Part shown: piece by piece, positions 1 to 64,000 of the stretch
How the letters are laid out: every line of letters begins with the position of its first letter
Position numbering within the stretch: the first letter of the stretch is position 1
Origin: Melaminivora suipulveris
Lineage (GTDB): Bacteria > Pseudomonadota > Gammaproteobacteria > Burkholderiales > Burkholderiaceae_C
DNA length: 64,000 nucleotides
Assembly (NCBI RefSeq): GCF_003008575.1
Contig: NZ_CP027667.1
Span: 2,752,001-2,816,000 of the forward strand
Reading direction: 5' to 3'
The notes under the pieces: model-generated
Database searches by the model: none
Told to the model about the DNA's origin: nothing
What the model saw: the letters and a program-made list of their open reading frames with translations, nothing else
Translations under genes and position numbers: made by a program

Positions 1-99
1 GCGCTTTTCCTCGGGCAGGCGGTCGGTTTCAACGCCGGTCAGGGCGCGCACCAGCGTGGTCTTGCCGTGGTCGATATGGCCGGCGGTGCCGATGATCAT
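1..99 (-). CDS. selB: Selenocysteine-specific elongation factor SelB (N-terminal fragment, cut by window edge)
   Basis: Only the first 33 codons lie in the window; the gene continues beyond base 1. SelB is the GTPase that delivers Sec-tRNA to UGA codons that carry a SECIS hairpin. The visible N-terminus begins [15 protein letters not shown], with the G1 P-loop (GHIDHGKT) in the form typical of SelB rather than EF-Tu, then an [14 protein letters not shown] stretch also typical of SelB. The start is the ATG at 97-99; codons upstream in frame are not start codons. It lies just downstream of selA on the same strand, separated by a repeat at 119-170. The C-terminal SECIS-binding domain cannot be checked here. 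Confidence 0.93.
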
Positions 100-118
100 C
101 TTCTTATGCTTCTGTTTT

Positions 119-170
119 GATAGCTGACTGCGCTTTATCCACGCCGACTGAGGGCCGATTTGGCTTGAAA
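119..170 (+). repeat. Intergenic repeat family A, copy 1
   Basis: About 52 bp containing TAGCTGACTGCGCTT, then ACGCCGACTGA, then a TTTGGCTTGAAA tail. It is the first of ten related elements in the window that share a TAGCT box, a GCGCTT box and a CGCCGACTGA core. It lies between selA and selB, that is, inside an apparent operon on the opposite strand. A regulatory or RNA role is unknown. Confidence 0.7.
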
Positions 171-175
171 CTGCC

Positions 176-1612
176 TCAAATCTGCGCCAGCGCCTTGCCC
201 AGCAGCGGCAGCTGTGCCTGGAAGGCTGGCAGCTCGTGCGCCTCCAGGCAGCGCAGGTCCAGCCACAGCGCGCCGGATTCGATGCGGCCGATGACCGGGC
301 GAGGCAGGGCGCGCAGGGCGGCTTCCAGCCGGGCCAGCGCGCTTCCCGCGCCCTTGGATTGCACCGGCTGCAGCGCCAGACCCCAGCTGGGCAGGGTGTT
401 CACGGGCAGGGCGCCGCTGCCGATCTGGCTGGAGCACGCTGCGCTGCACACGGCGTAGCCGGCGCCGACCGCGCTTTGCACATCAGGCAGCAGCTGTGCG
501 ACTTGCGCCTGCATGTCGGCCTGCGGGCGGGTGAACAGGCGCAGCGTGGTCAGGCGCTCGGGCAGGCGTTCGGGCGTCAGGTACAGGCGCAGCACCGGCT
601 CCAGCGCCGCCAGGGTCAGCTTGCCCACGCGCAGGGCGCGCTTGAGCGGGTTCTTCTTGATGGCGGCGATCAAGTCCTTGCGGCCCACGATCAGCCCGGC
701 CTGCGGCCCGCCCAGCAGCTTGTCGCCGCTGAAGGTGACCAGATCGGCGCCGGCGGCGATGACGTCGCGCACCGTGGGCTCGTGCGGCAGGCCCCATTGC
801 GCCAGGTCCACCAGCGTGCCGCTGCCCAGGTCGACCACCAGCGGCAGACCGTGCGCGTGGGCTATGGCAGCGACCTCGGCCTCGGCCACGCTCTTGGTGA
901 AGCCGGTGATGGCGTAGTTGCTGCAATGCACCTTCATCAGCGCGGCGGTCTGCGCTCCGATGGCGCCCGCGTAGTCGTGCGCGTGCGTGCGGTTGGTGGT
1001 GCCGACCTCGACCAGCGTGCTGCCGGCGCGGGCCATGACGTCGGGAATGCGAAAGGCGCCGCCGATCTCCACCAGCTCGCCGCGCGAGACGATGGCCTCG
1101 CGGCCCAGCGCCAGGGTGTTCAGCGCCAGCAGCACGGCGGCGGCGTTGTTGTTGACCACCGTGGCAGCCTCGGCGCCGGTCAGCTCGCACAGCAAGTCCT
1201 CGACCAGGTCGTCGCGATCGCCGCGCCCGCCGGTGGCCAGGTCGTATTCCAGATTGGCCGGTGCCGTCAAAGCCTGCACCACGGCCTGCACGGCCGCATC
1301 GGGCAGCAGCGCGCGGCCCAGGTTGGTGTGCAGCACCGTGCCGGTGAGGTTGAACACGGTCTTGAAACGCGGCGCCAGGCGATCGGCCAGGCGCCGGGCG
1401 GCATGGTGGGCGATGGCCTCGGGCGCCAGCGCTTCGCCGTCCAGCTCACCGGCCAGCGCCGCCGGCCGCAGCGCGTCGATGGCCGCGCGCACGGCGGCGG
1501 TGGTGCTGCTGGCGCCGTGCTCGGCGCTCAATTGCCGCGCCAGCGGCGTGGACAGCACCCGGTCCACGCCGGGCAGGCGCGCGGCGGGCGCGGCACCGCT
1601 GGCGCTGCTCAT
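176..1612 (-). CDS. selA: L-seryl-tRNA(Sec) selenium transferase SelA
   Basis: Converts Ser-tRNA(Sec) to Sec-tRNA(Sec) with selenophosphate; PLP-dependent, homodecameric in the family. The 478-aa length matches the family (about 463 aa in E. coli). Visible family blocks are [16 protein letters not shown] (about 88-103), [37 protein letters not shown] and [13 protein letters not shown], where Lys at about residue 298 is the expected PLP lysine. The reading frame stays open upstream, but the ATG at 1610-1612 overlaps the fdhE stop (ATGA at 1609-1612), so translation is probably coupled to fdhE. selB follows downstream. Together with fdnG's UGA codon this shows an intact selenocysteine system. 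Confidence 0.97.
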
Positions 1613-2583
1613 GCCTCCGGGCCGGGCACGGCGGGGCCGGGGTCGGCGTCGGACATGGGCAGCAGCGGGTTCATGCTGGCGCGGGCGAAGTCGGTCTCGC
1701 CCATCAGCAGGTCCAGCAGCAGGGTCGCCAGGTCGTCGGCCAGCGGCTCGGCCAGGGGGTCTTTTTCCTGGTTCACCAGCTTGCGGTAGGTGTGGCAGCC
1801 ATCGCAGGTCTCGGCCAGCACCGTCTGGTCGGCCTGGGCGCTGCCGGGCTGCAGCTGCTCCAGGCCCTGGTACCGGATGCCGCGCGTGGACTCGCAGTGG
1901 CTGCACTTGACGCGCACCATGTGCCACTCGGTGGCGCAGGTGCCGCAGTGCAGGTAGCGCAGGCCGGCGGACTGCCCGCCGATGCGCAGCACGCTGGCCA
2001 CGGGCGCCGTGCCGCAGACCGGGCAGATGGTGGCCGGGTCGGTGTAGGGGATGTCGGCCTCGCGCAGGCGGCTGGCGCGGTCGGCAAACACCACCTGCAA
2101 CGCCGCCATGACCAGGGGCGCGGCGGCCAGGTCCTCGCTCTCGCTCAGCAAGCCGACCAGCACGCGGCGCGCCAGCGTGTCGCGCTCGTCCTGCGGCATG
2201 GCGCGCAGGCGGGCGATGGTGGGCACGAGCTGCTCGGGCAGGCCAGGCGCGTCCTGCACCGCGTCCAGCAGCTGATCCAGCACGCCGTGCCAGGCCGGAT
2301 CGACGTGGCTGGCGGCAGGCAGCAGGGGCATGGAATGCTCCTGCGCCTGGGCGATGGCCTGCGCGTCGGGCGCGGCGGTCTGCACCGTGGCTGCCGCGTG
2401 CTGCTGCGCGCGCGCCAGATGCGACAGGAACAGCAGGTAGTCGCCGATCGGGTTGTCCTGCGCCTTCTGCGCCAGCCGCGCGGCGCGGTCGGCGAACAGC
2501 TCGACCGGCCGAGGCAGACGCACGCGCTGCGGGCTGGTGCGGTCCAGGGCTTCGATATCACCTGGCTGCAAGATACGTTGCAT
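1609..2583 (-). CDS. fdhE: Formate dehydrogenase accessory protein FdhE
   Basis: Cytoplasmic maturation factor needed for active formate dehydrogenases N/O; binds the catalytic subunit and is thought to act at its metal or redox centre. The 324-aa protein has four CXXC pairs in its C-terminal half (Cys187/190, 213/216, 227/230, 260/263), the rubredoxin-like zinc or iron ligands of FdhE, and the family block [11 protein letters not shown] followed by [14 protein letters not shown]. The start is the ATG at 2581-2583. Its stop overlaps the selA start by 4 nt. About 208 bp separate it from fdnI upstream, and that gap carries a repeat. Confidence 0.95.
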
Positions 2584-2699
2584 GGAAGCTCACTCCAGAA
2601 ATGAGACCGCCGCCGGTCGGCACGGGGCCGGCGGCGGCGGGAGGTAAGGGTAGCAGCGAATCTGGCCGATAAGGCGCAGGTGCGCTTCGTTCAGGCGCC

Positions 2700-2797
2700 A
2701 CCCAATGCCAGTGGACGCCGTGGATCGGGCTTCGCCCGTCCAGTGGCGTCGCCCCCTTGAGGGGGAGGCGCCGCAGGCGCCTCGGGGGTGGTCAAGA
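2700..2797 (-). repeat. Intergenic repeat family B, copy 1 (hairpin-rich)
   Basis: About 98 bp between fdnI and fdhE, beginning at the stop codon of fdnI. Read on the minus strand it contains nested inverted repeats: GGCGCC-TGCG-GGCGCC-like arms, CCCCCTCAAGGGGG, and GGGCGAAGCCC. A second copy lies at 45115-45231, again directly at the 3' end of a minus-strand gene, in the same orientation. It may act as an mRNA 3' hairpin or attenuator between fdnI and fdhE. Function is inferred from position only. Confidence 0.65.
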
Positions 2798-3418
2798 ATT
2801 GTCTCCGGTCATCTTGCGATACCAGCCCCGGTGGTGCTGCTTGGCCCAGGCGCGCGTCACCGTGCCGTAGAGCATGGCGCGGATGGTGCCGCGCGTCCAG
2901 ATCGCGGCATAGACGTGCAGGATGAAGATCAGCAGCATGACCACGGCCGAGATCGCATGCACGACGGAGGCCAGGCGCACCAGGTCCACCGGCAGCGTCA
3001 GCCAGGCGCGCCACATCATCACGCCGCTCACGATGAGCAGCAGCAGGCACAGCAGGAAGCCCCAGAACACGAGCTTCTGACCGCCGTTGTACTTGCCCTG
3101 CTCGGGCATGTCGTGGTCGTCGCCGTCCACCATCTTGCCGATGTTCTTCAGCCACTCGACGTCGCGCCGCTCCAACAGGTTCAGCGCGGCGAAGCGCACG
3201 ATCATGCCCAGGAAGAACACGAACATGACCACCCCGATGTAGGGGTGCAGGATGCGCGCCCACGGCCCGCCGCCGAAGAACTGCACCAGCGGGTAGAAGG
3301 CCGGGTGGAAGAACGCCAGGCCCGACAGGGCCAGCAGGATGAAGCAGATGCCCACGATCCAGTGGTTCACCCGCTCGCCGGCGGTGTAGCGCGGCAAATC
3401 GCGTGGATTGCGAATCAT
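2792..3418 (-). CDS. fdnI: Formate dehydrogenase gamma subunit, cytochrome b556
   Basis: Inner-membrane anchor that passes electrons from the beta subunit through two b hemes to quinone. The 208-aa protein has about four hydrophobic segments (near residues 20-40, 58-78, 108-130, 145-168), with His residues in ERVNHWI, ILHPYIG and near FILHVYAA as candidate heme ligands, as known for FdnI. The start ATG (3416-3418) overlaps the fdxH stop by 4 nt, so it is coupled. The stop codon lies inside the edge of repeat B. The length matches E. coli FdnI (217 aa). Confidence 0.95.
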
Positions 3419-4344
3419 GGCAGTCTCCCCCTGGCGGCAGCTTCCGCCTCACGGTCCTTGAGTTCCATCTCTCGCTCCAGCTCCTCGGACACCTCGTTGG
3501 GGCCTTTGGAGATGAAGTGAAACAGGCTGCCCAGGGCGGCTGCCCCCAGGGCAATCATGGCCAGCGGCTTGGACGCGCCCTTCCACAGGCTGACCATCGG
3601 GCTGATGCGCGGCGCGTCCGGCAGGCCCTGGTACAGCGACGGCTTGTCCGCGTGGTGCAGCACGTACATGACGTGCGTGCCGCCCACGCCGATGGGGTCG
3701 TACAGCCCGGCCTGCGCGAAGCCGCGCTCCTTGAGGTCCACGATGCGCTCGGCCGCGTGGTCCTTCATGGCCTGCTTGGTGCCGAACACGATGGCGCCCG
3801 TGGGGCAGGTCTTGACGCACGCCGGCTCCTGGCCCACCGCCACGCGGTCGGAGCACAGAGTGCACTTGTACGCCTTGTTGTCCTGCTTGGAGATGCGCGG
3901 CACGTTGAACGGGCAGCCGGTGATGCAGTAGCCGCAGCCGATGCAGTGCTCCTCGTGGAAGTCCACGATGCCGTTGGTGTACTGCACGATGGCGCCGGGC
4001 GCCGGGCAGGCCTTCAGGCACCCTGGGTCCTCGCAGTGCATGCAGCCGTCCTTGCGGATCAGCCACTCCAGGTTGCCCGACGCCTCGTTCTCGTATTCGG
4101 TGAAGCGCATCACCGTCCAAGCGTTGGGCGTCAGGTCCGTGGGGTTGTCGTAGGTGCCGTGCGTGCTGCCCGGCTCCTGGCGCAGGTCGTTCCACTCCAT
4201 GCACGCCGTCTGGCAGGCCTTGCAGCCTATGCACTTGGAGACGTCGATCAGCTTGGCCACGTCGCCCGAGTGCGGGTTGCGTGCCTGCGGCGCGGGCGAC
4301 GTGGTGGCCGAAATGCGCTGGATATCAAGGGATTGCAATGCCAT
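3415..4344 (-). CDS. fdxH: Formate dehydrogenase beta subunit, four-cluster Fe-S protein
   Basis: Electron-transfer subunit of formate dehydrogenase N/O. The 309-aa protein carries four Cys clusters of ferredoxin type ([42 protein letters not shown] and CTLCSDR with [10 protein letters not shown]), expected to bind four [4Fe-4S]. A single C-terminal membrane helix (about residues 255-275) anchors it, as in FdnH. It starts at the ATG 4342-4344, 11 nt after fdnG, and overlaps fdnI by 4 nt. It has no signal peptide of its own and is presumably exported with the Tat-targeted alpha subunit. Confidence 0.96.
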
Positions 4345-4355
4345 CTCGCGCCTCC

Positions 4356-7300
4356 TTACGCTTTCTCGACCTTGACCAGGAAGGTCTTGAACTCGGGCGT
4401 GTTGGTGTTTCCGTCACCCACGAAGGGGGTCAGGATGTTGGCCAGGTAGCCCGGTTTGGTCAGGCCCTTGAAGCCCCAGTGGATGGGGATGCCCACGTGG
4501 TGCACGGTCTTGCCCTCGATCTGCATCGGCTTGATGCGCTTGGTCACCACCGCCACGGCCTTGATGTGGCCGCGCTTGGAGCTGACCTTGACGCGGTCGC
4601 CCGCGGCGATACCCAGCTCCCGGGCCATGGCCTCGCCGATTTCCACGAACTGCTCGGGCTGCGTGATGGCGTTGACCAGCGAGTGCTTGGTCCAGTAGTG
4701 GAAGTGCTCGGTCAGGCGGTACGTTGTGCCCACGTGCGGGAAGTCCTGCGCGCGGCCAAAGGTGTCCCAGATGTTGTCGAACACCCGCGCGGCCGGCGAA
4801 GACGTGGCCTTGGGGTTGTTCGGGTACATCGGGTTGCGGCCGATGGGCGTGTCGAACGGCTCGTAGTGCGTCGGGAACGGCCCCTCGGCCAGGCCCTTCC
4901 TGGCAAAGAAGCGCGCCACACCCTCGGGGTTCATGATGAACGGGCCGTTGCCGGTCTCCGGGGCGATGGCGACACCCGTGTCGGGCACGTCGGCGCCTAC
5001 CCAGGCGCGGCCGTTCCACTCCACCAGCTTGCGCCGGGGGTTGAACGGCTTGCCTTCGAGGTCGGCCGAGGCGCGGTTGTAGAGCACGCGGCGGTTGGCC
5101 GGCCAGGCCCAGGCCCAGTTGAGCGTGTTGCCGATGCCCGTGGGGTCGGAGTTGTCGCGCCGCGACATCTGGTTGCCCGCCTGCGTCCAGCAGCCGGCGT
5201 AGATCCAGCAGCCACTGGCGGTGGTGCCGTCGTCGCGCAGCTCGGCAAAACCGGCCACCTGCTGGCCCGCGGCGCGGATGACCTTGGTCGGATCCTTGGG
5301 ATCGACCAGATCCACCAGCGCGCGGCCGTTGTACTCCTTGGCCAGCTCTTCCGAGGTCGGATGGCCGGCCTGGGCGTACTTCCAGTCCAGGTTCAGGATG
5401 GGGTCGGGGAAGGCGCCGCCGTCCTTGGCGTACAGCGCCTTCATCTGCAGGTGCAGCCCGGCCATGATGGCCACGTCGGTGCGCGCCTCGCCCGGCGGCT
5501 CGGCGGCCTTCCAGTGCCACTGCAGCACGCGGGAGGAACTGACCACCGTGCCTTCTTCCTCGGCAAAGCAGGTCGTGGGCAGGCGAAAGACCTCGGTCTT
5601 GACGGCCGCCGTGTCGATGTCGTTGAACTCGCCGTGGTTCTTCCAGAACTCGGACGTCTCGGTGGCCAGCGGGTCCATGACGACCAGGAACTTGAGCTTG
5701 GCCAGGCCGTCGCGCACGCGGTGGCTGTTGGACAGCGCCGCGATCGGGTTGAAGCCCTGCGCGATGTAGCCGTTGACCTTGCCCTCGTTCATGAGCTGGA
5801 AGATCTGCAGCATGTCGTACTGCCGGTCCAGCTTGGGCAGGTACTCGAACGCCCAGTTGTTCTCGGCCGTGGCGGCCGCGCCGAAGAAGGACTTCATGAG
5901 GCTGACGTGGAACTTCGGATAGTTCTGCCAGTAGCTCATCTGGTTGGCGCGCAGCGGCTTTTGCGTGCGCGCGGCGATGTAGGCGCCGTAGTCCTGCTCC
6001 TTGTCGCTGGGCAGCGACAGATAGCCCGGCAGGCTGGCCGACAACAGGCCCAGGTCGGTCAGGCCCTGGATGTTGGAGTGCCCGCGCAGCGCGTTCATGC
6101 CGCCGCCGGACACGCCGATGTTGCCGCACAGCAGCTGCACCATGGCCGCGCAGCGCAGGATCTGCGAGCCGGTGGAGTGCTGCGTCCAGCCCAGCGCGTA
6201 CATGATGGTCGCGGCGCGGCCCGGCACGGCGGTGGAGGCGAACTTCTCGCACACGTGCAGGAACTTGTCCCTGGGCGTGCCGCAGACGCTCTCCACCTTC
6301 TCCGGCGTGTATGACGCATAGTGCTGCTTCATCAGCTGGTATACGCAGCGCGGGTGCTGCAGGCTCGGGTCGGTCTTCACATAACCGTCCTCGCCCAGCT
6401 CGTAGTCCCAGCTCTTCTTGTCGTAGGTGCGCTTTTCCTCGTTGTAGCCCGAGAAGATGCCGTCCACGAACTCGTAGTCATCGCGCACGATGAAGCTGAA
6501 GTCCGTGTAGTTGTGCACGTACTCGTGGTGGATCTTGTCGTTGCTGAGCAGGTAATTGATGATCCCGCCCAGAAAGACGATGTCCGAGCCCGAACGGATC
6601 GGGGCGTAGAAATCCGCCACCGACGCCGAGCGGTTGAAGCGCGGGTCGACCACCATGAAGTGCGCCTTGTTGTGCGCCTTCGCTTCGGTCACCCACTTGA
6701 AACCGCAGGGGTGGGCTTCGGCGGCATTGCCGCCCATGATCAAAATTACGTCCGCATTCTTGATGTCGACCCAATGGTTCGTCATCGCTCCACGGCCAAA
6801 CGTCGGGGCAAGACCTGCCACCGTCGGGCCGTGTCAAACACGGGCTTGGTTGTCGAATGCCAGCAGGCCCCAGGAGCGGGCCACTTTGTGCGTGATGTAG
6901 CCGGCCTCGTTGCTGGAGGCCGAAGCGGCCAGCATGCCGGTGGAGATCCAGCGGTTGACCGTGAGCCCTTCGGCGTTCTTGGCCTGGAAGTTGGCGTCGC
7001 GGTCTTCCTTGAGCAGTTTGGCGATGCGGGTGAGCGCGTCGTCCCAGGACAGGCGCTTCCACTCATTGGAGCCCGGCGCGCGGTACTCGGGGTACAGCAG
7101 GCGGTTGGGGCTGTTGATGAAGTCCAGCAGGCCCGCGCCCTTGGGGCACAGCGTGCCGCGGTTGACCGGATGGTCCGGGTCGCCCTCGACGTGGATGACG
7201 GACTTGCGGGCGTTGGCCGAGCCGTCGCCCAGCGAATACATGAGAAGGCCGCAGCCGACTGAGCAATAGGTGCAGGTCTGGCGGGTGACCGTGGCAGCGG

Positions 7301-7421
7301 CCAGCTTGTACTGGCGTACCTCGGCCAGCGCGGTCGCGGGCGAAAAGCCCATGGCAACCAGGCTGGTGCCCACCAGCCCCGCTCCGCTCATGCGGAAGAA
7401 GTGCCGGCGGTTCATATCCAT
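4356..7421 (-). CDS. fdnG: Formate dehydrogenase-N alpha subunit, selenocysteine-containing
   Basis: Catalytic subunit that oxidises formate to CO2 at a Mo-bis-MGD centre on the periplasmic side. The gene must be read through an in-frame TGA at 6834-6836. It then encodes 1021 aa with selenocysteine at residue 196, followed by His197 and [14 protein letters not shown], as in E. coli FdnG/FdoG (about 1015 aa, Sec196 from memory). Residues 5-10 RRHFFR plus a hydrophobic stretch to about 33 form a Tat signal. Cys50, 53, 57 and 92 should bind [4Fe-4S]. The start ATG has AGGAGG at 7429-7434, 7 nt upstream. It leads the operon fdnGHI-fdhE-selAB. Splitting it into two ORFs would be an annotation error. 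Confidence 0.96.
6791..6833 (-). promoter_or_regulatory. Bacterial SECIS hairpin directing Sec insertion in fdnG
   Basis: Immediately after the TGA on the minus strand, CACGGCC (6827-6833) pairs perfectly with GGCCGTG (6791-6797). An inner GGCA/TGCC stem closes a GGTCT apical loop (6811-6815). The loop begins 18 nt after the TGA, the same spacing and loop sequence I recall for the E. coli fdhF SECIS recognised by SelB. The hairpin overlaps coding sequence, as bacterial SECIS elements do. Confidence 0.92.
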
Positions 7422-7428
7422 GATGAAA

Positions 7429-7434
7429 CCTCCT
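7429..7434 (-). promoter_or_regulatory. Ribosome binding site of fdnG
   Basis: A full AGGAGG on the minus strand, 7 nt before the ATG at 7419-7421. This is stronger than most Shine-Dalgarno sites in the window and fixes the fdnG start and its Tat signal. The surrounding 7422-7662 is the divergent fdnG/fdhD control region; I could not identify a confident promoter or operator in it. Confidence 0.8.
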
Positions 7435-7662
7435 GTCGTGGGGAAATCGGGTGTTGTCGTGCCATCTTCCCGGCAAGTTGCGCGCAGCAGCTAGGGGTTA
7501 ACACTTGGTCGGCCTGACCAAAAGCCGGCAGAGGGCGATGGCGGGGCGGCGCGCCTGCCGCCCGTAGCAACCATCATAGTGTCATGGGAATGCCTGACAA
7601 GGGCAGTCGGGGCAGCCACCGCGCGCGCCAAGGGCATGGGGCCGGCTGGTATCGTCCGGGCC

Positions 7663-8511
7663 ATGTCGGCCGCCGATTTCCCTCTCTCCGCCAGCCTGTT
7701 GCCCGAACCGCTGGCGCCGCTGCGCGCGCTGCAGGCGCAGCAGTGGCACGCCGGCGCCGGCGTGCAGCCCCAGGCGGTCGAGCTGGCGGCCGAGGTGCCG
7801 GTGGCGCTGGTCTTCAACGGCATCTCGCACGCGGTCATGATGGCCACGCCGCAGGACCTGGCCGAGTTCGCCATCGGCTTCGCCCTGAGCGAGGGCGTGG
7901 TCGAGCACGCCCACGAGTGCCGCGACGTCGAGGTATTGCAGCATGGTGTGGGCACGGCCGACGAGAGCTGCACCGTGCATGTCGAAATTCCGCCACGCCA
8001 CTTCGCGCGCCTGAAGGAACGCCGCCGCGCGCTCGTCGGCCGCACCGGCTGCGGCGTGTGCGGCATCGACAGCCTGGCGGCGCTGGACCTGCATCCCGAG
8101 GCGCTGGCCGCGCCCGCCTGGCGCGGACGGCTTGACGCCGCCACCGTGCTGCGCCCCTTCGCCACGCTGGGCCAGCGCCAGCGGCTCAACGCCCGCGCCG
8201 GCTCGCTGCACGCCGCCGGCTGGGCCACGCCGGCTGGCGAGTTGACCGACGTGCTGGAGGACGTGGGCCGGCACAACGCGCTGGACAAGCTCTTTGGCCG
8301 CCTGGCGCTGGCCGGGCGCCTGGGCGAGGCGGGTTTCATCGTCATGACCAGCCGCACCAGCTATGAGCTGGTGCGCAAGTGCGCGCGCATGCAGGTGCCG
8401 GCGTTCGCCACCATCTCCGCGCCGACCACGCTGGCGCTGCAGCTGGCGCAGGAGGCCGGCATGCACCTGTGGGGCCTGTGCCGACCGCCGACTGCGCTGC
8501 GTTATGTCTGA
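7663..8511 (+). CDS. fdhD: Formate dehydrogenase accessory sulfurtransferase FdhD
   Basis: Transfers sulfur from the cysteine desulfurase to the Mo-bis-MGD cofactor before insertion into formate dehydrogenase. The 282-aa protein shows FNGISHAVMMATP, FAIGFALSEGV, the redox loop GRTGCGVCGIDS (the CXXC cysteines that carry sulfur), EDVGRHNALDKL and SRTSYELVRKCARM, all FdhD landmarks. I chose the ATG at 7663; an in-frame ATG at 7579 would add 28 poorly conserved-looking residues. It is divergent from fdnG and therefore probably shares its control region. Its 3' end overlaps the next gene by 8 nt. Confidence 0.95.
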   Translation: MSAADFPLSASLLPEPLAPLRALQAQQWHAGAGVQPQAVELAAEVPVALVFNGISHAVMMATPQDLAEFAIGFALSEGVVEHAHECRDVEVLQHGVGTADESCTVHVEIPPRHFARLKERRRALVGRTGCGVCGIDSLAALDLHPEALAAPAWRGRLDAATVLRPFATLGQRQRLNARAGSLHAAGWATPAGELTDVLEDVGRHNALDKLFGRLALAGRLGEAGFIVMTSRTSYELVRKCARMQVPAFATISAPTTLALQLAQEAGMHLWGLCRPPTALRYV

Positions 8512-11038
8512 CACGCCGCGGCCCGCCAGCGCCGTGTCACTGGCCTGGCGCGCGCTGTGGCGCGACCTGCGGGCCGGCGAGCTGCGCCTGCTGATGGTGG
8601 CGGTGATCCTGGCCGTGGCTGCCCTGAGTTCGGTGGGTTTCTTCGCCGACCGGTTGCAGGGCGCCCTGGCGCGCGATGCGCTGCAACTGCTGGGCGGCGA
8701 CTTGGTCGTCGCCAGCGACAACCCGACACCCGCGAGCTTCATCGCCCAGGCGCAGGCGCTGGGCCTGCGGCATGCCACCACGCTGGGCTTTCCGACCATG
8801 GCCCGCGCCAGCGATGCGCAGGGCGGCGCCAGCCGGCTGGTGGCGCTCAAGAGCGTCGAGCCGGGCTACCCGCTGCGCGGTCGCATGCAGGTGGCCGCCA
8901 GCCCCGGTGCGCCGGGGCAGGCCACGCAGGACATCCCCGCGCCCGGCCAGGCCTGGGTGGACGCGCCGCTGCTGGCCGCCTTGGGCCTGTCCATGGGCGA
9001 CGCGCTGCTGCTGGGCGACGCGCAACTGGCGATCACCCGCGTCATCACGCTGGAGCCCGACCGCGGCGCGGGCTTCATGGCGTTCGCGCCGCGTGTCATG
9101 GTCAATGCGCAGGATCTGCCCGGCACCGGCCTGGTGCAGCCGGCCAGCCGCATCACCTGGCGCTTTGCCGTGGCCGGCGCGCCGCGCGCCGCGCAGCGCT
9201 ATGCCGACTGGGCGAAGGCGCAGGCGGCGCGGCCCGAAGTGCGCGGCGTGCGCGTCGAGTCCATCGACAGCGGCCAGCCGGAGATGCGCCAGACCCTGGA
9301 GCGCGCGCAGAAATTCCTGAACCTGGTCGCGCTGCTGGCGGCGCTGCTGTCGGCCGTCGCCGTGGCGCTGGCGGCGCGCTCGTTCGCCAGCCGGCACCTG
9401 GACAGCGCGGCGCTCATGCGCGTGCTGGGCGCGCCGCAGCGGCGCATCGGCTGGGCGTACGCGCTGGAGTTCCTGTCGGTAGGGCTGATCGCCAGCGCTG
9501 CCGGCGTGCTGCTGGGCTACGCCGTGCACCACGTCTTCGTGCTGCTGCTGGCCGATCTGATGACGGCCGACCTGCCCGCCGCCACGCCGTGGCCGGCCGC
9601 GCTGGGCGCGGGCGTGGGGCTGACGCTGCTGGTCGCCTTCGGCCTGCCGCCGGTGCTGCAACTGGCGCGCGTACCGCCGCTGCGCGTGCTGCGGCGCGAT
9701 TTGGCCGGGCCGCGCCCGGCGTCGGCGCTGGTGCTCGCCCTGGGCGTGCTGGGCTTTGCCGCGCTGCTGCTGATCGTGGCGCGCGATGCGCGGCTGGGCG
9801 CCATCGCCGTGGGCGGTTTTGCCGGCGCCGCGCTGCTGTTCGCGCTGCTGGCCTGGGGCGCGCTGCGGCTGCTGGCGCGCGCCGTCTCCGAGAGCGCCGC
9901 GCCGCGCTGGTTGTTGCTGGCCACGCGGCAGATCGGCGCGCGCCCGGCGCACGCCGTGGCGCAGATCGCCAGCCTGGCCCTGGGCCTGTTGGCGCTGGTG
10001 CTGCTGGTGCTCTTGCGCACCGACCTGATCGCCAGCTGGCAGCGCGCCACGCCGGCCAACGCGCCCAACCGCTTCGTCATCAACGTCCTGCCGGAGCAAG
10101 CCGAGGACTTCCGCGCCCGGCTGGCCGCCGCCGGCGTGCGCGAATACGACTGGTACCCCATGTTCCGCGGCCGGCTGGTGGCCATCAACGGCGGCGAAGT
10201 GCGGCTGGAAGACTTCGCTGACGAGCGCGCGCGCCGGCTGGTCGATCGCGAATTCAACCTCTCGCACACGGCCGAGGCGCCGGCGCACAACCGCATCGTC
10301 GCCGGCCAGTGGCGCGCGGGCGAGGCCGGCGCCGTGAGCGTGGAGGAGGGCATCGCCAAGACGCTGGGCCTCAAAGTGGGCGACACGCTGCGCTTCGACA
10401 TCGCCGGCGTGCCCAGCCAGGCGCGCATCACCAGCCTGCGCCGCGTGGACTGGGGCTCCATGCGCGCCAATTTCTTCGTGCTGTACCCGCTGGCCGACAT
10501 GCCGGACGTGCCCCTGACCTATCTGGCCGCCTACCGCGCGCCGCAGGGCGCGCAGTTCGACAACGCTCTGGTGCACGACTTCCCCAACATCACCAACGTG
10601 GACATGGGCGCGACGCTGGCGCAGGTGCAGGGCGTGCTGTCGCAGGTCGTGCGCGCGGTGGAGTTCCTGTTCGTCTTCACGCTGGCAGCCGGCCTGGCGG
10701 TGCTGTTCGGGGCGATAGCCGGCACGCGCGAGGAACGCGCGCGCGAGCTGGCCGTCATGCGTGCGCTGGGCGCAAGCAGCAGGCTGCTGCGCCAGGTGCA
10801 GCGCGCCGAGCTGGCCGGCGTGGGCCTGCTGGCCGGGCTGCTGGCAAGTTGCGTGGCGCTGTTGGTGGGCTGGCTGCTGGCGCGTTATGTGTTCGACTTT
10901 GCCTGGACCGCGCCCTGGTGGGTGCCTTTGGTGGGCGCCCTGGCCGGCGCGCTGCTGGCACTGGCGGCCGGCTGGTGGGCGCTGCGCGAGGTGCTGCGCC
11001 GGCCGGTGGTGCAGACGCTGCGCGAGGCGGCGCCATAG
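8504..11038 (+). CDS. Large FtsX/MacB-type ABC transporter permease (YbbP-like)
   Basis: An 844-aa inner-membrane protein with an N-terminal helix (about 25-47), a large periplasmic region, a first FtsX-type domain of three helices (about 270-420), further helices around 415-560, a second periplasmic region and a C-terminal FtsX domain (about 720-835). This duplicated architecture fits the YbbP family, which works with a YbbA-type ATPase in envelope lipid or lipoprotein handling. No ATPase gene is adjacent, so the partner must be elsewhere. The start ATG at 8504 sits inside the fdhD end (8-nt overlap). Upstream in-frame codons exist but belong to fdhD. Substrate unknown. Confidence 0.85.
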   Translation: MSDTPRPASAVSLAWRALWRDLRAGELRLLMVAVILAVAALSSVGFFADRLQGALARDALQLLGGDLVVASDNPTPASFIAQAQALGLRHATTLGFPTMARASDAQGGASRLVALKSVEPGYPLRGRMQVAASPGAPGQATQDIPAPGQAWVDAPLLAALGLSMGDALLLGDAQLAITRVITLEPDRGAGFMAFAPRVMVNAQDLPGTGLVQPASRITWRFAVAGAPRAAQRYADWAKAQAARPEVRGVRVESIDSGQPEMRQTLERAQKFLNLVALLAALLSAVAVALAARSFASRHLDSAALMRVLGAPQRRIGWAYALEFLSVGLIASAAGVLLGYAVHHVFVLLLADLMTADLPAATPWPAALGAGVGLTLLVAFGLPPVLQLARVPPLRVLRRDLAGPRPASALVLALGVLGFAALLLIVARDARLGAIAVGGFAGAALLFALLAWGALRLLARAVSESAAPRWLLLATRQIGARPAHAVAQIASLALGLLALVLLVLLRTDLIASWQRATPANAPNRFVINVLPEQAEDFRARLAAAGVREYDWYPMFRGRLVAINGGEVRLEDFADERARRLVDREFNLSHTAEAPAHNRIVAGQWRAGEAGAVSVEEGIAKTLGLKVGDTLRFDIAGVPSQARITSLRRVDWGSMRANFFVLYPLADMPDVPLTYLAAYRAPQGAQFDNALVHDFPNITNVDMGATLAQVQGVLSQVVRAVEFLFVFTLAAGLAVLFGAIAGTREERARELAVMRALGASSRLLRQVQRAELAGVGLLAGLLASCVALLVGWLLARYVFDFAWTAPWWVPLVGALAGALLALAAGWWALREVLRRPVVQTLREAAP

Positions 11039-11053
11039 CGCGGTGCGCTATAA

Positions 11054-11109
11054 GTTTAATAGCTATAGGCCATTGATACATGCCGACTGAGGCCTGTTTT
11101 CATGCGAAA
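11054..11109 (+). repeat. Intergenic repeat family A, copy 2
   Basis: Contains AATAGCTATAGGCCATTGAT and TGCCGACTGAGGCCTG with a TTTTCATGCGAAA tail; same layout as copy 1. It fills the gap between the permease gene and the small ORF at 11118 and ends a few bases before that start codon. Confidence 0.65.
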
Positions 11110-11117
11110 TTGACGGC

Positions 11118-11342
11118 ATGAGTACTCCTGCCGACCTTCCCTGGACGCCCGACTGGAGCCAGGCCCCCCAAGGCTGGAACTGGCTGGCGCAGGACGCCGA
11201 CGGACGCTGGTTCTGGTACCGCAGCGCGCCGCAACTGTTCTGGGCGGGCGGGCTGTGGCGCTCCAACTCGCGCAACCAGCAGCTGGCCGGGCAGGGAGCG
11301 CCGGACGCCGCCTGGGCCGACTCCCTGCAGACCCGGCCCTGA
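11118..11342 (+). CDS. Small Trp-rich hypothetical protein
   Basis: A 74-aa acidic, tryptophan-rich protein (LPWTPDWSQAPQGWNWL, DGRWFWYRS, LFWAGGLWRS) without signal peptide, membrane segment or metal motif. I regard it as real because it has good codon use, starts at an ATG right after a repeat, and lies between two repeat copies ahead of the hemoglobin gene. I recall similar small proteins in Comamonadaceae but no function. The W/G-rich pattern suggests a small folded domain resembling a WW- or SH3-like module, which is only a guess. Confidence 0.6.
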   Translation: MSTPADLPWTPDWSQAPQGWNWLAQDADGRWFWYRSAPQLFWAGGLWRSNSRNQQLAGQGAPDAAWADSLQTRP

Positions 11343-11370
11343 GCGCCGGCCGTCCTCGGTACTCTCATAT

Positions 11371-11416
11371 TCATAGCTGACTGCGCTTGATTTGCGCGGA
11401 CTCAGGCCATTTTTGA
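11371..11416 (+). repeat. Intergenic repeat family A, copy 3 (diverged)
   Basis: Contains CATAGCTGACTGCGCTTGAT and a diverged GCGCGGACTCAGGCCATTTTT instead of the usual CGCCGACTGA core. It lies directly upstream of the truncated hemoglobin gene and ends about 17 nt before its ATG. Confidence 0.6.
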
Positions 11417-11432
11417 TCCATATTTCCGACCG

Positions 11433-11834
11433 ATGACCGCTACTGACCTCGATCAGACACCCGCCAGCGCCTACGACTGGCTCGGCGGTGAGCCCGCCGT
11501 GCGTGCGCTGGTCGATCGCTTCTACGACCTGATGGACCTGGAGCCCGCCTACGCCGAGCTGCGCGCCACGCACGGCAGCACGCTGGACAACGCGCGCGAC
11601 AAGCTGTTTTGGTTTCTATGCGGCTGGCTGGGCGGGCCCGATCACTACCAATCGCGCTTCGGCCACCCGCGGCTGCGCGCGCGGCACCTGCCGTTTTCCA
11701 TCGGCATCCTGGAGCGCGACCAGTGGGTCGCGTGCATGGACCAGGCCATGGGCGAGCTGGCCGTGCCCGAGGCGCTGCGCGAGCGGCTCACAGAGAGCTT
11801 CATGGGCACGGCGGACTGGATGCGCAACCGCTGA
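11433..11834 (+). CDS. Group II truncated hemoglobin
   Basis: A 133-aa cytosolic heme protein of the TrHbO type, usually linked to O2/NO/peroxide chemistry. Landmarks are FYDLMDLEP (B-helix with Tyr in the B10 region), an HPRLRARHLPF block carrying the proximal His (F8), and ERDQWVACMDQAM with the Trp expected at G8, diagnostic for groups II/III. The length is normal for the family. The ATG at 11433 follows repeat A copy 3. The gene downstream is on the other strand. The physiological role here is not shown by context. Confidence 0.9.
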   Translation: MTATDLDQTPASAYDWLGGEPAVRALVDRFYDLMDLEPAYAELRATHGSTLDNARDKLFWFLCGWLGGPDHYQSRFGHPRLRARHLPFSIGILERDQWVACMDQAMGELAVPEALRERLTESFMGTADWMRNR

Positions 11835-11888
11835 TTGCCGCTGGAGAAGTGGCGGTCCGGCGTATGCGTGCCTGGCCAGCGGCGCCTG

Positions 11889-12224
11889 TCAATCAGCGTG
11901 GGCGGCCTCGCTCAGCACCCGCTCGGCCCACTGGTTCAGGCTGGTCCCTGCGGCCTGCGATGCGATCAAGGCGGCGCGATGTACCTCAGGCGCGACGCGT
12001 AACATCATCTTGCCGCTGGCCGCGCATTGCGGCTCCTTGCCCAGCTTTTCGCAGGATGAGAGGTAGTCGTCGACAGCTTCATGGAAAGCCACGCGCAGGC
12101 TCGCCACGGTGTCGGCATGAAAGCCGATGATGTCGCCAATGCCCCGCACACGGCCCACCAGAACGCTGTCCCGGTCGTCGTATTGGATATGGGCTGTGTA
12201 GCCCCTGTAGGTCATCTTGCTCAT
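11889..12224 (-). CDS. HicB-family antitoxin-like protein without an adjacent HicA
   Basis: A 111-aa protein with an N-terminal HicB-like fold (MTYRGYTAHIQYDDRD, VGRVRGIGDIIGFHADTV, LRVAFHEAVDDYL, about 1-55) and a C-terminal ribbon-helix-helix type DNA-binding segment (KMMLRVAPEVHRAALIASQ, LNQWAERVL, about 75-108). In HicAB systems this protein neutralises the HicA RNase and represses the operon. No HicA ORF of 55-90 aa with the dsRBD-like fold is visible on either side: the smr gene follows within 40 bp upstream and the hemoglobin gene lies convergently downstream. It is therefore probably an orphan regulator. The start ATG is at 12222-12224; longer upstream extension runs into smr. Confidence 0.8.
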   Translation of the reverse strand: MSKMTYRGYTAHIQYDDRDSVLVGRVRGIGDIIGFHADTVASLRVAFHEAVDDYLSSCEKLGKEPQCAASGKMMLRVAPEVHRAALIASQAAGTSLNQWAERVLSEAAHAD

Positions 12225-12262
12225 GGCTGGACTCCGATCTGGGACAGTTCCCCGTGCGGTTC

Positions 12263-12928
12263 TCAGCGCCGCCCCGGCTGCAGCAGCACCACCAGCGCCC
12301 CCGCCCCGCCATCCAGCGGCCGCGCCTGCACGAAGGCCAGCACTTCCTTTTTCTGCACCAGCCAGCGCTGCACCCGGCCCTTGAGCACGGGCACCCGGCC
12401 CGGCGAGCCCAGCCCCTTGCCGTGCACGATGCGCACGCAGCGCAGGCCGGTGCGGTGCGCCAGGCGGATGAACTCGCCCAGCGCCTCGCGCGCCTCGTCG
12501 GTGCGCAGGCCGTGCAGGTCCAGGTGGCGCTGGATGCTCCAGGCGCCCGAGCGCAGCTTGCGCGTCACGTCCAGCCCCACGCCGGGGCGCCGGTAGCTGA
12601 GCTGGTCGTCCACGTCCAGCAGCGTGGTCACATCGAACTCGTCGCTGATCGACTCCAGCAGCACGCGCGCCTCGTCCAGCTGGCGCTGCACGGGGATGGG
12701 CTCGGGCGGTTCGTGGTGGTGCCAGCGACGCGCGTCCTGGCCCTTGACGGGCCGCACCGGGCCGACGCTGTGCGCGAACAGCTGGCGCTCGATCTGCGCG
12801 CGGCGCTCGGCCTCGCGCGCCTGCTGCTGGCGCTCGGCCTGCTGCGCGGCGGCTTCGGCCAGCGCGCGGCGCACGGGCTTGAGGTCGGCGAACGAGCGTA
12901 CGGAGACGATGGGGCGGGCGGCGGTCAT
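12263..12928 (-). CDS. Smr-domain protein (MutS2/SmrA-like nuclease family)
   Basis: A 221-aa protein with an Ala/Gln/Arg-rich coiled-coil-like N-terminus (about 15-50) and a C-terminal Smr domain: HLDLHGLRTDEAREAL (the LDLHG motif), then RIVHGKGLGSPG (the HGKG motif). Smr domains act as DNA or RNA endonucleases; stand-alone forms in proteobacteria (SmrA/SmrB) have nuclease activity, with SmrB acting on mRNA at collided ribosomes. Substrate here is unproven. The ATG at 12926-12928 overlaps the stop of the upstream phytase-like gene by 4 nt. It belongs to a minus-strand run radC - phytase-like - smr. Confidence 0.88.
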   Translation of the reverse strand: MTAARPIVSVRSFADLKPVRRALAEAAAQQAERQQQAREAERRAQIERQLFAHSVGPVRPVKGQDARRWHHHEPPEPIPVQRQLDEARVLLESISDEFDVTTLLDVDDQLSYRRPGVGLDVTRKLRSGAWSIQRHLDLHGLRTDEAREALGEFIRLAHRTGLRCVRIVHGKGLGSPGRVPVLKGRVQRWLVQKKEVLAFVQARPLDGGAGALVVLLQPGRR

Positions 12929-14127
12929 GGCCTGCCGGTTGTACCGCAGGGGGCATTTCCGCCGCTCTGCGGGCGGTACTCGGCGACGACGAACTGCGTG
13001 CTCTGCGCGGGGTTGAAGTTGTCGTCGCTCACCAGCACCAGCACGCAGGTGCCGTCGGCCAGGGGGGCGCCCCAGGTCATGCCCTCCAGGTTGTCCACGG
13101 CCTGGCCGAGCGCGGCGAAGTCGGCAACCAGAGTCTTGGGCGCGGGCGTGTGGTTGCCGGGGGTCAGCGTGTCCAGCCCCAGCGTGTCGCTGCCGCGCCG
13201 CGTGTCGATGCGGTACAGGCGCGCGGCAAAGCCGGCGCCGGCCGCGTAGGCGCGCTCCAGCACCAGCAGGTGGTGCGCGCCGGCGTCCAGGATTTCGCTC
13301 ACGCCGTTCAGCTCGGGCCCGAAGGGCAGGCGGCGCGCGCGTGGGGCGGCGTCCGGCTGGTAGGCGATCTGGCGCAGGGGCCGGCCGTCCTCCAGGTCGA
13401 TCAGCGTGAAGCGCACCGGCCCGCCCGGCTGGCCGTGGCGCGCGGGCGGGCCGTCCTGGTGCCAGGCGAGTTCCATGGCCAGCCAGGCGCTGCGGCCGCC
13501 TTGCGCGACGGCCAGGCCCTCCAGCGTGCCATTGCGCCGCGGACCGCGGCCGGCGCCGGGCTGGAAGGACTCGGGTAGCGCCCAGGTGCGCACATGGCTG
13601 CCATCGGCCCGGCTTGCGCGCAGCTGCGGGCCGAAGCCGCGTGAAAAATCACCCTCGCTGGTCCACAGGAACTGCGCGCCGCCGAGCAGCCAGCGCACGC
13701 TCTCGGCGTCGGGCACGTCCACGCCGGGTTCGGGCCGGCGCGCCCCGGCGAAGGGCCGCCCATCCGCCTGGCGCAGCCAGTGCACGCCGGTGATCTCGGG
13801 CGGCGCCAGGCCGCGCAGGCCGTACTCCAGGCGCGCGGTGTAGATGCGCGCCGGGGCGTGCGCCGAGCGGTCGTCGCTGATCAGCAGGTATTCGCCCGTG
13901 GCCGGGTTGCGGTCGATGCCGGAGATGCCGCCGAAGGTGCTGCCGCCCCAGTCGGTGCCCGGTGCGATGCGCGCCGTGCCGATGATGCGCAGGCCGGGCG
14001 GGGCAGCGGGCGCTGCGGGCGCGCGCGCCTGCTGCTGGAGGCCGGCCAGGGGCGCGCAGCCGCCCAGCGGCAGCAGCGCCGCGGCCGCCAGCAGTGCCGC
14101 CGCGGCTCGCCGGCGCAGGCCCGTCAC
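12925..14127 (-). CDS. Esterase-like activity of phytase family lipoprotein
   Basis: A 400-aa protein with an export signal and lipobox-like LLPLGGC near residue 24, so probably a lipoprotein facing the periplasm. The rest is a beta-propeller-type phytase-like domain (PF13449 pattern) with [22 protein letters not shown] near the N-terminus, [16 protein letters not shown] and NLEGMTWG. Members are annotated as esterase-like or phytase-like without a firm substrate. It starts with GTG (14125-14127), overlapping the radC stop (GTGA). Downstream it overlaps smr by 4 nt. The operon looks mixed in function. Confidence 0.82.
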
Positions 14128-14813
14128 ACCAGCCCCTGCTCGGCCATCGACAGCGAGGCGCCGGGCGCGACGATGAAATGGTCCAGCACGCGCACATCGA
14201 CCAGCGCCAGCGCGGCTTTGAGTGTCTGCGTCAGCGCTTCATCGGCCCGGCTGGGCTGCACGCTGCCGCTGGGGTGGTTGTGCGCCAGGATGACGGCGGC
14301 CGCGTGGTGGTGCAGGGCGCGCAGCACGACCTCGCGCGGATAGACGCTGGTCTGCGTCAGCGTGCCGCGAAACAGCTCCTCCATGGCCAGCAGGCGGTGC
14401 TGGCTGTCCAGCAGCAGCACGGCGAAGACCTCGTGGCTGCGCGCCGCCAGGTGCAATTGCAGGTATTCGCGCACCGCGCCGGGCGAGTCGAACACGGCGC
14501 GCTCGGTCAGTTGCTGGGCCAGCGCCCGGCGCGAGAGTTCCAGCACCGCCAGCAGCTCGGCGCGCTTGGCCGGGCCCAGGCCCTTGATGCGCGCCAGGTC
14601 GGCGCCGCTGGCGTGCAGCAGGCCGGCGATGCCGCCAAAGCCGCCCTGTGCCGGTGGCGCGAGGAGCTCCTGCGCCAGTTGCAGCACGCCCTTGCCGACG
14701 ATGCCGGTGCGCAGCACGATGGCCAGCAGTTCGGCGTCGGCCAGGGCGGCGGGGCCGCGCGCCAGCAGTTTCTCGCGCGGCTGGGCGTCGGGCGGCAGAT
14801 CCTTGAGCGGCAT
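14124..14813 (-). CDS. radC: RadC-family JAB/MPN-domain protein
   Basis: A 229-aa protein with an N-terminal helix-hairpin-helix region ([22 protein letters not shown], about 65-90) and a C-terminal JAMM metal site ([19 protein letters not shown]: HxH, S and D ligands, about 172-190). The DNA-repair role once given to radC is not supported by later work; the JAMM fold implies a metal-dependent hydrolase of unknown substrate. The ATG at 14811-14813 is the first gene of the minus-strand run and faces slpA across a 65-bp divergent gap. The length matches the family. Confidence 0.92.
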
Positions 14814-14878
14814 GGGGCTGTGGCGGGCTTCCTACAATGACGGGCAGTTTATCCAGTGGTTTTTTCCTCTCTCACGCC

Positions 14879-15349
14879 ATGACCGCCTCCGCCACCGCCG
14901 CCGATGTGCCCCTCGTGCAAAACGGCTCCTTTCTCACCCTGCACTACCGCCTGGCCGGGCCGGCAGGCGACGTCATCAACACCTTCGACGACAAGCCGGC
15001 CACGCTCTCGGTGGGCACGGGCGAGCTGTCGCCGGCGCTGGAAGCCCGCCTGATCGGTCTGCCCGAGGGTGCGCGCACGACCATCGAGCTGGCCGCGGGC
15101 GAGGCCTTTGGCGAGCGCAACCCGGACATGCAGCAGTGGGTGGCCAAAAAGCTGCTGGCCGAACTGGGCGACCCGCACGAGGAGTACCGCCTGGGAGACG
15201 TGGTGCAGTTCCCCACGCCCGACGGCATGGGCAAGTACGCCGGCGTGGTGCTGCAGGTGCGCGATGACGGCGCGGTGCGCTTTGACTTCAACCACCCGCT
15301 GGCGGGCGTTCCCGTGACGTTCGAAATCCAGATCATCGGCGTGCTCTGA
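14879..15349 (+). CDS. slpA: FKBP-type peptidyl-prolyl isomerase, SlpA/SlyD-like
   Basis: A 156-aa protein with the FKBP core interrupted by an insert domain, as in SlyD/SlpA: FLTLHYRLAGPAGDVINTFDDKPATLSVGTGELSPALE at the N-terminus, AFGERNPDMQQWV in the insert and FDFNHPLAGVPVTFEI at the C-terminus (the DxNHPLAG motif). It catalyses prolyl isomerisation and chaperones proteins in the cytoplasm. I placed the start at the ATG 14879; an ATG at 14837 would add 14 residues of hydrophobic character. It ends one base before ispH, the same slpA-ispH order found in E. coli and many proteobacteria. Confidence 0.9.
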   Translation: MTASATAADVPLVQNGSFLTLHYRLAGPAGDVINTFDDKPATLSVGTGELSPALEARLIGLPEGARTTIELAAGEAFGERNPDMQQWVAKKLLAELGDPHEEYRLGDVVQFPTPDGMGKYAGVVLQVRDDGAVRFDFNHPLAGVPVTFEIQIIGVL

Positions 15350-16303
15350 ATGAATACCCCCAAGGAAATCCTGCTGGCCGAGCCGCGCGGCTTTTGCGCC
15401 GGCGTGGACCGCGCCATCGAGATCGTCGAGCGTGCGCTGGCCAAGTTCGGCGCGCCCATCTACGTGCGCCACGAGATCGTGCACAACACCTATGTGGTGA
15501 ACGACCTGAAGGCCAAGGGCGCGATCTTCATCGAGGACCTGGCCGACGTGCCGCCGGGCGCGACGCTGGTGTTCTCCGCCCACGGGGTGAGCCGCGCGGT
15601 GCAGGAGGAAGCGCGCGCGCGCGGCTTTTCCATCTTCGACGCCACCTGCCCGCTGGTCAGCAAGGTGCACGTGGAGGTCGCAAAATTAGCGCGCGAGGGC
15701 TACGAATTCATCATGATCGGCCACAAGGGCCACCCCGAGGTCGAAGGCACCATGGGACAGCTGGACGGCGGCATCCACCTGGTCGAGGACGTGCAGGATG
15801 TGGCGCGCGTGCAGCCGGCGCAGACGGAGAAACTCGCCGTGGTCACGCAAACGACTCTCTCCGTGGACGACGCCGCCGAGATCACCGCCGCCGTGCGTGC
15901 GCGTTTTCCCAGCATCCGCGAGCCCAAGCAGCAGGACATCTGCTACGCCACGCAAAACCGCCAGGACGCGGTCAAACTGTTGTCGCCGCAGGTCGAGCTG
16001 GTCATCGTGGTCGGCAGCCCGACCAGCTCCAACAGCAACCGCCTGCGCGAGCTGGCCGCGCGCATGGGCCGCGCCGCCTACATGGTGGACTCGGCCGACG
16101 AGCTGCGGCCCGAGTGGTTCGAGGGAGTGGCCCGCGTGGGCCTGACGGCCGGCGCCTCGGCGCCCGAGGTGCTGGTGCAGGCGGTGATCGCGCGGATCAA
16201 GGAACTGGGCGCAGTGGCGGTGCGCAAGATGGACGGGATCGAGGAGACGGTGAAGTTTCCGCTGCCCAAGGGCCTCAAGCTGGACGCGCCGGGCACTGCC
16301 TGA
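15350..16303 (+). CDS. ispH: 4-hydroxy-3-methylbut-2-enyl diphosphate reductase IspH
   Basis: Last enzyme of the MEP isoprenoid pathway, making IPP and DMAPP with a [4Fe-4S] cluster. The 317-aa protein has the three cluster cysteines (PRGFCAGV near 16, DATCPLV near 100, [10 protein letters not shown] near 203), the catalytic Glu in [10 protein letters not shown], the substrate-binding His in [10 protein letters not shown] and FSAHGVS, and [10 protein letters not shown]. It starts directly at the slpA stop. ispE, an earlier step of the same pathway, lies at 53595-54446. Confidence 0.98.
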
Positions 16304-16453
16304 AGCCTGCCGTGGCCGTCGCGCGGGAATCATTCGTTTACATTCCTGGCACGATGGTCGCGGTGGCGGGGTGTTCCGCAGCGCGGCGCATCGGTCCAGC
16401 CGCCGTTTTGCATTCGCTCTTTCGCACCCGCCGCGCCCATCGTCAACAGGACA

Positions 16454-17236
16454 ATGGCCGACGAGATTCGCCGCACCGGCTCGGTACTGCGTGACTGGCT
16501 GACTCCTTATTACACCCTCGGCGGGGTCGTGATGTTCGGAATCGGCTTGCTGACGCTGATCGACGCCAGCGGCTGGCTGGTGCGCGGCGTGGGCGCGGCG
16601 CTGTTGCTGGCGACGTTCCTGGCGTGGGTGCCGCATCTGGTGCGGCGTCAGCGGGCGCAAAAGGACGCGTCTGCCGCCGCTGCGGATGTGCCGATCCAGG
16701 CGCCTGCCGTCCTGTTGGCGATCACGTCGTTTTTTCTGGTCGGCATCGTCCTGGCCGAGGCGTATCGGGCGCAGCAGCAGCGTGCCTCCGTTGCCGCCGC
16801 TGTCATGAACGCGCCAGCCGCGGGCGGCGCCAGCGCGGAAAACCGCGCCCCCGCCGCAGCCGAAGCGGCGCCCGCCCCGACCCCGCCGCAAACGGCCGAA
16901 TCCAGGCCGGCCGAGCCGGTGCAGCTGGCGGCCCCGTCTTCCATCACTGTTCCGGCAGCTCAGGTGGAGCCCGAGCCCGCACCTGCGGTGGCCACTCCGG
17001 CGCCCGTCCCGCCCAGGAAACCTCCGCCGGGCGTCACCGCTGCAGCGCCAGCCGCCGCGCCGCGCGCCACCAAGGCGACGCCGCTGCCATCGCCCAGCGA
17101 GCGCAAGCCAGCCACTGCCGCACCTGTCCTGACGGCGCAGCAGAGCGCGCGCTGCACCGAGTTGCTGTCGCGCTTCAGTCTGGGCGAATCCCTGCAGACA
17201 CAAGACCAACAATTTCTGAAGACCACATGCCATTGA
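16454..17236 (+). CDS. Hypothetical membrane protein with Pro/Ala-rich linker
   Basis: A 260-aa protein of unknown function. It has two close hydrophobic segments (about 21-38 and 43-61), a third (about 85-102), then about 115 residues of low-complexity Ala/Pro/Glu-rich sequence, and a short C-terminal tail (QSARCTELLSRFSLGE) with two cysteines. This layout, membrane anchor plus flexible periplasm-spanning linker plus small end domain, resembles TonB-like or cell-envelope-spanning anchors, but no TonB signature is seen. Its end overlaps the next gene, an OmpA-domain lipoprotein, by 10 nt, so the two probably work together at the envelope. Confidence 0.72.
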   Translation: MADEIRRTGSVLRDWLTPYYTLGGVVMFGIGLLTLIDASGWLVRGVGAALLLATFLAWVPHLVRRQRAQKDASAAAADVPIQAPAVLLAITSFFLVGIVLAEAYRAQQQRASVAAAVMNAPAAGGASAENRAPAAAEAAPAPTPPQTAESRPAEPVQLAAPSSITVPAAQVEPEPAPAVATPAPVPPRKPPPGVTAAAPAAAPRATKATPLPSPSERKPATAAPVLTAQQSARCTELLSRFSLGESLQTQDQQFLKTTCH

Positions 17237-18414
17237 TCTCGTTTGCCCACCGTGCGCGGCACATCCTGGGCGCCTGCCTGCTGGGCGTGGCCGCCTCCGC
17301 CTGCGTCAGCAACCCGCCCGCGTCGTCGCCGGCCGGCCCGGCCAGCCTGAGCGTGGCAGTGGATCGGCTGGGCGGTGACCTGGCGGGCCAGATCAACACC
17401 AGCATCCTGGAGCGCATGCGCAGCCGCAAGGTGGTGCTGGACCCCTTCATCGACGCGCAAAGCGGGCAGCAAACGGCCAGCGCCGTGCGCGCCGGGCAGC
17501 TGCTGGCGCAGCGCCTGTCGGCCAAGGATTCGGGACTGAAGGTCGAGCCGTTCACGGCCCAGGGCGTGCAGCAGGCCGACTACCTGATCGCCGGCTCGCT
17601 GGCGCGCACCCGCGCCGATGCCGGCGACTACACGCTGAGCGCGACGGTCACCGAGCGGCGCACCGGCCTGGTCATCGCCAGCTCCACGACGCGCATCAAC
17701 GCCGGCGAGATCGACGGCACGCCCACGGCGTTTTTCTCCGACAGCCCATCGCTGGTGTCCGACCGCCTGACGCAGGGCTACATCGCCACCTCGCGCACCG
17801 CGCAGGGCGGCGCGGCCGACGCACCCTATCTGGCATCGGTCAGCACCGCGGCGCTCATCAATGAGGCCACCCAGGCGTACGAGGCCGGGGGTTATGGCGA
17901 CGCGCTGGCGCGTTATCAGGCCGCGGCCGCGCGGCCCGATGGCAAGCAGCTGCGTGTTTTCAACGGCTTGTACAACACCCATGGCAAGCTGGGCCAGACG
18001 CAGGAGGCCGAAGCGGCCTTCGCGCAGATCGTCGCCCTGGGCCTGGCGACCAACAACCTGGCCATGCGCCTGCTGTTCAACCCCGGCACGACCGAGTTCT
18101 GGCGTGACCGCGCAGTGAGCGGCAGCTACCCAGTGTGGCTGCGCCAGATCGCCCGCGAGGCGGCCGCTGGCGACTACTGCCTGACGGTGGTCGGCCACAC
18201 CAGCCGCACCGGCGCTGAGGGTGTCAACGAACGCCTGTCGCTGGCGCGCGCACGCTCCGTGCGCGATCTGCTCACCGGCCACGACCGCAAGCTGGCCGAG
18301 CGCGTCGACGTGGACGGCGTGGGTTGGCACGAGAACATCATCGGCAGCGGCACCGACGATACGCGCGACTCGCTGGACCGGCGCGTGGAATTCAAGGTGC
18401 GCAACTGCCGTTGA
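17227..18414 (+). CDS. OmpA-family lipoprotein with FlgO/CsgG-like N-terminal domain
   Basis: A 395-aa probable lipoprotein: a signal with Cys near residue 22 in GVAASACVSN. Residues about 40-170 resemble the FlgO/CsgG fold (INTSILERMRSRKVVLDPFID, AGQLLAQRLS, ADYLIAGSLARTR, TERRTGLVIASSTTRIN). Residues about 210-290 look TPR-like (AYEAGGYGDALARYQAA). The C-terminus is an OmpA-like peptidoglycan-binding domain (LLFNPGTTEF, LTVVGHTSRTGAEGVNERLSLARARSVRDLL, SLDRRVEFKV). This suggests an outer-membrane/peptidoglycan-linked protein. It starts at the ATG 17227 inside the end of the upstream membrane-protein gene. The precise role is unknown. Confidence 0.82.
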   Translation: MPLISFAHRARHILGACLLGVAASACVSNPPASSPAGPASLSVAVDRLGGDLAGQINTSILERMRSRKVVLDPFIDAQSGQQTASAVRAGQLLAQRLSAKDSGLKVEPFTAQGVQQADYLIAGSLARTRADAGDYTLSATVTERRTGLVIASSTTRINAGEIDGTPTAFFSDSPSLVSDRLTQGYIATSRTAQGGAADAPYLASVSTAALINEATQAYEAGGYGDALARYQAAAARPDGKQLRVFNGLYNTHGKLGQTQEAEAAFAQIVALGLATNNLAMRLLFNPGTTEFWRDRAVSGSYPVWLRQIAREAAAGDYCLTVVGHTSRTGAEGVNERLSLARARSVRDLLTGHDRKLAERVDVDGVGWHENIIGSGTDDTRDSLDRRVEFKVRNCR

Positions 18415-18613
18415 GCCGCCGGGCACGCCACCGCCCGGCTGCGCCGCTGCCCCGGCGGTGGCGATAGCCCCTGGTCTGGCCCAGCCCGGCGCATGAGCTG
18501 GCAAAGCGGTGAGGTGCCGGCCCGCAAGGGCGCGGCGCCGATGCCCTGCACAATGCAAGCCTTCCTACAATCGCTGCCCCACCACACCACGGGAGCACAC
18601 GGGCTCCCCACCT

Positions 18614-19933
18614 ATGGAAATCGCCATACTTTTCGCCCTCATCGTGCTCAACGGGCTGTTTGCCATGTCCGAGCTGGCGCTGGTCTCCGCGCGCCGCACG
18701 CGGCTGCAAAAGCTGATCGATGAGGGCGACAGCGGCGCCATCGCCGCCGCCAAGCTGGGCGAGGACCCCACGCGCTTTTTGTCCACCATCCAGATCGGTA
18801 TCACCTCGATCGGCGTGCTCAACGGCATCGTTGGCGAGGCCGCGCTGGCCAAGCCGCTGGGCGACTGGCTGGTCGGGCTGGGGCTGGAAGCGCAGACGGC
18901 GGGCTACACCGCCACCGGCCTGGTGGTGGTGGTCATCACCTATTTCTCCATCGTCGTTGGCGAGCTGGTGCCCAAGCGCCTGGGCCAGAGCTACCCGGAG
19001 ACGCTGGCGCGGCTGGTGGCGCGGCCCATCAACTGGCTGGCGATCGCCACCAAGCCCTTCGTGCGGTTGCTGTCGGCGTCCACGCAGGGCCTCTTGCGCC
19101 TGCTGGGCGTCAAGGAAACCTCGGCCACGGTGACCGAGGCCGAAATCCACGCCGTGCTGGCCGAGGGCACCAGCGCCGGCGTGATCGAATCACACGAGCA
19201 CCTGATGGTGCGCAACGTGTTCCGGCTGGACGACCGGCAGATCGGCTCGCTCATGGTGCCGCGCGCCGACGTGGTGTATCTGGACGTCGCCGCGCCGTTC
19301 GAGGACAACCTGACGTGCATCGAGGAGTCCGAGCACGCACGCTTTCCGGTGGTGCGCGGCGGCATGGAGAACATCCTGGGCGTGCTCAACGCGCGCCAGT
19401 GGCTGTCGCGCGCGCTGCGCGACGACGCGGCGCGCGAGCTGTCCAGCGTGCCGCTGCAGACCGCGCTGTACGTGCCCGAGACCATCAACGGCATGGAGCT
19501 GCTGGACAACTTCCGCCAGTCGGGCGTGCAGATGGCCTTCGTCATCGACGAGTACGGCGAGGTGCAGGGCATCGTCACCCTGCAGGACCTGATCGAGGCC
19601 ATCACCGGCGAATTCACCACGCTGGACCCCGAGGACGCCTGGGCGGTGCAGCGCGAGGACGGCAGCTGGCTGCTGGACGGCCACATCCCGGTGCCCGAAT
19701 TGAAGGACCGGCTGCAGCTGGACTCCGTGCCCGAGGAGGAGCGCGGGCGCTACCACACGCTCAGCGGCATGGTCATGCTGCTGACCGGCAGGCTGCCGGG
19801 CGTGACCGACACGGTGCAGTGGGAGGACTGGCAGTTCGAGGTCGTCGACATGGACGGCAAGACCATCGACAAGGTGCTGGCCACGCGCCTGCCGGCGGTG
19901 CAGGTCAGCATCGATCCGGCTAGCGAGATTTGA
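18614..19933 (+). CDS. CNNM/CorC-type membrane protein (DUF21 + CBS + CorC_HlyC)
   Basis: A 439-aa inner-membrane protein. Residues 1-185 form the DUF21/CNNM transmembrane domain (IVLNGLFAMSELALVSARRTRL, FLSTIQIGITSIGVLNGIVGE, VVVVITYFSIVVGELVPKRLG). Residues about 205-330 carry a CBS pair (LMVPRADVVYLD, VIDEYGEVQGIVTLQDLIEAITGE). Residues about 345-430 form the CorC_HlyC domain (DGSWLLDGHIPVPEL). The family is linked to Mg2+/Co2+ efflux or homeostasis, often labelled hemolysin-like without true hemolysis. The start ATG is at 18614. The 200-bp gap upstream holds a GC-rich inverted repeat (18427-18462) and a TACAAT box but no gene. Confidence 0.92.
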   Translation: MEIAILFALIVLNGLFAMSELALVSARRTRLQKLIDEGDSGAIAAAKLGEDPTRFLSTIQIGITSIGVLNGIVGEAALAKPLGDWLVGLGLEAQTAGYTATGLVVVVITYFSIVVGELVPKRLGQSYPETLARLVARPINWLAIATKPFVRLLSASTQGLLRLLGVKETSATVTEAEIHAVLAEGTSAGVIESHEHLMVRNVFRLDDRQIGSLMVPRADVVYLDVAAPFEDNLTCIEESEHARFPVVRGGMENILGVLNARQWLSRALRDDAARELSSVPLQTALYVPETINGMELLDNFRQSGVQMAFVIDEYGEVQGIVTLQDLIEAITGEFTTLDPEDAWAVQREDGSWLLDGHIPVPELKDRLQLDSVPEEERGRYHTLSGMVMLLTGRLPGVTDTVQWEDWQFEVVDMDGKTIDKVLATRLPAVQVSIDPASEI

Positions 19934-19939
19934 GCCAAA

Positions 19940-19995
19940 TTTGAGCGAAAAATGCCGTCATTCGGCGTGGAACAAGCGCCTGCAGCTATCGATTG
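19940..19995 (-). repeat. Intergenic repeat family A, copy 4 (diverged)
   Basis: Read on the minus strand: GATAGCTGCAGGCGCTTGTT, then a degenerate CGCCGAATGACGGCA core and TTTTTCGCTCAAATTTGGC tail. It lies in the 69-bp convergent gap between the CorC-like gene and the CBS gene. It contains an ATTTGAGC-type direct repeat and could serve as a bidirectional 3' end. Confidence 0.6.
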
Positions 19996-19996
19996 A

Positions 19997-22099
<2,103 letters not shown>

Positions 22100-22207
22100 A
22101 CGCCGGGGAGGCGCCGGGCTCCGGGCCTGAAGGGCGTCGCTTAAAATTGCCGGCCCCTCAAGTCCCGAGGGCGCAGGCAGCGCCCGACCTTCCAGGTTGA
22201 CCTTCCC

Positions 22208-25200
22208 ATGAATGTTCCGATTGCGCTGGCGGCCATGCACCAGGCCGCGCACAGCGCCGAGCCGGCCCGGCTGCGCGAGATTCCGTACAACTACACCTCG
22301 TTTTCCGACCGCGAAATCGTCATACGGCTGCTGGGCGCGAGCGCCTGGGACGCGCTCGACCAGCTGCGCCGCGAGCGCCGCACCGGCCGCTCGGCGCGCA
22401 TGCTCTATGAAGTGCTGGGCGACATCTGGGCGGTGCAGCGCAACCCCTATTTGCAGGACGATTTGCTGCACAACGCCGACCGGCGCAGCATGCTGGTCGA
22501 TGCGCTGCGGCATCGCATGGACGAGATCGAAAAGCGCCGCCTGCCGCACGAGGACGCCGAGCGCGACCGCCGCGTGGGCCAGCTGATCGAGGCCGCGCAG
22601 CGCGCCATCGGCGAATTCGACGCCACGCTGGTCGAAGCCGGCCGCCTGCGCCGCGAAGTGCAAAAGCGCCTGGCGCGCCTCACGGCCAAGGACAACATCA
22701 AGTTCGACGGCCTGTCCCGCGTGTCGCACGTGACCGATGCGACCGACTGGCGCGTGGAATACCCCTTCGCCGTGCTGACGCCCGACACCGAGGCCGAGAT
22801 GGCGGCGCTGGTGCGCGAATGCATCGTGCTGGGCCTGACCATCATTCCGCGTGGCGGCGGCACGGGCTACACCGGCGGAGCGATTCCGCTCACCTGGCGC
22901 AGCGCCGTCATCAACACCGAAAAGCTCGAAGCCATGAGCGGCGTGGAAATGCGCCGTCTGCCCGGGCTGGACCGCGAGGTGCCCACCATCTGGACCGAGG
23001 CCGGCGTGGTTACGCAGCGCGTGGCCGACGCAGCGGAGGTCGCAGGCTTCGTCTTCGCCGTCGATCCGACCAGCGCCGAGGCCTCGTGCGTGGGCGGCAA
23101 CGTCGCCATGAACGCGGGCGGCAAGAAGGCTGTGCTGTGGGGCACGGCCCTGGACAACCTGGCCAGCTGGCGCATGGTCACGCCACAGGGCCAGTGGCTG
23201 GAGGTCACGCGGCTCGCGCACAACCTGGGCAAGATCCACGACGCGGAAGTTGCCAGCTTCGAGCTGCAGTATTTCGACGAGAGCGGCAAGAACCTGCTGC
23301 GTACCGAGCGCCTGGATATTCCGGGCAAGACCTTCCGCAAGGAGGGCCTGGGCAAGGACGTGACGGACAAGTTCCTCTCGGGCCTGCCGGGCGTGCAGAA
23401 GGAAGGCACGGACGGGCTCATCACCAGCGCGCGCTGGATCGTGCATCGCATGCCCGAGCACACGCGCACGGTGTGCCTGGAGTTCTTCGGCAACGCGCGC
23501 GATGCCGTGCCCAGCATCGTCGAGATCAAGGATTTCATGTTTGCCGAGGCGCAGCGCTCAAGCGTCTTGCTGGCTGGGCTGGAGCATCTGGACGACCGCT
23601 ACCTGAAGGCGGTGGGCTACGCCACCAAGTCAAAGAAGGGCGCCGGCAAGCTCCCCAAGATGGTGCTGATCGGCGACATCGTCGGCGACGACGCAGACGC
23701 CGTGGCGCGCGCTGCGGCCGAGGTGGTGCGCATCGCCAACTCGCGCTCGGGCGAGGGCTTTACTGCCGTCAGCCCCGAGGCGCGCAAGAAATTCTGGCTT
23801 GATCGCAAGCGCACGGCGGCGATTTCGCGGCACACCAACGCCTTCAAGATCAACGAAGACGTGGTCATCCCGCTGCCGCGCATGGCCGAGTACACCGACG
23901 GTATCGAGCGCATCAACATCGAGCTCAGCTTGCGCAACAAGCTGGCGTTGTGCGAGCAATTGCAGCAGTTCTTTGCTGCCGGCAACCTGCCCTTTGCCAA
24001 GCAGGACGACGCTGCGGCCATCCCTACCGAGGTGCTGCTGGGCGACCGCGTGGCGCAGGCGCAGGCGCTGATCAGCGAAGTGCGCCAGGTCTGGCAGGAG
24101 TGGCTGGACAACGTGGCCGTGCTGTTTGAGCAGCTGCAGGACCACACGCTGCGCGCCAGCTGGAAAGGGCAGATCAAAAAGCCGCTCGAAGCCATCTTTG
24201 CCGGCGCGCCCTACCAGCCCATCCTGCAAGAGGTGCAAGCCACCCACCAACGCGTGCTCAAGGGCCGCGTGTGGGTGGCGCTGCACATGCACGCCGGCGA
24301 CGGCAACGTCCACACCAACATCCCCGTCAACAGCGACGACTACGAGATGCTGCAGACCGCGCACGAAGCCGTGGCGCGCATCATGGCGCTGGCGCGCTCC
24401 CTGGGCGGCGTGATCTCGGGCGAGCACGGCATCGGCATCACCAAGCTGGAGTTTCTGACCGACGAGGAGCTGGCGCCGTTTGCCGATTACAAGCGCCGCG
24501 TCGATCCGAACGGCCATTTCAACTGGGGCAAGCTGCTACGCAATCAGGAGCTGCCGGCGCTTGCAGGAAAAGGGCTGGAGGCCAATTCGGCTCAAAAATC
24601 CGGCACGCGCCGCTCGCTGCGCTATGCCGACCTGACCAACGCCTACACGCCCAGCTTCGGCCTGATGGGGCACGAGTCGCTGATCATGCAGCAGAGCGAC
24701 CTGGGCGCCATCGTCGCCAGCGTCAAGGACTGCCTGCGCTGCGGCAAGTGCAAGCCGGTGTGCGCCACGCACGTGCCGCGCGCCAACCTGCTGTACAGCC
24801 CGCGCAACAAGATCCTCGCCACTTCGCTGCTGGCCGAGGCTTTCCTGTACGAAGAGCAGACGCGCCGCGGCGTGTCCAGCCACCATTGGCAGGAGTTCGA
24901 GGACGTGGCGGACCACTGCACCGTCTGCCACAAGTGCTTCAATCCCTGCCCGGTCAAGATCGACTTCGGCGACGTGACCATGAACATGCGCAACCTGCTG
25001 CGCAAGATGGACAAGAAGAGCTGGCGAGTCGGCAACAAAATGGCCATGGCCATGCTGAACGCCACCGACCCGCGCACCATCGGCGCGCTGCGCGCCGGCA
25101 TGGTGGGCGTGGGCTTCAAGGCGCAGCGCCTGGCCGTTGACGCGCTGCGCGCCGTGGGCCGCAAGCAGACCGCGCACCCGCCGGCCACCGTCGGCCCGGC

Positions 25201-26143
25201 TGCTATCCGCGAGCAGGTCATCCACTTCGTCAACAAGAAGCTGCCGGGCGGCCTGCCCACCAAGACGGCGCGGGCGCTGCTCGACATTCAGGACAAGGAC
25301 TACGTCCCCATCATCCGCAACCCTGGGGCGCCCGCGGACAGCGAGGCGGTGTTCTATTTCCCCGGCTGCGGCTCGGAGCGTTTGTTCAGCCAGGTCGGCT
25401 TGGCCACGCAGGCCATGCTGTGGCACGCCGGCGTGCAGACGGTGCTGCCGCCGGGCTACCTGTGCTGCGGCTACCCGCAGCGCGGCAGCGGACAGTTCGA
25501 CAAGGCGGAAAAAATGATCACCGACAACCGGGTGCTGTTCCACCGGGTTGCCACCACGCTGAACTACCTGGACATCAAGACCGTGGTGGTCAGTTGCGGC
25601 ACCTGCTACGACCAGCTGCAGGGCTACCAGTTCGACAAGATCTTCCCCGGCAGCCGGATGATCGACATCCACGAATTCCTGCTGGAAAAGGGCATCACCT
25701 TGCCCGCGGGGCAGGGCGGCTACCTGTACCACGAGCCCTGCCACAACCCCATGAAGCAGGGCGACTCGATGCAGACCGTGCGTTCGCTGGTGGGCGAGAA
25801 GGTCTTGAAGAGCGAGCGCTGCTGCGGCGAATCCGGCACGCTGGGCGTCACGCGCCCCGACGTCGCCACGCAGGTGCGCTTTCGCAAGGAGCAGGAGATC
25901 AGGAAGGGCGAGGCGCAGCTGCGCGCCAGCGGCGCCGTGCCCGAGCAGGGCAACGTCAAGATCCTGACCAGCTGCCCCAGCTGCCTGCAGGGCATCTCGC
26001 GCTATCAGGACGACCTGAGTAACGGCCTGCTGGAGGCCGACTACATCGTGGTCGAGATGGCACGGCAGATTCTGGGCGAGGACTGGATGCCCGAGTACGT
26101 CAAGCGCGCCAACGCCGGCGGCATCGAGCGGGTGCTGGTGTGA
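22208..26143 (+). CDS. Giant FAD-linked oxidoreductase with Fe-S and CCG domains (DUF3683)
   Basis: A 1311-aa fusion. The N-terminus (about 1-150) is the DUF3683 region. Then comes a PCMH-type FAD domain ([15 protein letters not shown] near 215) and a FAD-oxidase C-terminal domain ([15 protein letters not shown] near 695, [18 protein letters not shown] near 735), as in D-lactate and 2-hydroxyglutarate dehydrogenases. Two [4Fe-4S] motifs follow ([14 protein letters not shown] near 842, [14 protein letters not shown] near 903). Two CCG domains end it ([10 protein letters not shown] near 1085, CCGESGTLG near 1204). It presumably oxidises a D-2-hydroxyacid and passes electrons to the quinone pool; the substrate is unknown. 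It ends in a GTGA overlap with a HIT gene. Confidence 0.92.
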
Positions 26144-26592
26144 GCGACCTCGCGGGCTGCCCGTTGTGCGAGGGAGACGGCGGGGCGCTCGTCTGGCGCG
26201 GCGAGCGCCTGCGCGTCATCCACGCCGACGAGCCAGGCTTTCCCGCGTTCCACCGCTTGATCTGGAACGCGCACGTGGCCGAGTTCTCCGATCTGACCGA
26301 GGCTGACCGCGAGCACTGCATGCAGGCCGTCGCCCTCGTCGAGCAGGTGCTGCGCGAGCAGCTTGAGCCGGACAAGGTCAACCTCGCCAGCCTGGGCAAC
26401 GTGGTGCCGCACCTGCACTGGCACGTGGTGGCGCGCCACACCTGGGACAGCCACTGGCCCGCGCCCCTCTGGGCCGCGGCGCAGCGCCCGCGCGACGCCG
26501 AGCGCGAGGACGGCCTCGCGGCCCGCCTGCCGCAGCTGCACCAGGCGCTGCGTGAACGCCTGCAGCATTGGGCGCGGCCGTTCACGCAATGA
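26140..26592 (+). CDS. HIT-family nucleotide hydrolase/transferase
   Basis: A 150-aa histidine-triad protein. It has an N-terminal CPLCEGDGG knuckle, [19 protein letters not shown], and the HIT motif HLHWHVV (HxHxH with the central catalytic His, about residues 90-96) followed by [13 protein letters not shown] enzymes hydrolyse dinucleoside polyphosphates or AMP conjugates. This beta-proteobacterial type is often called a diadenosine tetraphosphate hydrolase, but activity is not proven. It starts with GTG inside the end of the DUF3683 gene (GTGA at 26140-26143), suggesting coupled translation. Confidence 0.9.
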
Positions 26593-26641
26593 AATTGATA
26601 GCGACCAGCGCTTGATTTGCGCCGGCTCAAGCCCCATTTGA
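26592..26641 (+). repeat. Intergenic repeat family A, copy 5
   Basis: Contains AAATTGATAGCGACCAGCGCT, TGATTTGCGCCGGCTCAAG and CCCCATTTGATG. The TAGC and GCGCTTGAT boxes are kept; the CGCCGACTGA core has drifted to CGCCGGCTCA. It lies between the HIT and DUF971 genes. Confidence 0.6.
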
Positions 26642-26669
26642 TGCCCAAACCGGCAAAGAAGGCACCGCC

Positions 26670-27086
26670 ATGACCCAGCAATCCACCGAGCCCCCCGCGC
26701 CGCAGGCCATCACCGTGCACGAGCGCTCGCGCGTGCTGGAGGTGGCGTTCGATGACGGCGCCACCTTCCGCATCCCCTTCGAGCTGATGCGCGTGTACTC
26801 GCCCTCGGCCGAAGTGCAGGGCCACGGCCCAGGCCAGGAGGTGCTGCAGACCGGCAAGCGCGATGTGGCGCTGCTGCAGCTCGAACCCGTGGGCCATTAC
26901 GCACTGCGGCCCACCTTCTCCGACGGGCACGACAGCGGCCTGTTCACCTGGGAATATCTGTATGAGCTCGGCCGCGACCAGCAGCAGCTGATGCGCGAAT
27001 ACGAGCGCCGCCTGGCTGAGGCCGGGCTGGAGCGCGACGCGCCCATGCAGAGGAAAGGCGCGGGCGGCGGCTGCAGCGCGCACTGA
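26670..27086 (+). CDS. DUF971 domain protein
   Basis: A 138-aa protein of the DUF971 family (gamma-butyrobetaine hydroxylase-like N-terminal domain): VAFDDGATFRIPFELMRVYSPSAEV, then VALLQLEPVGHYALRPTFSDGHDSGLFTWEYLYELG, and a charged tail ending GGGCSAH. Alone it is a small beta-sandwich of unknown function. In proteobacteria such genes often sit near ubiE or Fe-S genes. Here it directly precedes ubiE by 88 bp, so it may be co-transcribed with the ubiquinone cluster. The start ATG is at 26670. Confidence 0.88.
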   Translation: MTQQSTEPPAPQAITVHERSRVLEVAFDDGATFRIPFELMRVYSPSAEVQGHGPGQEVLQTGKRDVALLQLEPVGHYALRPTFSDGHDSGLFTWEYLYELGRDQQQLMREYERRLAEAGLERDAPMQRKGAGGGCSAH

Positions 27087-27174
27087 ATGACTGTCTGAAT
27101 GGCGACACAAGCCCCACGCCAGTGCGGGGTTGTCCCTGTACGCCCGCGCAACCCCTGACCTAGCATCACACGCC

Positions 27175-27906
27175 ATGAGCACCACCCACTTCGGTTTCCA
27201 GTCGGTCGACGAGGGCGACAAGGCGCGCCGCGTGCGCAGCGTCTTCGACTCGGTCGCGCCCAGGTACGACCTGATGAACGACCTGATGTCCGCCGGCCTG
27301 CACCGCGCCTGGAAGGCGTACACGGTGATGGTCGCCAACCTGCGCGAGGGCGACCAGGTGCTGGACATCGCCGGCGGCACGGGCGACCTGGCGCTGGCGT
27401 TCGCCAAGAAGGTCGGCGCCACCGGCCAGGTGGTGCACACCGACATCAACGAGGCCATGCTGCGCACCGGGCGCGACCGGCTGATCAACGCCGGCGTGCT
27501 GCTGCCCACCGTGGTCTGCGACGCCGAGCGCCTGCCGTTTGCCGACAACCATTTCGACCTGGTCAGCGTGGCCTTCGGCCTGCGCAACATGACGCACAAG
27601 GACGCGGCGCTGGCCGAGATGTGCCGCGTGCTCAAGCCGCGCGGGCGCCTGCTGGTGCTGGAGTTCTCCAAGGTCGCCAGGCCGCTTTCGAAGGCCTACG
27701 ACTGGTATTCCTTCAAGGTGCTGCCGCGCCTGGGCTCGCTGGTCGCCGGCGACGCCGCCAGCTACCAGTACCTGGCCGAATCCATCCGCATGCACCCCGG
27801 CCAGGAGGAGCTCAAATCCCTCATGAAGCAAACTGGCTTTGGGCATGTGGACTATCACAACATGGCGGGCGGAGTGGTCGCCCTGCATGTTGGAATCAAG
27901 TGCTGA
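27175..27906 (+). CDS. ubiE: Ubiquinone/menaquinone C-methyltransferase UbiE
   Basis: SAM-dependent C-methylation step of ubiquinone synthesis. The 243-aa protein has [35 protein letters not shown] at the N-terminus (UbiE signature), SAM motif [21 protein letters not shown] (about 62-81), [19 protein letters not shown] (the second UbiE signature) and a C-terminal [14 protein letters not shown]. The start ATG is at 27175. It leads a ubi cluster with ubiJ and ubiB, as in E. coli, but with a Tim44-domain gene in between. Confidence 0.97.
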
Positions 27907-27949
27907 TTTTTCGAACGCACGACCAACCGATCTACTTCCGGGAGATGAC

Positions 27950-28966
27950 ATGAACAACAAGCTGTGGTCCTTGGCGCTGGTGGCCGTGCTGGCCCTGGCG
28001 CACGCGGACGCCGACGCACGCCGCATGGGCGGCGGCAAGTCCATGGGACGCCAGTCCAGCAACGTGACCCAGCGCGAGGCCACGCCGCCGCGCGCTCCGG
28101 GCGCCCCCGCGCAGAACGCCGCACCGAGCAACGCCGCGCAGCAGGCCGCGCCTGCTGCGGCTGGGGCCGGCGCCGCCGCGGCGGCCACCAAGAAGCCCTG
28201 GGGCGCCATGCTGGGCGGCCTGGCCGCGGGTCTGGGTCTGGCCTGGCTGGCCAACTCGCTGGGCATGGGCGCGGGTTTCGCGCAGTTTCTGATGCTGGCG
28301 CTGCTGGCGCTGGTGGCCTTCGCCGTGATCCGCATGGTCATGCGCTCGCGCCGCCCGGCGCCAGGCAATGCCTCGCCTTTCGCCTTCCAGGGCGCGGGCG
28401 CAGGCTCGCCGCCGGCCGACGTGCAGGTGCCGCGCCAGTACAACCCCGAGAAGGTCGGCAACGACGCCTCGGCACGTCCCTGGGAGCGCGGCGCCGGCAC
28501 GGCGTTCCAGGCGCAGCCGGGCAGCGCCGGCGGCTCCATGATCGGCTCGGCCCTGGCCGGCTCGCAGAACTGGGGCGTTCCCGCCGGCTTCGACACCGAG
28601 GGCTTCCTGCAGGCGGCCAAGCGCAACTTCACCACGCTGCAGGCTGCCTGGGATGCATCGGACATCGCCACGCTGCGCTCCATGATGACCGACGCCATGG
28701 TGCAGGAAATCCGCACCCAGCTGGCCGAGCGTGAGCAGCACCGCGGCGAGGCGCACCCCAACCAGACCGATGTGGTCATGCTGGAGGCGCAGCTGCTGGG
28801 CATCGAGGACCTGGGCGACGGCTACATGGCCAGCGTCGAGTTCTCCGGCATGATCCGCGAAGAGCCTTCGGCCGGCCCCAGCCCGTTCCGCGAGGTCTGG
28901 AACATGACCAAGCCCAAGAGCGGCGCCAGCGGCTGGCTGGTGGCGGGGGTGCAGGCGCTGCAGTAA
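27950..28966 (+). CDS. Tim44-like domain membrane protein
   Basis: A 338-aa protein. It has an N-terminal signal (1-21), an Arg/Gly-rich patch (RRMGGGKSMGRQ) and an Ala/Pro-rich linker. A hydrophobic pair (about 82-102 and 105-125) is followed by a C-terminal Tim44-like domain (about 215-335): FDTEGFLQAAKRNFTTLQAAWDASDIATLRSMMTDAM and the final VWNMTKPKSGASGWLVAGVQAL. Tim44-type domains bind lipids or partner proteins. In bacteria the function is unknown. The start ATG 27950 is preceded by GGGAGATG. The location between ubiE and ubiJ suggests a link to membrane lipid or quinone assembly. Confidence 0.87.
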   Translation: MNNKLWSLALVAVLALAHADADARRMGGGKSMGRQSSNVTQREATPPRAPGAPAQNAAPSNAAQQAAPAAAGAGAAAAATKKPWGAMLGGLAAGLGLAWLANSLGMGAGFAQFLMLALLALVAFAVIRMVMRSRRPAPGNASPFAFQGAGAGSPPADVQVPRQYNPEKVGNDASARPWERGAGTAFQAQPGSAGGSMIGSALAGSQNWGVPAGFDTEGFLQAAKRNFTTLQAAWDASDIATLRSMMTDAMVQEIRTQLAEREQHRGEAHPNQTDVVMLEAQLLGIEDLGDGYMASVEFSGMIREEPSAGPSPFREVWNMTKPKSGASGWLVAGVQALQ

Positions 28967-29032
28967 GCCTGGGCGGGCGCACGGCCAATTTGCCCACAGC
29001 GCCCGCGCCACTTCAGGGAATAATCGGGGACT

Positions 29033-29617
29033 ATGCCAAAGCAGTCCCCTTTTTCGTTTCTGGACGGCCTCGCCGAGCGCGTCATGTCCGGCCCCCGGCC
29101 GCCCGATTGGCTGGTGCATGAAGTGCAGCGCCGCGCCGTGCTGCTGCTCAACCATGTGCTGATGCAGGAGCGCGAGGCGATGGACCGCCTGGCACGCCAG
29201 AGCGGGCGCACGGCCCACGTGCAATGGCGCAACTTCTTCGTCACCCTCATCATCACGCCCGCCGGGCTGCTGGACCTGGCGCCTGAAGGCGCGGCACCCG
29301 ACCTGCGGCTGGAGGTCTCCGACACCTCGCCGCTGTCGCTGGCGCGCCACGCGCTGGCCGGCGAGCGGCCGACCATCCGCATCGAGGGCGACGTGCAGTT
29401 CGCCGCCGACATCAACTGGGTCGTGGACAACGTGCGCTGGGACATCGAGGAAGACCTGTCGCGCCTGATCGGCGACGCACCGGCGCGCACCGTGGCTGCG
29501 GTCGCCGAGCGCGTGGCGGCGGCGCTGCGCCGCTTCGTGGGCGCGCGCGGCGGGTCCGGCGCGGGCCTGGGCGCGTTCGGCAACGACGCTGCGCACCGCG
29601 ACCGCTCCCCGCCATGA
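29033..29617 (+). CDS. ubiJ: Ubiquinone biosynthesis accessory factor UbiJ (SCP2-like)
   Basis: A 194-aa protein with an SCP2/sterol-carrier-like domain (about 25-150; [60 protein letters not shown]). UbiJ binds hydrophobic ubiquinone intermediates in the soluble Ubi complex. The position directly upstream of ubiB, with a 4-nt ATGA overlap (29614-29617), is the same as in E. coli ubiE-ubiJ-ubiB and supports the call. The C-terminal tail (about 160-194) is Gly/Arg-rich and less conserved-looking. The start ATG is at 29033. Confidence 0.88.
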
Positions 29618-31179
29618 GACGCTTCGCGCGGGGCTTCGCCATCTTGCGGGTGGTGCTGCGCCATGGCCTGGACGAGGTCGTGCTGTCCAACTTCCGCCAT
29701 CCCTGGCTGCATTCGTTCACCCGTGTGATCACGTTCGGGCGGCGTCTGGACGCCCCGCGCGGCGTGCGCCTGCGCCAGGCGCTGGAGAGCCTGGGGCCGA
29801 TCTTCGTCAAGTTCGGACAGGTGCTGTCCACGCGGCGTGACCTGATGCCGCCGGACATCGCCGACGAGCTGGCGCTACTGCAGGACCGCGTGCCGCCGTT
29901 CGACCCGGCGATCTCGGTGGCGACCATCGAGAGGGCGTTTCGCCGGCCCATCGACCAGGTGTTCGTGTCGTTCGACCGCACGCCGGTGGCCAGCGCGTCG
30001 ATCGCCCAGGTGCACTTTGCCGTGATCCGCGACCGGCACGGCCGCGAGCGCGACGCGGCCGTGAAGGTGCTGCGCCCCGGCATGCTGCCGGTGATCGACA
30101 GGGACCTGGAGCTGATGGGCATGGCCGCCGGCTGGGTCGAGCGCCTGTCCGCCGATGGCAAGCGCCTCAAGCCTCGCCAGGTGGTGGCCGAGTTCGACAA
30201 CTACCTGCACGACGAGCTGGACCTGATCCGCGAGGCCTCCAACGCCGCGCAACTGCGCCGCAACATGAAGGACGTGGAACTGGTGCTGATCCCCGAGATC
30301 TTCTGGGACTACTGCCACCCCGACGTGCTGGTCATGGAGCGCATGAATGGCGTGCCCATCAACCAGATCGCGCGCCTGCGCGAGGCCGGCGTGGACATCA
30401 AGAAGCTGGCGCGCGACGGCGTGACCATCTTCTTCACGCAGGTGTTTCGCGACGGTTTTTTTCACGCCGACATGCACCCCGGCAACATCCAGGTCAGCCT
30501 GGACCCAGACACTTTCGGGCGCTACATCTCGCTGGACTTTGGCATCGTCGGCACGCTGACCGAATACGACAAGGAATACCTGGCGCAGAACTTCACCGCG
30601 TTCTTCCGGCGCGACTACAAGCGCGTGGCCGAGTTGCACATCGAAAGCGGCTGGGTGCCGGCCACGACCCGCGTCAATGAGCTCGAATCGGCCATCCGCG
30701 CCGTCTGCGAGCCGTATTTCGACCGGCCGCTCAAGGAGATCTCGCTGGGCATGGTGCTGTTGCGGCTGTTTCAGACCTCGCGCCGCTTTCAGGTGGAGAT
30801 CCAGCCGCAGCTGGTGCTGTTGCAAAAGACGCTGCTCAACATCGAGGGCCTGGGCCGCCAGCTCGACCCGGAACTGGACCTGTGGAGCACCGCCAAGCCG
30901 TTCCTGGAAAAGTGGATGCTCGATCAACTTGGCCCCAAGCGGCTGTGGCGCGAGCTGCAGCTGGAGGCGCCGCGTTACGCCAAGCTGATCCCGGAATTGC
31001 CGCGCCTGATGCACGAAGCCTTGAGCGGGCGCCAGGGCGAGGGCCGCGCCGAGCTGCTGGCACTGCTGGCCGAACAGCGGCGCACCAACCGGCTGCTGCA
31101 GGGCGTGATCTATGGCGGCGTCGGCTTCCTGCTGGGGCTGATCGTCATGCAGGTCATCGCGCGCCTGCGCGTGTTCTGA
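29614..31179 (+). CDS. ubiB: Ubiquinone biosynthesis regulatory protein kinase UbiB
   Basis: ABC1/ADCK atypical kinase-like ATPase needed for ubiquinone synthesis, attached to the inner membrane. The 521-aa protein shows the family KxGQ motif ([16 protein letters not shown], about 66-81), the Ala-rich nucleotide loop (SASIAQVHF, about 129-137), the catalytic-loop equivalent [13 protein letters not shown], the DFG-like SLDFGIVG, and two C-terminal helices (about 488-518). The ATG at 29614 overlaps ubiJ. The length is close to E. coli UbiB (546 aa). Confidence 0.97.
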
Positions 31180-31263
31180 ACGCGGCGCACCCGGCACGCG
31201 CATCCGTCCGTTTTTTCTTCCCACCCCCCCCCATCACTTTTCCCTTCCTCAAGGAGTTGCCCC

Positions 31264-32718
31264 GTGTTGCTCTTCATGGTGATCGCCTACCTGTTTGTCA
31301 CCATCCTGATCGGCCTGTGGGCCGCGCGGCGCGTGCAGAACACGGCCGATTTCGCCATCGCCGGGCGGCACCTGCCGATGTACATGATCATCACCACCAC
31401 GTTCGCCACGTGGTTCGGCTCGGAGATCGTGCTGGGCGTGCCGGCCAAGTTCATCAAGGGGGGCCTGAACGCGGTGGTGGAAGACCCGTTCGGCGCCGGC
31501 ATGTGCCTGATCCTGGTGGGCGCGTTCTTCGCCGCCAAGCTCTACCGCATGTCGCTGCTCACCATCAGCGACTACTACCGCGAGCGCTACGGGCGCACCA
31601 TCGAGATCGTCTGCTCGCTGATCATCATGCTCAGCTACCTGGGCTGGGTGTCGGCGCAGGTCACCGCCCTGGGCCTGGTGTTCAACCTGCTGTCGGGCGG
31701 GTTGATCTCGATTCCCTGGGGCATGGCCATCGGTGTCGGCTCCATCCTGATCTACACGCTGTGGGGCGGCATGTGGTCGGTGGCGGTGACGGATTTCATC
31801 CAGATGATCGTGCTGGTCGTGGGCCTGTTGGTGCTGTCGTTTTTCGCCGCCGACATGGCGGGCGGCGCCGACAAGGTGCTGAACCTGGTGACCAGCCGCG
31901 ACATGCTGCGCTTCTGGCCCGAGCCGACCTGGCACGAGATGGTGTTCTTCTTCGGCGCGGCCATCACCATGATGCTGGGCTCCATCCCCCAGCAGGACGT
32001 GTTCCAGCGCGTCATGTCGGCCAAGACGGAAAAGGCCGCCACGCACGGCACCATCATCGGCGGCAGCGCCTACATCCTGTTCGCCTTCGTGCCCATGTTC
32101 CTGGTGGCCAGCGCGCTGATCATCATGCCCGAGCAGACCGAGGCGCTGCTGGGCGACGATCCGCAAAAGGTGCTCCCCACGCTGGTCATGGAGCGCATGC
32201 CGGTGGTCATGCAGGTGATGTTCTTCGGCGCGCTGCTGTCGGCCATCAAATCCTGCGCCTCGGCCACGCTGCTGGCCCCGGCCGTGACGTTTACCGAGAA
32301 CATCTGGCGCCAGTTCCGCCCGACCTACATCAGCGACGACGAGAACCTGCGCATCATGCGCATCAGCGTGTTCGTCTTCGCGCTGGCGGTGCTGGCGTAC
32401 TCCATCAAGATGGAAGGCACGCCGATCTTCGAACTGGTCTCAGGGGCCTACCAGGTGCCGCTGGTGGGCGCCTTCGTGCCGCTGGTCTTTGGCCTGTACT
32501 GGAAGCGCGCCAACACCCAAGGTGCGATGTGCGCCGTGGCGCTGGGCATCGGCACCTGGGTGCTGTTCATGGCCGTGCCGGCGCTGGGCGACGCCTTTCC
32601 GCAGCAGCTTGCGGGCGTGCTGGCGGCGGTGCTTGGCATGGTGGCTGGCTCGCTGATGCCGCAATGGGTGCGCAACACACGCATTCCGGCCCAGCCGGTG
32701 GCCGGGCTGGACGCATAA
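31264..32718 (+). CDS. Sodium:solute symporter (SSS family)
   Basis: A 484-aa inner-membrane transporter with about 13 hydrophobic helices. SSS signatures are FAIAGRHLPMYMIITTTFATWFGSE near the N-terminus and GSIPQQDVFQRVMSAKT in the middle. Substrate is not evident; the general shape recalls choline- or solute-type SSS members. It starts with GTG at 31264, supported by a strong AAGGAG about 8 nt upstream. The 84-bp gap after ubiB contains a pyrimidine-rich run. It stands alone between the ubi cluster and fmdB. Confidence 0.9.
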   Translation: MLLFMVIAYLFVTILIGLWAARRVQNTADFAIAGRHLPMYMIITTTFATWFGSEIVLGVPAKFIKGGLNAVVEDPFGAGMCLILVGAFFAAKLYRMSLLTISDYYRERYGRTIEIVCSLIIMLSYLGWVSAQVTALGLVFNLLSGGLISIPWGMAIGVGSILIYTLWGGMWSVAVTDFIQMIVLVVGLLVLSFFAADMAGGADKVLNLVTSRDMLRFWPEPTWHEMVFFFGAAITMMLGSIPQQDVFQRVMSAKTEKAATHGTIIGGSAYILFAFVPMFLVASALIIMPEQTEALLGDDPQKVLPTLVMERMPVVMQVMFFGALLSAIKSCASATLLAPAVTFTENIWRQFRPTYISDDENLRIMRISVFVFALAVLAYSIKMEGTPIFELVSGAYQVPLVGAFVPLVFGLYWKRANTQGAMCAVALGIGTWVLFMAVPALGDAFPQQLAGVLAAVLGMVAGSLMPQWVRNTRIPAQPVAGLDA

Positions 32719-32752
32719 GCAGGCACGCGGGTGCGCTGCGTTCGACGCTGCC

Positions 32753-32758
32753 TATAAT
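32753..32758 (+). promoter_or_regulatory. Candidate -10 box upstream of fmdB
   Basis: A perfect TATAAT 37 nt before the fmdB start codon, in the short gap after the symporter gene. No convincing -35 hexamer is seen at the usual distance. It is a candidate sigma-70 promoter for fmdB-DUF502 (and possibly aspS) by sequence alone. Confidence 0.45.
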
Positions 32759-32794
32759 TGCGGGTTTTGCATAACCTGCCCGCGCCTTTTTGCA

Positions 32795-33073
32795 ATGCCT
32801 ATTTACGCCTATCAGTGCGCCGCTTGTGGCCATGCCCGGGACGTGCTGCAAAAAATCTCCGACGCTCCCTTGAAGGCCTGCCCCGCTTGCGGCGCCGACG
32901 CTTTCGCCAAGCAGCTCACTGCAGCGGGCTTTCAGCTCAAGGGCACGGGCTGGTATGCCACGGATTTCAGTGGCAAAAAACCCGCTGCCGCGCCAGCCGA
33001 AACCGCTGCTGCTCCTGAAAAAGTAGCTAACCCCGCAAGCGCGACGCCGGCTGCAAGCACTTCGGATGCCTGA
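32795..33073 (+). CDS. FmdB-family zinc-ribbon regulatory protein
   Basis: A 92-aa protein with a zinc ribbon of two CXXC pairs (YQCAACGHARDV and KACPACGADAF, about residues 8-11 and 29-32). Next come the conserved FQLKGTGWYATDF block (about 46-58) and a low-complexity Ala/Pro/Thr tail. FmdB-like proteins are small, often positioned before DUF502 and aspS in betaproteobacteria, as here; function is unsettled. The tail-coding bases (about 33015-33058) resemble intergenic repeat A, so the C-terminus may have been captured from a repeat. The start ATG is at 32795. Confidence 0.88.
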   Translation: MPIYAYQCAACGHARDVLQKISDAPLKACPACGADAFAKQLTAAGFQLKGTGWYATDFSGKKPAAAPAETAAAPEKVANPASATPAASTSDA

Positions 33074-33076
33074 TTG

Positions 33077-33730
33077 ATGCAAAAGGGCACCCCCATGGCC
33101 GCGCTGCGCAAATGGCTGTTCACCGGCCTGCTGGTCATCGTGCCGGGCGTCATCACGGCCTGGGTGCTGGCCTGGTTCGTCGGCACGCTGGACGTCACGC
33201 TGGCCATACTGCCCGAGGCCTGGCAGCCGGACCGGCTGCTGGGCTTTCATGTGCCGGGCTTCGGGGCGCTGCTCACGCTCACCATCTTGCTGGTCGTCGG
33301 CGCGCTGGCCAGCAATTTCGCCGGGCGCAAGCTGGTGCAGTGGGGCGACGCGCTGGTCAGCCGCATCCCGGTGGTGCGCTCCATTTATTCCAGCGTCAAG
33401 CAGGTTTCGGACACGCTGTTTTCCGAAAGCGGCAATGCCTTTCGCACCGCCGTGCTGGTGCAGTGGCCGCGCGAGGGCGTGTGGACGGTGGCTTTCATCA
33501 CTGGCAGTCCCAGCGGCGAAGTGGCGGCCTACCTGCGCGATGAATATGTCAGCGTCTACGTGCCCACCACCCCCAACCCCACCGGCGGCTATTTCGTGCT
33601 GATGCGCAGGAGCGACTGCGTGGAGCTGGAGATGAGCATCGACGCGGCGCTGAAATACATCGTTTCCATGGGCGTGGTGGCGCCGCCCGACCCGCTGGCC
33701 GGCGAAGCCGTCCGCGCGGTGACACCCTGA
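33077..33730 (+). CDS. DUF502 family membrane protein
   Basis: A 217-aa protein with two N-terminal membrane helices (about 12-34 and 56-78) and a conserved soluble part: PVVRSIYSSVKQVSDTLFSESG, FRTAVLVQWPREGVWTVAFITG, VYVPTTPNPTGGYFVLM, and a C-terminal SMGVVAPPDPLA. This is the DUF502 signature; no biochemical function is known. The ATG at 33077 is used; a TTG one codon before and an ATG at 33095 are alternatives. It overlaps nothing but begins 4 nt after the fmdB stop, so the pair is almost certainly co-transcribed. aspS follows 105 bp later. Confidence 0.92.
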   Translation: MQKGTPMAALRKWLFTGLLVIVPGVITAWVLAWFVGTLDVTLAILPEAWQPDRLLGFHVPGFGALLTLTILLVVGALASNFAGRKLVQWGDALVSRIPVVRSIYSSVKQVSDTLFSESGNAFRTAVLVQWPREGVWTVAFITGSPSGEVAAYLRDEYVSVYVPTTPNPTGGYFVLMRRSDCVELEMSIDAALKYIVSMGVVAPPDPLAGEAVRAVTP

Positions 33731-33835
33731 CTGCGCGCGCCGCGCGGCCCGTGGCTGGCTGCGCGGCCCTCGACCCACACTGCAACCCCTCACCGTCGCG
33801 CCCCAGCCGGGCGCAGGAAGAAAAAGACCCCTCCC

Positions 33836-35668
33836 ATGTCCATGCGCTCCCACTACTGCGGTCTCGTGACCGAAGCCCTGATGGGCGAAACCGTCTCCCT
33901 GTGCGGCTGGGTGAACCGCCGCCGCGACCATGGCGGCGTGATCTTCATCGACCTGCGCGACCGCGAGGGCTACGTGCAGGTGGTCTGCGACCCGGACCGC
34001 CCGGAGATGTTCGCCGTGGCCGAGGACGTGCGCAACGAATTCTGCGTGCGGGTTGTGGGCCTGGTGCGTGCGCGCCCCGAGGGCACGACCAACGACAAGC
34101 TCAAGAGCGGCCAGATCGAAGTGCTGTGCCATGAGCTGGTGGTGCTCAACCCTTCCGTCACACCGCCCTTCCAGATGGACGACGACAACCTGTCGGAGAC
34201 CACGCGCCTGACGCACCGCGTCATGGACCTGCGCCGCCCGGTGATGCAGCGCAACATGATCCTGCGCTACAAAACGGCGATCCAGGTGCGCAACTTCCTC
34301 GACAAGGAAGGCTTCATCGACATCGAAACGCCCATGCTGGGCAAGAGCACGCCCGAGGGCGCGCGCGACTATCTGGTGCCCAGCCGCGTGCACGACGGCC
34401 AGTTCTTCGCGTTGCCGCAGTCGCCCCAGCTGTACAAGCAGATGCTGATGGTGGCCGGCTACGACCGCTACTACCAGATCACCAAGTGCTTCCGCGACGA
34501 GGACCTGCGCGCCGACCGCCAGCCCGAGTTCACGCAGATCGACTGCGAGACGTCCTTCCTGGGTGAAGAGGAAATCCGCGCCATCTTCGAGCGCATGATC
34601 CGCGAGGTCTTCCAGGCGCAGCTGGACGTGCAGCTGGGCGACTTCCCGACCATGACGTACCAGGAGGCCATGCGCCGCTTCGGCTCGGACAAGCCCGATC
34701 TGCGCGTCCAGCTCGAATTCACCGAGTTGACCGATGTCATGAAGGATGTGGACTTCAAGGTCTTCTCCGGCGCGGCCAACATGCCCGGCGGCCGCGTGGT
34801 CGCGCTGCGTGTGCCCGGCGGCTCGGCCGAGGGCGGCGGCATCAGCCGCGGCGAGATCGACCAGTACACCGAGTTCGTGAAGATCTACGGCGCCAAGGGC
34901 CTGGCCTACATCCGCGTGAACGAAGCCGCCAAGGGCCCGGACCTGGAAGGGCCCTCACGGTGGCCGGGCCTGCAGTCGCCCATCGTCAAGAACATCCACG
35001 ATGCGGCGCTGGCCGAGGTGCTCAAGCGCACGGGTGCGCAGGACGGCGACCTGATCTTCTTCGGCGCCGACAAGGCAAAAGTCGTCAACGACGCCATCGG
35101 CGCGCTGCGCCTGAAGATCGGCCACAGCGAGTTCGGCAAAAAGAACGGCCTGTTCGAAGACCGCTGGGCGCCGCTGTGGGTGGTGGACTTCCCCATGTTC
35201 GAGCACGATGAGGAGGATGGCCGCTGGGTCGCCGTGCACCACCCCTTCACGTCCCCGAAGGACGGCCACGAGGACCTGATGGATACCGACCCCGGCCAGT
35301 GCATCGCCAAGGCCTACGACATGGTCCTGAACGGCTGGGAGCTGGGCGGCGGCTCGGTGCGTATCCACCGCGCCGACGTGCAGGCCAAGGTCTTTGCCGC
35401 GCTCAACATCAGCCCCGAGGACCAGCGCGCCAAATTCGGCTACCTGCTGGACGCGCTGCAGTACGGTGCGCCCCCGCACGGCGGCCTGGCCTTCGGCCTG
35501 GACCGCCTGATCACCCTGATGACCGGCGCCGAGTCGATCCGCGACGTGATCGCCTTCCCCAAGACCCAGCGCGCGCAGGACCTGCTGACGCAGGCGCCCT
35601 CGCCGGTGGACGAGAAGCAACTGCGCGAGCTGCATATCCGGCTGCGCAATCCGCTGCCGGCAACGTAA
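33836..35668 (+). CDS. aspS: Aspartyl-tRNA synthetase
   Basis: A 610-aa class IIb synthetase of the bacterial type. It has an N-terminal OB-fold for the anticodon (about 1-110, [23 protein letters not shown]), motif 2 ([20 protein letters not shown], about 218-237), the bacterial GAD insert in the middle, and motif 3 ([16 protein letters not shown], about 551-566). Many Burkholderiales enzymes are non-discriminating and also charge tRNA-Asn; this cannot be decided from the sequence by eye. The start ATG is at 33836; a second ATG lies two codons later. A strong terminator follows at 35696-35729. Confidence 0.98.
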
Positions 35669-35694
35669 GCGCCGCACTTGCTTGCATGCGCAGG

Positions 35695-35729
35695 AAACGC
35701 CAGGCCGCTTGGGCGCCCTGGCGTTTTTT
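35695..35729 (+). terminator. Rho-independent terminator of aspS
   Basis: A 9-bp perfect stem (AACGCCAGG at 35696-35704 with CCTGGCGTT at 35717-35725), a 12-nt loop and a run of six T (35724-35729). It lies 27 bp after the aspS stop and just upstream of the toxin-antitoxin operon, which it should isolate from aspS transcription. Confidence 0.88.
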
Positions 35730-35751
35730 CATGGGCGCCGGGCGTTCGGGC

Positions 35752-35770
35752 AATGGCTAAAATGGCCATT
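35752..35770 (+). promoter_or_regulatory. Candidate promoter/operator of the toxin-antitoxin operon
   Basis: An inverted repeat, AATGGC (35752-35757) and GCCATT (35765-35770), encloses a TAAAAT box (35758-35763). It is followed by a GGGAGGAG ribosome-binding site (35777-35784) and the antitoxin ATG at 35789. A palindrome over a -10-like box is what an autoregulating Phd-type antitoxin would bind. No clear -35 box is seen. Confidence 0.55.
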
Positions 35771-35788
35771 CAACCTGGGAGGAGCCCC

Positions 35789-36070
35789 ATGCGTGTCACC
35801 GCCACCGAAGCCAAGAACCGCTTTGGCTACTACCTCAGCCAATCCGAGCGCGAGCCGGTGCACGTCCTCAAGAACGAGCGCGTGGCCGGCGTCATCGTCT
35901 CCGCTGCGCGCTATGCCGAATTGCTCGCGCTGGAGCAAAAGAAGACTCTGGCGCAGCGCAAGCGCGAGTTCGACGAGACCTACAAGGCCTGGATCTCCGA
36001 GCAAAACGCGCACCACCAGGCGCATGGCCTGTGGTGCGAAGGCCTGGTCGCCTGGCAGGAGCAGTCCTGA
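35789..36070 (+). CDS. Type II antitoxin: Phd/YefM-like N-terminus with CcdA-like C-terminus
   Basis: A 93-aa protein. Residues 1-50 match the Phd/YefM DNA-binding and dimerisation fold (MRVTATEAKNRFGYYLSQSE, VHVLKNERVAGVIVSAARYAELL). Residues 60-92 (FDETYKAWISEQ, then HGLWCEGLVAW) resemble the flexible toxin-binding tail of CcdA, where a Gly-aromatic-acidic-...-Trp pattern contacts CcdB. The next gene, starting at the very next base, is CcdB-like, which fits the tail. So the antitoxin seems to join a Phd-type operator-binding head to a CcdA-type neutralising tail. The start is set by the GGGAGGAG site 5 nt upstream. Confidence 0.82.
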   Translation: MRVTATEAKNRFGYYLSQSEREPVHVLKNERVAGVIVSAARYAELLALEQKKTLAQRKREFDETYKAWISEQNAHHQAHGLWCEGLVAWQEQS

Positions 36071-36388
36071 GTGGCGCAGTTCGATTTCTACGTCAACCCG
36101 CATCCTGGTTCGCGCCGCTTTGTGCCCTACGTGCTGGACGTGCAAAGCACGTTGATCGACCAGCTGGATACCCGGCTGGTCATGCCGCTGTCGCGCGTGG
36201 GAGTGCAGCAGGCAAGGCTGCCCTCCAGCCTGTGTCCGCTCCTGGATGTGGAGGGCGAGCCGCTGGCGTTGATGCCGCACCTGGCTGCACCGGTGAGCAC
36301 CCGGTTGTTGAAGAAACCCGCCGGATCATTGGCCTATCGCTCGGCCGAAATCACCGGGGCCATGGATGCCGTACTCAGCGGCTTCTGA
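36071..36388 (+). CDS. ccdB: CcdB-family toxin
   Basis: A 105-aa protein with the CcdB fold pattern: MAQFDFYVNPHPGSRRFVPYVLDVQSTLIDQLDTRLVMPLSR at the N-terminus, then LPSSLCPLLDVEGEPLALMPHLAAPVS, then LGxx-type C-terminal helix SAEITGAMDAVLSGF. CcdB poisons DNA gyrase GyrA. In the F-plasmid toxin the terminal Trp-Gly-Ile is essential; here the end is Ser-Gly-Phe, so gyrase poisoning may be weaker or the target may differ. It starts with GTG directly after the antitoxin stop (TGA-GTG), giving coupled translation. Confidence 0.88.
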   Translation: MAQFDFYVNPHPGSRRFVPYVLDVQSTLIDQLDTRLVMPLSRVGVQQARLPSSLCPLLDVEGEPLALMPHLAAPVSTRLLKKPAGSLAYRSAEITGAMDAVLSGF

Positions 36389-36428
36389 GGGACGCGGGGC
36401 CGATTCTCCGCCGGCGTCGCGCGCAGGT

Positions 36429-36905
36429 GTGCAGGCCACGCCCGCTGCCCACAAGATCCCCGAATCCGTCCTGGTCATCATCCACACCGCCCGGCTCGAC
36501 GTGCTGCTGCTGCGCCGCACTGCGCTGCACGAAGGCCAGGACTTCTGGCAGTGCGTGACTGGCAGCAAGGACTGGCAGGAGGAATCGTGGAGCGAGACCG
36601 CCGCGCGCGAGGTGGCCGAGGAGACCGGCATCGACGCCGCAGCGCCGGGCTGCCGGCTGAGCGATTGGGGCCTGGAGAACACCTACGTCATCTACCCCGA
36701 GTGGCAGCACCGCTACGCACCCGGCGTGTGGCACAACACCGAGCGCGTGTTCGGCTTGCAGGTGCCGGCCGACACGCCCGTTGCCTTGAATCCGCGCGAG
36801 CACACGGCATATGCGTGGTTGAATTGGCACGAGGCGGCCGACCGCTGCCAATCGTCTTCCAACGCCGAAGCCATCCTGTGGCTGCCCAGATTCGTCCTGC
36901 CATGA
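36429..36905 (+). CDS. nudB: Dihydroneopterin triphosphate diphosphatase NudB
   Basis: Nudix hydrolase for the second folate step, after FolE (folE is at 39046-39771). It has PESVLVIIHTARLDVLLLRR, the Nudix box GSKDWQEESWSETAAREV continuing AEETGI (one residue longer than canonical between Gly and Arg, a form I recall for betaproteobacterial NudB), ENTYVIYPEWQHRYAPGV and a C-terminal NAEAILWLPRF. I chose the GTG at 36429 (158 aa, normal length). An ATG at 36366 would give 179 aa but overlap ccdB with poorly conserved-looking sequence. The stop overlaps the next ATG by 4 nt. Confidence 0.9.
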   Translation: MQATPAAHKIPESVLVIIHTARLDVLLLRRTALHEGQDFWQCVTGSKDWQEESWSETAAREVAEETGIDAAAPGCRLSDWGLENTYVIYPEWQHRYAPGVWHNTERVFGLQVPADTPVALNPREHTAYAWLNWHEAADRCQSSSNAEAILWLPRFVLP

Positions 36906-37678
36906 CCGCGCTGCCCACCGACCTCCACGCACCCGCCGCCGAGCACAGCGGCATCCTGCGCGTGGCCACCTACAACATCCACAAGGGCGTGCAGGGCATG
37001 GGCCCGGCGCGGCGCCTGGAGATCCACAACCTGGGCCACGCCGTCGAGCAGCTCGATGCCGACATCGTGTGCCTGCAGGAGGTGCGCTCGGTGAACCGGC
37101 GCGAGGCGCTGTACTTTGACCGCTGGCCCGAGGTGTCGCAGGCCGAATATCTGGCTCCGGAAGGCTACGAGGCCATCTACCGCACCAACGCCTTCACGCG
37201 CCACGGCGAGCACGGCAACGCGCTGCTGACGCGCTGGCCGGTGATCGGCCACAAGCACGAGGACATCTCCGACCACCGCTTCGAGCAGCGCGGCCTGCTG
37301 CACGCGGAGGTGCTGGTCGAGAACCGGCCGGTGCACGCCATCTGCGTGCACCTGGGCCTGATCGCCGGCAGCCGCATCCGCCAGGTGGCGCAGCTGCAGC
37401 GCTTCATCGAGCGCGAGGTGCCCAGGGATGCGCCGCTGGTCGTCGCTGGCGACTTCAACGACTGGGGTTTTCAGATCAAGAACATGCTGGCCGGCTTCGG
37501 CCTCTTCGAATACGACGAGGCGCCGCAGGCCCACACCTACCCGGCACGCCTGCCGATGGTGCAGCTGGACCACGTCTACGTGCGCGGCCTGCGTCCGCTG
37601 TCGCTGCAGGTGCCGCGCGGGCGCATCTGGTGGCGCATGTCGGACCATCTGCCGCTGATCGCCGAGTTCCAGCTCTAA
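36902..37678 (+). CDS. Endonuclease/exonuclease/phosphatase (EEP) family hydrolase
   Basis: A 258-aa metal-dependent hydrolase. The EEP landmarks are present: LRVATYNIHKG (Asn ligand), DIVCLQEVRS (Glu metal ligand), HLGLIAGSRIRQ, VVAGDFNDW (Asp/Asn catalytic pair), LDHVYVRGL and MSDHLPLIAEF (C-terminal Asp-His). Substrate could be DNA, a phospholipid headgroup or a phosphate ester. The neighbour clsB makes cardiolipin, and this nudB-EEP-clsB order favours a membrane lipid link, though that is only context. The start ATG 36902 overlaps nudB (ATGA); clsB begins 5 nt after its stop. Confidence 0.88.
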   Translation: MTALPTDLHAPAAEHSGILRVATYNIHKGVQGMGPARRLEIHNLGHAVEQLDADIVCLQEVRSVNRREALYFDRWPEVSQAEYLAPEGYEAIYRTNAFTRHGEHGNALLTRWPVIGHKHEDISDHRFEQRGLLHAEVLVENRPVHAICVHLGLIAGSRIRQVAQLQRFIEREVPRDAPLVVAGDFNDWGFQIKNMLAGFGLFEYDEAPQAHTYPARLPMVQLDHVYVRGLRPLSLQVPRGRIWWRMSDHLPLIAEFQL

Positions 37679-37682
37679 CGCT

Positions 37683-38912
37683 GTGCGCGCCCCGCTGCGC
37701 CCGCGCGCACGCCGCTCCAACCACCAGGTCGCCCTGTTGCAGGGAACGGCCGAGTTCTTCCCGGCGCTGGTGCGCGCCATGGACGCGGCGCTGTCGGACA
37801 TCCAGTTCGAGACCTATATCTTCGACACCACGGGCAGCGGCGCCGAGGTGGCCCACGCCCTGGTGCGCGCCGCGCAGCGCGGCGTGCGCGTGCATCTGGT
37901 GGTCGATGGTTTCGGCACCGGCCGGCTGCCCCAGCCGTGGCTGCAGGCCTTTGCCGATGCCGGCGTGCGGCTACAGGTCTATTCGCCCATGGGGCCGCTC
38001 GGGCTGCTGCTGCCCAAGCGCTGGCGCCGGCTGCACCGCAAGCTGTGCGTGGTCGACGGGCGGGTGCTGTTTTGCGGCGGCATCAACGTGCTGGACGATT
38101 TTCACGATCCCAACCACGGCGCGCTGACCGATCCTCGCCTGGACTTTGCCGTGCGCGTGCAGGGTCACCTGGTGACGCAGGCCAGCGACGCCATGGAGCA
38201 GCTGTGGTGGAACCTGAAGGCCGGGCAGGACGCGCGCCAGCGCCGCCTGGGCCTGGCGCTGGCGGACTGGCGCGCTGCGCGCGCCGCCAGGCTCAAGGGC
38301 CGGCAGGCGCTGAAGGCCGGGCGCGGCATGCGCGCGCTCCTGCTGCTGCGCGACAACCTCGGCCACCGCGCCAGCATCGAGCGCGCTTACCGCCGGGCGA
38401 TTGGGCGCGCGCGCCACGAGATCATCATCGCCAACGCCTACTTCATCCCCGGCGCCAAGCTGCGCCGCGCCTTGAAGCTGGCCGCCGCGCGCGGCGTGCG
38501 CGTGCAGCTGCTGCTACAGGGGCGCTATGAATACTTCATGCAATACCACGCGGCGCGGCCGGTCTATGGCGCGCTGCTGGCCGCCGGCGTGGAGATCCAC
38601 GAGTACGCTCCCAGCTTTCTGCACGCCAAGGTGGCGGTGATCGACGCGCACGGCGCGCGGCCCTGGGCCACGGTAGGCTCCTCCAACCTCGATCCGCTGT
38701 CGCTCTTGCTGGCGCGCGAGGCCAACGTGGTCGTCAAGGACGGCGCCTTCGCCCGCGAGCTGCGCACACGCCTGGTGCAGGCCATCGAGCAGGCCGACCA
38801 GCGCCTGGACGCCCAGGCCTACGCCAGCCGGCCCTGGCGCCAGCGGCTGCTGGACCGCGTGGCGTTTGGCTGCATGCGCGCGGCGCTGTGGGTCAGCGGC
38901 AACCGTTACTGA
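37683..38912 (+). CDS. clsB: Cardiolipin synthase ClsB
   Basis: Phospholipase-D-type enzyme that joins phosphatidyl groups to make cardiolipin at the inner membrane. The 409-aa protein has two HKD motifs: HRKLCVVDGRVLFCGGIN (about 118-135) and HAKVAVIDAHGARPWATVGSSNLD (about 316-339), with the usual spacing and FETYIFDTTGSGAEV near the N-terminus. The length matches E. coli ClsB (413 aa). It lacks the N-terminal membrane helices of ClsA. It starts with GTG at 37683. It is the last gene of the nudB-EEP-clsB run. Confidence 0.93.
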   Translation: MRAPLRPRARRSNHQVALLQGTAEFFPALVRAMDAALSDIQFETYIFDTTGSGAEVAHALVRAAQRGVRVHLVVDGFGTGRLPQPWLQAFADAGVRLQVYSPMGPLGLLLPKRWRRLHRKLCVVDGRVLFCGGINVLDDFHDPNHGALTDPRLDFAVRVQGHLVTQASDAMEQLWWNLKAGQDARQRRLGLALADWRAARAARLKGRQALKAGRGMRALLLLRDNLGHRASIERAYRRAIGRARHEIIIANAYFIPGAKLRRALKLAAARGVRVQLLLQGRYEYFMQYHAARPVYGALLAAGVEIHEYAPSFLHAKVAVIDAHGARPWATVGSSNLDPLSLLLAREANVVVKDGAFARELRTRLVQAIEQADQRLDAQAYASRPWRQRLLDRVAFGCMRAALWVSGNRY

Positions 38913-38944
38913 AGCTCCACGCGGGGCACTTGCCAAGCGCGCAT

Positions 38945-39000
38945 TTGCTATTATTTTTGTAGCTACATGCGCTTGATACACGCCGACTGAAGACCAAAAA
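38945..39000 (+). repeat. Intergenic repeat family A, copy 6
   Basis: Contains TTTTTGTAGCTACATGCGCT, TGATACACGCCGACTGAAGA and an A-rich tail. It is the best-preserved version of the TAGCT - GCGCTTGAT - CGCCGACTGA layout. It lies between clsB and folE, and ends 46 nt before the folE start. Confidence 0.7.
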
Positions 39001-39045
39001 CACTATAAAAACCCGTCCCGACATTCACTGTTACCATGCCGCCCC

Positions 39046-39771
39046 ATGTCTGACCTTCCTGCCGCCACCGGGCAGCGCGCCATGCCTGATGAGGGCACGC
39101 CTGTCTCCGTCAAGATCCGCGAACGCCTGGCCGCCGCACGCCGGCGCTGCCACGCCAACGACAACATCGCCGAGTTCATCGAGCCGGGCGAGCTGGAGCT
39201 GCTTCTCGACGAAGTGCAGGCCAAGATGCAGGGCGTGCTCGACAGCCTGGTCATCGACACCGACGGCGACCACAACACGCGCGACACCGCCCGCCGCGTG
39301 GCCAAGATGTACGTGAACGAGGTCTTCAAGGGCCGCTACGTGCAGCCGCCACCCATCACCGAATTCCCCAACGCCGAGCGCCTGAACGAGCTGATGATCG
39401 TCGGCCCGCTCACCGTGCGCAGCGCCTGCAGCCACCATTTTTGCCCGGTGATCGGCAAGATCTGGATCGGCATCCTGCCCAACGAGCACACCAACGTCAT
39501 CGGCCTGTCCAAGTACGCGCGGCTGGTGGACTGGGTCATGGGCCGTCCGCAGATCCAGGAGGAGGCCGTGGTGCAACTGGCCGACCTGATCATGGAAAAG
39601 ACCCAGCCCGACGGGCTGGCCATCGTCATGGAGGCCAGCCACTTTTGCATGTCCTGGCGCGGCGTGCGCGAGATGGACGGCAAGATGCTGAATTCGGTCA
39701 TGCGCGGCGCGTTTCTCACCGACCCTACGCTCAGGCGCGAATTTCTCTCGCTCATCCCGTCCCGCAACTGA
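39046..39771 (+). CDS. folE: GTP cyclohydrolase I FolE
   Basis: Converts GTP to 7,8-dihydroneopterin triphosphate, the substrate of NudB (36429-36905), at the head of folate synthesis. The 241-aa protein has DTPxRVAKMY-like block DTARRVAKMYVNEVF, MIVGPLTVRSACSHHFCPVIGKIWIGILP (Zn ligands Cys and His in ACSHHFCP), VIGLSKYARLVDW, and SHFCMSWRGV with the third zinc Cys. The N-terminal 40 residues are variable. The start ATG is at 39046, followed after 42 bp by a BLUF gene on the same strand. Confidence 0.96.
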   Translation: MSDLPAATGQRAMPDEGTPVSVKIRERLAAARRRCHANDNIAEFIEPGELELLLDEVQAKMQGVLDSLVIDTDGDHNTRDTARRVAKMYVNEVFKGRYVQPPPITEFPNAERLNELMIVGPLTVRSACSHHFCPVIGKIWIGILPNEHTNVIGLSKYARLVDWVMGRPQIQEEAVVQLADLIMEKTQPDGLAIVMEASHFCMSWRGVREMDGKMLNSVMRGAFLTDPTLRREFLSLIPSRN

Positions 39772-39812
39772 GCCACAGTCGCGCCATTCGCAGCTTTCAA
39801 GGAACCCGAGCC

Positions 39813-40235
39813 ATGCTGGTGCGCCTGCTCTACGTCAGCCGCGCGGTGGACACCTCCCCCGCGGCCATCGAAGCCATCCTGGCCCAGTCGCGCCAGCACA
39901 ACCCGGCCAGCGGCATCACCGGCGTGCTGTGCTATGGCGGCGGCATCTTCCTGCAGGCCATCGAGGGCGGCCGCAGGGCGGTCAGCGAGCTGTTCGGCCA
40001 CATCCAGCGCGATGCGCGCCACCGCGACGTGGAGCTGCTGGCCTTCGAGGAAATCGCCGAGCGGCGCTTCGGCGGCTGGACCATGGGCCAGGTCAACCTG
40101 GCCAAGCTGAACCATTCCATCGTGCTGAAATACTCCGAGCGGCCCGAGTTCGACCCCTACGCCGCATCGGGCAAGGTGTCGTTCGCGCTGCTGGAGGAGC
40201 TGATGGCGACGGCCTCCATCATCGGCCGGCCCTGA
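39813..40235 (+). CDS. BLUF-domain blue-light sensor (FAD-binding)
   Basis: A 140-aa protein consisting almost entirely of a BLUF domain. The flavin-switch residues are in place: Tyr7 (LLYVSRA), Asn30 (HNPASGITG), Gln48 (FLQAIEG), and Trp89/Met91 (RFGGWTMG), the set that reorganises on blue light. After about residue 95 only a short helical extension follows, so no output domain is fused; it must signal through a partner or its C-terminal helices. It lies 42 bp after folE and ends before a terminator (40256-40296), so the two may share a transcript. The start ATG is at 39813. Confidence 0.93.
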   Translation: MLVRLLYVSRAVDTSPAAIEAILAQSRQHNPASGITGVLCYGGGIFLQAIEGGRRAVSELFGHIQRDARHRDVELLAFEEIAERRFGGWTMGQVNLAKLNHSIVLKYSERPEFDPYAASGKVSFALLEELMATASIIGRP

Positions 40236-40255
40236 CTCCACCACCGCCCGCCCGC

Positions 40256-40296
40256 AAGGCCGCAGACCGTCCCCTGGGCGCTGCGGCCTTTGATTT
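40256..40296 (+). terminator. Rho-independent-type terminator after the BLUF gene
   Basis: A perfect 10-bp stem, AAGGCCGCAG (40256-40265) with CTGCGGCCTT (40281-40290), a 15-nt loop, then a T-rich TGATTT tail. It would end the folE-BLUF transcript before the EamA gene. The T-run is short and broken, so efficiency is uncertain. Confidence 0.7.
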
Positions 40297-40308
40297 GCCC
40301 GCCCGCCC

Positions 40309-41190
40309 ATGTCCTTGCAAGCCTTCGGCTTGATCCTGCTGGCCGGCCTGATCCATGCGCTGTGGAACATCGCCGCCAAGAAGGCCGGCGGCGACGCGCG
40401 TTTTGCCTTCTTCACGTCGGCGCTGATGATGCTGGTCTGGGCGCCGCTGGGCTGGTGGCTGGGGCGGGACGCCGTGCCGCTGTGGGGCGCGCGCGAATGG
40501 GCCATCGTGGCCGTCAGCGGCGTGTTGCACGTGGTCTATTACGTGACGCTGCTGCGCGGCTACCGCAAGGCCGATCTGACGGTGGTCTATCCGCTCGCGC
40601 GCGGCACCGGGCCGCTGCTGTCGTCGCTGACCGCCATTGTGCTGCTGGGCGAGCGGCTGACGGCCTGGGGTGCTTTGGGCATCGCGGCGGTGGTGGGCGG
40701 GGTGTTTTTGATCGCCGGCGGGCCGGCGCTGCTGCGCGCGCGACGGGGCGGCGAGGCGCAGCAGCGGCTGCGCAAGGGGCTGCTGTACGGCGTGCTCACG
40801 GGCGTGTTCATCGCCAGCTACACGGTGGTCGACGGCTATGCGGTCAAGGCCATGCTGCTGTCGCCCATCCTCGTGGACTACATGGGCAACCTGGTGCGCG
40901 TGGCGGTGCTGGCGCCGGCGGCGCTGCGCCGCCCGGCCGAGCTGCGCGCGCTGTGGGCCACGCAGTGGCGCCACGCCCTGCTGGTGGCCACCGTGAGCCC
41001 CATCGCCTACGTGCTGGTGCTGTACGCCATGCAGAGCGCGCCGCTGTCGCTGGTGGCGCCGGCGCGCGAGGTCTCGATGCTGTTCGCCGCGCTGATCGGC
41101 GGGCATCTGCTGGGCGAGGGCGACCGCGCGGCGCGCATCGCCGGCGCGGTGCTGATTGCCGGCGGCGTGGCGGCTCTGGCGCTGGGGTAG
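40309..41190 (+). CDS. EamA/DMT-family transporter
   Basis: A 293-aa inner-membrane protein with ten hydrophobic helices in two EamA repeats (about 1-138 and 150-293): IHALWNIAAKKAGGDARFAFF, YRKADLTVVYPLARGTGPLLSSLTAIVLLGERLT in the first half and YVLVLYAMQSAPLSLVAPAREVSMLFAALIGG in the second. It is a drug/metabolite exporter type with unknown substrate. The start ATG 40309 comes 12 nt after the terminator of the previous gene. The 170-bp gap to the next (convergent) gene shows no further ORF or clear structure. Confidence 0.9.
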   Translation: MSLQAFGLILLAGLIHALWNIAAKKAGGDARFAFFTSALMMLVWAPLGWWLGRDAVPLWGAREWAIVAVSGVLHVVYYVTLLRGYRKADLTVVYPLARGTGPLLSSLTAIVLLGERLTAWGALGIAAVVGGVFLIAGGPALLRARRGGEAQQRLRKGLLYGVLTGVFIASYTVVDGYAVKAMLLSPILVDYMGNLVRVAVLAPAALRRPAELRALWATQWRHALLVATVSPIAYVLVLYAMQSAPLSLVAPAREVSMLFAALIGGHLLGEGDRAARIAGAVLIAGGVAALALG

Positions 41191-41360
41191 GAGCGCGGGC
41201 GGCAGAAGGCGCCGAAGCGAAACGTCGGAGAAACGAGGGCAGCGTGGTGATGCTGACGAGCAGCCCATAGCCGGGCTGTGGGCGCAGGAGGCGGCCCTGC
41301 GATGGACCGCTTTCTCGCGCGCTGCAGCCGGCGCGGCTTTTGCCGCCCACACTCTCGGGG

Positions 41361-42059
41361 TCAGCGCCTGGCGGGCTTGTCCGGCACGGGCGGGGCGTCC
41401 AGCTCCACCCAGCCATCCCCGTGGCGCACCTGCGCGCCCAGGTGCCTGGCCAGGTGCTGCAGGGCCGCCCCATCCAGGGGCGGCATGCCTGGCGTGGATG
41501 CGGCCGGTGGCGCGTCGGCGGCGTGGCCCTCGGCCTGCACGCGCAGGCTGCCCGGCCGGCCATCGATGGGCGAGACGCGGATGGTGGCTGGCGGGCCTCC
41601 TGGTGCTTCCGCCAGCAGATGGATGGCGCCCAGCAGCAGGCACAGCACGGGCTGCTGCGGCGCGCGCACGTCGGCCAAGGCAGGCGTGTCGCCGCCCGGC
41701 AGCTCCAGGGCGAGGCCGCGCATGGCCAGCAGCGGCTGCACGAACTGGCGCGCCAGCGCCACCGTGGCCGCCAGGGGTTCGGGCGCCTGCGGGCCCTGCA
41801 GATCCCAGTGGCGCAGCAGCCGCGCGCTCTCGGCCAGGCTGGCCAGGTGTTCCTCCTGCTGCTCCAGTTGCGCGCCGATCGGCTCGTGCGCGCTGTCAGC
41901 CGCGCGGCGCCGCAGCACCACCGCGCCCATGCGCATGATGGTCAACATGCCCGCCAGGTCGTGGCGTAACACCGGCATGGCGCGCGCCAGGATGGCGTGC
42001 TGTACGCCCAGCGCGATCCACGCCGGGGCCGAGGGAGAAGAGGAAATCGTGTCTGTCAT
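41361..42059 (-). CDS. Degenerate histidine-kinase-like protein (DHp plus vestigial ATPase fold)
   Basis: A 232-aa soluble protein of uncertain function. Residues about 20-85 look like a DHp phosphoacceptor helix pair: ARAMPVLRHDLAGMLTIMRMG (an HD-type H-box with His) and a Glu/Gln-rich second helix. The second half has the size of a HATPase domain with the C-terminal LARHLGAQVRHGDGWVELDAP pattern, but the N-box Asn and the G1/G2 glycine boxes are not recognisable. This resembles histidine-phosphotransferases such as ChpT more than a kinase. The ATG 42057-42059 is preferred over an upstream ATG at 42137, which would add an Arg-rich stretch. Confidence 0.62.
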   Translation of the reverse strand: MTDTISSSPSAPAWIALGVQHAILARAMPVLRHDLAGMLTIMRMGAVVLRRRAADSAHEPIGAQLEQQEEHLASLAESARLLRHWDLQGPQAPEPLAATVALARQFVQPLLAMRGLALELPGGDTPALADVRAPQQPVLCLLLGAIHLLAEAPGGPPATIRVSPIDGRPGSLRVQAEGHAADAPPAASTPGMPPLDGAALQHLARHLGAQVRHGDGWVELDAPPVPDKPARR

Positions 42060-42170
42060 GGCTTCAAGCCGTGCATTGGACCCGCGCCGCCGATGCCGCC
42101 GGGTAGGACGATGCCCCGCGTAAGCAGGTGTATGCAAATGTGCGACGCGGTGACGCGCGTCGGTGCGGCC

Positions 42171-42779
42171 TCAGCGCCCTTGCGTGAGCGCCAGGTAGGC
42201 TGCGCGCGTGGCCGGCGAGACCGACTGCACCAGTTGTGCGTGCGGTGTCCGGTGGCGCGCCAGCACGCGCGCGCTGGCCACCGTGCGCGACTTGCAAAAC
42301 CAGTGGCAGCTGTGCTGCATCAGCAGCAGCTCGGCGGTCATGACGAAAGCGCGTTCACGCGCGTCCAGAGTGTCCTCGTTGCGCGTCGCGCGCGCGATGC
42401 CGCGGGCGTGCACCGACAGCAGGGCGCGCATGTCGAAGCTGGCCGCCGGCAGCAGCTGGGTGGCGAACGGCACGCCGATGGCCAGGCGGCTCACGCGCGT
42501 TTGCTGCTGCGGCAGGCGCGAGAAGTCCGCGACGAAGCGCTCGAACTGGCTGCCCAGCTGCTCCTCGGCGCCGGCCAGTGTGTCCAGCACCTGGCGGCGC
42601 CGCTCGGCCGTGGCCTCGCCCATGGCGCGCAGATAGCCCTGGGTCAGGTCCTGCATCAGGCGCTCGATCTGGTAGGGCGCCAGGTGCTGGGCGAGCAAGG
42701 CGACGCGGCGGCGCTGCTGCTGGGCGTTGAGCAGCCAGCCGCCGGTGGCGGCCAGCATCATCAGAACGAAGGGATCCAT
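42171..42779 (-). CDS. Hypothetical protein with N-terminal membrane segment
   Basis: A 202-aa protein of unknown function. It opens with a short hydrophobic helix (about 4-18, FVLMMLAATGGWLL) followed by a basic QQQRRR stretch. The remainder is helical and charged (YQIERLMQDLTQGYLRAMGEATAERRRQVL, about 36-65). It ends with two near-Cys positions (QHSCHWFC, about 158-165) and a C-terminal SVSPATRAAYLAL. No catalytic motif is visible. The ATG is at 42777-42779; the preceding GTG is an alternative. It is upstream of the kinase-like gene on the same strand, about 110 bp apart, so they may be one unit, and divergent from lysE. Confidence 0.65.
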   Translation of the reverse strand: MDPFVLMMLAATGGWLLNAQQQRRRVALLAQHLAPYQIERLMQDLTQGYLRAMGEATAERRRQVLDTLAGAEEQLGSQFERFVADFSRLPQQQTRVSRLAIGVPFATQLLPAASFDMRALLSVHARGIARATRNEDTLDARERAFVMTAELLLMQHSCHWFCKSRTVASARVLARHRTPHAQLVQSVSPATRAAYLALTQGR

Positions 42780-42907
42780 CACGAAGGGCGGGAAATCGAC
42801 CGGACAAACGCGCCGCGCCGGTCGGCGCGCGCGGGAGCGCTATTGTGCGGTGCGCGGGCGGGCACAATGGCTGGCTTTCGCTCTCCACGCCCCAGCCACC
42901 GCCCGCC

Positions 42908-43567
42908 ATGCCCGCCGCACAGAGCCTGATCGCCTTCTTCGGCGTCGCCGCGCTGCTGGCGCTGACGCCCGGCCCGGACAACCTGTTCGTGCTGGTGCAG
43001 TCCGCGCAGCGCGGCTGGCGCGCCGGCATGTGCGTGGTGCTGGGCCTGTGCCTGGGATTGGTGGGTCATACCGCCGCCGTGGCGCTGGGCCTGGCGGCGG
43101 TGTTCGCCGCGTCCAGCGCGGCTTTTACCGCGCTCAAGCTGTGCGGCGCCGCCTATCTGGCGTGGCTGGCCTGGGGTGCGTTGCGCGCGCCCGCGGGCGG
43201 AGGCGAGCACGCCGAGCCGCCTGTGCCGGGCGCCCGGCCCGCTGGTGCTGACGCGCGCACCGGAGCGCTGCGCATGGTCGGGCGTGGCGTGGTCATGAAT
43301 CTGACCAACCCCAAGGTGCTGATCTTCTTCCTGGCCTTCCTGCCGCAGTTCGCCGACCCCGGCCGCGGCCCGCTGGCGCCGCAGATCATGCTGCTGGGGC
43401 TGGTGTTCATGCTGGCGACGCTGCTGGTCTTCGGTGCCATCGCGTGCTTTTCCGGCGCGTTCGGCGCGCTGTTGCAGCGTTCGGCGCGGGCGCAGCGGCT
43501 GCTCAACCGCACGGCCGGCCTGGTGTTCCTGGGGCTGGCGCTGCGGTTGGCGACGGCGCAGCGGTGA
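42908..43567 (+). CDS. LysE-family translocator (amino-acid exporter)
   Basis: A 219-aa membrane protein with about six hydrophobic helices. It has the LysE/RhtB signature at the N-terminus (LLALTPGPDNLFVLVQSAQRGWRAGM, about 16-41), LKLCGAAYLAWLAWGALRAP, and the second-half GVVMNLTNPKVLIFFLAFLPQF. Exports amino acids or homoserine lactone-like compounds in the family; the substrate is unknown here. I chose the ATG at 42908; an ATG at 42845 would add 21 residues that do not fit the family. It is divergent from 42171-42779. Confidence 0.9.
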   Translation: MPAAQSLIAFFGVAALLALTPGPDNLFVLVQSAQRGWRAGMCVVLGLCLGLVGHTAAVALGLAAVFAASSAAFTALKLCGAAYLAWLAWGALRAPAGGGEHAEPPVPGARPAGADARTGALRMVGRGVVMNLTNPKVLIFFLAFLPQFADPGRGPLAPQIMLLGLVFMLATLLVFGAIACFSGAFGALLQRSARAQRLLNRTAGLVFLGLALRLATAQR

Positions 43568-43575
43568 TGCTCCTG

Positions 43576-43632
43576 ATTCGATAGCTGCAGGCGCTTGCTC
43601 CACGCCGACTGAAGGCGTTTTTCGCTTGAAAA
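43576..43632 (+). repeat. Intergenic repeat family A, copy 7
   Basis: Contains TTCGATAGCTGCAGGCGCTT, CCACGCCGACTGAAGGCG and TTTTTCGCTTGAAAAC. Close to copies 1 and 6. It fills the convergent gap between lysE and the amidase gene. Confidence 0.7.
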
Positions 43633-43646
43633 CAGGGCGCGGCAGC

Positions 43647-45047
43647 TCAGCCGGGCGGCCGCGGCCAGGGGCGCTGCGGACCGCGCAGTTGCTCGAAAGC
43701 ATGGGCCACCCGCAGAACGCCCAGGTCGTCGAAACGCTGGCCGGCGATCTGCAGGCCGATGGGCAGGCCGGCGCTGCTCCAGGCGCAGTTGATCGACGCG
43801 GCCGGCTGCTCGGACATGTTGTAGGGCACGGTGAAGGCGATGTGCTCCAGAGGGCGCAGCGGGTCGTTGGTGGGCGATGGCAGCTCGGCAGCGAATGCCG
43901 TGATGGGCGCGACCGGCGACAGCACGTAGTCCACCTGCGCGCACGCCTGCACCGTGGCCACGCGCGTGGCGTGGAACTGTTGGCTGGCCTGGTAGACGTG
44001 AGCGCCGTCGAAGCCGGCGGCGCTCATGGCCCAGTCGCGAATGAAGGGCAGCACGCGCGCCTGCCGCTCGGGCGGGAGTTGGCGCAGATCCATGTACGAG
44101 CGCATGCGCCAGAAGTGGTCCATGCCATCGAGCATGGCGCGCGTGAGGAAGGGCCGCATGGGCACGATGGTCGCGCCAGCCTGCTCCAGCAGCTGCGCGG
44201 CGGCCAGGGCGGCGGCGCGCACCTCAGGCTGCACAGGCAGGCCGCAGCCGGCGTCCAGCAGCAGGCCGATGCGCAGGCCGCGCAGGATGTCCGGCCCGGC
44301 GGCGTAGTCGCCCCAGGCGATGTCCTGCGCCGGCAGGCCCATGCTGTCGCGCGCGTCGGGGCGCGACAGCGCCTGCATCAGGAGCACCGCGTCGCCCACG
44401 CTGCGCGTCATGGGGCCGGCCGCGCGGCCGGTGTAGGGCGGATCGATGGGGACGCGCCCCAGGCTGGGTTTGAGCGTGAAGATGCCGCACCAGCTGGCCG
44501 GCAGGCGCACCGACCCGCCTATGTCGGTGCCCACGTGCAGCGGGCCGTAGCCGGCCGCCGCCGCCGCGCCCGCGCCGGAGCTGGAGCCGCCAGGGCCCTT
44601 GGTGAGGTCCCATGGGTTGCGCGCCAGCGCGTGGAACGACGACAGTCCCGAGGACAGCATGCCGAAGTCGGGCATGGTGGTCTTGGCCACCAGCACCGCG
44701 CCGGCCTCGCGCAGCCGTGCGGCGGGCGGGGCATCCGACGCGGCCGGAGCCAGGTCGGTCGCGGCCGTGCCCAGTGGTGTCGGGTCGCCAGCGGTGGCGA
44801 TGTTGTCCTTGAGCGTGGCCGGCACGCCATCGAGCGGCCCGCAAGGCGCGCCGCGCAGCCAGCGCGCCTCGCTCTCGCGCGCCTGCCGCAGTGCCGCCTC
44901 GGGGCGCAGCAGCCAGGTGGCGCGCAAATGCGGCTCCCAGCGCTCGATGTGCGCCAGCACCGCGCGCGTGGCCTCGACCGGTGAAAAACTGCGCGCGCGG
45001 TAGCCCGCCAGCAGCTCGCGCGCGGACAACTCATGCAGCTCGGCCAT
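43647..45047 (-). CDS. Amidase (amidase-signature family)
   Basis: A 466-aa amide hydrolase with the amidase-signature serine-cis-serine-lysine triad: Lys in PLDGVPATLKDNIAT (about residue 80), the cis-Ser in GPGGSSSGAGAA (about 155), and the nucleophile Ser in GTDIGGSVRLPASWCG (about 175). The C-terminus, with DYVLSPVAPITAFAAELP and SAGLPIGLQIAGQRFDD, is standard for stand-alone amidases rather than GatA, although GatA paralogues are similar. The start ATG is at 45045-45047. It is downstream of the peptide-type ABC genes on the same strand, so its substrate may be imported by that transporter. Confidence 0.9.
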   Translation of the reverse strand: MAELHELSARELLAGYRARSFSPVEATRAVLAHIERWEPHLRATWLLRPEAALRQARESEARWLRGAPCGPLDGVPATLKDNIATAGDPTPLGTAATDLAPAASDAPPAARLREAGAVLVAKTTMPDFGMLSSGLSSFHALARNPWDLTKGPGGSSSGAGAAAAAGYGPLHVGTDIGGSVRLPASWCGIFTLKPSLGRVPIDPPYTGRAAGPMTRSVGDAVLLMQALSRPDARDSMGLPAQDIAWGDYAAGPDILRGLRIGLLLDAGCGLPVQPEVRAAALAAAQLLEQAGATIVPMRPFLTRAMLDGMDHFWRMRSYMDLRQLPPERQARVLPFIRDWAMSAAGFDGAHVYQASQQFHATRVATVQACAQVDYVLSPVAPITAFAAELPSPTNDPLRPLEHIAFTVPYNMSEQPAASINCAWSSAGLPIGLQIAGQRFDDLGVLRVAHAFEQLRGPQRPWPRPPG

Positions 45048-45114
45048 GCATGCTTCCTTTCAAAGACTGGCTCGATGGAAATGAATTGGAATCTGGCCCC
45101 AATTAATTAACGCC

Positions 45115-45231
45115 CCAGGCCAGCGGACGCCGTGGGTCCGCCTTCGCCGGCCCAGTGGCGTCGTCCCCCTTCCAAGCGAAGCGCCAGGGAAGGGGGAAGC
45201 GGCGCAGCCGCTCAGGGGGTTGTCCAAGAAA
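45115..45231 (-). repeat. Intergenic repeat family B, copy 2 (hairpin-rich)
   Basis: Second copy of the element at 2700-2797, same orientation, with shared blocks read on the minus strand: TTCTTGGACAACCCCCTGAG, GGCTGCGCCGCTTCCCCC, then GACGCCACTGG and CCCACGGCGTCC. It overlaps the last codons and the stop of the binding-protein gene. Nested inverted repeats suggest a strong RNA hairpin at the 3' end. Confidence 0.65.
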
Positions 45232-46714
45232 GCGCAGACAGATCGTTGATGAAGATCGGCATGTCCTTCCACAGCCCGCGCAGGTTCTTGTTGGCCACCG
45301 TGACCCACTGCGGCTGGTACAGGAACGCGTGCACGCTGTCCTCGGCCAGCAGGCGCTGCGCGTCGCCCAGCAGACGGGCGCGGTCGGCCGGGCGGGCGGC
45401 GTTCTTGATCTCGTCGTAGAGCTTGTCGAACTTCTCGCTTTTGTAGCCCCAGTAGTAGTCCGGCTTGGCGAAGTTGCCCAGGTCGAAGGGCTCGACGTGG
45501 GAGATGATGGTCAGGTCGTAGTTCTTGTTGCCGTAGGTGCCGCTCAGCCACTGCGCCCACTCGACGTTCTGCAGCTTTGCGGTGATGCCGACCTTGGCCA
45601 GCTGCGCGGCGATCACTTCGCCGCCCTGGCGCGCATAGGGCGCGGGCGGCAGCGTCAGGGTCAGCTCCAGCGGCGTCTTGACGCCCGCCTCGGCCAGCAG
45701 GCGCCTGGCTTTTTCCGGGTCGTGGGGGTTGAGGTCGGTGGTGTCCACGTAGCCCAGCGCGCCGGGGACGTAGTGGCTGCCAATCGGCACGCCCAGGCCG
45801 TCGGCCGCGCCCTGGATGACGGCCTTGCGATCGATGGCGGCGGCAATCGCCCGGCGCACGCGCACGTCGTCCAGCGGCTTCCTGGCGTTGTTGATGGCCA
45901 GGATGGTCTTGGCGCGCGAGCCACTGATCAGCACCTGGAAGCGCGGATTGCCCTTGAACTGCGCCATGCTGCGCGGCGTGACGCGGGCAAACGCATCCAC
46001 GTCGCCGGCCAGCAGCGCGGCGACCTGCGCCGCCGGGTCGGGGATGAAGCGGAAGGTGGCGCGGCGGATGCGGATCTTGGAGGCGTCGCGCCACTCGGCC
46101 CAAGCCACCAGCGACACGGAAGCACCCCGGCTCCATGCGCCGAGCTTGTAGGGGCCGGTGCCATTGGGCTTGGCGGCGTTCGTCTCGGCGCTCTTGGGCT
46201 CGACGATGATGGCCGTGGCCTGGCCCAGCAGGAACAGCAGGTCCGGGTCGATCTCCTTGTTGAGCAGCACCACGGTGTGCTCGTCGACCACCTGCGTGGT
46301 CAGGTTGGCAAACGTGCGCTTGTCCTTGTTGGTGCTCTTGTCGCCGCCGGCGCGGTCGAAGGAGAACTTCACCGCCTCGGCGTTGAAGGGCTCGCCGTTG
46401 TGGAACTTGACGCCGCGGCGCAGGCGGAAGGTGTAGGTCTTCAGGTCCGGCGAGACCTCCCAGCCCTCGGCCAGCAGGGGCGAGACGCTGCCGTCCGAGT
46501 TGATCTTGGTCAGCGTCTCGTAGATGTTGTAGAGGGTGACCTCGGCGATCGACGAGGCGGCGCCGGCCGTGGGGTCCAGCCCCGGCGGCTCCAGCGTCAT
46601 GCCCAGGGTGACGGCGTCCTTGCCGGCGGATTGCGCCAGCGACTGCAGCGGTGTGGTCAGGACGCTGGCGGCGAGGGCGCCGGTGGCCAGGGCGGTGCGA
46701 CGGGTGAACGACAT
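45212..46714 (-). CDS. ABC transporter substrate-binding protein, peptide/SBP family 5
   Basis: A 500-aa periplasmic solute-binding protein of the DppA/OppA type. It has an N-terminal signal with RR and hydrophobic core (MSFTRRTALATGALAASVL; possible Tat or Sec), then the family motif EVTLYNIYETLTKINSDGS, LAEGWEVSPDLKTYTFRLRRGVKFHNGEPF (the SBP5 signature) and NNARKPLDDVRVRRAIAAAIDR. The ATG 46712-46714 comes 68 bp after dppF. The C-terminal residues and stop lie in repeat B. It delivers peptide-like or amide ligands to the permease pair encoded upstream. Confidence 0.93.
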   Translation of the reverse strand: MSFTRRTALATGALAASVLTTPLQSLAQSAGKDAVTLGMTLEPPGLDPTAGAASSIAEVTLYNIYETLTKINSDGSVSPLLAEGWEVSPDLKTYTFRLRRGVKFHNGEPFNAEAVKFSFDRAGGDKSTNKDKRTFANLTTQVVDEHTVVLLNKEIDPDLLFLLGQATAIIVEPKSAETNAAKPNGTGPYKLGAWSRGASVSLVAWAEWRDASKIRIRRATFRFIPDPAAQVAALLAGDVDAFARVTPRSMAQFKGNPRFQVLISGSRAKTILAINNARKPLDDVRVRRAIAAAIDRKAVIQGAADGLGVPIGSHYVPGALGYVDTTDLNPHDPEKARRLLAEAGVKTPLELTLTLPPAPYARQGGEVIAAQLAKVGITAKLQNVEWAQWLSGTYGNKNYDLTIISHVEPFDLGNFAKPDYYWGYKSEKFDKLYDEIKNAARPADRARLLGDAQRLLAEDSVHAFLYQPQWVTVANKNLRGLWKDMPIFINDLSALSWTTP

Positions 46715-46782
46715 GGCGTGGGTCTCCTTGTGGTCTGAGAGTTTTGTTGCGCCGCACCAGGGCGGCGCCCGGCGTCTTTTTA

Positions 46783-47583
<801 letters not shown>

Positions 47584-47602
47584 CGGGCTTCACCTCTATA
47601 TT

Positions 47603-47666
47603 TAGGGTAAAAATCGCTCTCAGTCGGCGTGAATGAATGAGATGTAGCTATACAAAATATAGCAAT
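47603..47666 (-). repeat. Intergenic repeat family A, copy 8
   Basis: Read on the minus strand: TATTTTGTATAGCTACATCTC, ATTCACGCCGACTGAGAGCG and TTTTTACCCTAAATATAG. It sits between the dppD and dppF genes, inside the transporter operon, and its right edge touches the last codon of dppD. Confidence 0.68.
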
Positions 47667-48655
47667 CATGCGTCCCCCAGGCGGATGCAGCGTGCCGTGT
47701 GCCCCTCGCCCACGGGCACGGCCGCTGGCAGCGCTGCGTTGCATTCGGCGATGGTGCGCGGGCAGCGGCCGGCAAACGGGCAGCCGGGCGGCAGGTCGGC
47801 CAGCTCGGGCACGGTGCCGGCAATCGTTGGCAGCCGCAGGCCCGGCACGCGGCCCGCGCCCAGGTGCGGGCGCGCGGCGAACAGGCCCTGCGTGTAGGGG
47901 TGCGCCAGCGCCGAAAACAGCGCCCGCGTGGGTCCCTGCTCGACCACCGTGCCGCCGTACATGACCAGCGTGCGCTGCACCGCGCCGGCAATGACCGCCA
48001 GGTCGTGCGAGATCAGCAGCAGCGCCATGCCGCGCTCGGCCACCAGCTCGCCAATCAGCTCCAGCACCTGCTTTTGCAGCGTCACGTCCAGCGCGGTGGT
48101 CGGCTCGTCGGCGATCAGCAGATCCGGCCCGCAGGCCAGCGCCATGGCGATGGTGATGCGCTGGCGCTGCCCGCCCGAGAACTGGTGCGGATAGGCGTCG
48201 AGGCGCTCGGCCGCGCGCGCGATGCCTACGCGCTCGAGCAGCGCCACCGCCTCGGCGCGCGCCTGCCGCGCCGACAGGCCGCGGTGCAGGCGCAGCGGCT
48301 CTGCCACCTGCCGGCCTATGGTGTGCACCGGGTTGAGCGCCGTCATGGGCTCCTGGAAGATCATCGCCATGCGGTTGCCGCGCAGGCGGCACCAGTCGGC
48401 GTCGGGCCGGCCCAGCAGCTCCTGGCCGTTCAGGCGGATGCTGCCTTCGAGCTGCGCGCCTTCGGGCAGCAGGCCCATCAGCGCCAGCGCGGTGAGCGAC
48501 TTGCCGCTGCCGGATTCGCCGATCAGCCCCAGCGTCTCGCCGCGCGCCAGCGAAAAATCCAGCGCCCGCAGCGCACGCGCCGGGCCGCGCCGGGTGGGCA
48601 GGGTGATGCTCAGGTTCTGCACCTGCAGCAGCGGGGGTTGCGTGTCGGCTGCCAT
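47666..48655 (-). CDS. ABC transporter ATP-binding protein, DppD/OppD-like
   Basis: A 329-aa ATPase: Walker A GESGSGKSLT, Q-loop FQEPMTALNP, signature FSGGQRQRITIAMAL, Walker B LLIADEPTTALD, H-loop ISHDLAVI. The C-terminal oligopeptide/dipeptide extension contains the Cys cluster CPFAGRCPRTIAEC (about 289-302), an Fe-S-type site known in OppD/DppD. The start ATG is at 48653-48655. It lies 13 bp after dppC. Confidence 0.93.
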   Translation of the reverse strand: MAADTQPPLLQVQNLSITLPTRRGPARALRALDFSLARGETLGLIGESGSGKSLTALALMGLLPEGAQLEGSIRLNGQELLGRPDADWCRLRGNRMAMIFQEPMTALNPVHTIGRQVAEPLRLHRGLSARQARAEAVALLERVGIARAAERLDAYPHQFSGGQRQRITIAMALACGPDLLIADEPTTALDVTLQKQVLELIGELVAERGMALLLISHDLAVIAGAVQRTLVMYGGTVVEQGPTRALFSALAHPYTQGLFAARPHLGAGRVPGLRLPTIAGTVPELADLPPGCPFAGRCPRTIAECNAALPAAVPVGEGHTARCIRLGDA

Positions 48656-48668
48656 GGGGGTCGTGCCT

Positions 48669-49490
48669 TCAGCGTTGGCGCGCCAGGCGTGGATCGAGCG
48701 CGTCGCGCAGGCCGTCGCCCAGCAGGTTCAGGCCCAGCACCGCCAGCGCAATCGCCACGCCCGGCCACACCGCCAATAGCGGCGCCTGGAACATCAAGGT
48801 CTGCGCCTCGGCCAGCATGCGCCCCCAGGAGGGCTGCGGCGGCTGCGTGCCCAGGCCCAGGTAGGACAGCGCGGCCTCGGCCAGCACGGCCAGCGCAAAC
48901 TGGATGGTGGCCTGCACGATCAGCACCGAGGCGATGTTGGGCAACACATGCTCCAGCGTGATGCGCGCCGCGCCCTTGCCGCTGGCACGCGCGGCCAGCA
49001 CGTATTCGCGCGCCCACACGGCTTGCGCCGAGGCGCGCGTGACGCGGGCGAACGTCGGGATGTAGAAGATGCCGATGGCGATGATGGCGTTGACCATGCC
49101 CGGCCCATACACGGCGGTGAGCATGATGGCCAGCAGCAGCGCGGGGAAGGCAAAGGTGAAGTCGGCCACGCGCATGATCAGCTCTTCCACCCAGCCCCGG
49201 CGCGCGGCCGCCACCAGGCCCAGCAGCGTGCCCACAGCCAAGCCTATGCCCACGGCGATCACGCCCACGGCGATGGTGGCGCGCGCGCCCACCAGCAGCA
49301 GCGACGCCACGTCGCGCCCGTAGGCATCGGTGCCCAGCCAGTGCGCGCGGCCGGGCGGCTGCAGGGTGCTCGCCATGTCCATCTCGTAGGGCGGCCAGGG
49401 CGTCCAGACGAAGGACAGCAGGGCGGCGGCCAGGAGCGCCAGCGTGAGCAGCGCGCCCAGCACCAGGCTGCGGTGGCGCAGCGCCCTCAT
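48669..49490 (-). CDS. ABC transporter permease, DppC-like
   Basis: A 273-aa inner-membrane protein with an N-terminal helix (about 9-28), a short periplasmic stretch including HWLGTDAYGRDVASLLLVGAR (DppC/OppC signature), and five further helices. The EAA loop EYVLAARASGKGAARITLEHVLPN (about 160-183) docks an ATPase. The start ATG 49488-49490 overlaps the dppB stop by 4 nt. Confidence 0.92.
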   Translation of the reverse strand: MRALRHRSLVLGALLTLALLAAALLSFVWTPWPPYEMDMASTLQPPGRAHWLGTDAYGRDVASLLLVGARATIAVGVIAVGIGLAVGTLLGLVAAARRGWVEELIMRVADFTFAFPALLLAIMLTAVYGPGMVNAIIAIGIFYIPTFARVTRASAQAVWAREYVLAARASGKGAARITLEHVLPNIASVLIVQATIQFALAVLAEAALSYLGLGTQPPQPSWGRMLAEAQTLMFQAPLLAVWPGVAIALAVLGLNLLGDGLRDALDPRLARQR

Positions 49491-50449
49491 GGGCCCGCCA
49501 CCTGCACGCGCGGGTCGATGGCGGCATACAGCAGGTCGACCACGAAGTTCACCAGCACCACCATGGCCGCCAGCAGCATGACGCAGTTGCGCACCACCAC
49601 CAGGTCGCGGTTGGCAATCGATTGGAAGATCAGCCGGCCCAGGCCCGGCAGGTAGAAGACGTTCTCCACGACGATGGTGCCGGCCAGCAGGTTGGCGAAC
49701 TGCAGGCCCATGACGGTGACCACCGGGATCATGGCGTTCCTCAGCACGTGGCGCCACAGCGCGGCGCGGCGCGAGAGGCCCTTGGCGCGCGCGGTGCGCA
49801 CGAAGTCCTCGCGCAGCACGTCCAGCACCGCCGAGCGCGTGATGCGCGCAAGGATGGCGCCCTGCACCACGGCCAGCGAAATCGCGGGCAACAGCAATGC
49901 CTGCAGCGCGGGCCAGAAGCCGCCGCCCGACGCTTGTGTCCAGCCCGGAAAACCGCCCGCCGAGAACCATTGCAACTGCACCGAAAACAGCAGGATCAGC
50001 AGGATGGCGAACCAGAAGTTGGGAATGGCGATGCCCAGTTGCGCCAGCGCCATGACGCCCACGTCGCCCAGCCGGTTGTGCCGCGAGGCGGCATATACGC
50101 CGGCCGCCAGCGCGATGCAGGCCGCCAGCACCATGGCCAGCAGCGCCAGCGGCACGGTCAGCAGCAGGCGCTCGGCGATCAGCTCGCCCACGGGAGTGCC
50201 GTAGGCGTGACTCAGTCCCATGTCGCCGGTGAGCAGTCCGGCGATCCAGTGCCAGTAGCGCTGCCAGGCACTTTGGTCCAGGCCCAGCTTGCGCGCCAGC
50301 TCGGCGACAGCCTCGGGAGCGGCGTCGGGCCCCAACAGCACCTGCGCGGCGTTGCCGGGCAGGATCTCCAGCACCAGGAACACCACGATGGATGCGGCCA
50401 GCAGCGTGGCGGCCAGGGCGGCAAGGCGTTTGAGCAGGAACAGGGCCAT
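49487..50449 (-). CDS. ABC transporter permease, DppB-like
   Basis: A 320-aa inner-membrane protein with about six helices. DppB/OppB features are LLKRLAALAATLLAASIVVFLVLEILPGN at the N-terminus, LGLDQSAWQRYWHWIAGLLTGDMGLSH, and the EAA loop DFVRTARAKGLSRRAALWRHVLRNAM (about 208-233). The first gene of the dppB-C-D-F-SBP-amidase run. The ATG 50447-50449 is chosen; an upstream ATG at 50527 would add 26 residues that do not look like membrane protein. Divergent from the ferredoxin gene. Confidence 0.92.
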   Translation of the reverse strand: MALFLLKRLAALAATLLAASIVVFLVLEILPGNAAQVLLGPDAAPEAVAELARKLGLDQSAWQRYWHWIAGLLTGDMGLSHAYGTPVGELIAERLLLTVPLALLAMVLAACIALAAGVYAASRHNRLGDVGVMALAQLGIAIPNFWFAILLILLFSVQLQWFSAGGFPGWTQASGGGFWPALQALLLPAISLAVVQGAILARITRSAVLDVLREDFVRTARAKGLSRRAALWRHVLRNAMIPVVTVMGLQFANLLAGTIVVENVFYLPGLGRLIFQSIANRDLVVVRNCVMLLAAMVVLVNFVVDLLYAAIDPRVQVAGP

Positions 50450-50628
50450 GGATGAGAGCGGAGCGCGGCAGGGCGGCAGCGAGCGCAGCATAGCGGCAAA
50501 AGCCGCAGGGTCGCCTGGGGCGGGCACGCATGCCGCAGTGGGGTGGGGCGGATAATCTGGCCCATGTCTGCACCCACATTCACCCCCTGCGCCGGCGCGC
50601 CTGCACGCGCCGCCGGGGGCGCCGCGCC

Positions 50629-50892
50629 ATGGCTCTGAAAATCACCGAGGAGTGCATCAACTGCGACGTGTGCGAGCCGCAGTGCCCCAACGAGGCCATC
50701 ACCATGGGCCCTGAGCACTACGTCATCGACCCGGCCAAATGCACCGAGTGCGTGGGCCACTTCGACGAGCCGCAGTGCGTGGCCATCTGCCCCGTGGCCT
50801 GCATCCCCAAGGACGAGGCGCACCCCGAGGACCCAGAGACACTGCTGCAGAAGTTCAACCGTCTGCAGGCCGACGCGGCGCTCGTGAAATAG
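50629..50892 (+). CDS. YfhL-family 4Fe-4S dicluster ferredoxin
   Basis: An 87-aa ferredoxin with CINCDVCEPQCPNEA and CTECVGHFDEPQCVAICPVACI, two [4Fe-4S] sets where the second has the 8-residue insertion between Cys 2 and 3 typical of YfhL/Fdx of the Allochromatium type. It is a low-potential electron carrier in the cytoplasm. The start ATG is at 50629. The 180-bp gap to dppB is a divergent region without clear motifs. Confidence 0.92.
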   Translation: MALKITEECINCDVCEPQCPNEAITMGPEHYVIDPAKCTECVGHFDEPQCVAICPVACIPKDEAHPEDPETLLQKFNRLQADAALVK

Positions 50893-50896
50893 GGGT

Positions 50897-50955
50897 TTTC
50901 AAGCCTTTTTGGCCTTCAGCCGTCGTGGATCAAGCGCGGCTAGCTATCAATTTTG
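50897..50955 (-). repeat. Intergenic repeat family A, copy 9 (diverged)
   Basis: Read on the minus strand: AATTGATAGCTAGCCGCGCT, TGATCCACGACGGCTGAAGG and CCAAAAAGGCTTGAAAACC. It occupies the convergent gap between the ferredoxin gene and pth. Confidence 0.65.
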
Positions 50956-50959
50956 AAGA

Positions 50960-51580
50960 TCAAGTGCCGCCTGCAGCGTCCGCAGGCCGGGGCGGCTTGG
51001 GCCGCGGCGGCTTGTGGGTGTTGATCTGCTGCACGGCCTTGTCCATATCGCCGGCCAGCAGCAGCGGCAGCGCCTTCGCGGCGTGCAGGATGCTGTCCTC
51101 GATGCGTTCGCGCTCGGGCAGGGGAGGGCGCTTGAGCACCCAGTTCACCACCTCGGCCTTGACGCCCGGATGGCCGATGCCGATGCGCAGGCGCCAGTAG
51201 TCGGCCACCCCCAGCTGCGCGTGGATGTCGCGCAGGCCGTTGTGCCCGCCGTGGCTGCCGCCCTGCTTGAGCTTGACCATGCCGGGCTCGAAATCCAGCT
51301 CGTCGTGCGCCACCAGCATCTCGTGCGGCGCGATCTTGAAAAAGCGCGCCAGCGCCGCCACCGACTTGCCCGACAGGTTCATGTAGGTCTGGGGTTTGAG
51401 CAGCCACACGGCCTGGCCCTGCACGCTGGCGCGCGCCGCCAGGCCCCAGTAGCTGCGCTCGGGCACCAGCTGCACCTTGAGCTGCTGGGCGACCTCGTCG
51501 ATCCATGCAAAGCCCGCGTTGTGGCGCGTGTTCTCGTACTCCGGCCCAGGGTTGCCCAGGCCTGCAAACAATCTGATCAT
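50960..51580 (-). CDS. pth: Peptidyl-tRNA hydrolase Pth
   Basis: Recycles tRNA from peptidyl-tRNA that has dropped off ribosomes. The 206-aa protein has [20 protein letters not shown] (Asn10 and catalytic His20), [11 protein letters not shown] (Asn68 region), [29 protein letters not shown] (Asp93 region, then the GGHNGLR motif), and a basic tail. The start ATG is at 51578-51580. It follows rplY after a terminator-like hairpin, a typical neighbour pair. Confidence 0.97.
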
Positions 51581-51608
51581 GCGGCGAATTATCCCGGCGG
51601 CGACGGCG

Positions 51609-51638
51609 CAAAAAAATGGCCCGCACGCGGCGGGCCAT
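51609..51638 (-). terminator. Rho-independent terminator of rplY
   Basis: On the minus strand a 9-bp perfect stem ATGGCCCGC/GCGGGCCAT (51630-51638 with 51616-51624), a 5-nt loop, and seven T residues (51610-51616, sharing the last stem base). It lies 45 bp after the rplY stop and before pth, so pth probably depends on readthrough or its own promoter. Confidence 0.85.
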
Positions 51639-51682
51639 CGACTTGGGGCCGGCCTGCGGACCGCAGGCCAGGGCAGGAAGGA

Positions 51683-52306
51683 TTACTTCTTGCCCTTCTT
51701 GGCCGGTGCCGGCGCGGGCGCTGCGGCAGCGGCGTCGACCACCACTTCGGGCAGCTTGATCGAGATCAGCGCCGGGTTCTTGTTGGAGCCACGCACCACG
51801 GCCTTCACGCCGTGCGGCAGCTTGATCGATTGCACGCCCACGGTCGACTTGGAGGTCAGATCGCTCAGGTCCACCTTGAGAAACTCGGGCAGCTGCGAGG
51901 GCATGCACACCACGTCCAGCTCGTGCAGCACCGGGGTCACGGTGCAGCCTTCCTGCTTGACGGCGGGCGAGTTCTCCACGCCCTCGAAGTGCAGCGGCAC
52001 CTTCAGGTGCACGCGGGTGCGCTCGTCCACGCGCTGGAAGTCCACGTGCAGCACCTGCTGCTTGAAGGGGTGGTACTGCACGTCGCGCAGCAGCACCTTG
52101 CTGGCCTGGCCGTTCAGCTCCATGTCCAGGATGCTGGAGTGGAAGGCTTCCTTCTTCAGGGCGTGCCACAGGGCGTTGTGGTCCAGCTCGATCAGCTGCG
52201 GCTGGCTGCCCGCGCCGTAGACGATGCCGGGTGCGCGACCCGTGATGCGCAGGCGGCGGCTCGCACCCGTACCTTGCTTGGCGCGCTCAAAAGCGACGAA
52301 TTGCAT
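51683..52306 (-). CDS. rplY: 50S ribosomal protein L25/general stress protein Ctc
   Basis: A 207-aa long-form L25 that binds 5S rRNA. The N-terminal L25 domain (about 1-90) reads [42 protein letters not shown], then [21 protein letters not shown]. The C-terminal TL5/Ctc beta domain (about 95-180) includes [28 protein letters not shown]. The protein ends in an Ala/Pro/Lys tail. The start ATG is at 52304-52306. It sits between prs and pth, as in many betaproteobacteria. Confidence 0.96.
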
Positions 52307-52435
52307 GGGGATAACTCCTGACAGGGGCCGGCCGCGACCAGCTCGGCCCTGGGTTGAAAAAGGCCCGCGTCGCCGTGTAGAAGGCTGCGGACCTGCGATG
52401 TGCCCGCACGCGGCGGGCGATGAAAAAGTCGCCTT

Positions 52436-53401
52436 TCAGTTCTGCTCCGAAAACAGACTCATGACCGAGTCGCCCTTGGCGATGCGGTGGATGGTCTCGG
52501 CGATCAGCGGCGCCACGGAGAGCTGGCGAATCTTGGCGCACGCGCGCCCGGCCTCGCTCAAGGGGATGGTGTTGGTGACTACCACCTCGTCCAAGGCTGT
52601 GCCGTTGGCGATGCGGTCGATGGCCGGGCCGGAGAAGATCGGGTGCGTGCAGTAGGCGTAGACCTTCTTGGCGCCGCGCTCCTTGAGCACCTCGGCGGCT
52701 TTGACCAGCGTGCCGGCGGTGTCGATCATGTCGTCCATGATCACGCAGTTGCGCCCGTCGATCTCGCCGATCACGTGCATGACTTCGGACACGTTGGCCT
52801 TGGGGCGGCGCTTGTCGATGATGGCCAGATCGCAGCCCAGCTGCTTGGCCAGGGCGCGCGCGCGCACCACGCCGCCCACGTCGGGGCTGACGACGATCAG
52901 GTCGTCGTAGTCCTTCTGGATCAGGTCACCCAGCAGCACCGGCGAGGCGTAGATGTTGTCCACCGGGATGTCGAAGAAGCCCTGGATCTGGTCGGCGTGC
53001 AGGTCCATGGTCAGCACGCGCGCCACGCCCACGGCCTGCAGCATGTTGGCCACCACCTTGGCCGAGATCGGCACGCGTGTGGAGCGCGGACGGCGGTCCT
53101 GGCGGGCATAACCGAAATAGGGGATGACGGCACTGATGCGCTCGGCCGACGCGCGCTTGAACGCGTCGACCATGATGAGCAGTTCCATCAGGTTCTCGTT
53201 GGTGGGCTGGCAGGTGGACTGGACGATGAATACATCGCGTGCGCGCACGTTCTGCTTGATCTCGACGGTGACTTCGCCGTCGGAGAAGCGCCCCACGTCG
53301 ATGGCGCCCAGGCTGGTGCCCAGGTGGCGGGCAATGTCCGAGGCCAGCACGGGGTTGGCATTGCCCGTGAAAACCATGAAATCAGGGTGAGGGGCTTGCA
53401 T
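52436..53401 (-). CDS. prs: Ribose-phosphate pyrophosphokinase Prs
   Basis: Makes PRPP from ribose-5-phosphate and ATP for nucleotide, His and Trp synthesis. The 321-aa protein has [60 protein letters not shown] (ATP loop), [19 protein letters not shown], and the PRPP-binding loop [13 protein letters not shown] (about 215-227). The start ATG 53399-53401 is preferred; an ATG three codons earlier exists. It lies 78 bp after a tRNA-Gln gene, in the same direction. Confidence 0.97.
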
Positions 53402-53478
53402 GGGCGGCAACTGGGCTGTGGGCTGGCTTCACGTCCCGCTCTGGGACTCCCTGGGGCGATCCCAGGACTATGGGTGTT

Positions 53479-53555
53479 TGGCAGGGGAGGAAGGACTCGA
53501 ACCCTCGCATGCCGGAATCAAAATCCGGTGCCTTAACCAACTTGGCGACTCCCCT
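53479..53555 (-). tRNA. tRNA-Gln (anticodon TTG)
   Basis: A 77-nt tRNA with encoded CCA end (53479-53481). The acceptor stem AGGGGAG/CTCCCCT forms 7 perfect pairs. The D-arm starts TCGCCAAGTTGGTTAAGGC. The anticodon stem CCGGA/TCCGG closes loop TTTTGAT with anticodon TTG. The T-arm is GAGGGTTCGAGTCCTTC. It lies between ispE and prs on the same strand, the arrangement known in many betaproteobacteria. Confidence 0.97.
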
Positions 53556-53594
53556 ACACAGGTCGACTGGCGCGGCCAGCCAACCCTTGATCTT

Positions 53595-54446
53595 TCAATC
53601 CCTGACCCAGCCGGCAAGCGGATGAAGCCCGAGATTTTCGCACACCCTGATCTGCCATGCTGCGGGCGCATCGAACAGATCGACTGCGTGTGCCATTTGT
53701 GCAAACACCGCGCTGCCCGAACCCGTCATGCGGCCTGCCAGTCCTTTGGACGCCAGCCACCTCAGGGCTTGGCCGACCTCGGGGCACAGGGCCTGCGCGG
53801 CGGGCTGCAGGTCGTTTCGCGAGAAACGATTTGGTGCTGCAGCAAAGTCCGAAATTGTAGCACGCTCAGAATCACGCTTGAGCAAAGGACTGGAAAAAAT
53901 TGCTTTGGTATCCAGTCCAGCCTGTGGCTTGACGACCACGAAGCGCTCGGGCAAGAGTGCGTGCCGCAACTCAAGAGGGCGGATTATGTCACCGATTCCC
54001 TCGACCCAGGCGTTGGCGCCGCACAGAAAAAACGGCACGTCCGCGCCCAGCGTCAGGCCGATGGCTTGCAGCTGCGCGCGCGTCAGGCCCAGGCGCCACA
54101 GCCGGTTCAGCGCCAGCAGCGTGCTGGCCGCGTCCGACGATCCGCCGCCCATGCCGGCCTGCGCCGGCACGCCCTTGTCGATGGCGATGTGCGCACCCTC
54201 GGCGCAGCCGGTGGCGCGCTGCAGAGCGCGCGCGGCGCGCAGGCACAGGTCGTCGGGCGGCAGGGCGGCGCTCAGGTCTTCGCGCGAGAGCTGCCCTGCC
54301 GGGCGCAGCTCGAAATGCAGCGTGTCGCACCAGTCGATCAGCACGAAGACCGATTGCAGCAGGTGGTAGCCATCGGCGCGCCGGCCGGTGACGTGCAAAA
54401 ACAGGTTCAGCTTGGCCGGGGCTGGCACGTCGTGCAGGGCGCGCAT
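53595..54446 (-). CDS. ispE: 4-diphosphocytidyl-2-C-methyl-D-erythritol kinase IspE
   Basis: Fourth MEP-pathway step; GHMP kinase. The 283-aa protein has DVPAPAKLNLFLHVTGRRADGYHLLQSV at the N-terminus (substrate-binding region), the ATP motif PAQAGMGGGSSDAASTLL (about 92-109), GADVPFFLCG, and the C-terminal GRMTGSGSAVFA. The start ATG is 54444-54446; longer in-frame upstream sequence is noncoding-like. lolB is upstream by 22 bp, prs downstream past the tRNA. The other MEP gene here is ispH (15350-16303). Confidence 0.97.
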   Translation of the reverse strand: MRALHDVPAPAKLNLFLHVTGRRADGYHLLQSVFVLIDWCDTLHFELRPAGQLSREDLSAALPPDDLCLRAARALQRATGCAEGAHIAIDKGVPAQAGMGGGSSDAASTLLALNRLWRLGLTRAQLQAIGLTLGADVPFFLCGANAWVEGIGDIIRPLELRHALLPERFVVVKPQAGLDTKAIFSSPLLKRDSERATISDFAAAPNRFSRNDLQPAAQALCPEVGQALRWLASKGLAGRMTGSGSAVFAQMAHAVDLFDAPAAWQIRVCENLGLHPLAGWVRD

Positions 54447-54468
54447 GGAAGGCGGAAAAAAGTGAAAT

Positions 54469-54972
54469 TCAGCGTTCGAGCACCACGCGCAACGTGGCCT
54501 GCGGCTCAGGCGCGTGGCGCGAGGCCACCAGCCGGCCATCCTGCAGACGCGACAAATCGGCCTGCCAGCCGGCGGCCTGCACCGCGTCGCCGTGCAGCCA
54601 GGCGAACAGCGCCTCGATGGGCAGGTCGACGCCGGTAAGGTCACGTGCCAGCTGCTGCAGCGACGTGGAGCTGCGCTCCCGGTCGCCCTGCTTCAGCACG
54701 GCGTGCTGCGGCGTCCAGCGCAGCTCGGCCAGCGCGTTGCCCAGTGGCGTGTAGAGCAACAGACTGCCAGCGCTCGCCGAGCCGGCAAGGGTGAAGCCGG
54801 CACTGAACGAGCGCGCCGCGTCGCCCTCGACCTGCACCGCCAGGCGACCGCTCCAGAAATCGCCGCGCTGCGCGTCAGAAGCGGCACGCGGCGGCTGCGC
54901 GCAGCCGGACAGCAGCGCCGTGCCGCCCGCCGCCAGCAGCCCCAGCCAGCGCCGACGCGACGGCGCGGCCAT
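54469..54972 (-). CDS. lolB: Outer-membrane lipoprotein receptor LolB
   Basis: Receives lipoproteins from LolA and inserts them in the outer membrane; itself a lipoprotein. The 167-aa protein has a signal peptide with lipobox LLSGC near residue 22, then FWSGRLAVQVEGDAARSFSAGFTLAGSASAGSLLLYTPLGNALAELRW, which fits LolB (S/GRLAV... LxxxTPLG). I chose the ATG at 54972; a TTG at 54990, overlapping the TPR gene stop, is an alternative. It sits between the TPR-protein gene and ispE, the conserved order in this group. Confidence 0.9.
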   Translation of the reverse strand: MAAPSRRRWLGLLAAGGTALLSGCAQPPRAASDAQRGDFWSGRLAVQVEGDAARSFSAGFTLAGSASAGSLLLYTPLGNALAELRWTPQHAVLKQGDRERSSTSLQQLARDLTGVDLPIEALFAWLHGDAVQAAGWQADLSRLQDGRLVASRHAPEPQATLRVVLER

Positions 54973-54986
54973 CCCGGCGGTGGAGC

Positions 54987-56774
54987 TCAAGGCTGCGCCC
55001 CCAGGCGTTTGAGGGTTTCGAGCAGCGTGGCGTTCTCGGGATTCAGGCGCTGCCCTTCACGCCAGGTCTGCAGGGCCTGCTCGCGCTGACCCAGGCTCCA
55101 TTGCACCTCGCCCAGGTGCGCGGCGATCTCGGCGTCGGGCTGCGCCGCATAGGCCTGCCGCAGCAGCTCCAGCGCACGCTCGCGGTTGCCCAGGCGAAAC
55201 TCGACCCAGCCCAGGCTGTCGGTGATGAAAGGGTCGTCGGGCATCTGCTCCAGCGCGCGGGCGATGAGCGAGCGCGCTTCGGTCAGCCGCTCGCCGCGAT
55301 CGGCCAGCAGGTAGCCCAGGGCATTGAGCGCATGGTGGTGCTTGGGGCTGCGGGCGATGATGCTGCGCAGCAGCCGTTCGGCCTCGCGCGGCTGGTCGGC
55401 CTTCTCGGCCAGCATGGCCTGGTCGTAGAGCAGATCGTCGTCCCGCGGCGCCAGCGCCACGGCCTTGCCCTGGATCTCGTAGGCCTGCTGGTACTCGCCA
55501 GCGTCGCGCAGCAGCTGCGCTTCGGCCTGCCAGCGCAGGCGCTCGTCCTCCTGGGTCTTGGCAGGAGTGGCGCGGATCAGCGCGCGTCCCTGCGCCAGCT
55601 TGCCCTGGCGCGCCAGCAGCGATGCGCGTCGCACCTGCGCGCTGAGCAGCTCGCCGGCGTTGTCGATGCGTGCCAGCCACTGCTCGGCCTGCGCCAGGTC
55701 GCCGCGCTTCTCCGCGATCTGCGCGCGCATCAGCCAGGCCTGGGTCATGGCGCGCTCGCGCGCCGGGCTGGCCGGCGCGTCCTGCAGCAGCGCGGTGAAG
55801 CGCTCCAGCGCTTCCTCGGCGTCCTTGAGCTCGCCCGATTGCAGCTTGAGCGAAGCCTGGATCAGCCAGGCCTCGGGCGCATCCGGGCGCTCGCGTGTCA
55901 CGGCGTCCACCTGTTCTTGCGCGTCCGCCAGGCGCTGCGCCTGCAGCAGGGCGCGGGCGTAGGCCATGCGCAGCTCGGGCAAGGGCGTAGCGGCGAAGTA
56001 GGGCGCCAGCAGGCCCTCGGCGTCGGCCACGCCGTCCTCCAGCAGTTGCAGCGCCAGCGCGGCGGCGCCATCGTCGGTGTGGTCCAGCGCCAGGGCTTCG
56101 CGCGCGGCCTGCAGCGCGCCGGGCTTGTCGCCGGCGGCCAGACGCATGCGGCCAATGGTGGTCCAGGCGACGGGGCCCACGGCCGGGTGTTTGAGCTCGC
56201 CCTTGAGGGCGTCTTCGATCACGCGCGCCGCGCCGGACTTGCTGCTGGCGCGCGCATACAGCTGCGGCAGCGCGCGCACGGTGGACAGCTTGTCGCGCGT
56301 GGAGGCGCGCTCCAGTTCCTTGCGCAGCGGCTCGGCGCTCTCGTTGATGCGGTTGAGCGTGACCAGCACGTACAGCAGGTAGCGGTTGGCGTCGCGCGAT
56401 TCGGGATAGGCCTCATTCCAGGCGCGGATGGCGATCAGCGCCGACTCGGCCGAGCGCGACTGCAGCGCCATTTCGCTGGCGCGGCGGTACAGGCGCGGGT
56501 CGCGGCTGCGCCGCGCGGCGTCCAGCATCAACGCGTAGCCGGTGGCCGCGTCGCCGTTGCTGGTGGTCATCTCGCTCATCAGCAGCTCGTAGAACAGCTC
56601 GGCCGTCAGGGCGGTGTCGCGCTCGGCCAAGGCCGGTTCGGACTCGTGCAGTTCGGGCGGCGCGGCGGGCAGCGGATCCGCCGGCGAGGCCGGCTGTGCG
56701 AGCGCGGCCGGCACTGCGCCCAGGGCCGCCAGGCCGGCGATGGCCAAAGGCCTGAGACGATGGAGCGAGGGCAT
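54987..56774 (-). CDS. TPR-repeat periplasmic protein
   Basis: A 595-aa protein with a signal peptide (about 1-27, ending near AALAQPA) and tetratricopeptide repeats across nearly the whole chain, clearest at ALNALGYLLADRGERLTEARSLIARALEQMPDDPFITDSLGWVEFRLGNRERALELLRQAYAAQPD near the C-terminus (about 495-560). It is a protein-interaction scaffold in the periplasm or outer face. It directly precedes lolB (stop to LolB start about 15 bp), a pairing seen widely in betaproteobacteria, so it may help lipoprotein or outer-membrane assembly. The start ATG is at 56772-56774. Confidence 0.88.
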   Translation of the reverse strand: MPSLHRLRPLAIAGLAALGAVPAALAQPASPADPLPAAPPELHESEPALAERDTALTAELFYELLMSEMTTSNGDAATGYALMLDAARRSRDPRLYRRASEMALQSRSAESALIAIRAWNEAYPESRDANRYLLYVLVTLNRINESAEPLRKELERASTRDKLSTVRALPQLYARASSKSGAARVIEDALKGELKHPAVGPVAWTTIGRMRLAAGDKPGALQAAREALALDHTDDGAAALALQLLEDGVADAEGLLAPYFAATPLPELRMAYARALLQAQRLADAQEQVDAVTRERPDAPEAWLIQASLKLQSGELKDAEEALERFTALLQDAPASPARERAMTQAWLMRAQIAEKRGDLAQAEQWLARIDNAGELLSAQVRRASLLARQGKLAQGRALIRATPAKTQEDERLRWQAEAQLLRDAGEYQQAYEIQGKAVALAPRDDDLLYDQAMLAEKADQPREAERLLRSIIARSPKHHHALNALGYLLADRGERLTEARSLIARALEQMPDDPFITDSLGWVEFRLGNRERALELLRQAYAAQPDAEIAAHLGEVQWSLGQREQALQTWREGQRLNPENATLLETLKRLGAQP

Positions 56775-56868
56775 CGACCCATAATAATCCAGGCTGCCGG
56801 CGGTTTTTGTCGGCCGATGCTCAGCCCGCAGGTGCGTTATTGCGCCGCCCATCCGCCTATCTGATCCC

Positions 56869-57687
56869 ATGCCCGAACTGCCCGAGGTCGAGGTCACGCG
56901 CCGCAGCTTCAGCGATGCCATCGCCGGCGCGGCGGTGCAGGGCGTGGCGCTGGGCAAGCCGCTGCGCTGGGCGCTGGGCTGCGAGCCGCAGGCGCTGGTC
57001 GGGCGCCGCGTGGCGGGGGTGCGCCGGCGCGGCAAGTACCTGCTGGTCGAGCTGGACCAGGGGCTGCTGCTGATGCACCTGGGCATGTCCGGCAGCCTGC
57101 GCTTTGCCGCCGGCCTGCCCGAGCCCGGCCGGCACGACCACTTCGATCTGGTGACCGACCGCGGCACGCTGCGCCTGCACGACCCGCGCCGCTTCGGCGC
57201 CGTGGTCTGGGTGCCCGACCTGCAGGATGCGCGGGCGCGCAAGCTGCTGGGCGGCCTGGGCATGGAGCCGCTGGACGAGGCCGCGTTCGATTTCGCCGCC
57301 TTCCATGCCGGCCTGCGAGCCAGCCGCGCGCCCGTCAAGCAGTTGCTGCTGGCCGGCCGCCTGGTCGTCGGCGTGGGCAACATCTACGCCAGCGAGGTGC
57401 TGTTCCTGGCCGGCATCCGGCCGACCACGCCGGCCGCGTCCATCGGCCCCGTGCGCGCGCGCCGGCTGCACGCGGCCATCCGCCAAGTGCTGGCGCGGGC
57501 GGTGCAGCAGGGCGGCTCCACCTTGCGCGATTTTTCCAGCGCCGACGGCAGTGCCGGACACTTCCAGACCGAGGCGCGTGTCTATGGCAGAGAAGGCCAG
57601 CCGTGCCACGGCTGCGGCGCGCCGGTGCAGATGCTGCGCCAGGGCCAGCGCAGCACCTTTTTTTGCCCTCGCTGCCAGCGCCCCTGA
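56869..57687 (+). CDS. mutM: Formamidopyrimidine-DNA glycosylase MutM (Fpg)
   Basis: Removes 8-oxoguanine and other oxidised purines and cuts the DNA backbone. The 272-aa protein begins MPELPEVEV (catalytic Pro1/Glu2 after Met removal), has the Lys in [37 protein letters not shown], and the C-terminal zinc finger with cysteines C-x2-C-x16-C-x2-C (CHGC at about residue 245 and CPRC at about 265). The start ATG is at 56869. Upstream it is divergent from the TPR gene, and its partner mutY lies 2 kb downstream. Confidence 0.98.
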
Positions 57688-57774
57688 GTCTGCGAGGCGG
57701 GTGCTATATTGCCCGCCAGTCATCGCTTCGGGCTGCGAACAGCGGTCCGGCGCTCCTTCTTTGCGGCAGGCGCA

Positions 57775-59763
57775 GTGTTACCTTCCTTCAACGAACAGTT
57801 CGACCAGCACGGCGCCTGGCGGCGCGATTTCGCCCGCCAGCTCGGGCAGCTGGGCCAGTGGCTGCAGACGCATGACCTGATGGACGCGGCGCTGCAGGAG
57901 CGGCTGCAGCACCTGCACGAGCAGGTGCGGCGCGACAAGGTGATGGTGGCCTTCGTCGCCGAGTTCTCGCGCGGCAAGTCCGAACTCATCAACGCGGTCT
58001 TCTTCGCCGGTTACGGGCGGCGCATCATGCCGGCCAGCGCCGGGCGCACCACCATGTGCCCGACCGAGCTGGGCTACGAAGGCGGCACGCCGGCCAGCCT
58101 GCGCCTGTTGCCGATCGAGACGCGCATGCAGTCGCTGGGCCTGGCCGAGTGGCGCCTGCGCAGCGATCGCTGGGTGGAGGTGCCGCTGGACATGCAGGAT
58201 GCCGCGCAGCTGGCCGGCGCGCTGGAGCGCGTGTCGCAGGTGCGCCGCGTGCCGGTGGACGAGGCGCGCGCCCTGGGTTTCTGGCAGGAGGGTGGCGGCG
58301 ACGACAACCCGGTGCCCGACGCGCAGGGCCTGGTCGAGGTGCCGATGTGGCGCCACGCGCTGATCAACATCCCGCACCCGCTGCTGGCGCAGGGCCTGGT
58401 GATCCTGGACACGCCAGGCCTGAACGCCGTCGGCGCCGAGCCCGAGCTGACCATCAACCTGATCCCGCAGGCGCACGCCGTGGTCTTCATCCTGGGCGCG
58501 GACACGGGCGTGACGCGCTCGGACCTGGCGATCTGGCGTGAGCACCTGGGCGAGCCTGCGGCGGCGCAGGACGCGCGCCTGGTGGTGCTCAACAAGATCG
58601 ACACGCTGTGGGACACGCTCAGCTCGCCCTCGCAGGTGCAGGCGCAACTGGAGCGTCAGTGCCGCACCTCGGCCGAGATGCTGGGCGTGCCGCTATCCCG
58701 GGTGGTGCCGGTGTCGGCGCAAAAGGGCCTGGTGGCCAAGATCCAGTGCGACGACGTGCTGCTGGAAGCCAGCGGCCTGCCGGCGCTGGAGGAGGCGCTG
58801 GCCGAAGGCATCATCGGCCGGCGCCAGGCCATCCTGCGCGCCACCGTGGCGGCCAATATGCAGGCGCTGCAGAGCCAGGCGCAGCGCACGCTGAACGTGC
58901 GCCGGCGTGATCTGGACGACCAGGCCCTTGAGCTGCGCAGCCTGCGCGGCAAGAACGCCTCGGTCATCGACACCATGCGCGCGCGCATCGAGCAGGAGCA
59001 GCGCGAGTTCGACGCCAGCGCCGCGCGCATCCAGGCCGTGCGCGCGGTGCAGCTGAAGATGCTGCGCGAGCTGTTTCGCCAGCTGGGCGCGCGCTCCCTC
59101 AAGGCCGAGCTGGAGCCTTTGGGCGCGGCGCTGACGCCCGCCGGCCTGAAGCTGGGTGTGCGCAAGGTCTACGTGGACACGTTCGCCCGCGCTCGCGCCA
59201 TCCTGCAGGGCGCGCAGGCCACCGGCATCGAGATCCAGGCCATGCTGGCCGGCAGCTTTCGCCAGCTCAACGCCGAGCACGGCTTTTCCCTGCAGGTGCC
59301 GCCGGCGCCAGAGCTGGGCGCCTTCGTGCGCGACCTGGTCGACGTCGAGCGCCGCCACCTGCAGTACGTTGGCATGGGCAATACCCTGCGCCTGGCGCAG
59401 CCCGAGTTCACCCAGCGCCTGCTGCGCGCGCTGAGCCTGCGCCTGCGTACCGTCTTCGAGGGCGCGGCCAACGAGCTGGAGCAGTGGAGCAAGGGCGCCA
59501 CGGCGCAGCTGGACGTGCAGTTGCGCGAGCGCAAGCACAGCTTCGCGCGCCGCATCGAGGCCGTGGCGCGCATCCAGTCGGCGGCCGAGAGCCTGTCCAG
59601 CCGCATTGCCGAGATCGAGGATGGAGAGCGCCACCTGGCCGGGCTGCAGGCGCAGCTCGACGCGCTGACCGCCGCCCTGGTGCATTTGCCGGCCGATGCG
59701 CCAGGGGCCGCGGAGGCGCTGGACATCGACCTGTCCGAGCTGGCGGCGCAGCAGCCGGCATGA
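57775..59763 (+). CDS. Dynamin-like GTPase
   Basis: A 662-aa protein with a bacterial dynamin GTPase domain. It has the G1 loop AEFSRGKSELINAVF (about 62-76), GRTTMCPTE (G2 region), the G3 motif LDTPGLNAVG (DxxG), and G4 NKIDTLWDT (NKxD). After about residue 330 follow long Arg/Gln/Glu-rich helices that look like a stalk (RVARL-type coiled coil). Such proteins remodel membranes or bind DNA-associated complexes; the role is unknown. I chose the GTG at 57775 (LPSFNEQFDQH); a TTG 66 nt upstream is an alternative. The stop overlaps mutY (ATGA at 59760-59763). Confidence 0.86.
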   Translation: MLPSFNEQFDQHGAWRRDFARQLGQLGQWLQTHDLMDAALQERLQHLHEQVRRDKVMVAFVAEFSRGKSELINAVFFAGYGRRIMPASAGRTTMCPTELGYEGGTPASLRLLPIETRMQSLGLAEWRLRSDRWVEVPLDMQDAAQLAGALERVSQVRRVPVDEARALGFWQEGGGDDNPVPDAQGLVEVPMWRHALINIPHPLLAQGLVILDTPGLNAVGAEPELTINLIPQAHAVVFILGADTGVTRSDLAIWREHLGEPAAAQDARLVVLNKIDTLWDTLSSPSQVQAQLERQCRTSAEMLGVPLSRVVPVSAQKGLVAKIQCDDVLLEASGLPALEEALAEGIIGRRQAILRATVAANMQALQSQAQRTLNVRRRDLDDQALELRSLRGKNASVIDTMRARIEQEQREFDASAARIQAVRAVQLKMLRELFRQLGARSLKAELEPLGAALTPAGLKLGVRKVYVDTFARARAILQGAQATGIEIQAMLAGSFRQLNAEHGFSLQVPPAPELGAFVRDLVDVERRHLQYVGMGNTLRLAQPEFTQRLLRALSLRLRTVFEGAANELEQWSKGATAQLDVQLRERKHSFARRIEAVARIQSAAESLSSRIAEIEDGERHLAGLQAQLDALTAALVHLPADAPGAAEALDIDLSELAAQQPA

Positions 59764-60857
59764 GCCGGCAAGAGCCGGCCGACCCAGGGCCGCCGCCCGC
59801 CAGCAGCGTGGCGCAGTGCGTGGTGCAATGGCAGGCCGCGCATGGGCGCCACCACCTGCCCTGGCAGAACACGCGCGACCCCTACCGCGTCTGGCTGTCG
59901 GAGATCATGCTGCAGCAGACGCAGGTCGCTACCGTGCTGGGCTACTACGAGCGTTTTCTGGCGCGCTTTCCGGGCGTTGCCGCGCTGGCCGCCGCGCCGC
60001 TGGATGACGTCCTGGCGCTGTGGAGCGGGCTGGGCTACTACAGCCGCGCACGCAACCTGCACCGCTGCGCGCAGATCGTCGTGGCCGAGCACGGCGGCGA
60101 GTTTCCGCGCAGCGCGGCCGCGCTGGCGCAGCTTCCGGGCATTGGCCGCTCCACCGCGGGCGCCATCGCGGCTTTTTGCTTTGGTGAGCGCGTACCCATC
60201 CTGGACGCCAACGTGCGCCGCGTGCTGACGCGCGTGCTGGGCTTTGGCGAGGATCTGGCGCGCCCGGCCAGCGAGCGGCGCCTGTGGCAGCTCGCCGAGG
60301 AGTTGTTGCCCGAGCATGACCTGCCCAGCGCCATGCCGCGCTACACGCAGGGCCTGATGGACCTGGGCGCGGGCATCTGCCTGCCGCGCAAGCCGGCGTG
60401 CATGCTGTGCCCGCTGCAGGACATCTGCGTGGCGCGGCGCGAGGGCCAGCCCGAGCGCTACCCGGTGCGCTCGCGCACGCTGCGGCGCACAGCGCAGGAC
60501 TGGTGGCTGCTGCTGCGCCGCGACGGCGCCGGCCGGGTGTGGCTGGAGCGCCGGCCAGGGGCCGGCATCTGGGCCGGACTGTATTGCCCGCCGATCCGGG
60601 ACAGCCGCGAGGCGCTCGCCGCCGATCTGGCCCCAGCCGACGCGCAGGCGCTGCGCGACCTTCCGGCCTTCACCCACGTGCTCACGCACCGCGATCTGCA
60701 CCTGCATCCGGTGCTGGCAGAGGGCGCCTCGGCGGCGCGCGCCGAGGATAGTGCCCAGGGCGGCTGGTTCAGCCCGGCGCAATGGCAGGCGCTGGGGCTG
60801 CCTGCGCCCGTGCGCAGCCTGCTGGACCGGCTTGCATCACTGCCCGCCGCAGATTGA
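59760..60857 (+). CDS. mutY: A/G-specific adenine glycosylase MutY
   Basis: Removes A mispaired with 8-oxoguanine, complementing MutM. The 365-aa protein has LPWQNTRDPYRVWLSEIMLQQTQV (catalytic Glu), the HhH region LPGIGRSTAGAIAAFCFG with catalytic Asp in LMDLGAGIC, the [4Fe-4S] set C-x6-C-x2-C-x5-C (from Cys in GICLPRK to Cys in QDIC), and a C-terminal Nudix-like domain (WLLLRRDGAGRVWLERRPGAGIWAGLYCPP) that reads 8-oxoG. The ATG 59760 overlaps the dynamin stop. Confidence 0.97.
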   Translation: MSRQEPADPGPPPASSVAQCVVQWQAAHGRHHLPWQNTRDPYRVWLSEIMLQQTQVATVLGYYERFLARFPGVAALAAAPLDDVLALWSGLGYYSRARNLHRCAQIVVAEHGGEFPRSAAALAQLPGIGRSTAGAIAAFCFGERVPILDANVRRVLTRVLGFGEDLARPASERRLWQLAEELLPEHDLPSAMPRYTQGLMDLGAGICLPRKPACMLCPLQDICVARREGQPERYPVRSRTLRRTAQDWWLLLRRDGAGRVWLERRPGAGIWAGLYCPPIRDSREALAADLAPADAQALRDLPAFTHVLTHRDLHLHPVLAEGASAARAEDSAQGGWFSPAQWQALGLPAPVRSLLDRLASLPAAD

Positions 60858-60870
60858 CATCCAGGGGCCG

Positions 60871-60950
60871 AAATCGGGCAGTTTTCAGTGTTTTCGGGCG
60901 TCAGTCGGCGTGAATAAAGCGTGAGTAGCTATAAAAACAGTAGCAAAAAC
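60871..60950 (-). repeat. Intergenic repeat family A, copy 10
   Basis: Read on the minus strand: TTTTTATAGCTACTCACGCT, TTATTCACGCCGACTGACGC and CCGAAAACACTGAAAACTG. It lies in the convergent gap between mutY and rapZ. Confidence 0.7.
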
Positions 60951-60966
60951 CGCCCGACGAACCGCA

Positions 60967-61830
60967 TCAATTCCCGTCCAGCTCCCGGTGCCGCAGCAGC
61001 GTATTCCACCGCCCCGCGAAGCGCTGACCGAGCTGCTCGACCAGATAGACCGAGCGGTGCTGCCCGCCCGTGCAGCCCACAGCCACGGTGACGTAGCTGC
61101 GGTGATTGCGCGCCATGGCGTCCAGCCAGTGGTCCAGAAAAGCGCTGATGTGCTCCAGCATCTGCCCCACCTCCGGCTGCTGGCGCAGGTACTCGGCCAC
61201 TGGCGCGTCGCGGCCCGTGAGGGGCCGCAGCAGCGGCTCGTAGTGCGGGTTGGGCAGCATGCGCACGTCAAACACGTAGTCCGCGTCCATGGGCACGCCG
61301 CGCTTGAAGGCGAACGACTGGAACACCAGGCTAAGCCGGTCGGGCGGCACCGGCAGCAGGCTCTTCACGTAGCCGAGCAGCTGCGAGGCGCGCAGCAGGC
61401 TGGTGTCGATGACGTGGGATTGATCGCGCAGCTCGGCCAGCAGCTCGCGCTCCAGGGCGATGGTCTGCTCCAGCGCGTGCTGGCCGCCCAGCAGCGCCTC
61501 GCCGGTCAAGGGGTGGCGCCGCCGCGTCTCGGAAAAGCGCCGCAGCAGCGTGTCGGTGGAGGCATCCAGGAACAGCGAGCGCACTGCCACGCCCGCGCCG
61601 CGCAGCCGCGCCAGCTCGCGCGGCACCAGGGGCAGGGCGGTGGCGCTGCGCACGTCCATGGCCACGGCCACGCGGCGTCCCGGCCTCGCCTGCTCCAGGT
61701 TGGCGAAGGCGCCCAGCAGCTCGGGCGGCAGGTTGTCCACGCAGTAGTAGCCGGCGTCCTCCAGCGCGTGCAGCGCGACCGATTTGCCCGAGCCGGACAT
61801 GCCGGTGATGACGGTGATCTCGCGCGTCAT
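60967..61830 (-). CDS. rapZ: RNase adapter protein RapZ
   Basis: A 287-aa P-loop protein that in E. coli senses glucosamine-6-phosphate and guides RNase E to the small RNA GlmZ. It has Walker [20 protein letters not shown] (about 6-24), [10 protein letters not shown], the middle SETRRRHPL, and the C-terminal [19 protein letters not shown] block (about 248-266), all family landmarks. In betaproteobacteria the target may differ. The ATG at 61828-61830 overlaps the recN stop by 4 nt. Confidence 0.95.
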
Positions 61831-63509
61831 GGCCGCGCGCCCGTGCGGCTCTCGGGCGGGCCTTCGAGCATTTCGCGGGCGTGCGCCAGCGTGGTCGCCG
61901 ACAGCCGCTCGCCGCCCAGCATGCGCGCCAGCTCGGCCACGCGCTCGTCGCCGCCTGCGGCGCGCACGCTGCTGGTGGTTTCCTGCGCGCCCTTGGTCTT
62001 GGCGACCACCAGGTGGTGATCGGCGCAGGCCGCCACCTGCGGCAGATGGGTCACGGCCAGCACCTGGCGGGCGCGACCGAGCTGGCGCATCAGCCGGCCC
62101 ACGGTCTCGGCCACGGCGCCGCCGACGCCAGCGTCGACCTCGTCGAAGATCAGCGTCGGCGCCTCGCCCAGTTCGCTGGTGGTGACCGAGATCGCCAGCG
62201 CGATGCGCGACAGCTCGCCGCCCGAGGCCACGCGGCCGATGGGCCGCGCCGTCATGCCGGGGTGGCTGCTGACCAGAAAGGCCACCTGGTCCACGCCGTG
62301 CGGGCCGGGCTCGGACGCATCGAGCTGCACCTCGAAGCGCCCGCCCGTCATTCCCAGGCCCTGCATGGCCTGGGTGATGGCCGCGCCCAGTTGCGGCGCG
62401 GCCTTGGCGCGTTTCTGGCTCAAAAGCCGCGCGGCCTTGTCGTAGGCGCTGGCGTGGCGGCGCTCGGCTGCCTCCAGCGCATCCAGGTCGGCCGCGTCGT
62501 CCAGGCGCTGCAACTCTTCGCGCCAAGACGAAAGCAGTTGCGGCAGCTCCTCGGGCGTGCGGCGGTAGCGCCGGGCCAGCTGCAGCCACAGCGCCACGCG
62601 CGCGTCCAGCTGCGCGAGTTCCTGCGGATCGGGCTCGGCATGGCGCAGGTAGCCCTGCAGCGAGTGCGCCACGTCGCTGGCCTGGGCCATGCACGACGTC
62701 AGCACCTCGTTCATGGAGCGGAAGGACTCGTCCACGTGCTCCAGGCTTTGCAGCAGCTCCTGCGCCTGCGCCAGCGCGCTCATGGCGCCGCCGCTGTCGT
62801 CGTCGCCTTCCAGTAGCTGCAAGGCTCCCTGCGCGTTGTCGATCAGCGCCTGCGCGTTGGACAGGCGCGCGTGCCGGGCGTTGAGCTCGTCCCACTCGTC
62901 CGCGCCGGGCGCGAGCTTGTCGACCTCGCCGATCTGCCACTGCAGCCGCTCGCGCTCCTGCGCCAGCGTGCTTTGCGCCGCGCGCGCGTGCGCCAGGGCT
63001 TTTTGCGCGTTGCGCCAGGCGTTCCACAGCGGCGCCAGCGCCTCGTCCTGCACGCTGGCGTAGGCGTCCAGCAGCGCGCGCACGGCGTCCTGCCGGGTCA
63101 GGCTCTGCCAGGCGTGCTGGCCGTGGATGTCCAGCAGATGCTCGCCCAATGCACGCATCTGCGCGGCGGTGGCGGGCGTGCCGTTGATCCAGGCGCGACT
63201 GCGGCCCTGCACGTCCACCGTGCGGCGCAGCAAGAGCGTCTCGGGCGCCTCGATGCCGGCCTCGTCCAGCCAGGCGGTCAGCGCCTGCGAGCTGCCGGTG
63301 TCGAACTCGGCGCTGATGTCGGTGCGCTGCGCGCCCTCGCGGATCACGCCGGTGTCGGCGCGCGCGCCCAGCAGCAGCTGCAGCGCGTCGATCAGGATGG
63401 ATTTGCCCGCGCCGGTTTCACCCGTGAGCACCGTGAAGCCGCCGTGCAGATCCAGCTCCAGCGCGCGCACGATGACGAAGTCCGAGAGCGCGATACGCCT
63501 CAGGGCCAT
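61827..63509 (-). CDS. recN: DNA repair protein RecN
   Basis: SMC-like ATPase for double-strand break repair. The 560-aa protein has Walker [18 protein letters not shown] (about 28-44), the N-terminal [14 protein letters not shown], two central coiled coils with ARHARL and [14 protein letters not shown], the ABC signature [15 protein letters not shown] (about 425-439), and Walker [14 protein letters not shown] (about 460). The length matches RecN (553 aa in E. coli). The start ATG is at 63507-63509, 3 bp after the nadK stop. It overlaps rapZ by 4 nt. Confidence 0.97.
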
Positions 63510-63511
63510 GT

Positions 63512-64000
63512 TCAGGAACCTCCCTCGTTCCAGCGCAGCTTCTTGCGCAGGGTGGAAAAGTAACTCCAGCCACGCGGGTGCAAAAAGCACACGCGGTGCG
63601 CCGAACGGCGCACAAGAATGCGGTCGCCATGCTGCAGCGAGGCCAGGGATTGCATGTCGAAGTTGGCGCTCATGTCGCGCCCGCCGACCACTTCGATGGC
63701 CACCTCGCCGGCATCCGGCAGCACGATGGGCCGGTTGGACAGCGTGTGCGGCGCGATCGGCACCAGCACCCAGCCCGGAATGGACGGGTGCAAGAGCGGC
63801 CCGCCCGCCGACAGCGCATAGGCCGTCGAGCCCGTGGGTGAGGCGACGATCATGCCGTCGGCGCGCTGGTTGGCGACGAAGACGCCATCGACCTCGATGC
63901 GCAGCTCGACCATGCCGGAGGTCGAGCCGCGGTTGACCACCACGTCGTTGAGCGCCAGCGCCTCGAACACGCAAACGCCTTCGCGCATCACGCAGGCCTG
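63512..64000 (-). CDS. nadK: NAD kinase NadK (C-terminal part, cut by window edge)
   Basis: Phosphorylates NAD to NADP. About 162 codons are present; the N-terminal half (with the GGDGT motif) lies beyond base 64000. Visible landmarks are [74 protein letters not shown] and a basic C-terminal [12 protein letters not shown]. It sits just upstream of recN on the same strand, the common nadK-recN order. Confidence 0.96.

Follow-up and report, generated by a model that had tools for sequence, protein, structure and literature searches.

Escherichia coli FdnG is the major subunit of the nitrate-inducible formate dehydrogenase (1kqf), and we take fdnG, fdhE, selA, selB and selC to be scattered in that organism. 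Formate dehydrogenase alpha subunits as a group are described as one of the first bacterial selenoprotein families to be confirmed and as the one with the widest distribution, and are marked by selenocysteine (Sec) in a UHxP motif (excerpt of PMC13188914). In Pseudomonadales, a selA-selB-selC operon has been described beside fdhA with selD separate, and formate dehydrogenases in which Cys replaces Sec are on record (both from an excerpt of PMC1794560). Selenocysteine at sense codons is also in print, including a cysteine codon in Aeromonas salmonicida (Mukai et al. 2016, through an excerpt of PMC10778597).

We analyzed a window of 64,000 nucleotides (the whole stretch of DNA under study, positions 2752001-2816000) from the single-contig genome of Melaminivora suipulveris (3,754,020 bases). 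It carries a formate dehydrogenase alpha subunit gene with one in-frame TGA, which is almost certainly a canonical bacterial selenoprotein gene whose UGA196 would be read as Sec by way of a SECIS hairpin. The gene and its surroundings comprise the following features, in window coordinates unless another locus or genome positions are given.

2726749-2727681 of the genome, roughly 24 kb to the left of the window: selD
L002 12043-12137, past selB: selC (tRNA-Sec), anticodon TCA (tRNA-Sec model, 73.1 bits, and ARAGORN)
1..99, continuing left of the window (L002 12144-14099), minus strand: selB, 5' part (TIGR00475, 448 bits, cut-off 242.25)
176..1612, minus strand: selA, L-seryl-tRNA(Sec) selenium transferase, with predicted start ATG 1612 (TIGR00474, 585.8 bits, matching residues 116-573 in the mechanical ORF 176-1927)
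1609..2583, minus strand: fdhE, formate dehydrogenase accessory protein (TIGR01562, 247.4 bits, cut-off 187.65)
2792..3418, minus strand: fdoI/fdnI, formate dehydrogenase gamma (cytochrome b) subunit (TIGR01583, 183.5 bits, cut-off 115.85)
3415..4344, minus strand: fdoH/fdnH, formate dehydrogenase beta (iron-sulphur) subunit (TIGR01582, 462.3 bits, cut-off 334.7)
4356..7421, minus strand: fdnG/fdoG, formate dehydrogenase-N alpha subunit, predicted Sec at 196 (TIGR01553 and alignment to 1kqf_A)
6781..6839, minus strand: bacterial SECIS element (SECIS_3), TGA included (RF01989, 84.4 bits)
6811..6815, minus strand: apical loop GGTCT (sequence and fold)
6820, minus strand: bulged T (U) between two stem segments (unpaired in SECIS_3)
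6834..6836, minus strand: TGA, predicted selenocysteine codon 196 (the only internal stop; X in the 1kqf_A column)
7579..8511, plus strand: fdhD, formate dehydrogenase accessory sulfurtransferase, upstream of and divergent to fdnG (TIGR00129, 166.6 bits, cut-off 140.9)

Downstream of the alpha subunit, the genes for the beta and gamma subunits, fdhE, selA, selB and tRNA-Sec follow in the same direction, with tRNA-Sec six bases past the end of selB. In contrast to the scattered arrangement that we take for E. coli, the gene runs together with fdhE, selA, selB and selC. The nearest named relatives (among the best 80 of 592) belong to genera that we place in Burkholderiales, with genus names taken from record titles; in this the locus differs from the Pseudomonadales fdhA locus. 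The arrangement is otherwise as in that locus, where selA, selB and selC lie together and adjoin fdhA while selD stands apart (excerpt of PMC1794560). The sequence-only reading of this DNA would fail in a genome lacking functional selC and selD; genes for both are present, along with selA and selB, and the four together make up the bacterial Sec-decoding trait.

The frame of the alpha subunit extends from ATG 7421 to a terminal TAA ending at 4356 (minus strand) and translates into 1,021 residues when TGA is read as U. That TGA (6836-6834), placed to the base by the sequence-only reading, is codon 196 and the sole internal stop; it is preceded by NQARV and begins U196-H-G-P, in agreement with the UHxP motif. 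Plain ORF calling splits the gene into products of 195 and 821 aa; the public models SECIS_3 and TIGR01553 recognize such a case. The readthrough protein scores 1456.6 bits against TIGR01553 (NCBIfam, formate dehydrogenase-N alpha; cut-off 814.2; residues 3-1020) and contains Fe4S4, molybdopterin and dinucleotide-binding Pfam domains. Its alignment with 1kqf_A runs over the full length (residues 1-1021 on 1-1015 of the chain; 1546.3 bits) and has no gap from residue 1 as far as the column of residue 196, where the E. coli chain carries X, a non-standard residue. The same QARV and HGP flanks occur in 1kqf, and with the ungapped alignment they bear out the E. coli codon number and the FdnG active-site context given in the sequence-only reading. 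By analogy with FdnG, Sec196 would presumably be a metal ligand. The assignment to an FdnG-type enzyme holds, and the gene may be either fdnG or fdoG. The alpha subunit matches formate dehydrogenase-N alpha. For the gamma subunit, the better match is PRK10639 "cytochrome b556 subunit", which we take to be FdoI, at 231.3 bits, with PRK10179 "formate dehydrogenase-N subunit gamma" at 196.7 bits; each score falls short of the cut-off of its model.

Immediately after the TGA, bases 6833-6827 form a perfect 7-bp complement of GGCCGTG at 6797-6791, and an inner stem, GGCA/TGCC (6819-6816 / 6810-6807), closes the GGTCT loop (6815-6811), which begins 18 nt after the TGA. Both stems, the loop and its distance, and the overall span of 6791-6836 are those proposed from the letters alone. 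Rfam SECIS_3 (RF01989) matches at 84.4 bits over all 59 positions (gathering score 63, E 1.3e-18 in the window), and this is the single match in the whole genome (E 1.9e-20); of 14 control genomes, E. coli alone has one. A 55-nt RNA folds into the same hairpin at -26.7 kcal/mol (z = -2.67, with 1 of 200 shuffles as good) and a 48-nt segment has a minimum free energy (MFE) of -25.5 kcal/mol. Published bSECIS limits (excerpt of PMC13188914) are a loop 16-37 nt after UGA, a loop length of 3-9 nt, a G in the first two loop positions and an MFE of at most -7.5 kcal/mol; at 18 nt, with GGUCU and at either folding energy, the element lies within all of them, and the description of it as canonical stands.

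Pairing in this hairpin is retained among relatives. In a covariation test on 16 distinct rows with 500 shuffles, 92.6% of pair cells were standard versus 87.2% after shuffling, two-sided changes occurred in 11 cells, and covariation was 0.187 versus 0.098; none of the 500 shuffles reached any of these three values. With partners offset by 1-3 columns, 27-48% were paired. Against this, the outer A-U pair (columns 8/48) is non-standard in 11 of the 16 rows; in the same rows, the count of pairs that show a two-sided change was not exceptional (121 of 500 shuffles). Synonymous constraint gave no signal over the 16 codons after the TGA (diversity 0.293 versus a gene mean of 0.306), as 75 of 201 segments along the gene were as low as, or lower than, the SECIS region.

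Across a family sample of 150 genomes, our own included, 37 encode the alpha subunit (protein called at E <= 1e-100). One internal TGA is present in 36 of these 37, and SECIS_3 exceeds its gathering score in exactly those 36 and in no others of the 150. For 30 of the 37 genomes, one locus each was read at the aligned column: 29 have TGA there and one, genome G126, has TGT. A further sample of named loci, the best 80 of 592 confirmed, has TGA in all 80 when each is read in the aligned frame at the corresponding position, with the bulged T kept in all 80 and the loop reading GGTCT in 73 and AGTCT in 7. The two samples overlap, for example in contigs of 23502 and 379194 bases. A motif search had placed TGC at one of these 80 loci (L061); this was dropped, since the aligned frame shows TGA at that position. 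The highest identity among the same best 80 of 592 is 88%, to Xenophilus sp. Marseille-Q4582 (records of our own genome may be left out). One family genome (G091:C1:3317946-3321077) has its FdnG match divided into two segments, covering 1-721 and 710-1020 of the query, which share a frame and start 2202 bases apart, as if by local insertion.

SelB exceeds its cut-off in 40 of the 150 genomes, and 35 of the 39 listed belong to the 36 with TGA. Genome G071 has TGA, SECIS, selA and tRNA-Sec, with no selB over cut-off among the matches listed. Four genomes (G011, G037, G094 and G134) have selB over cut-off and no FdnG-type TGA, again among the matches listed; the tRNA-Sec anticodon is TCA in G011 and G134. 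In G134 (L126), selB and tRNA-Sec are present with no selA match and no SECIS_3 match, and the first 35 model positions of selB, which lies close to a contig end, are unmatched; the Sec system of this genome is perhaps decaying or perhaps broken by the contig.

The cysteine version in G126 (L041) offers a comparison from within the family. SECIS_3 scores 30.2 bits in this genome, far below the cut-off of 63, and there is no selA match. No tRNA-Sec exceeds the cut-off in this genome (best 45.4 versus 47, similar to the best sub-cut-off matches of 43 to 46 in other genomes), and no selB does (the best match has E 3.2e-31, a value in the range seen where selB is lacking). The TGT segment still folds well (-21.3 kcal/mol, z -1.90); what has decayed is the SECIS_3 score and the loop, not all folding. 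As read from its sequence, G126 is a cysteine version without the machinery above cut-off. Because UGA, SECIS_3 and machinery above cut-off are absent together, it serves as a natural control that supports the selenocysteine call in the window.

A stop in frame between ORFs of 195 and 821 aa would also be left if a nonsense mutation or a sequencing error had broken fdnG and made it a pseudogene. We regard this as vanishingly improbable, given the TGA in 36 of 37 family holders (the same 36 with SECIS_3 over cut-off) and in all of the best 80 of 592 named loci, and given that the frame holds no further stop. A milder alternative is that the UGA is read as Sec inefficiently, with the 195-residue termination product as the main outcome under many conditions; in its favor, recoding efficiency in vivo has been put at 30-40% and depends on selenium (excerpt of PMC4513850). 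The complete Sec pathway encoded here argues against it, and we consider it unlikely. We assume that the recoding figure is for E. coli.

Recoding of UGA196 as Sec would follow the route established in E. coli. SelA would turn the serine carried by tRNA-Sec (selC) into Sec, using selenophosphate from SelD, and SelB on the hairpin just past UGA196 would bring Sec-tRNA to the ribosome. Read through in this way, the UGA would yield the full 1021-residue catalytic subunit, which would join the beta and gamma subunits in a respiratory formate dehydrogenase; an N-terminal RR motif in the alpha subunit suggests Tat export. The frame, the UGA position, the sequence and structure of the SECIS, the homology, the four sel genes and their occurrence together in relatives are what the analysis shows; transcription, Sec insertion and enzyme activity are what we infer. 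The case in the window is a known system, ordinary and nothing new in kind, because the alpha selenoprotein family (excerpt of PMC13188914) and selA-selB-selC operons beside fdhA (excerpt of PMC1794560) are already in print. Among the papers listed for selenocysteine, formate dehydrogenase and Burkholderiales, no title dealt with this point.

Two of the genomes with selB and no FdnG-type TGA differ in their tRNA. In G037 and G094, a gene adjoining selB scores as tRNA-Sec (67.6 and 67.9 bits) with anticodon GCA, and ARAGORN names both tRNA-Cys; selA is present in both, on another contig in G094. A survey of 399 family genomes with an exact 29-base pattern, which would miss less similar genes, found tRNA-Sec(GCA) in five: four of five sampled in g38 (G037, G161, G242, G369) and one of five sampled in g94 (G094). 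G250 and G275 match with 2 and 3 mismatches and have the anticodon loop TTCAAA, not TGCAAA. The loci are as follows.

L123 7806-7902, plus strand: tRNA-Sec(GCA), G094
L123 2421-5429, minus strand: formate dehydrogenase with TGC, G094
L124 5065-5161, plus strand: tRNA-Sec(GCA), G037
L140, L141, L142: further tRNA-Sec(GCA) loci

All five end in GCCA with discriminator G, and because selC-like tRNA-Cys has been described with U73 (excerpt of PMC7609411), they look like tRNA-Sec by sequence. Four of the five genomes also encode a formate dehydrogenase alpha-like protein with TGC at QARI-C-H (in G094, 455.3 bits against TIGR01591, below the cut-off of 666.25); none was found in G161, searched on its 15.7-kb contig. 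At the four loci, a GGTGT loop follows the TGC 18 nt on; it is closed by a CGCC/GGCG stem, and there is an outer stem as well. In G011, with its TCA tRNA-Sec, a gene encodes the same peptide with TGC, but its wobble bases differ and the hairpin is missing. Against selenocysteine at this codon, three of the four TGC loci belong to one genus, and all four share one sequence over a stretch reaching from 18 nt upstream of the TGC to 38 nt downstream, an identity not confined to the hairpin. The fold of the hairpin beats shuffles by a small margin (z -1.55 and -1.05), smaller than that of the G126 cysteine gene, and SECIS_3 gives it 23 bits against a cut-off of 63 (E 0.0063 for 301 bases).

Within this one bacterial family, formate dehydrogenases may come in three versions: UGA-Sec in the window, cysteine without the machinery in G126, and UGC-Sec in g38 and g94 through tRNA-Sec(GCA) and a SECIS-like hairpin that the G011 gene lacks. 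We give this reading about an even chance and put UGC-Sec no higher because the tRNA evidence carries it and the hairpin evidence is weak. For the window, annotation should record a single selenoprotein of 1021 residues in place of two ORFs or a pseudogene. UGC-Sec, if true, would be a further example of sense-codon selenocysteine, a kind already in print (through the excerpt of PMC10778597), and the cysteine-anticodon tRNA-Sec of these relatives makes it a testable case.
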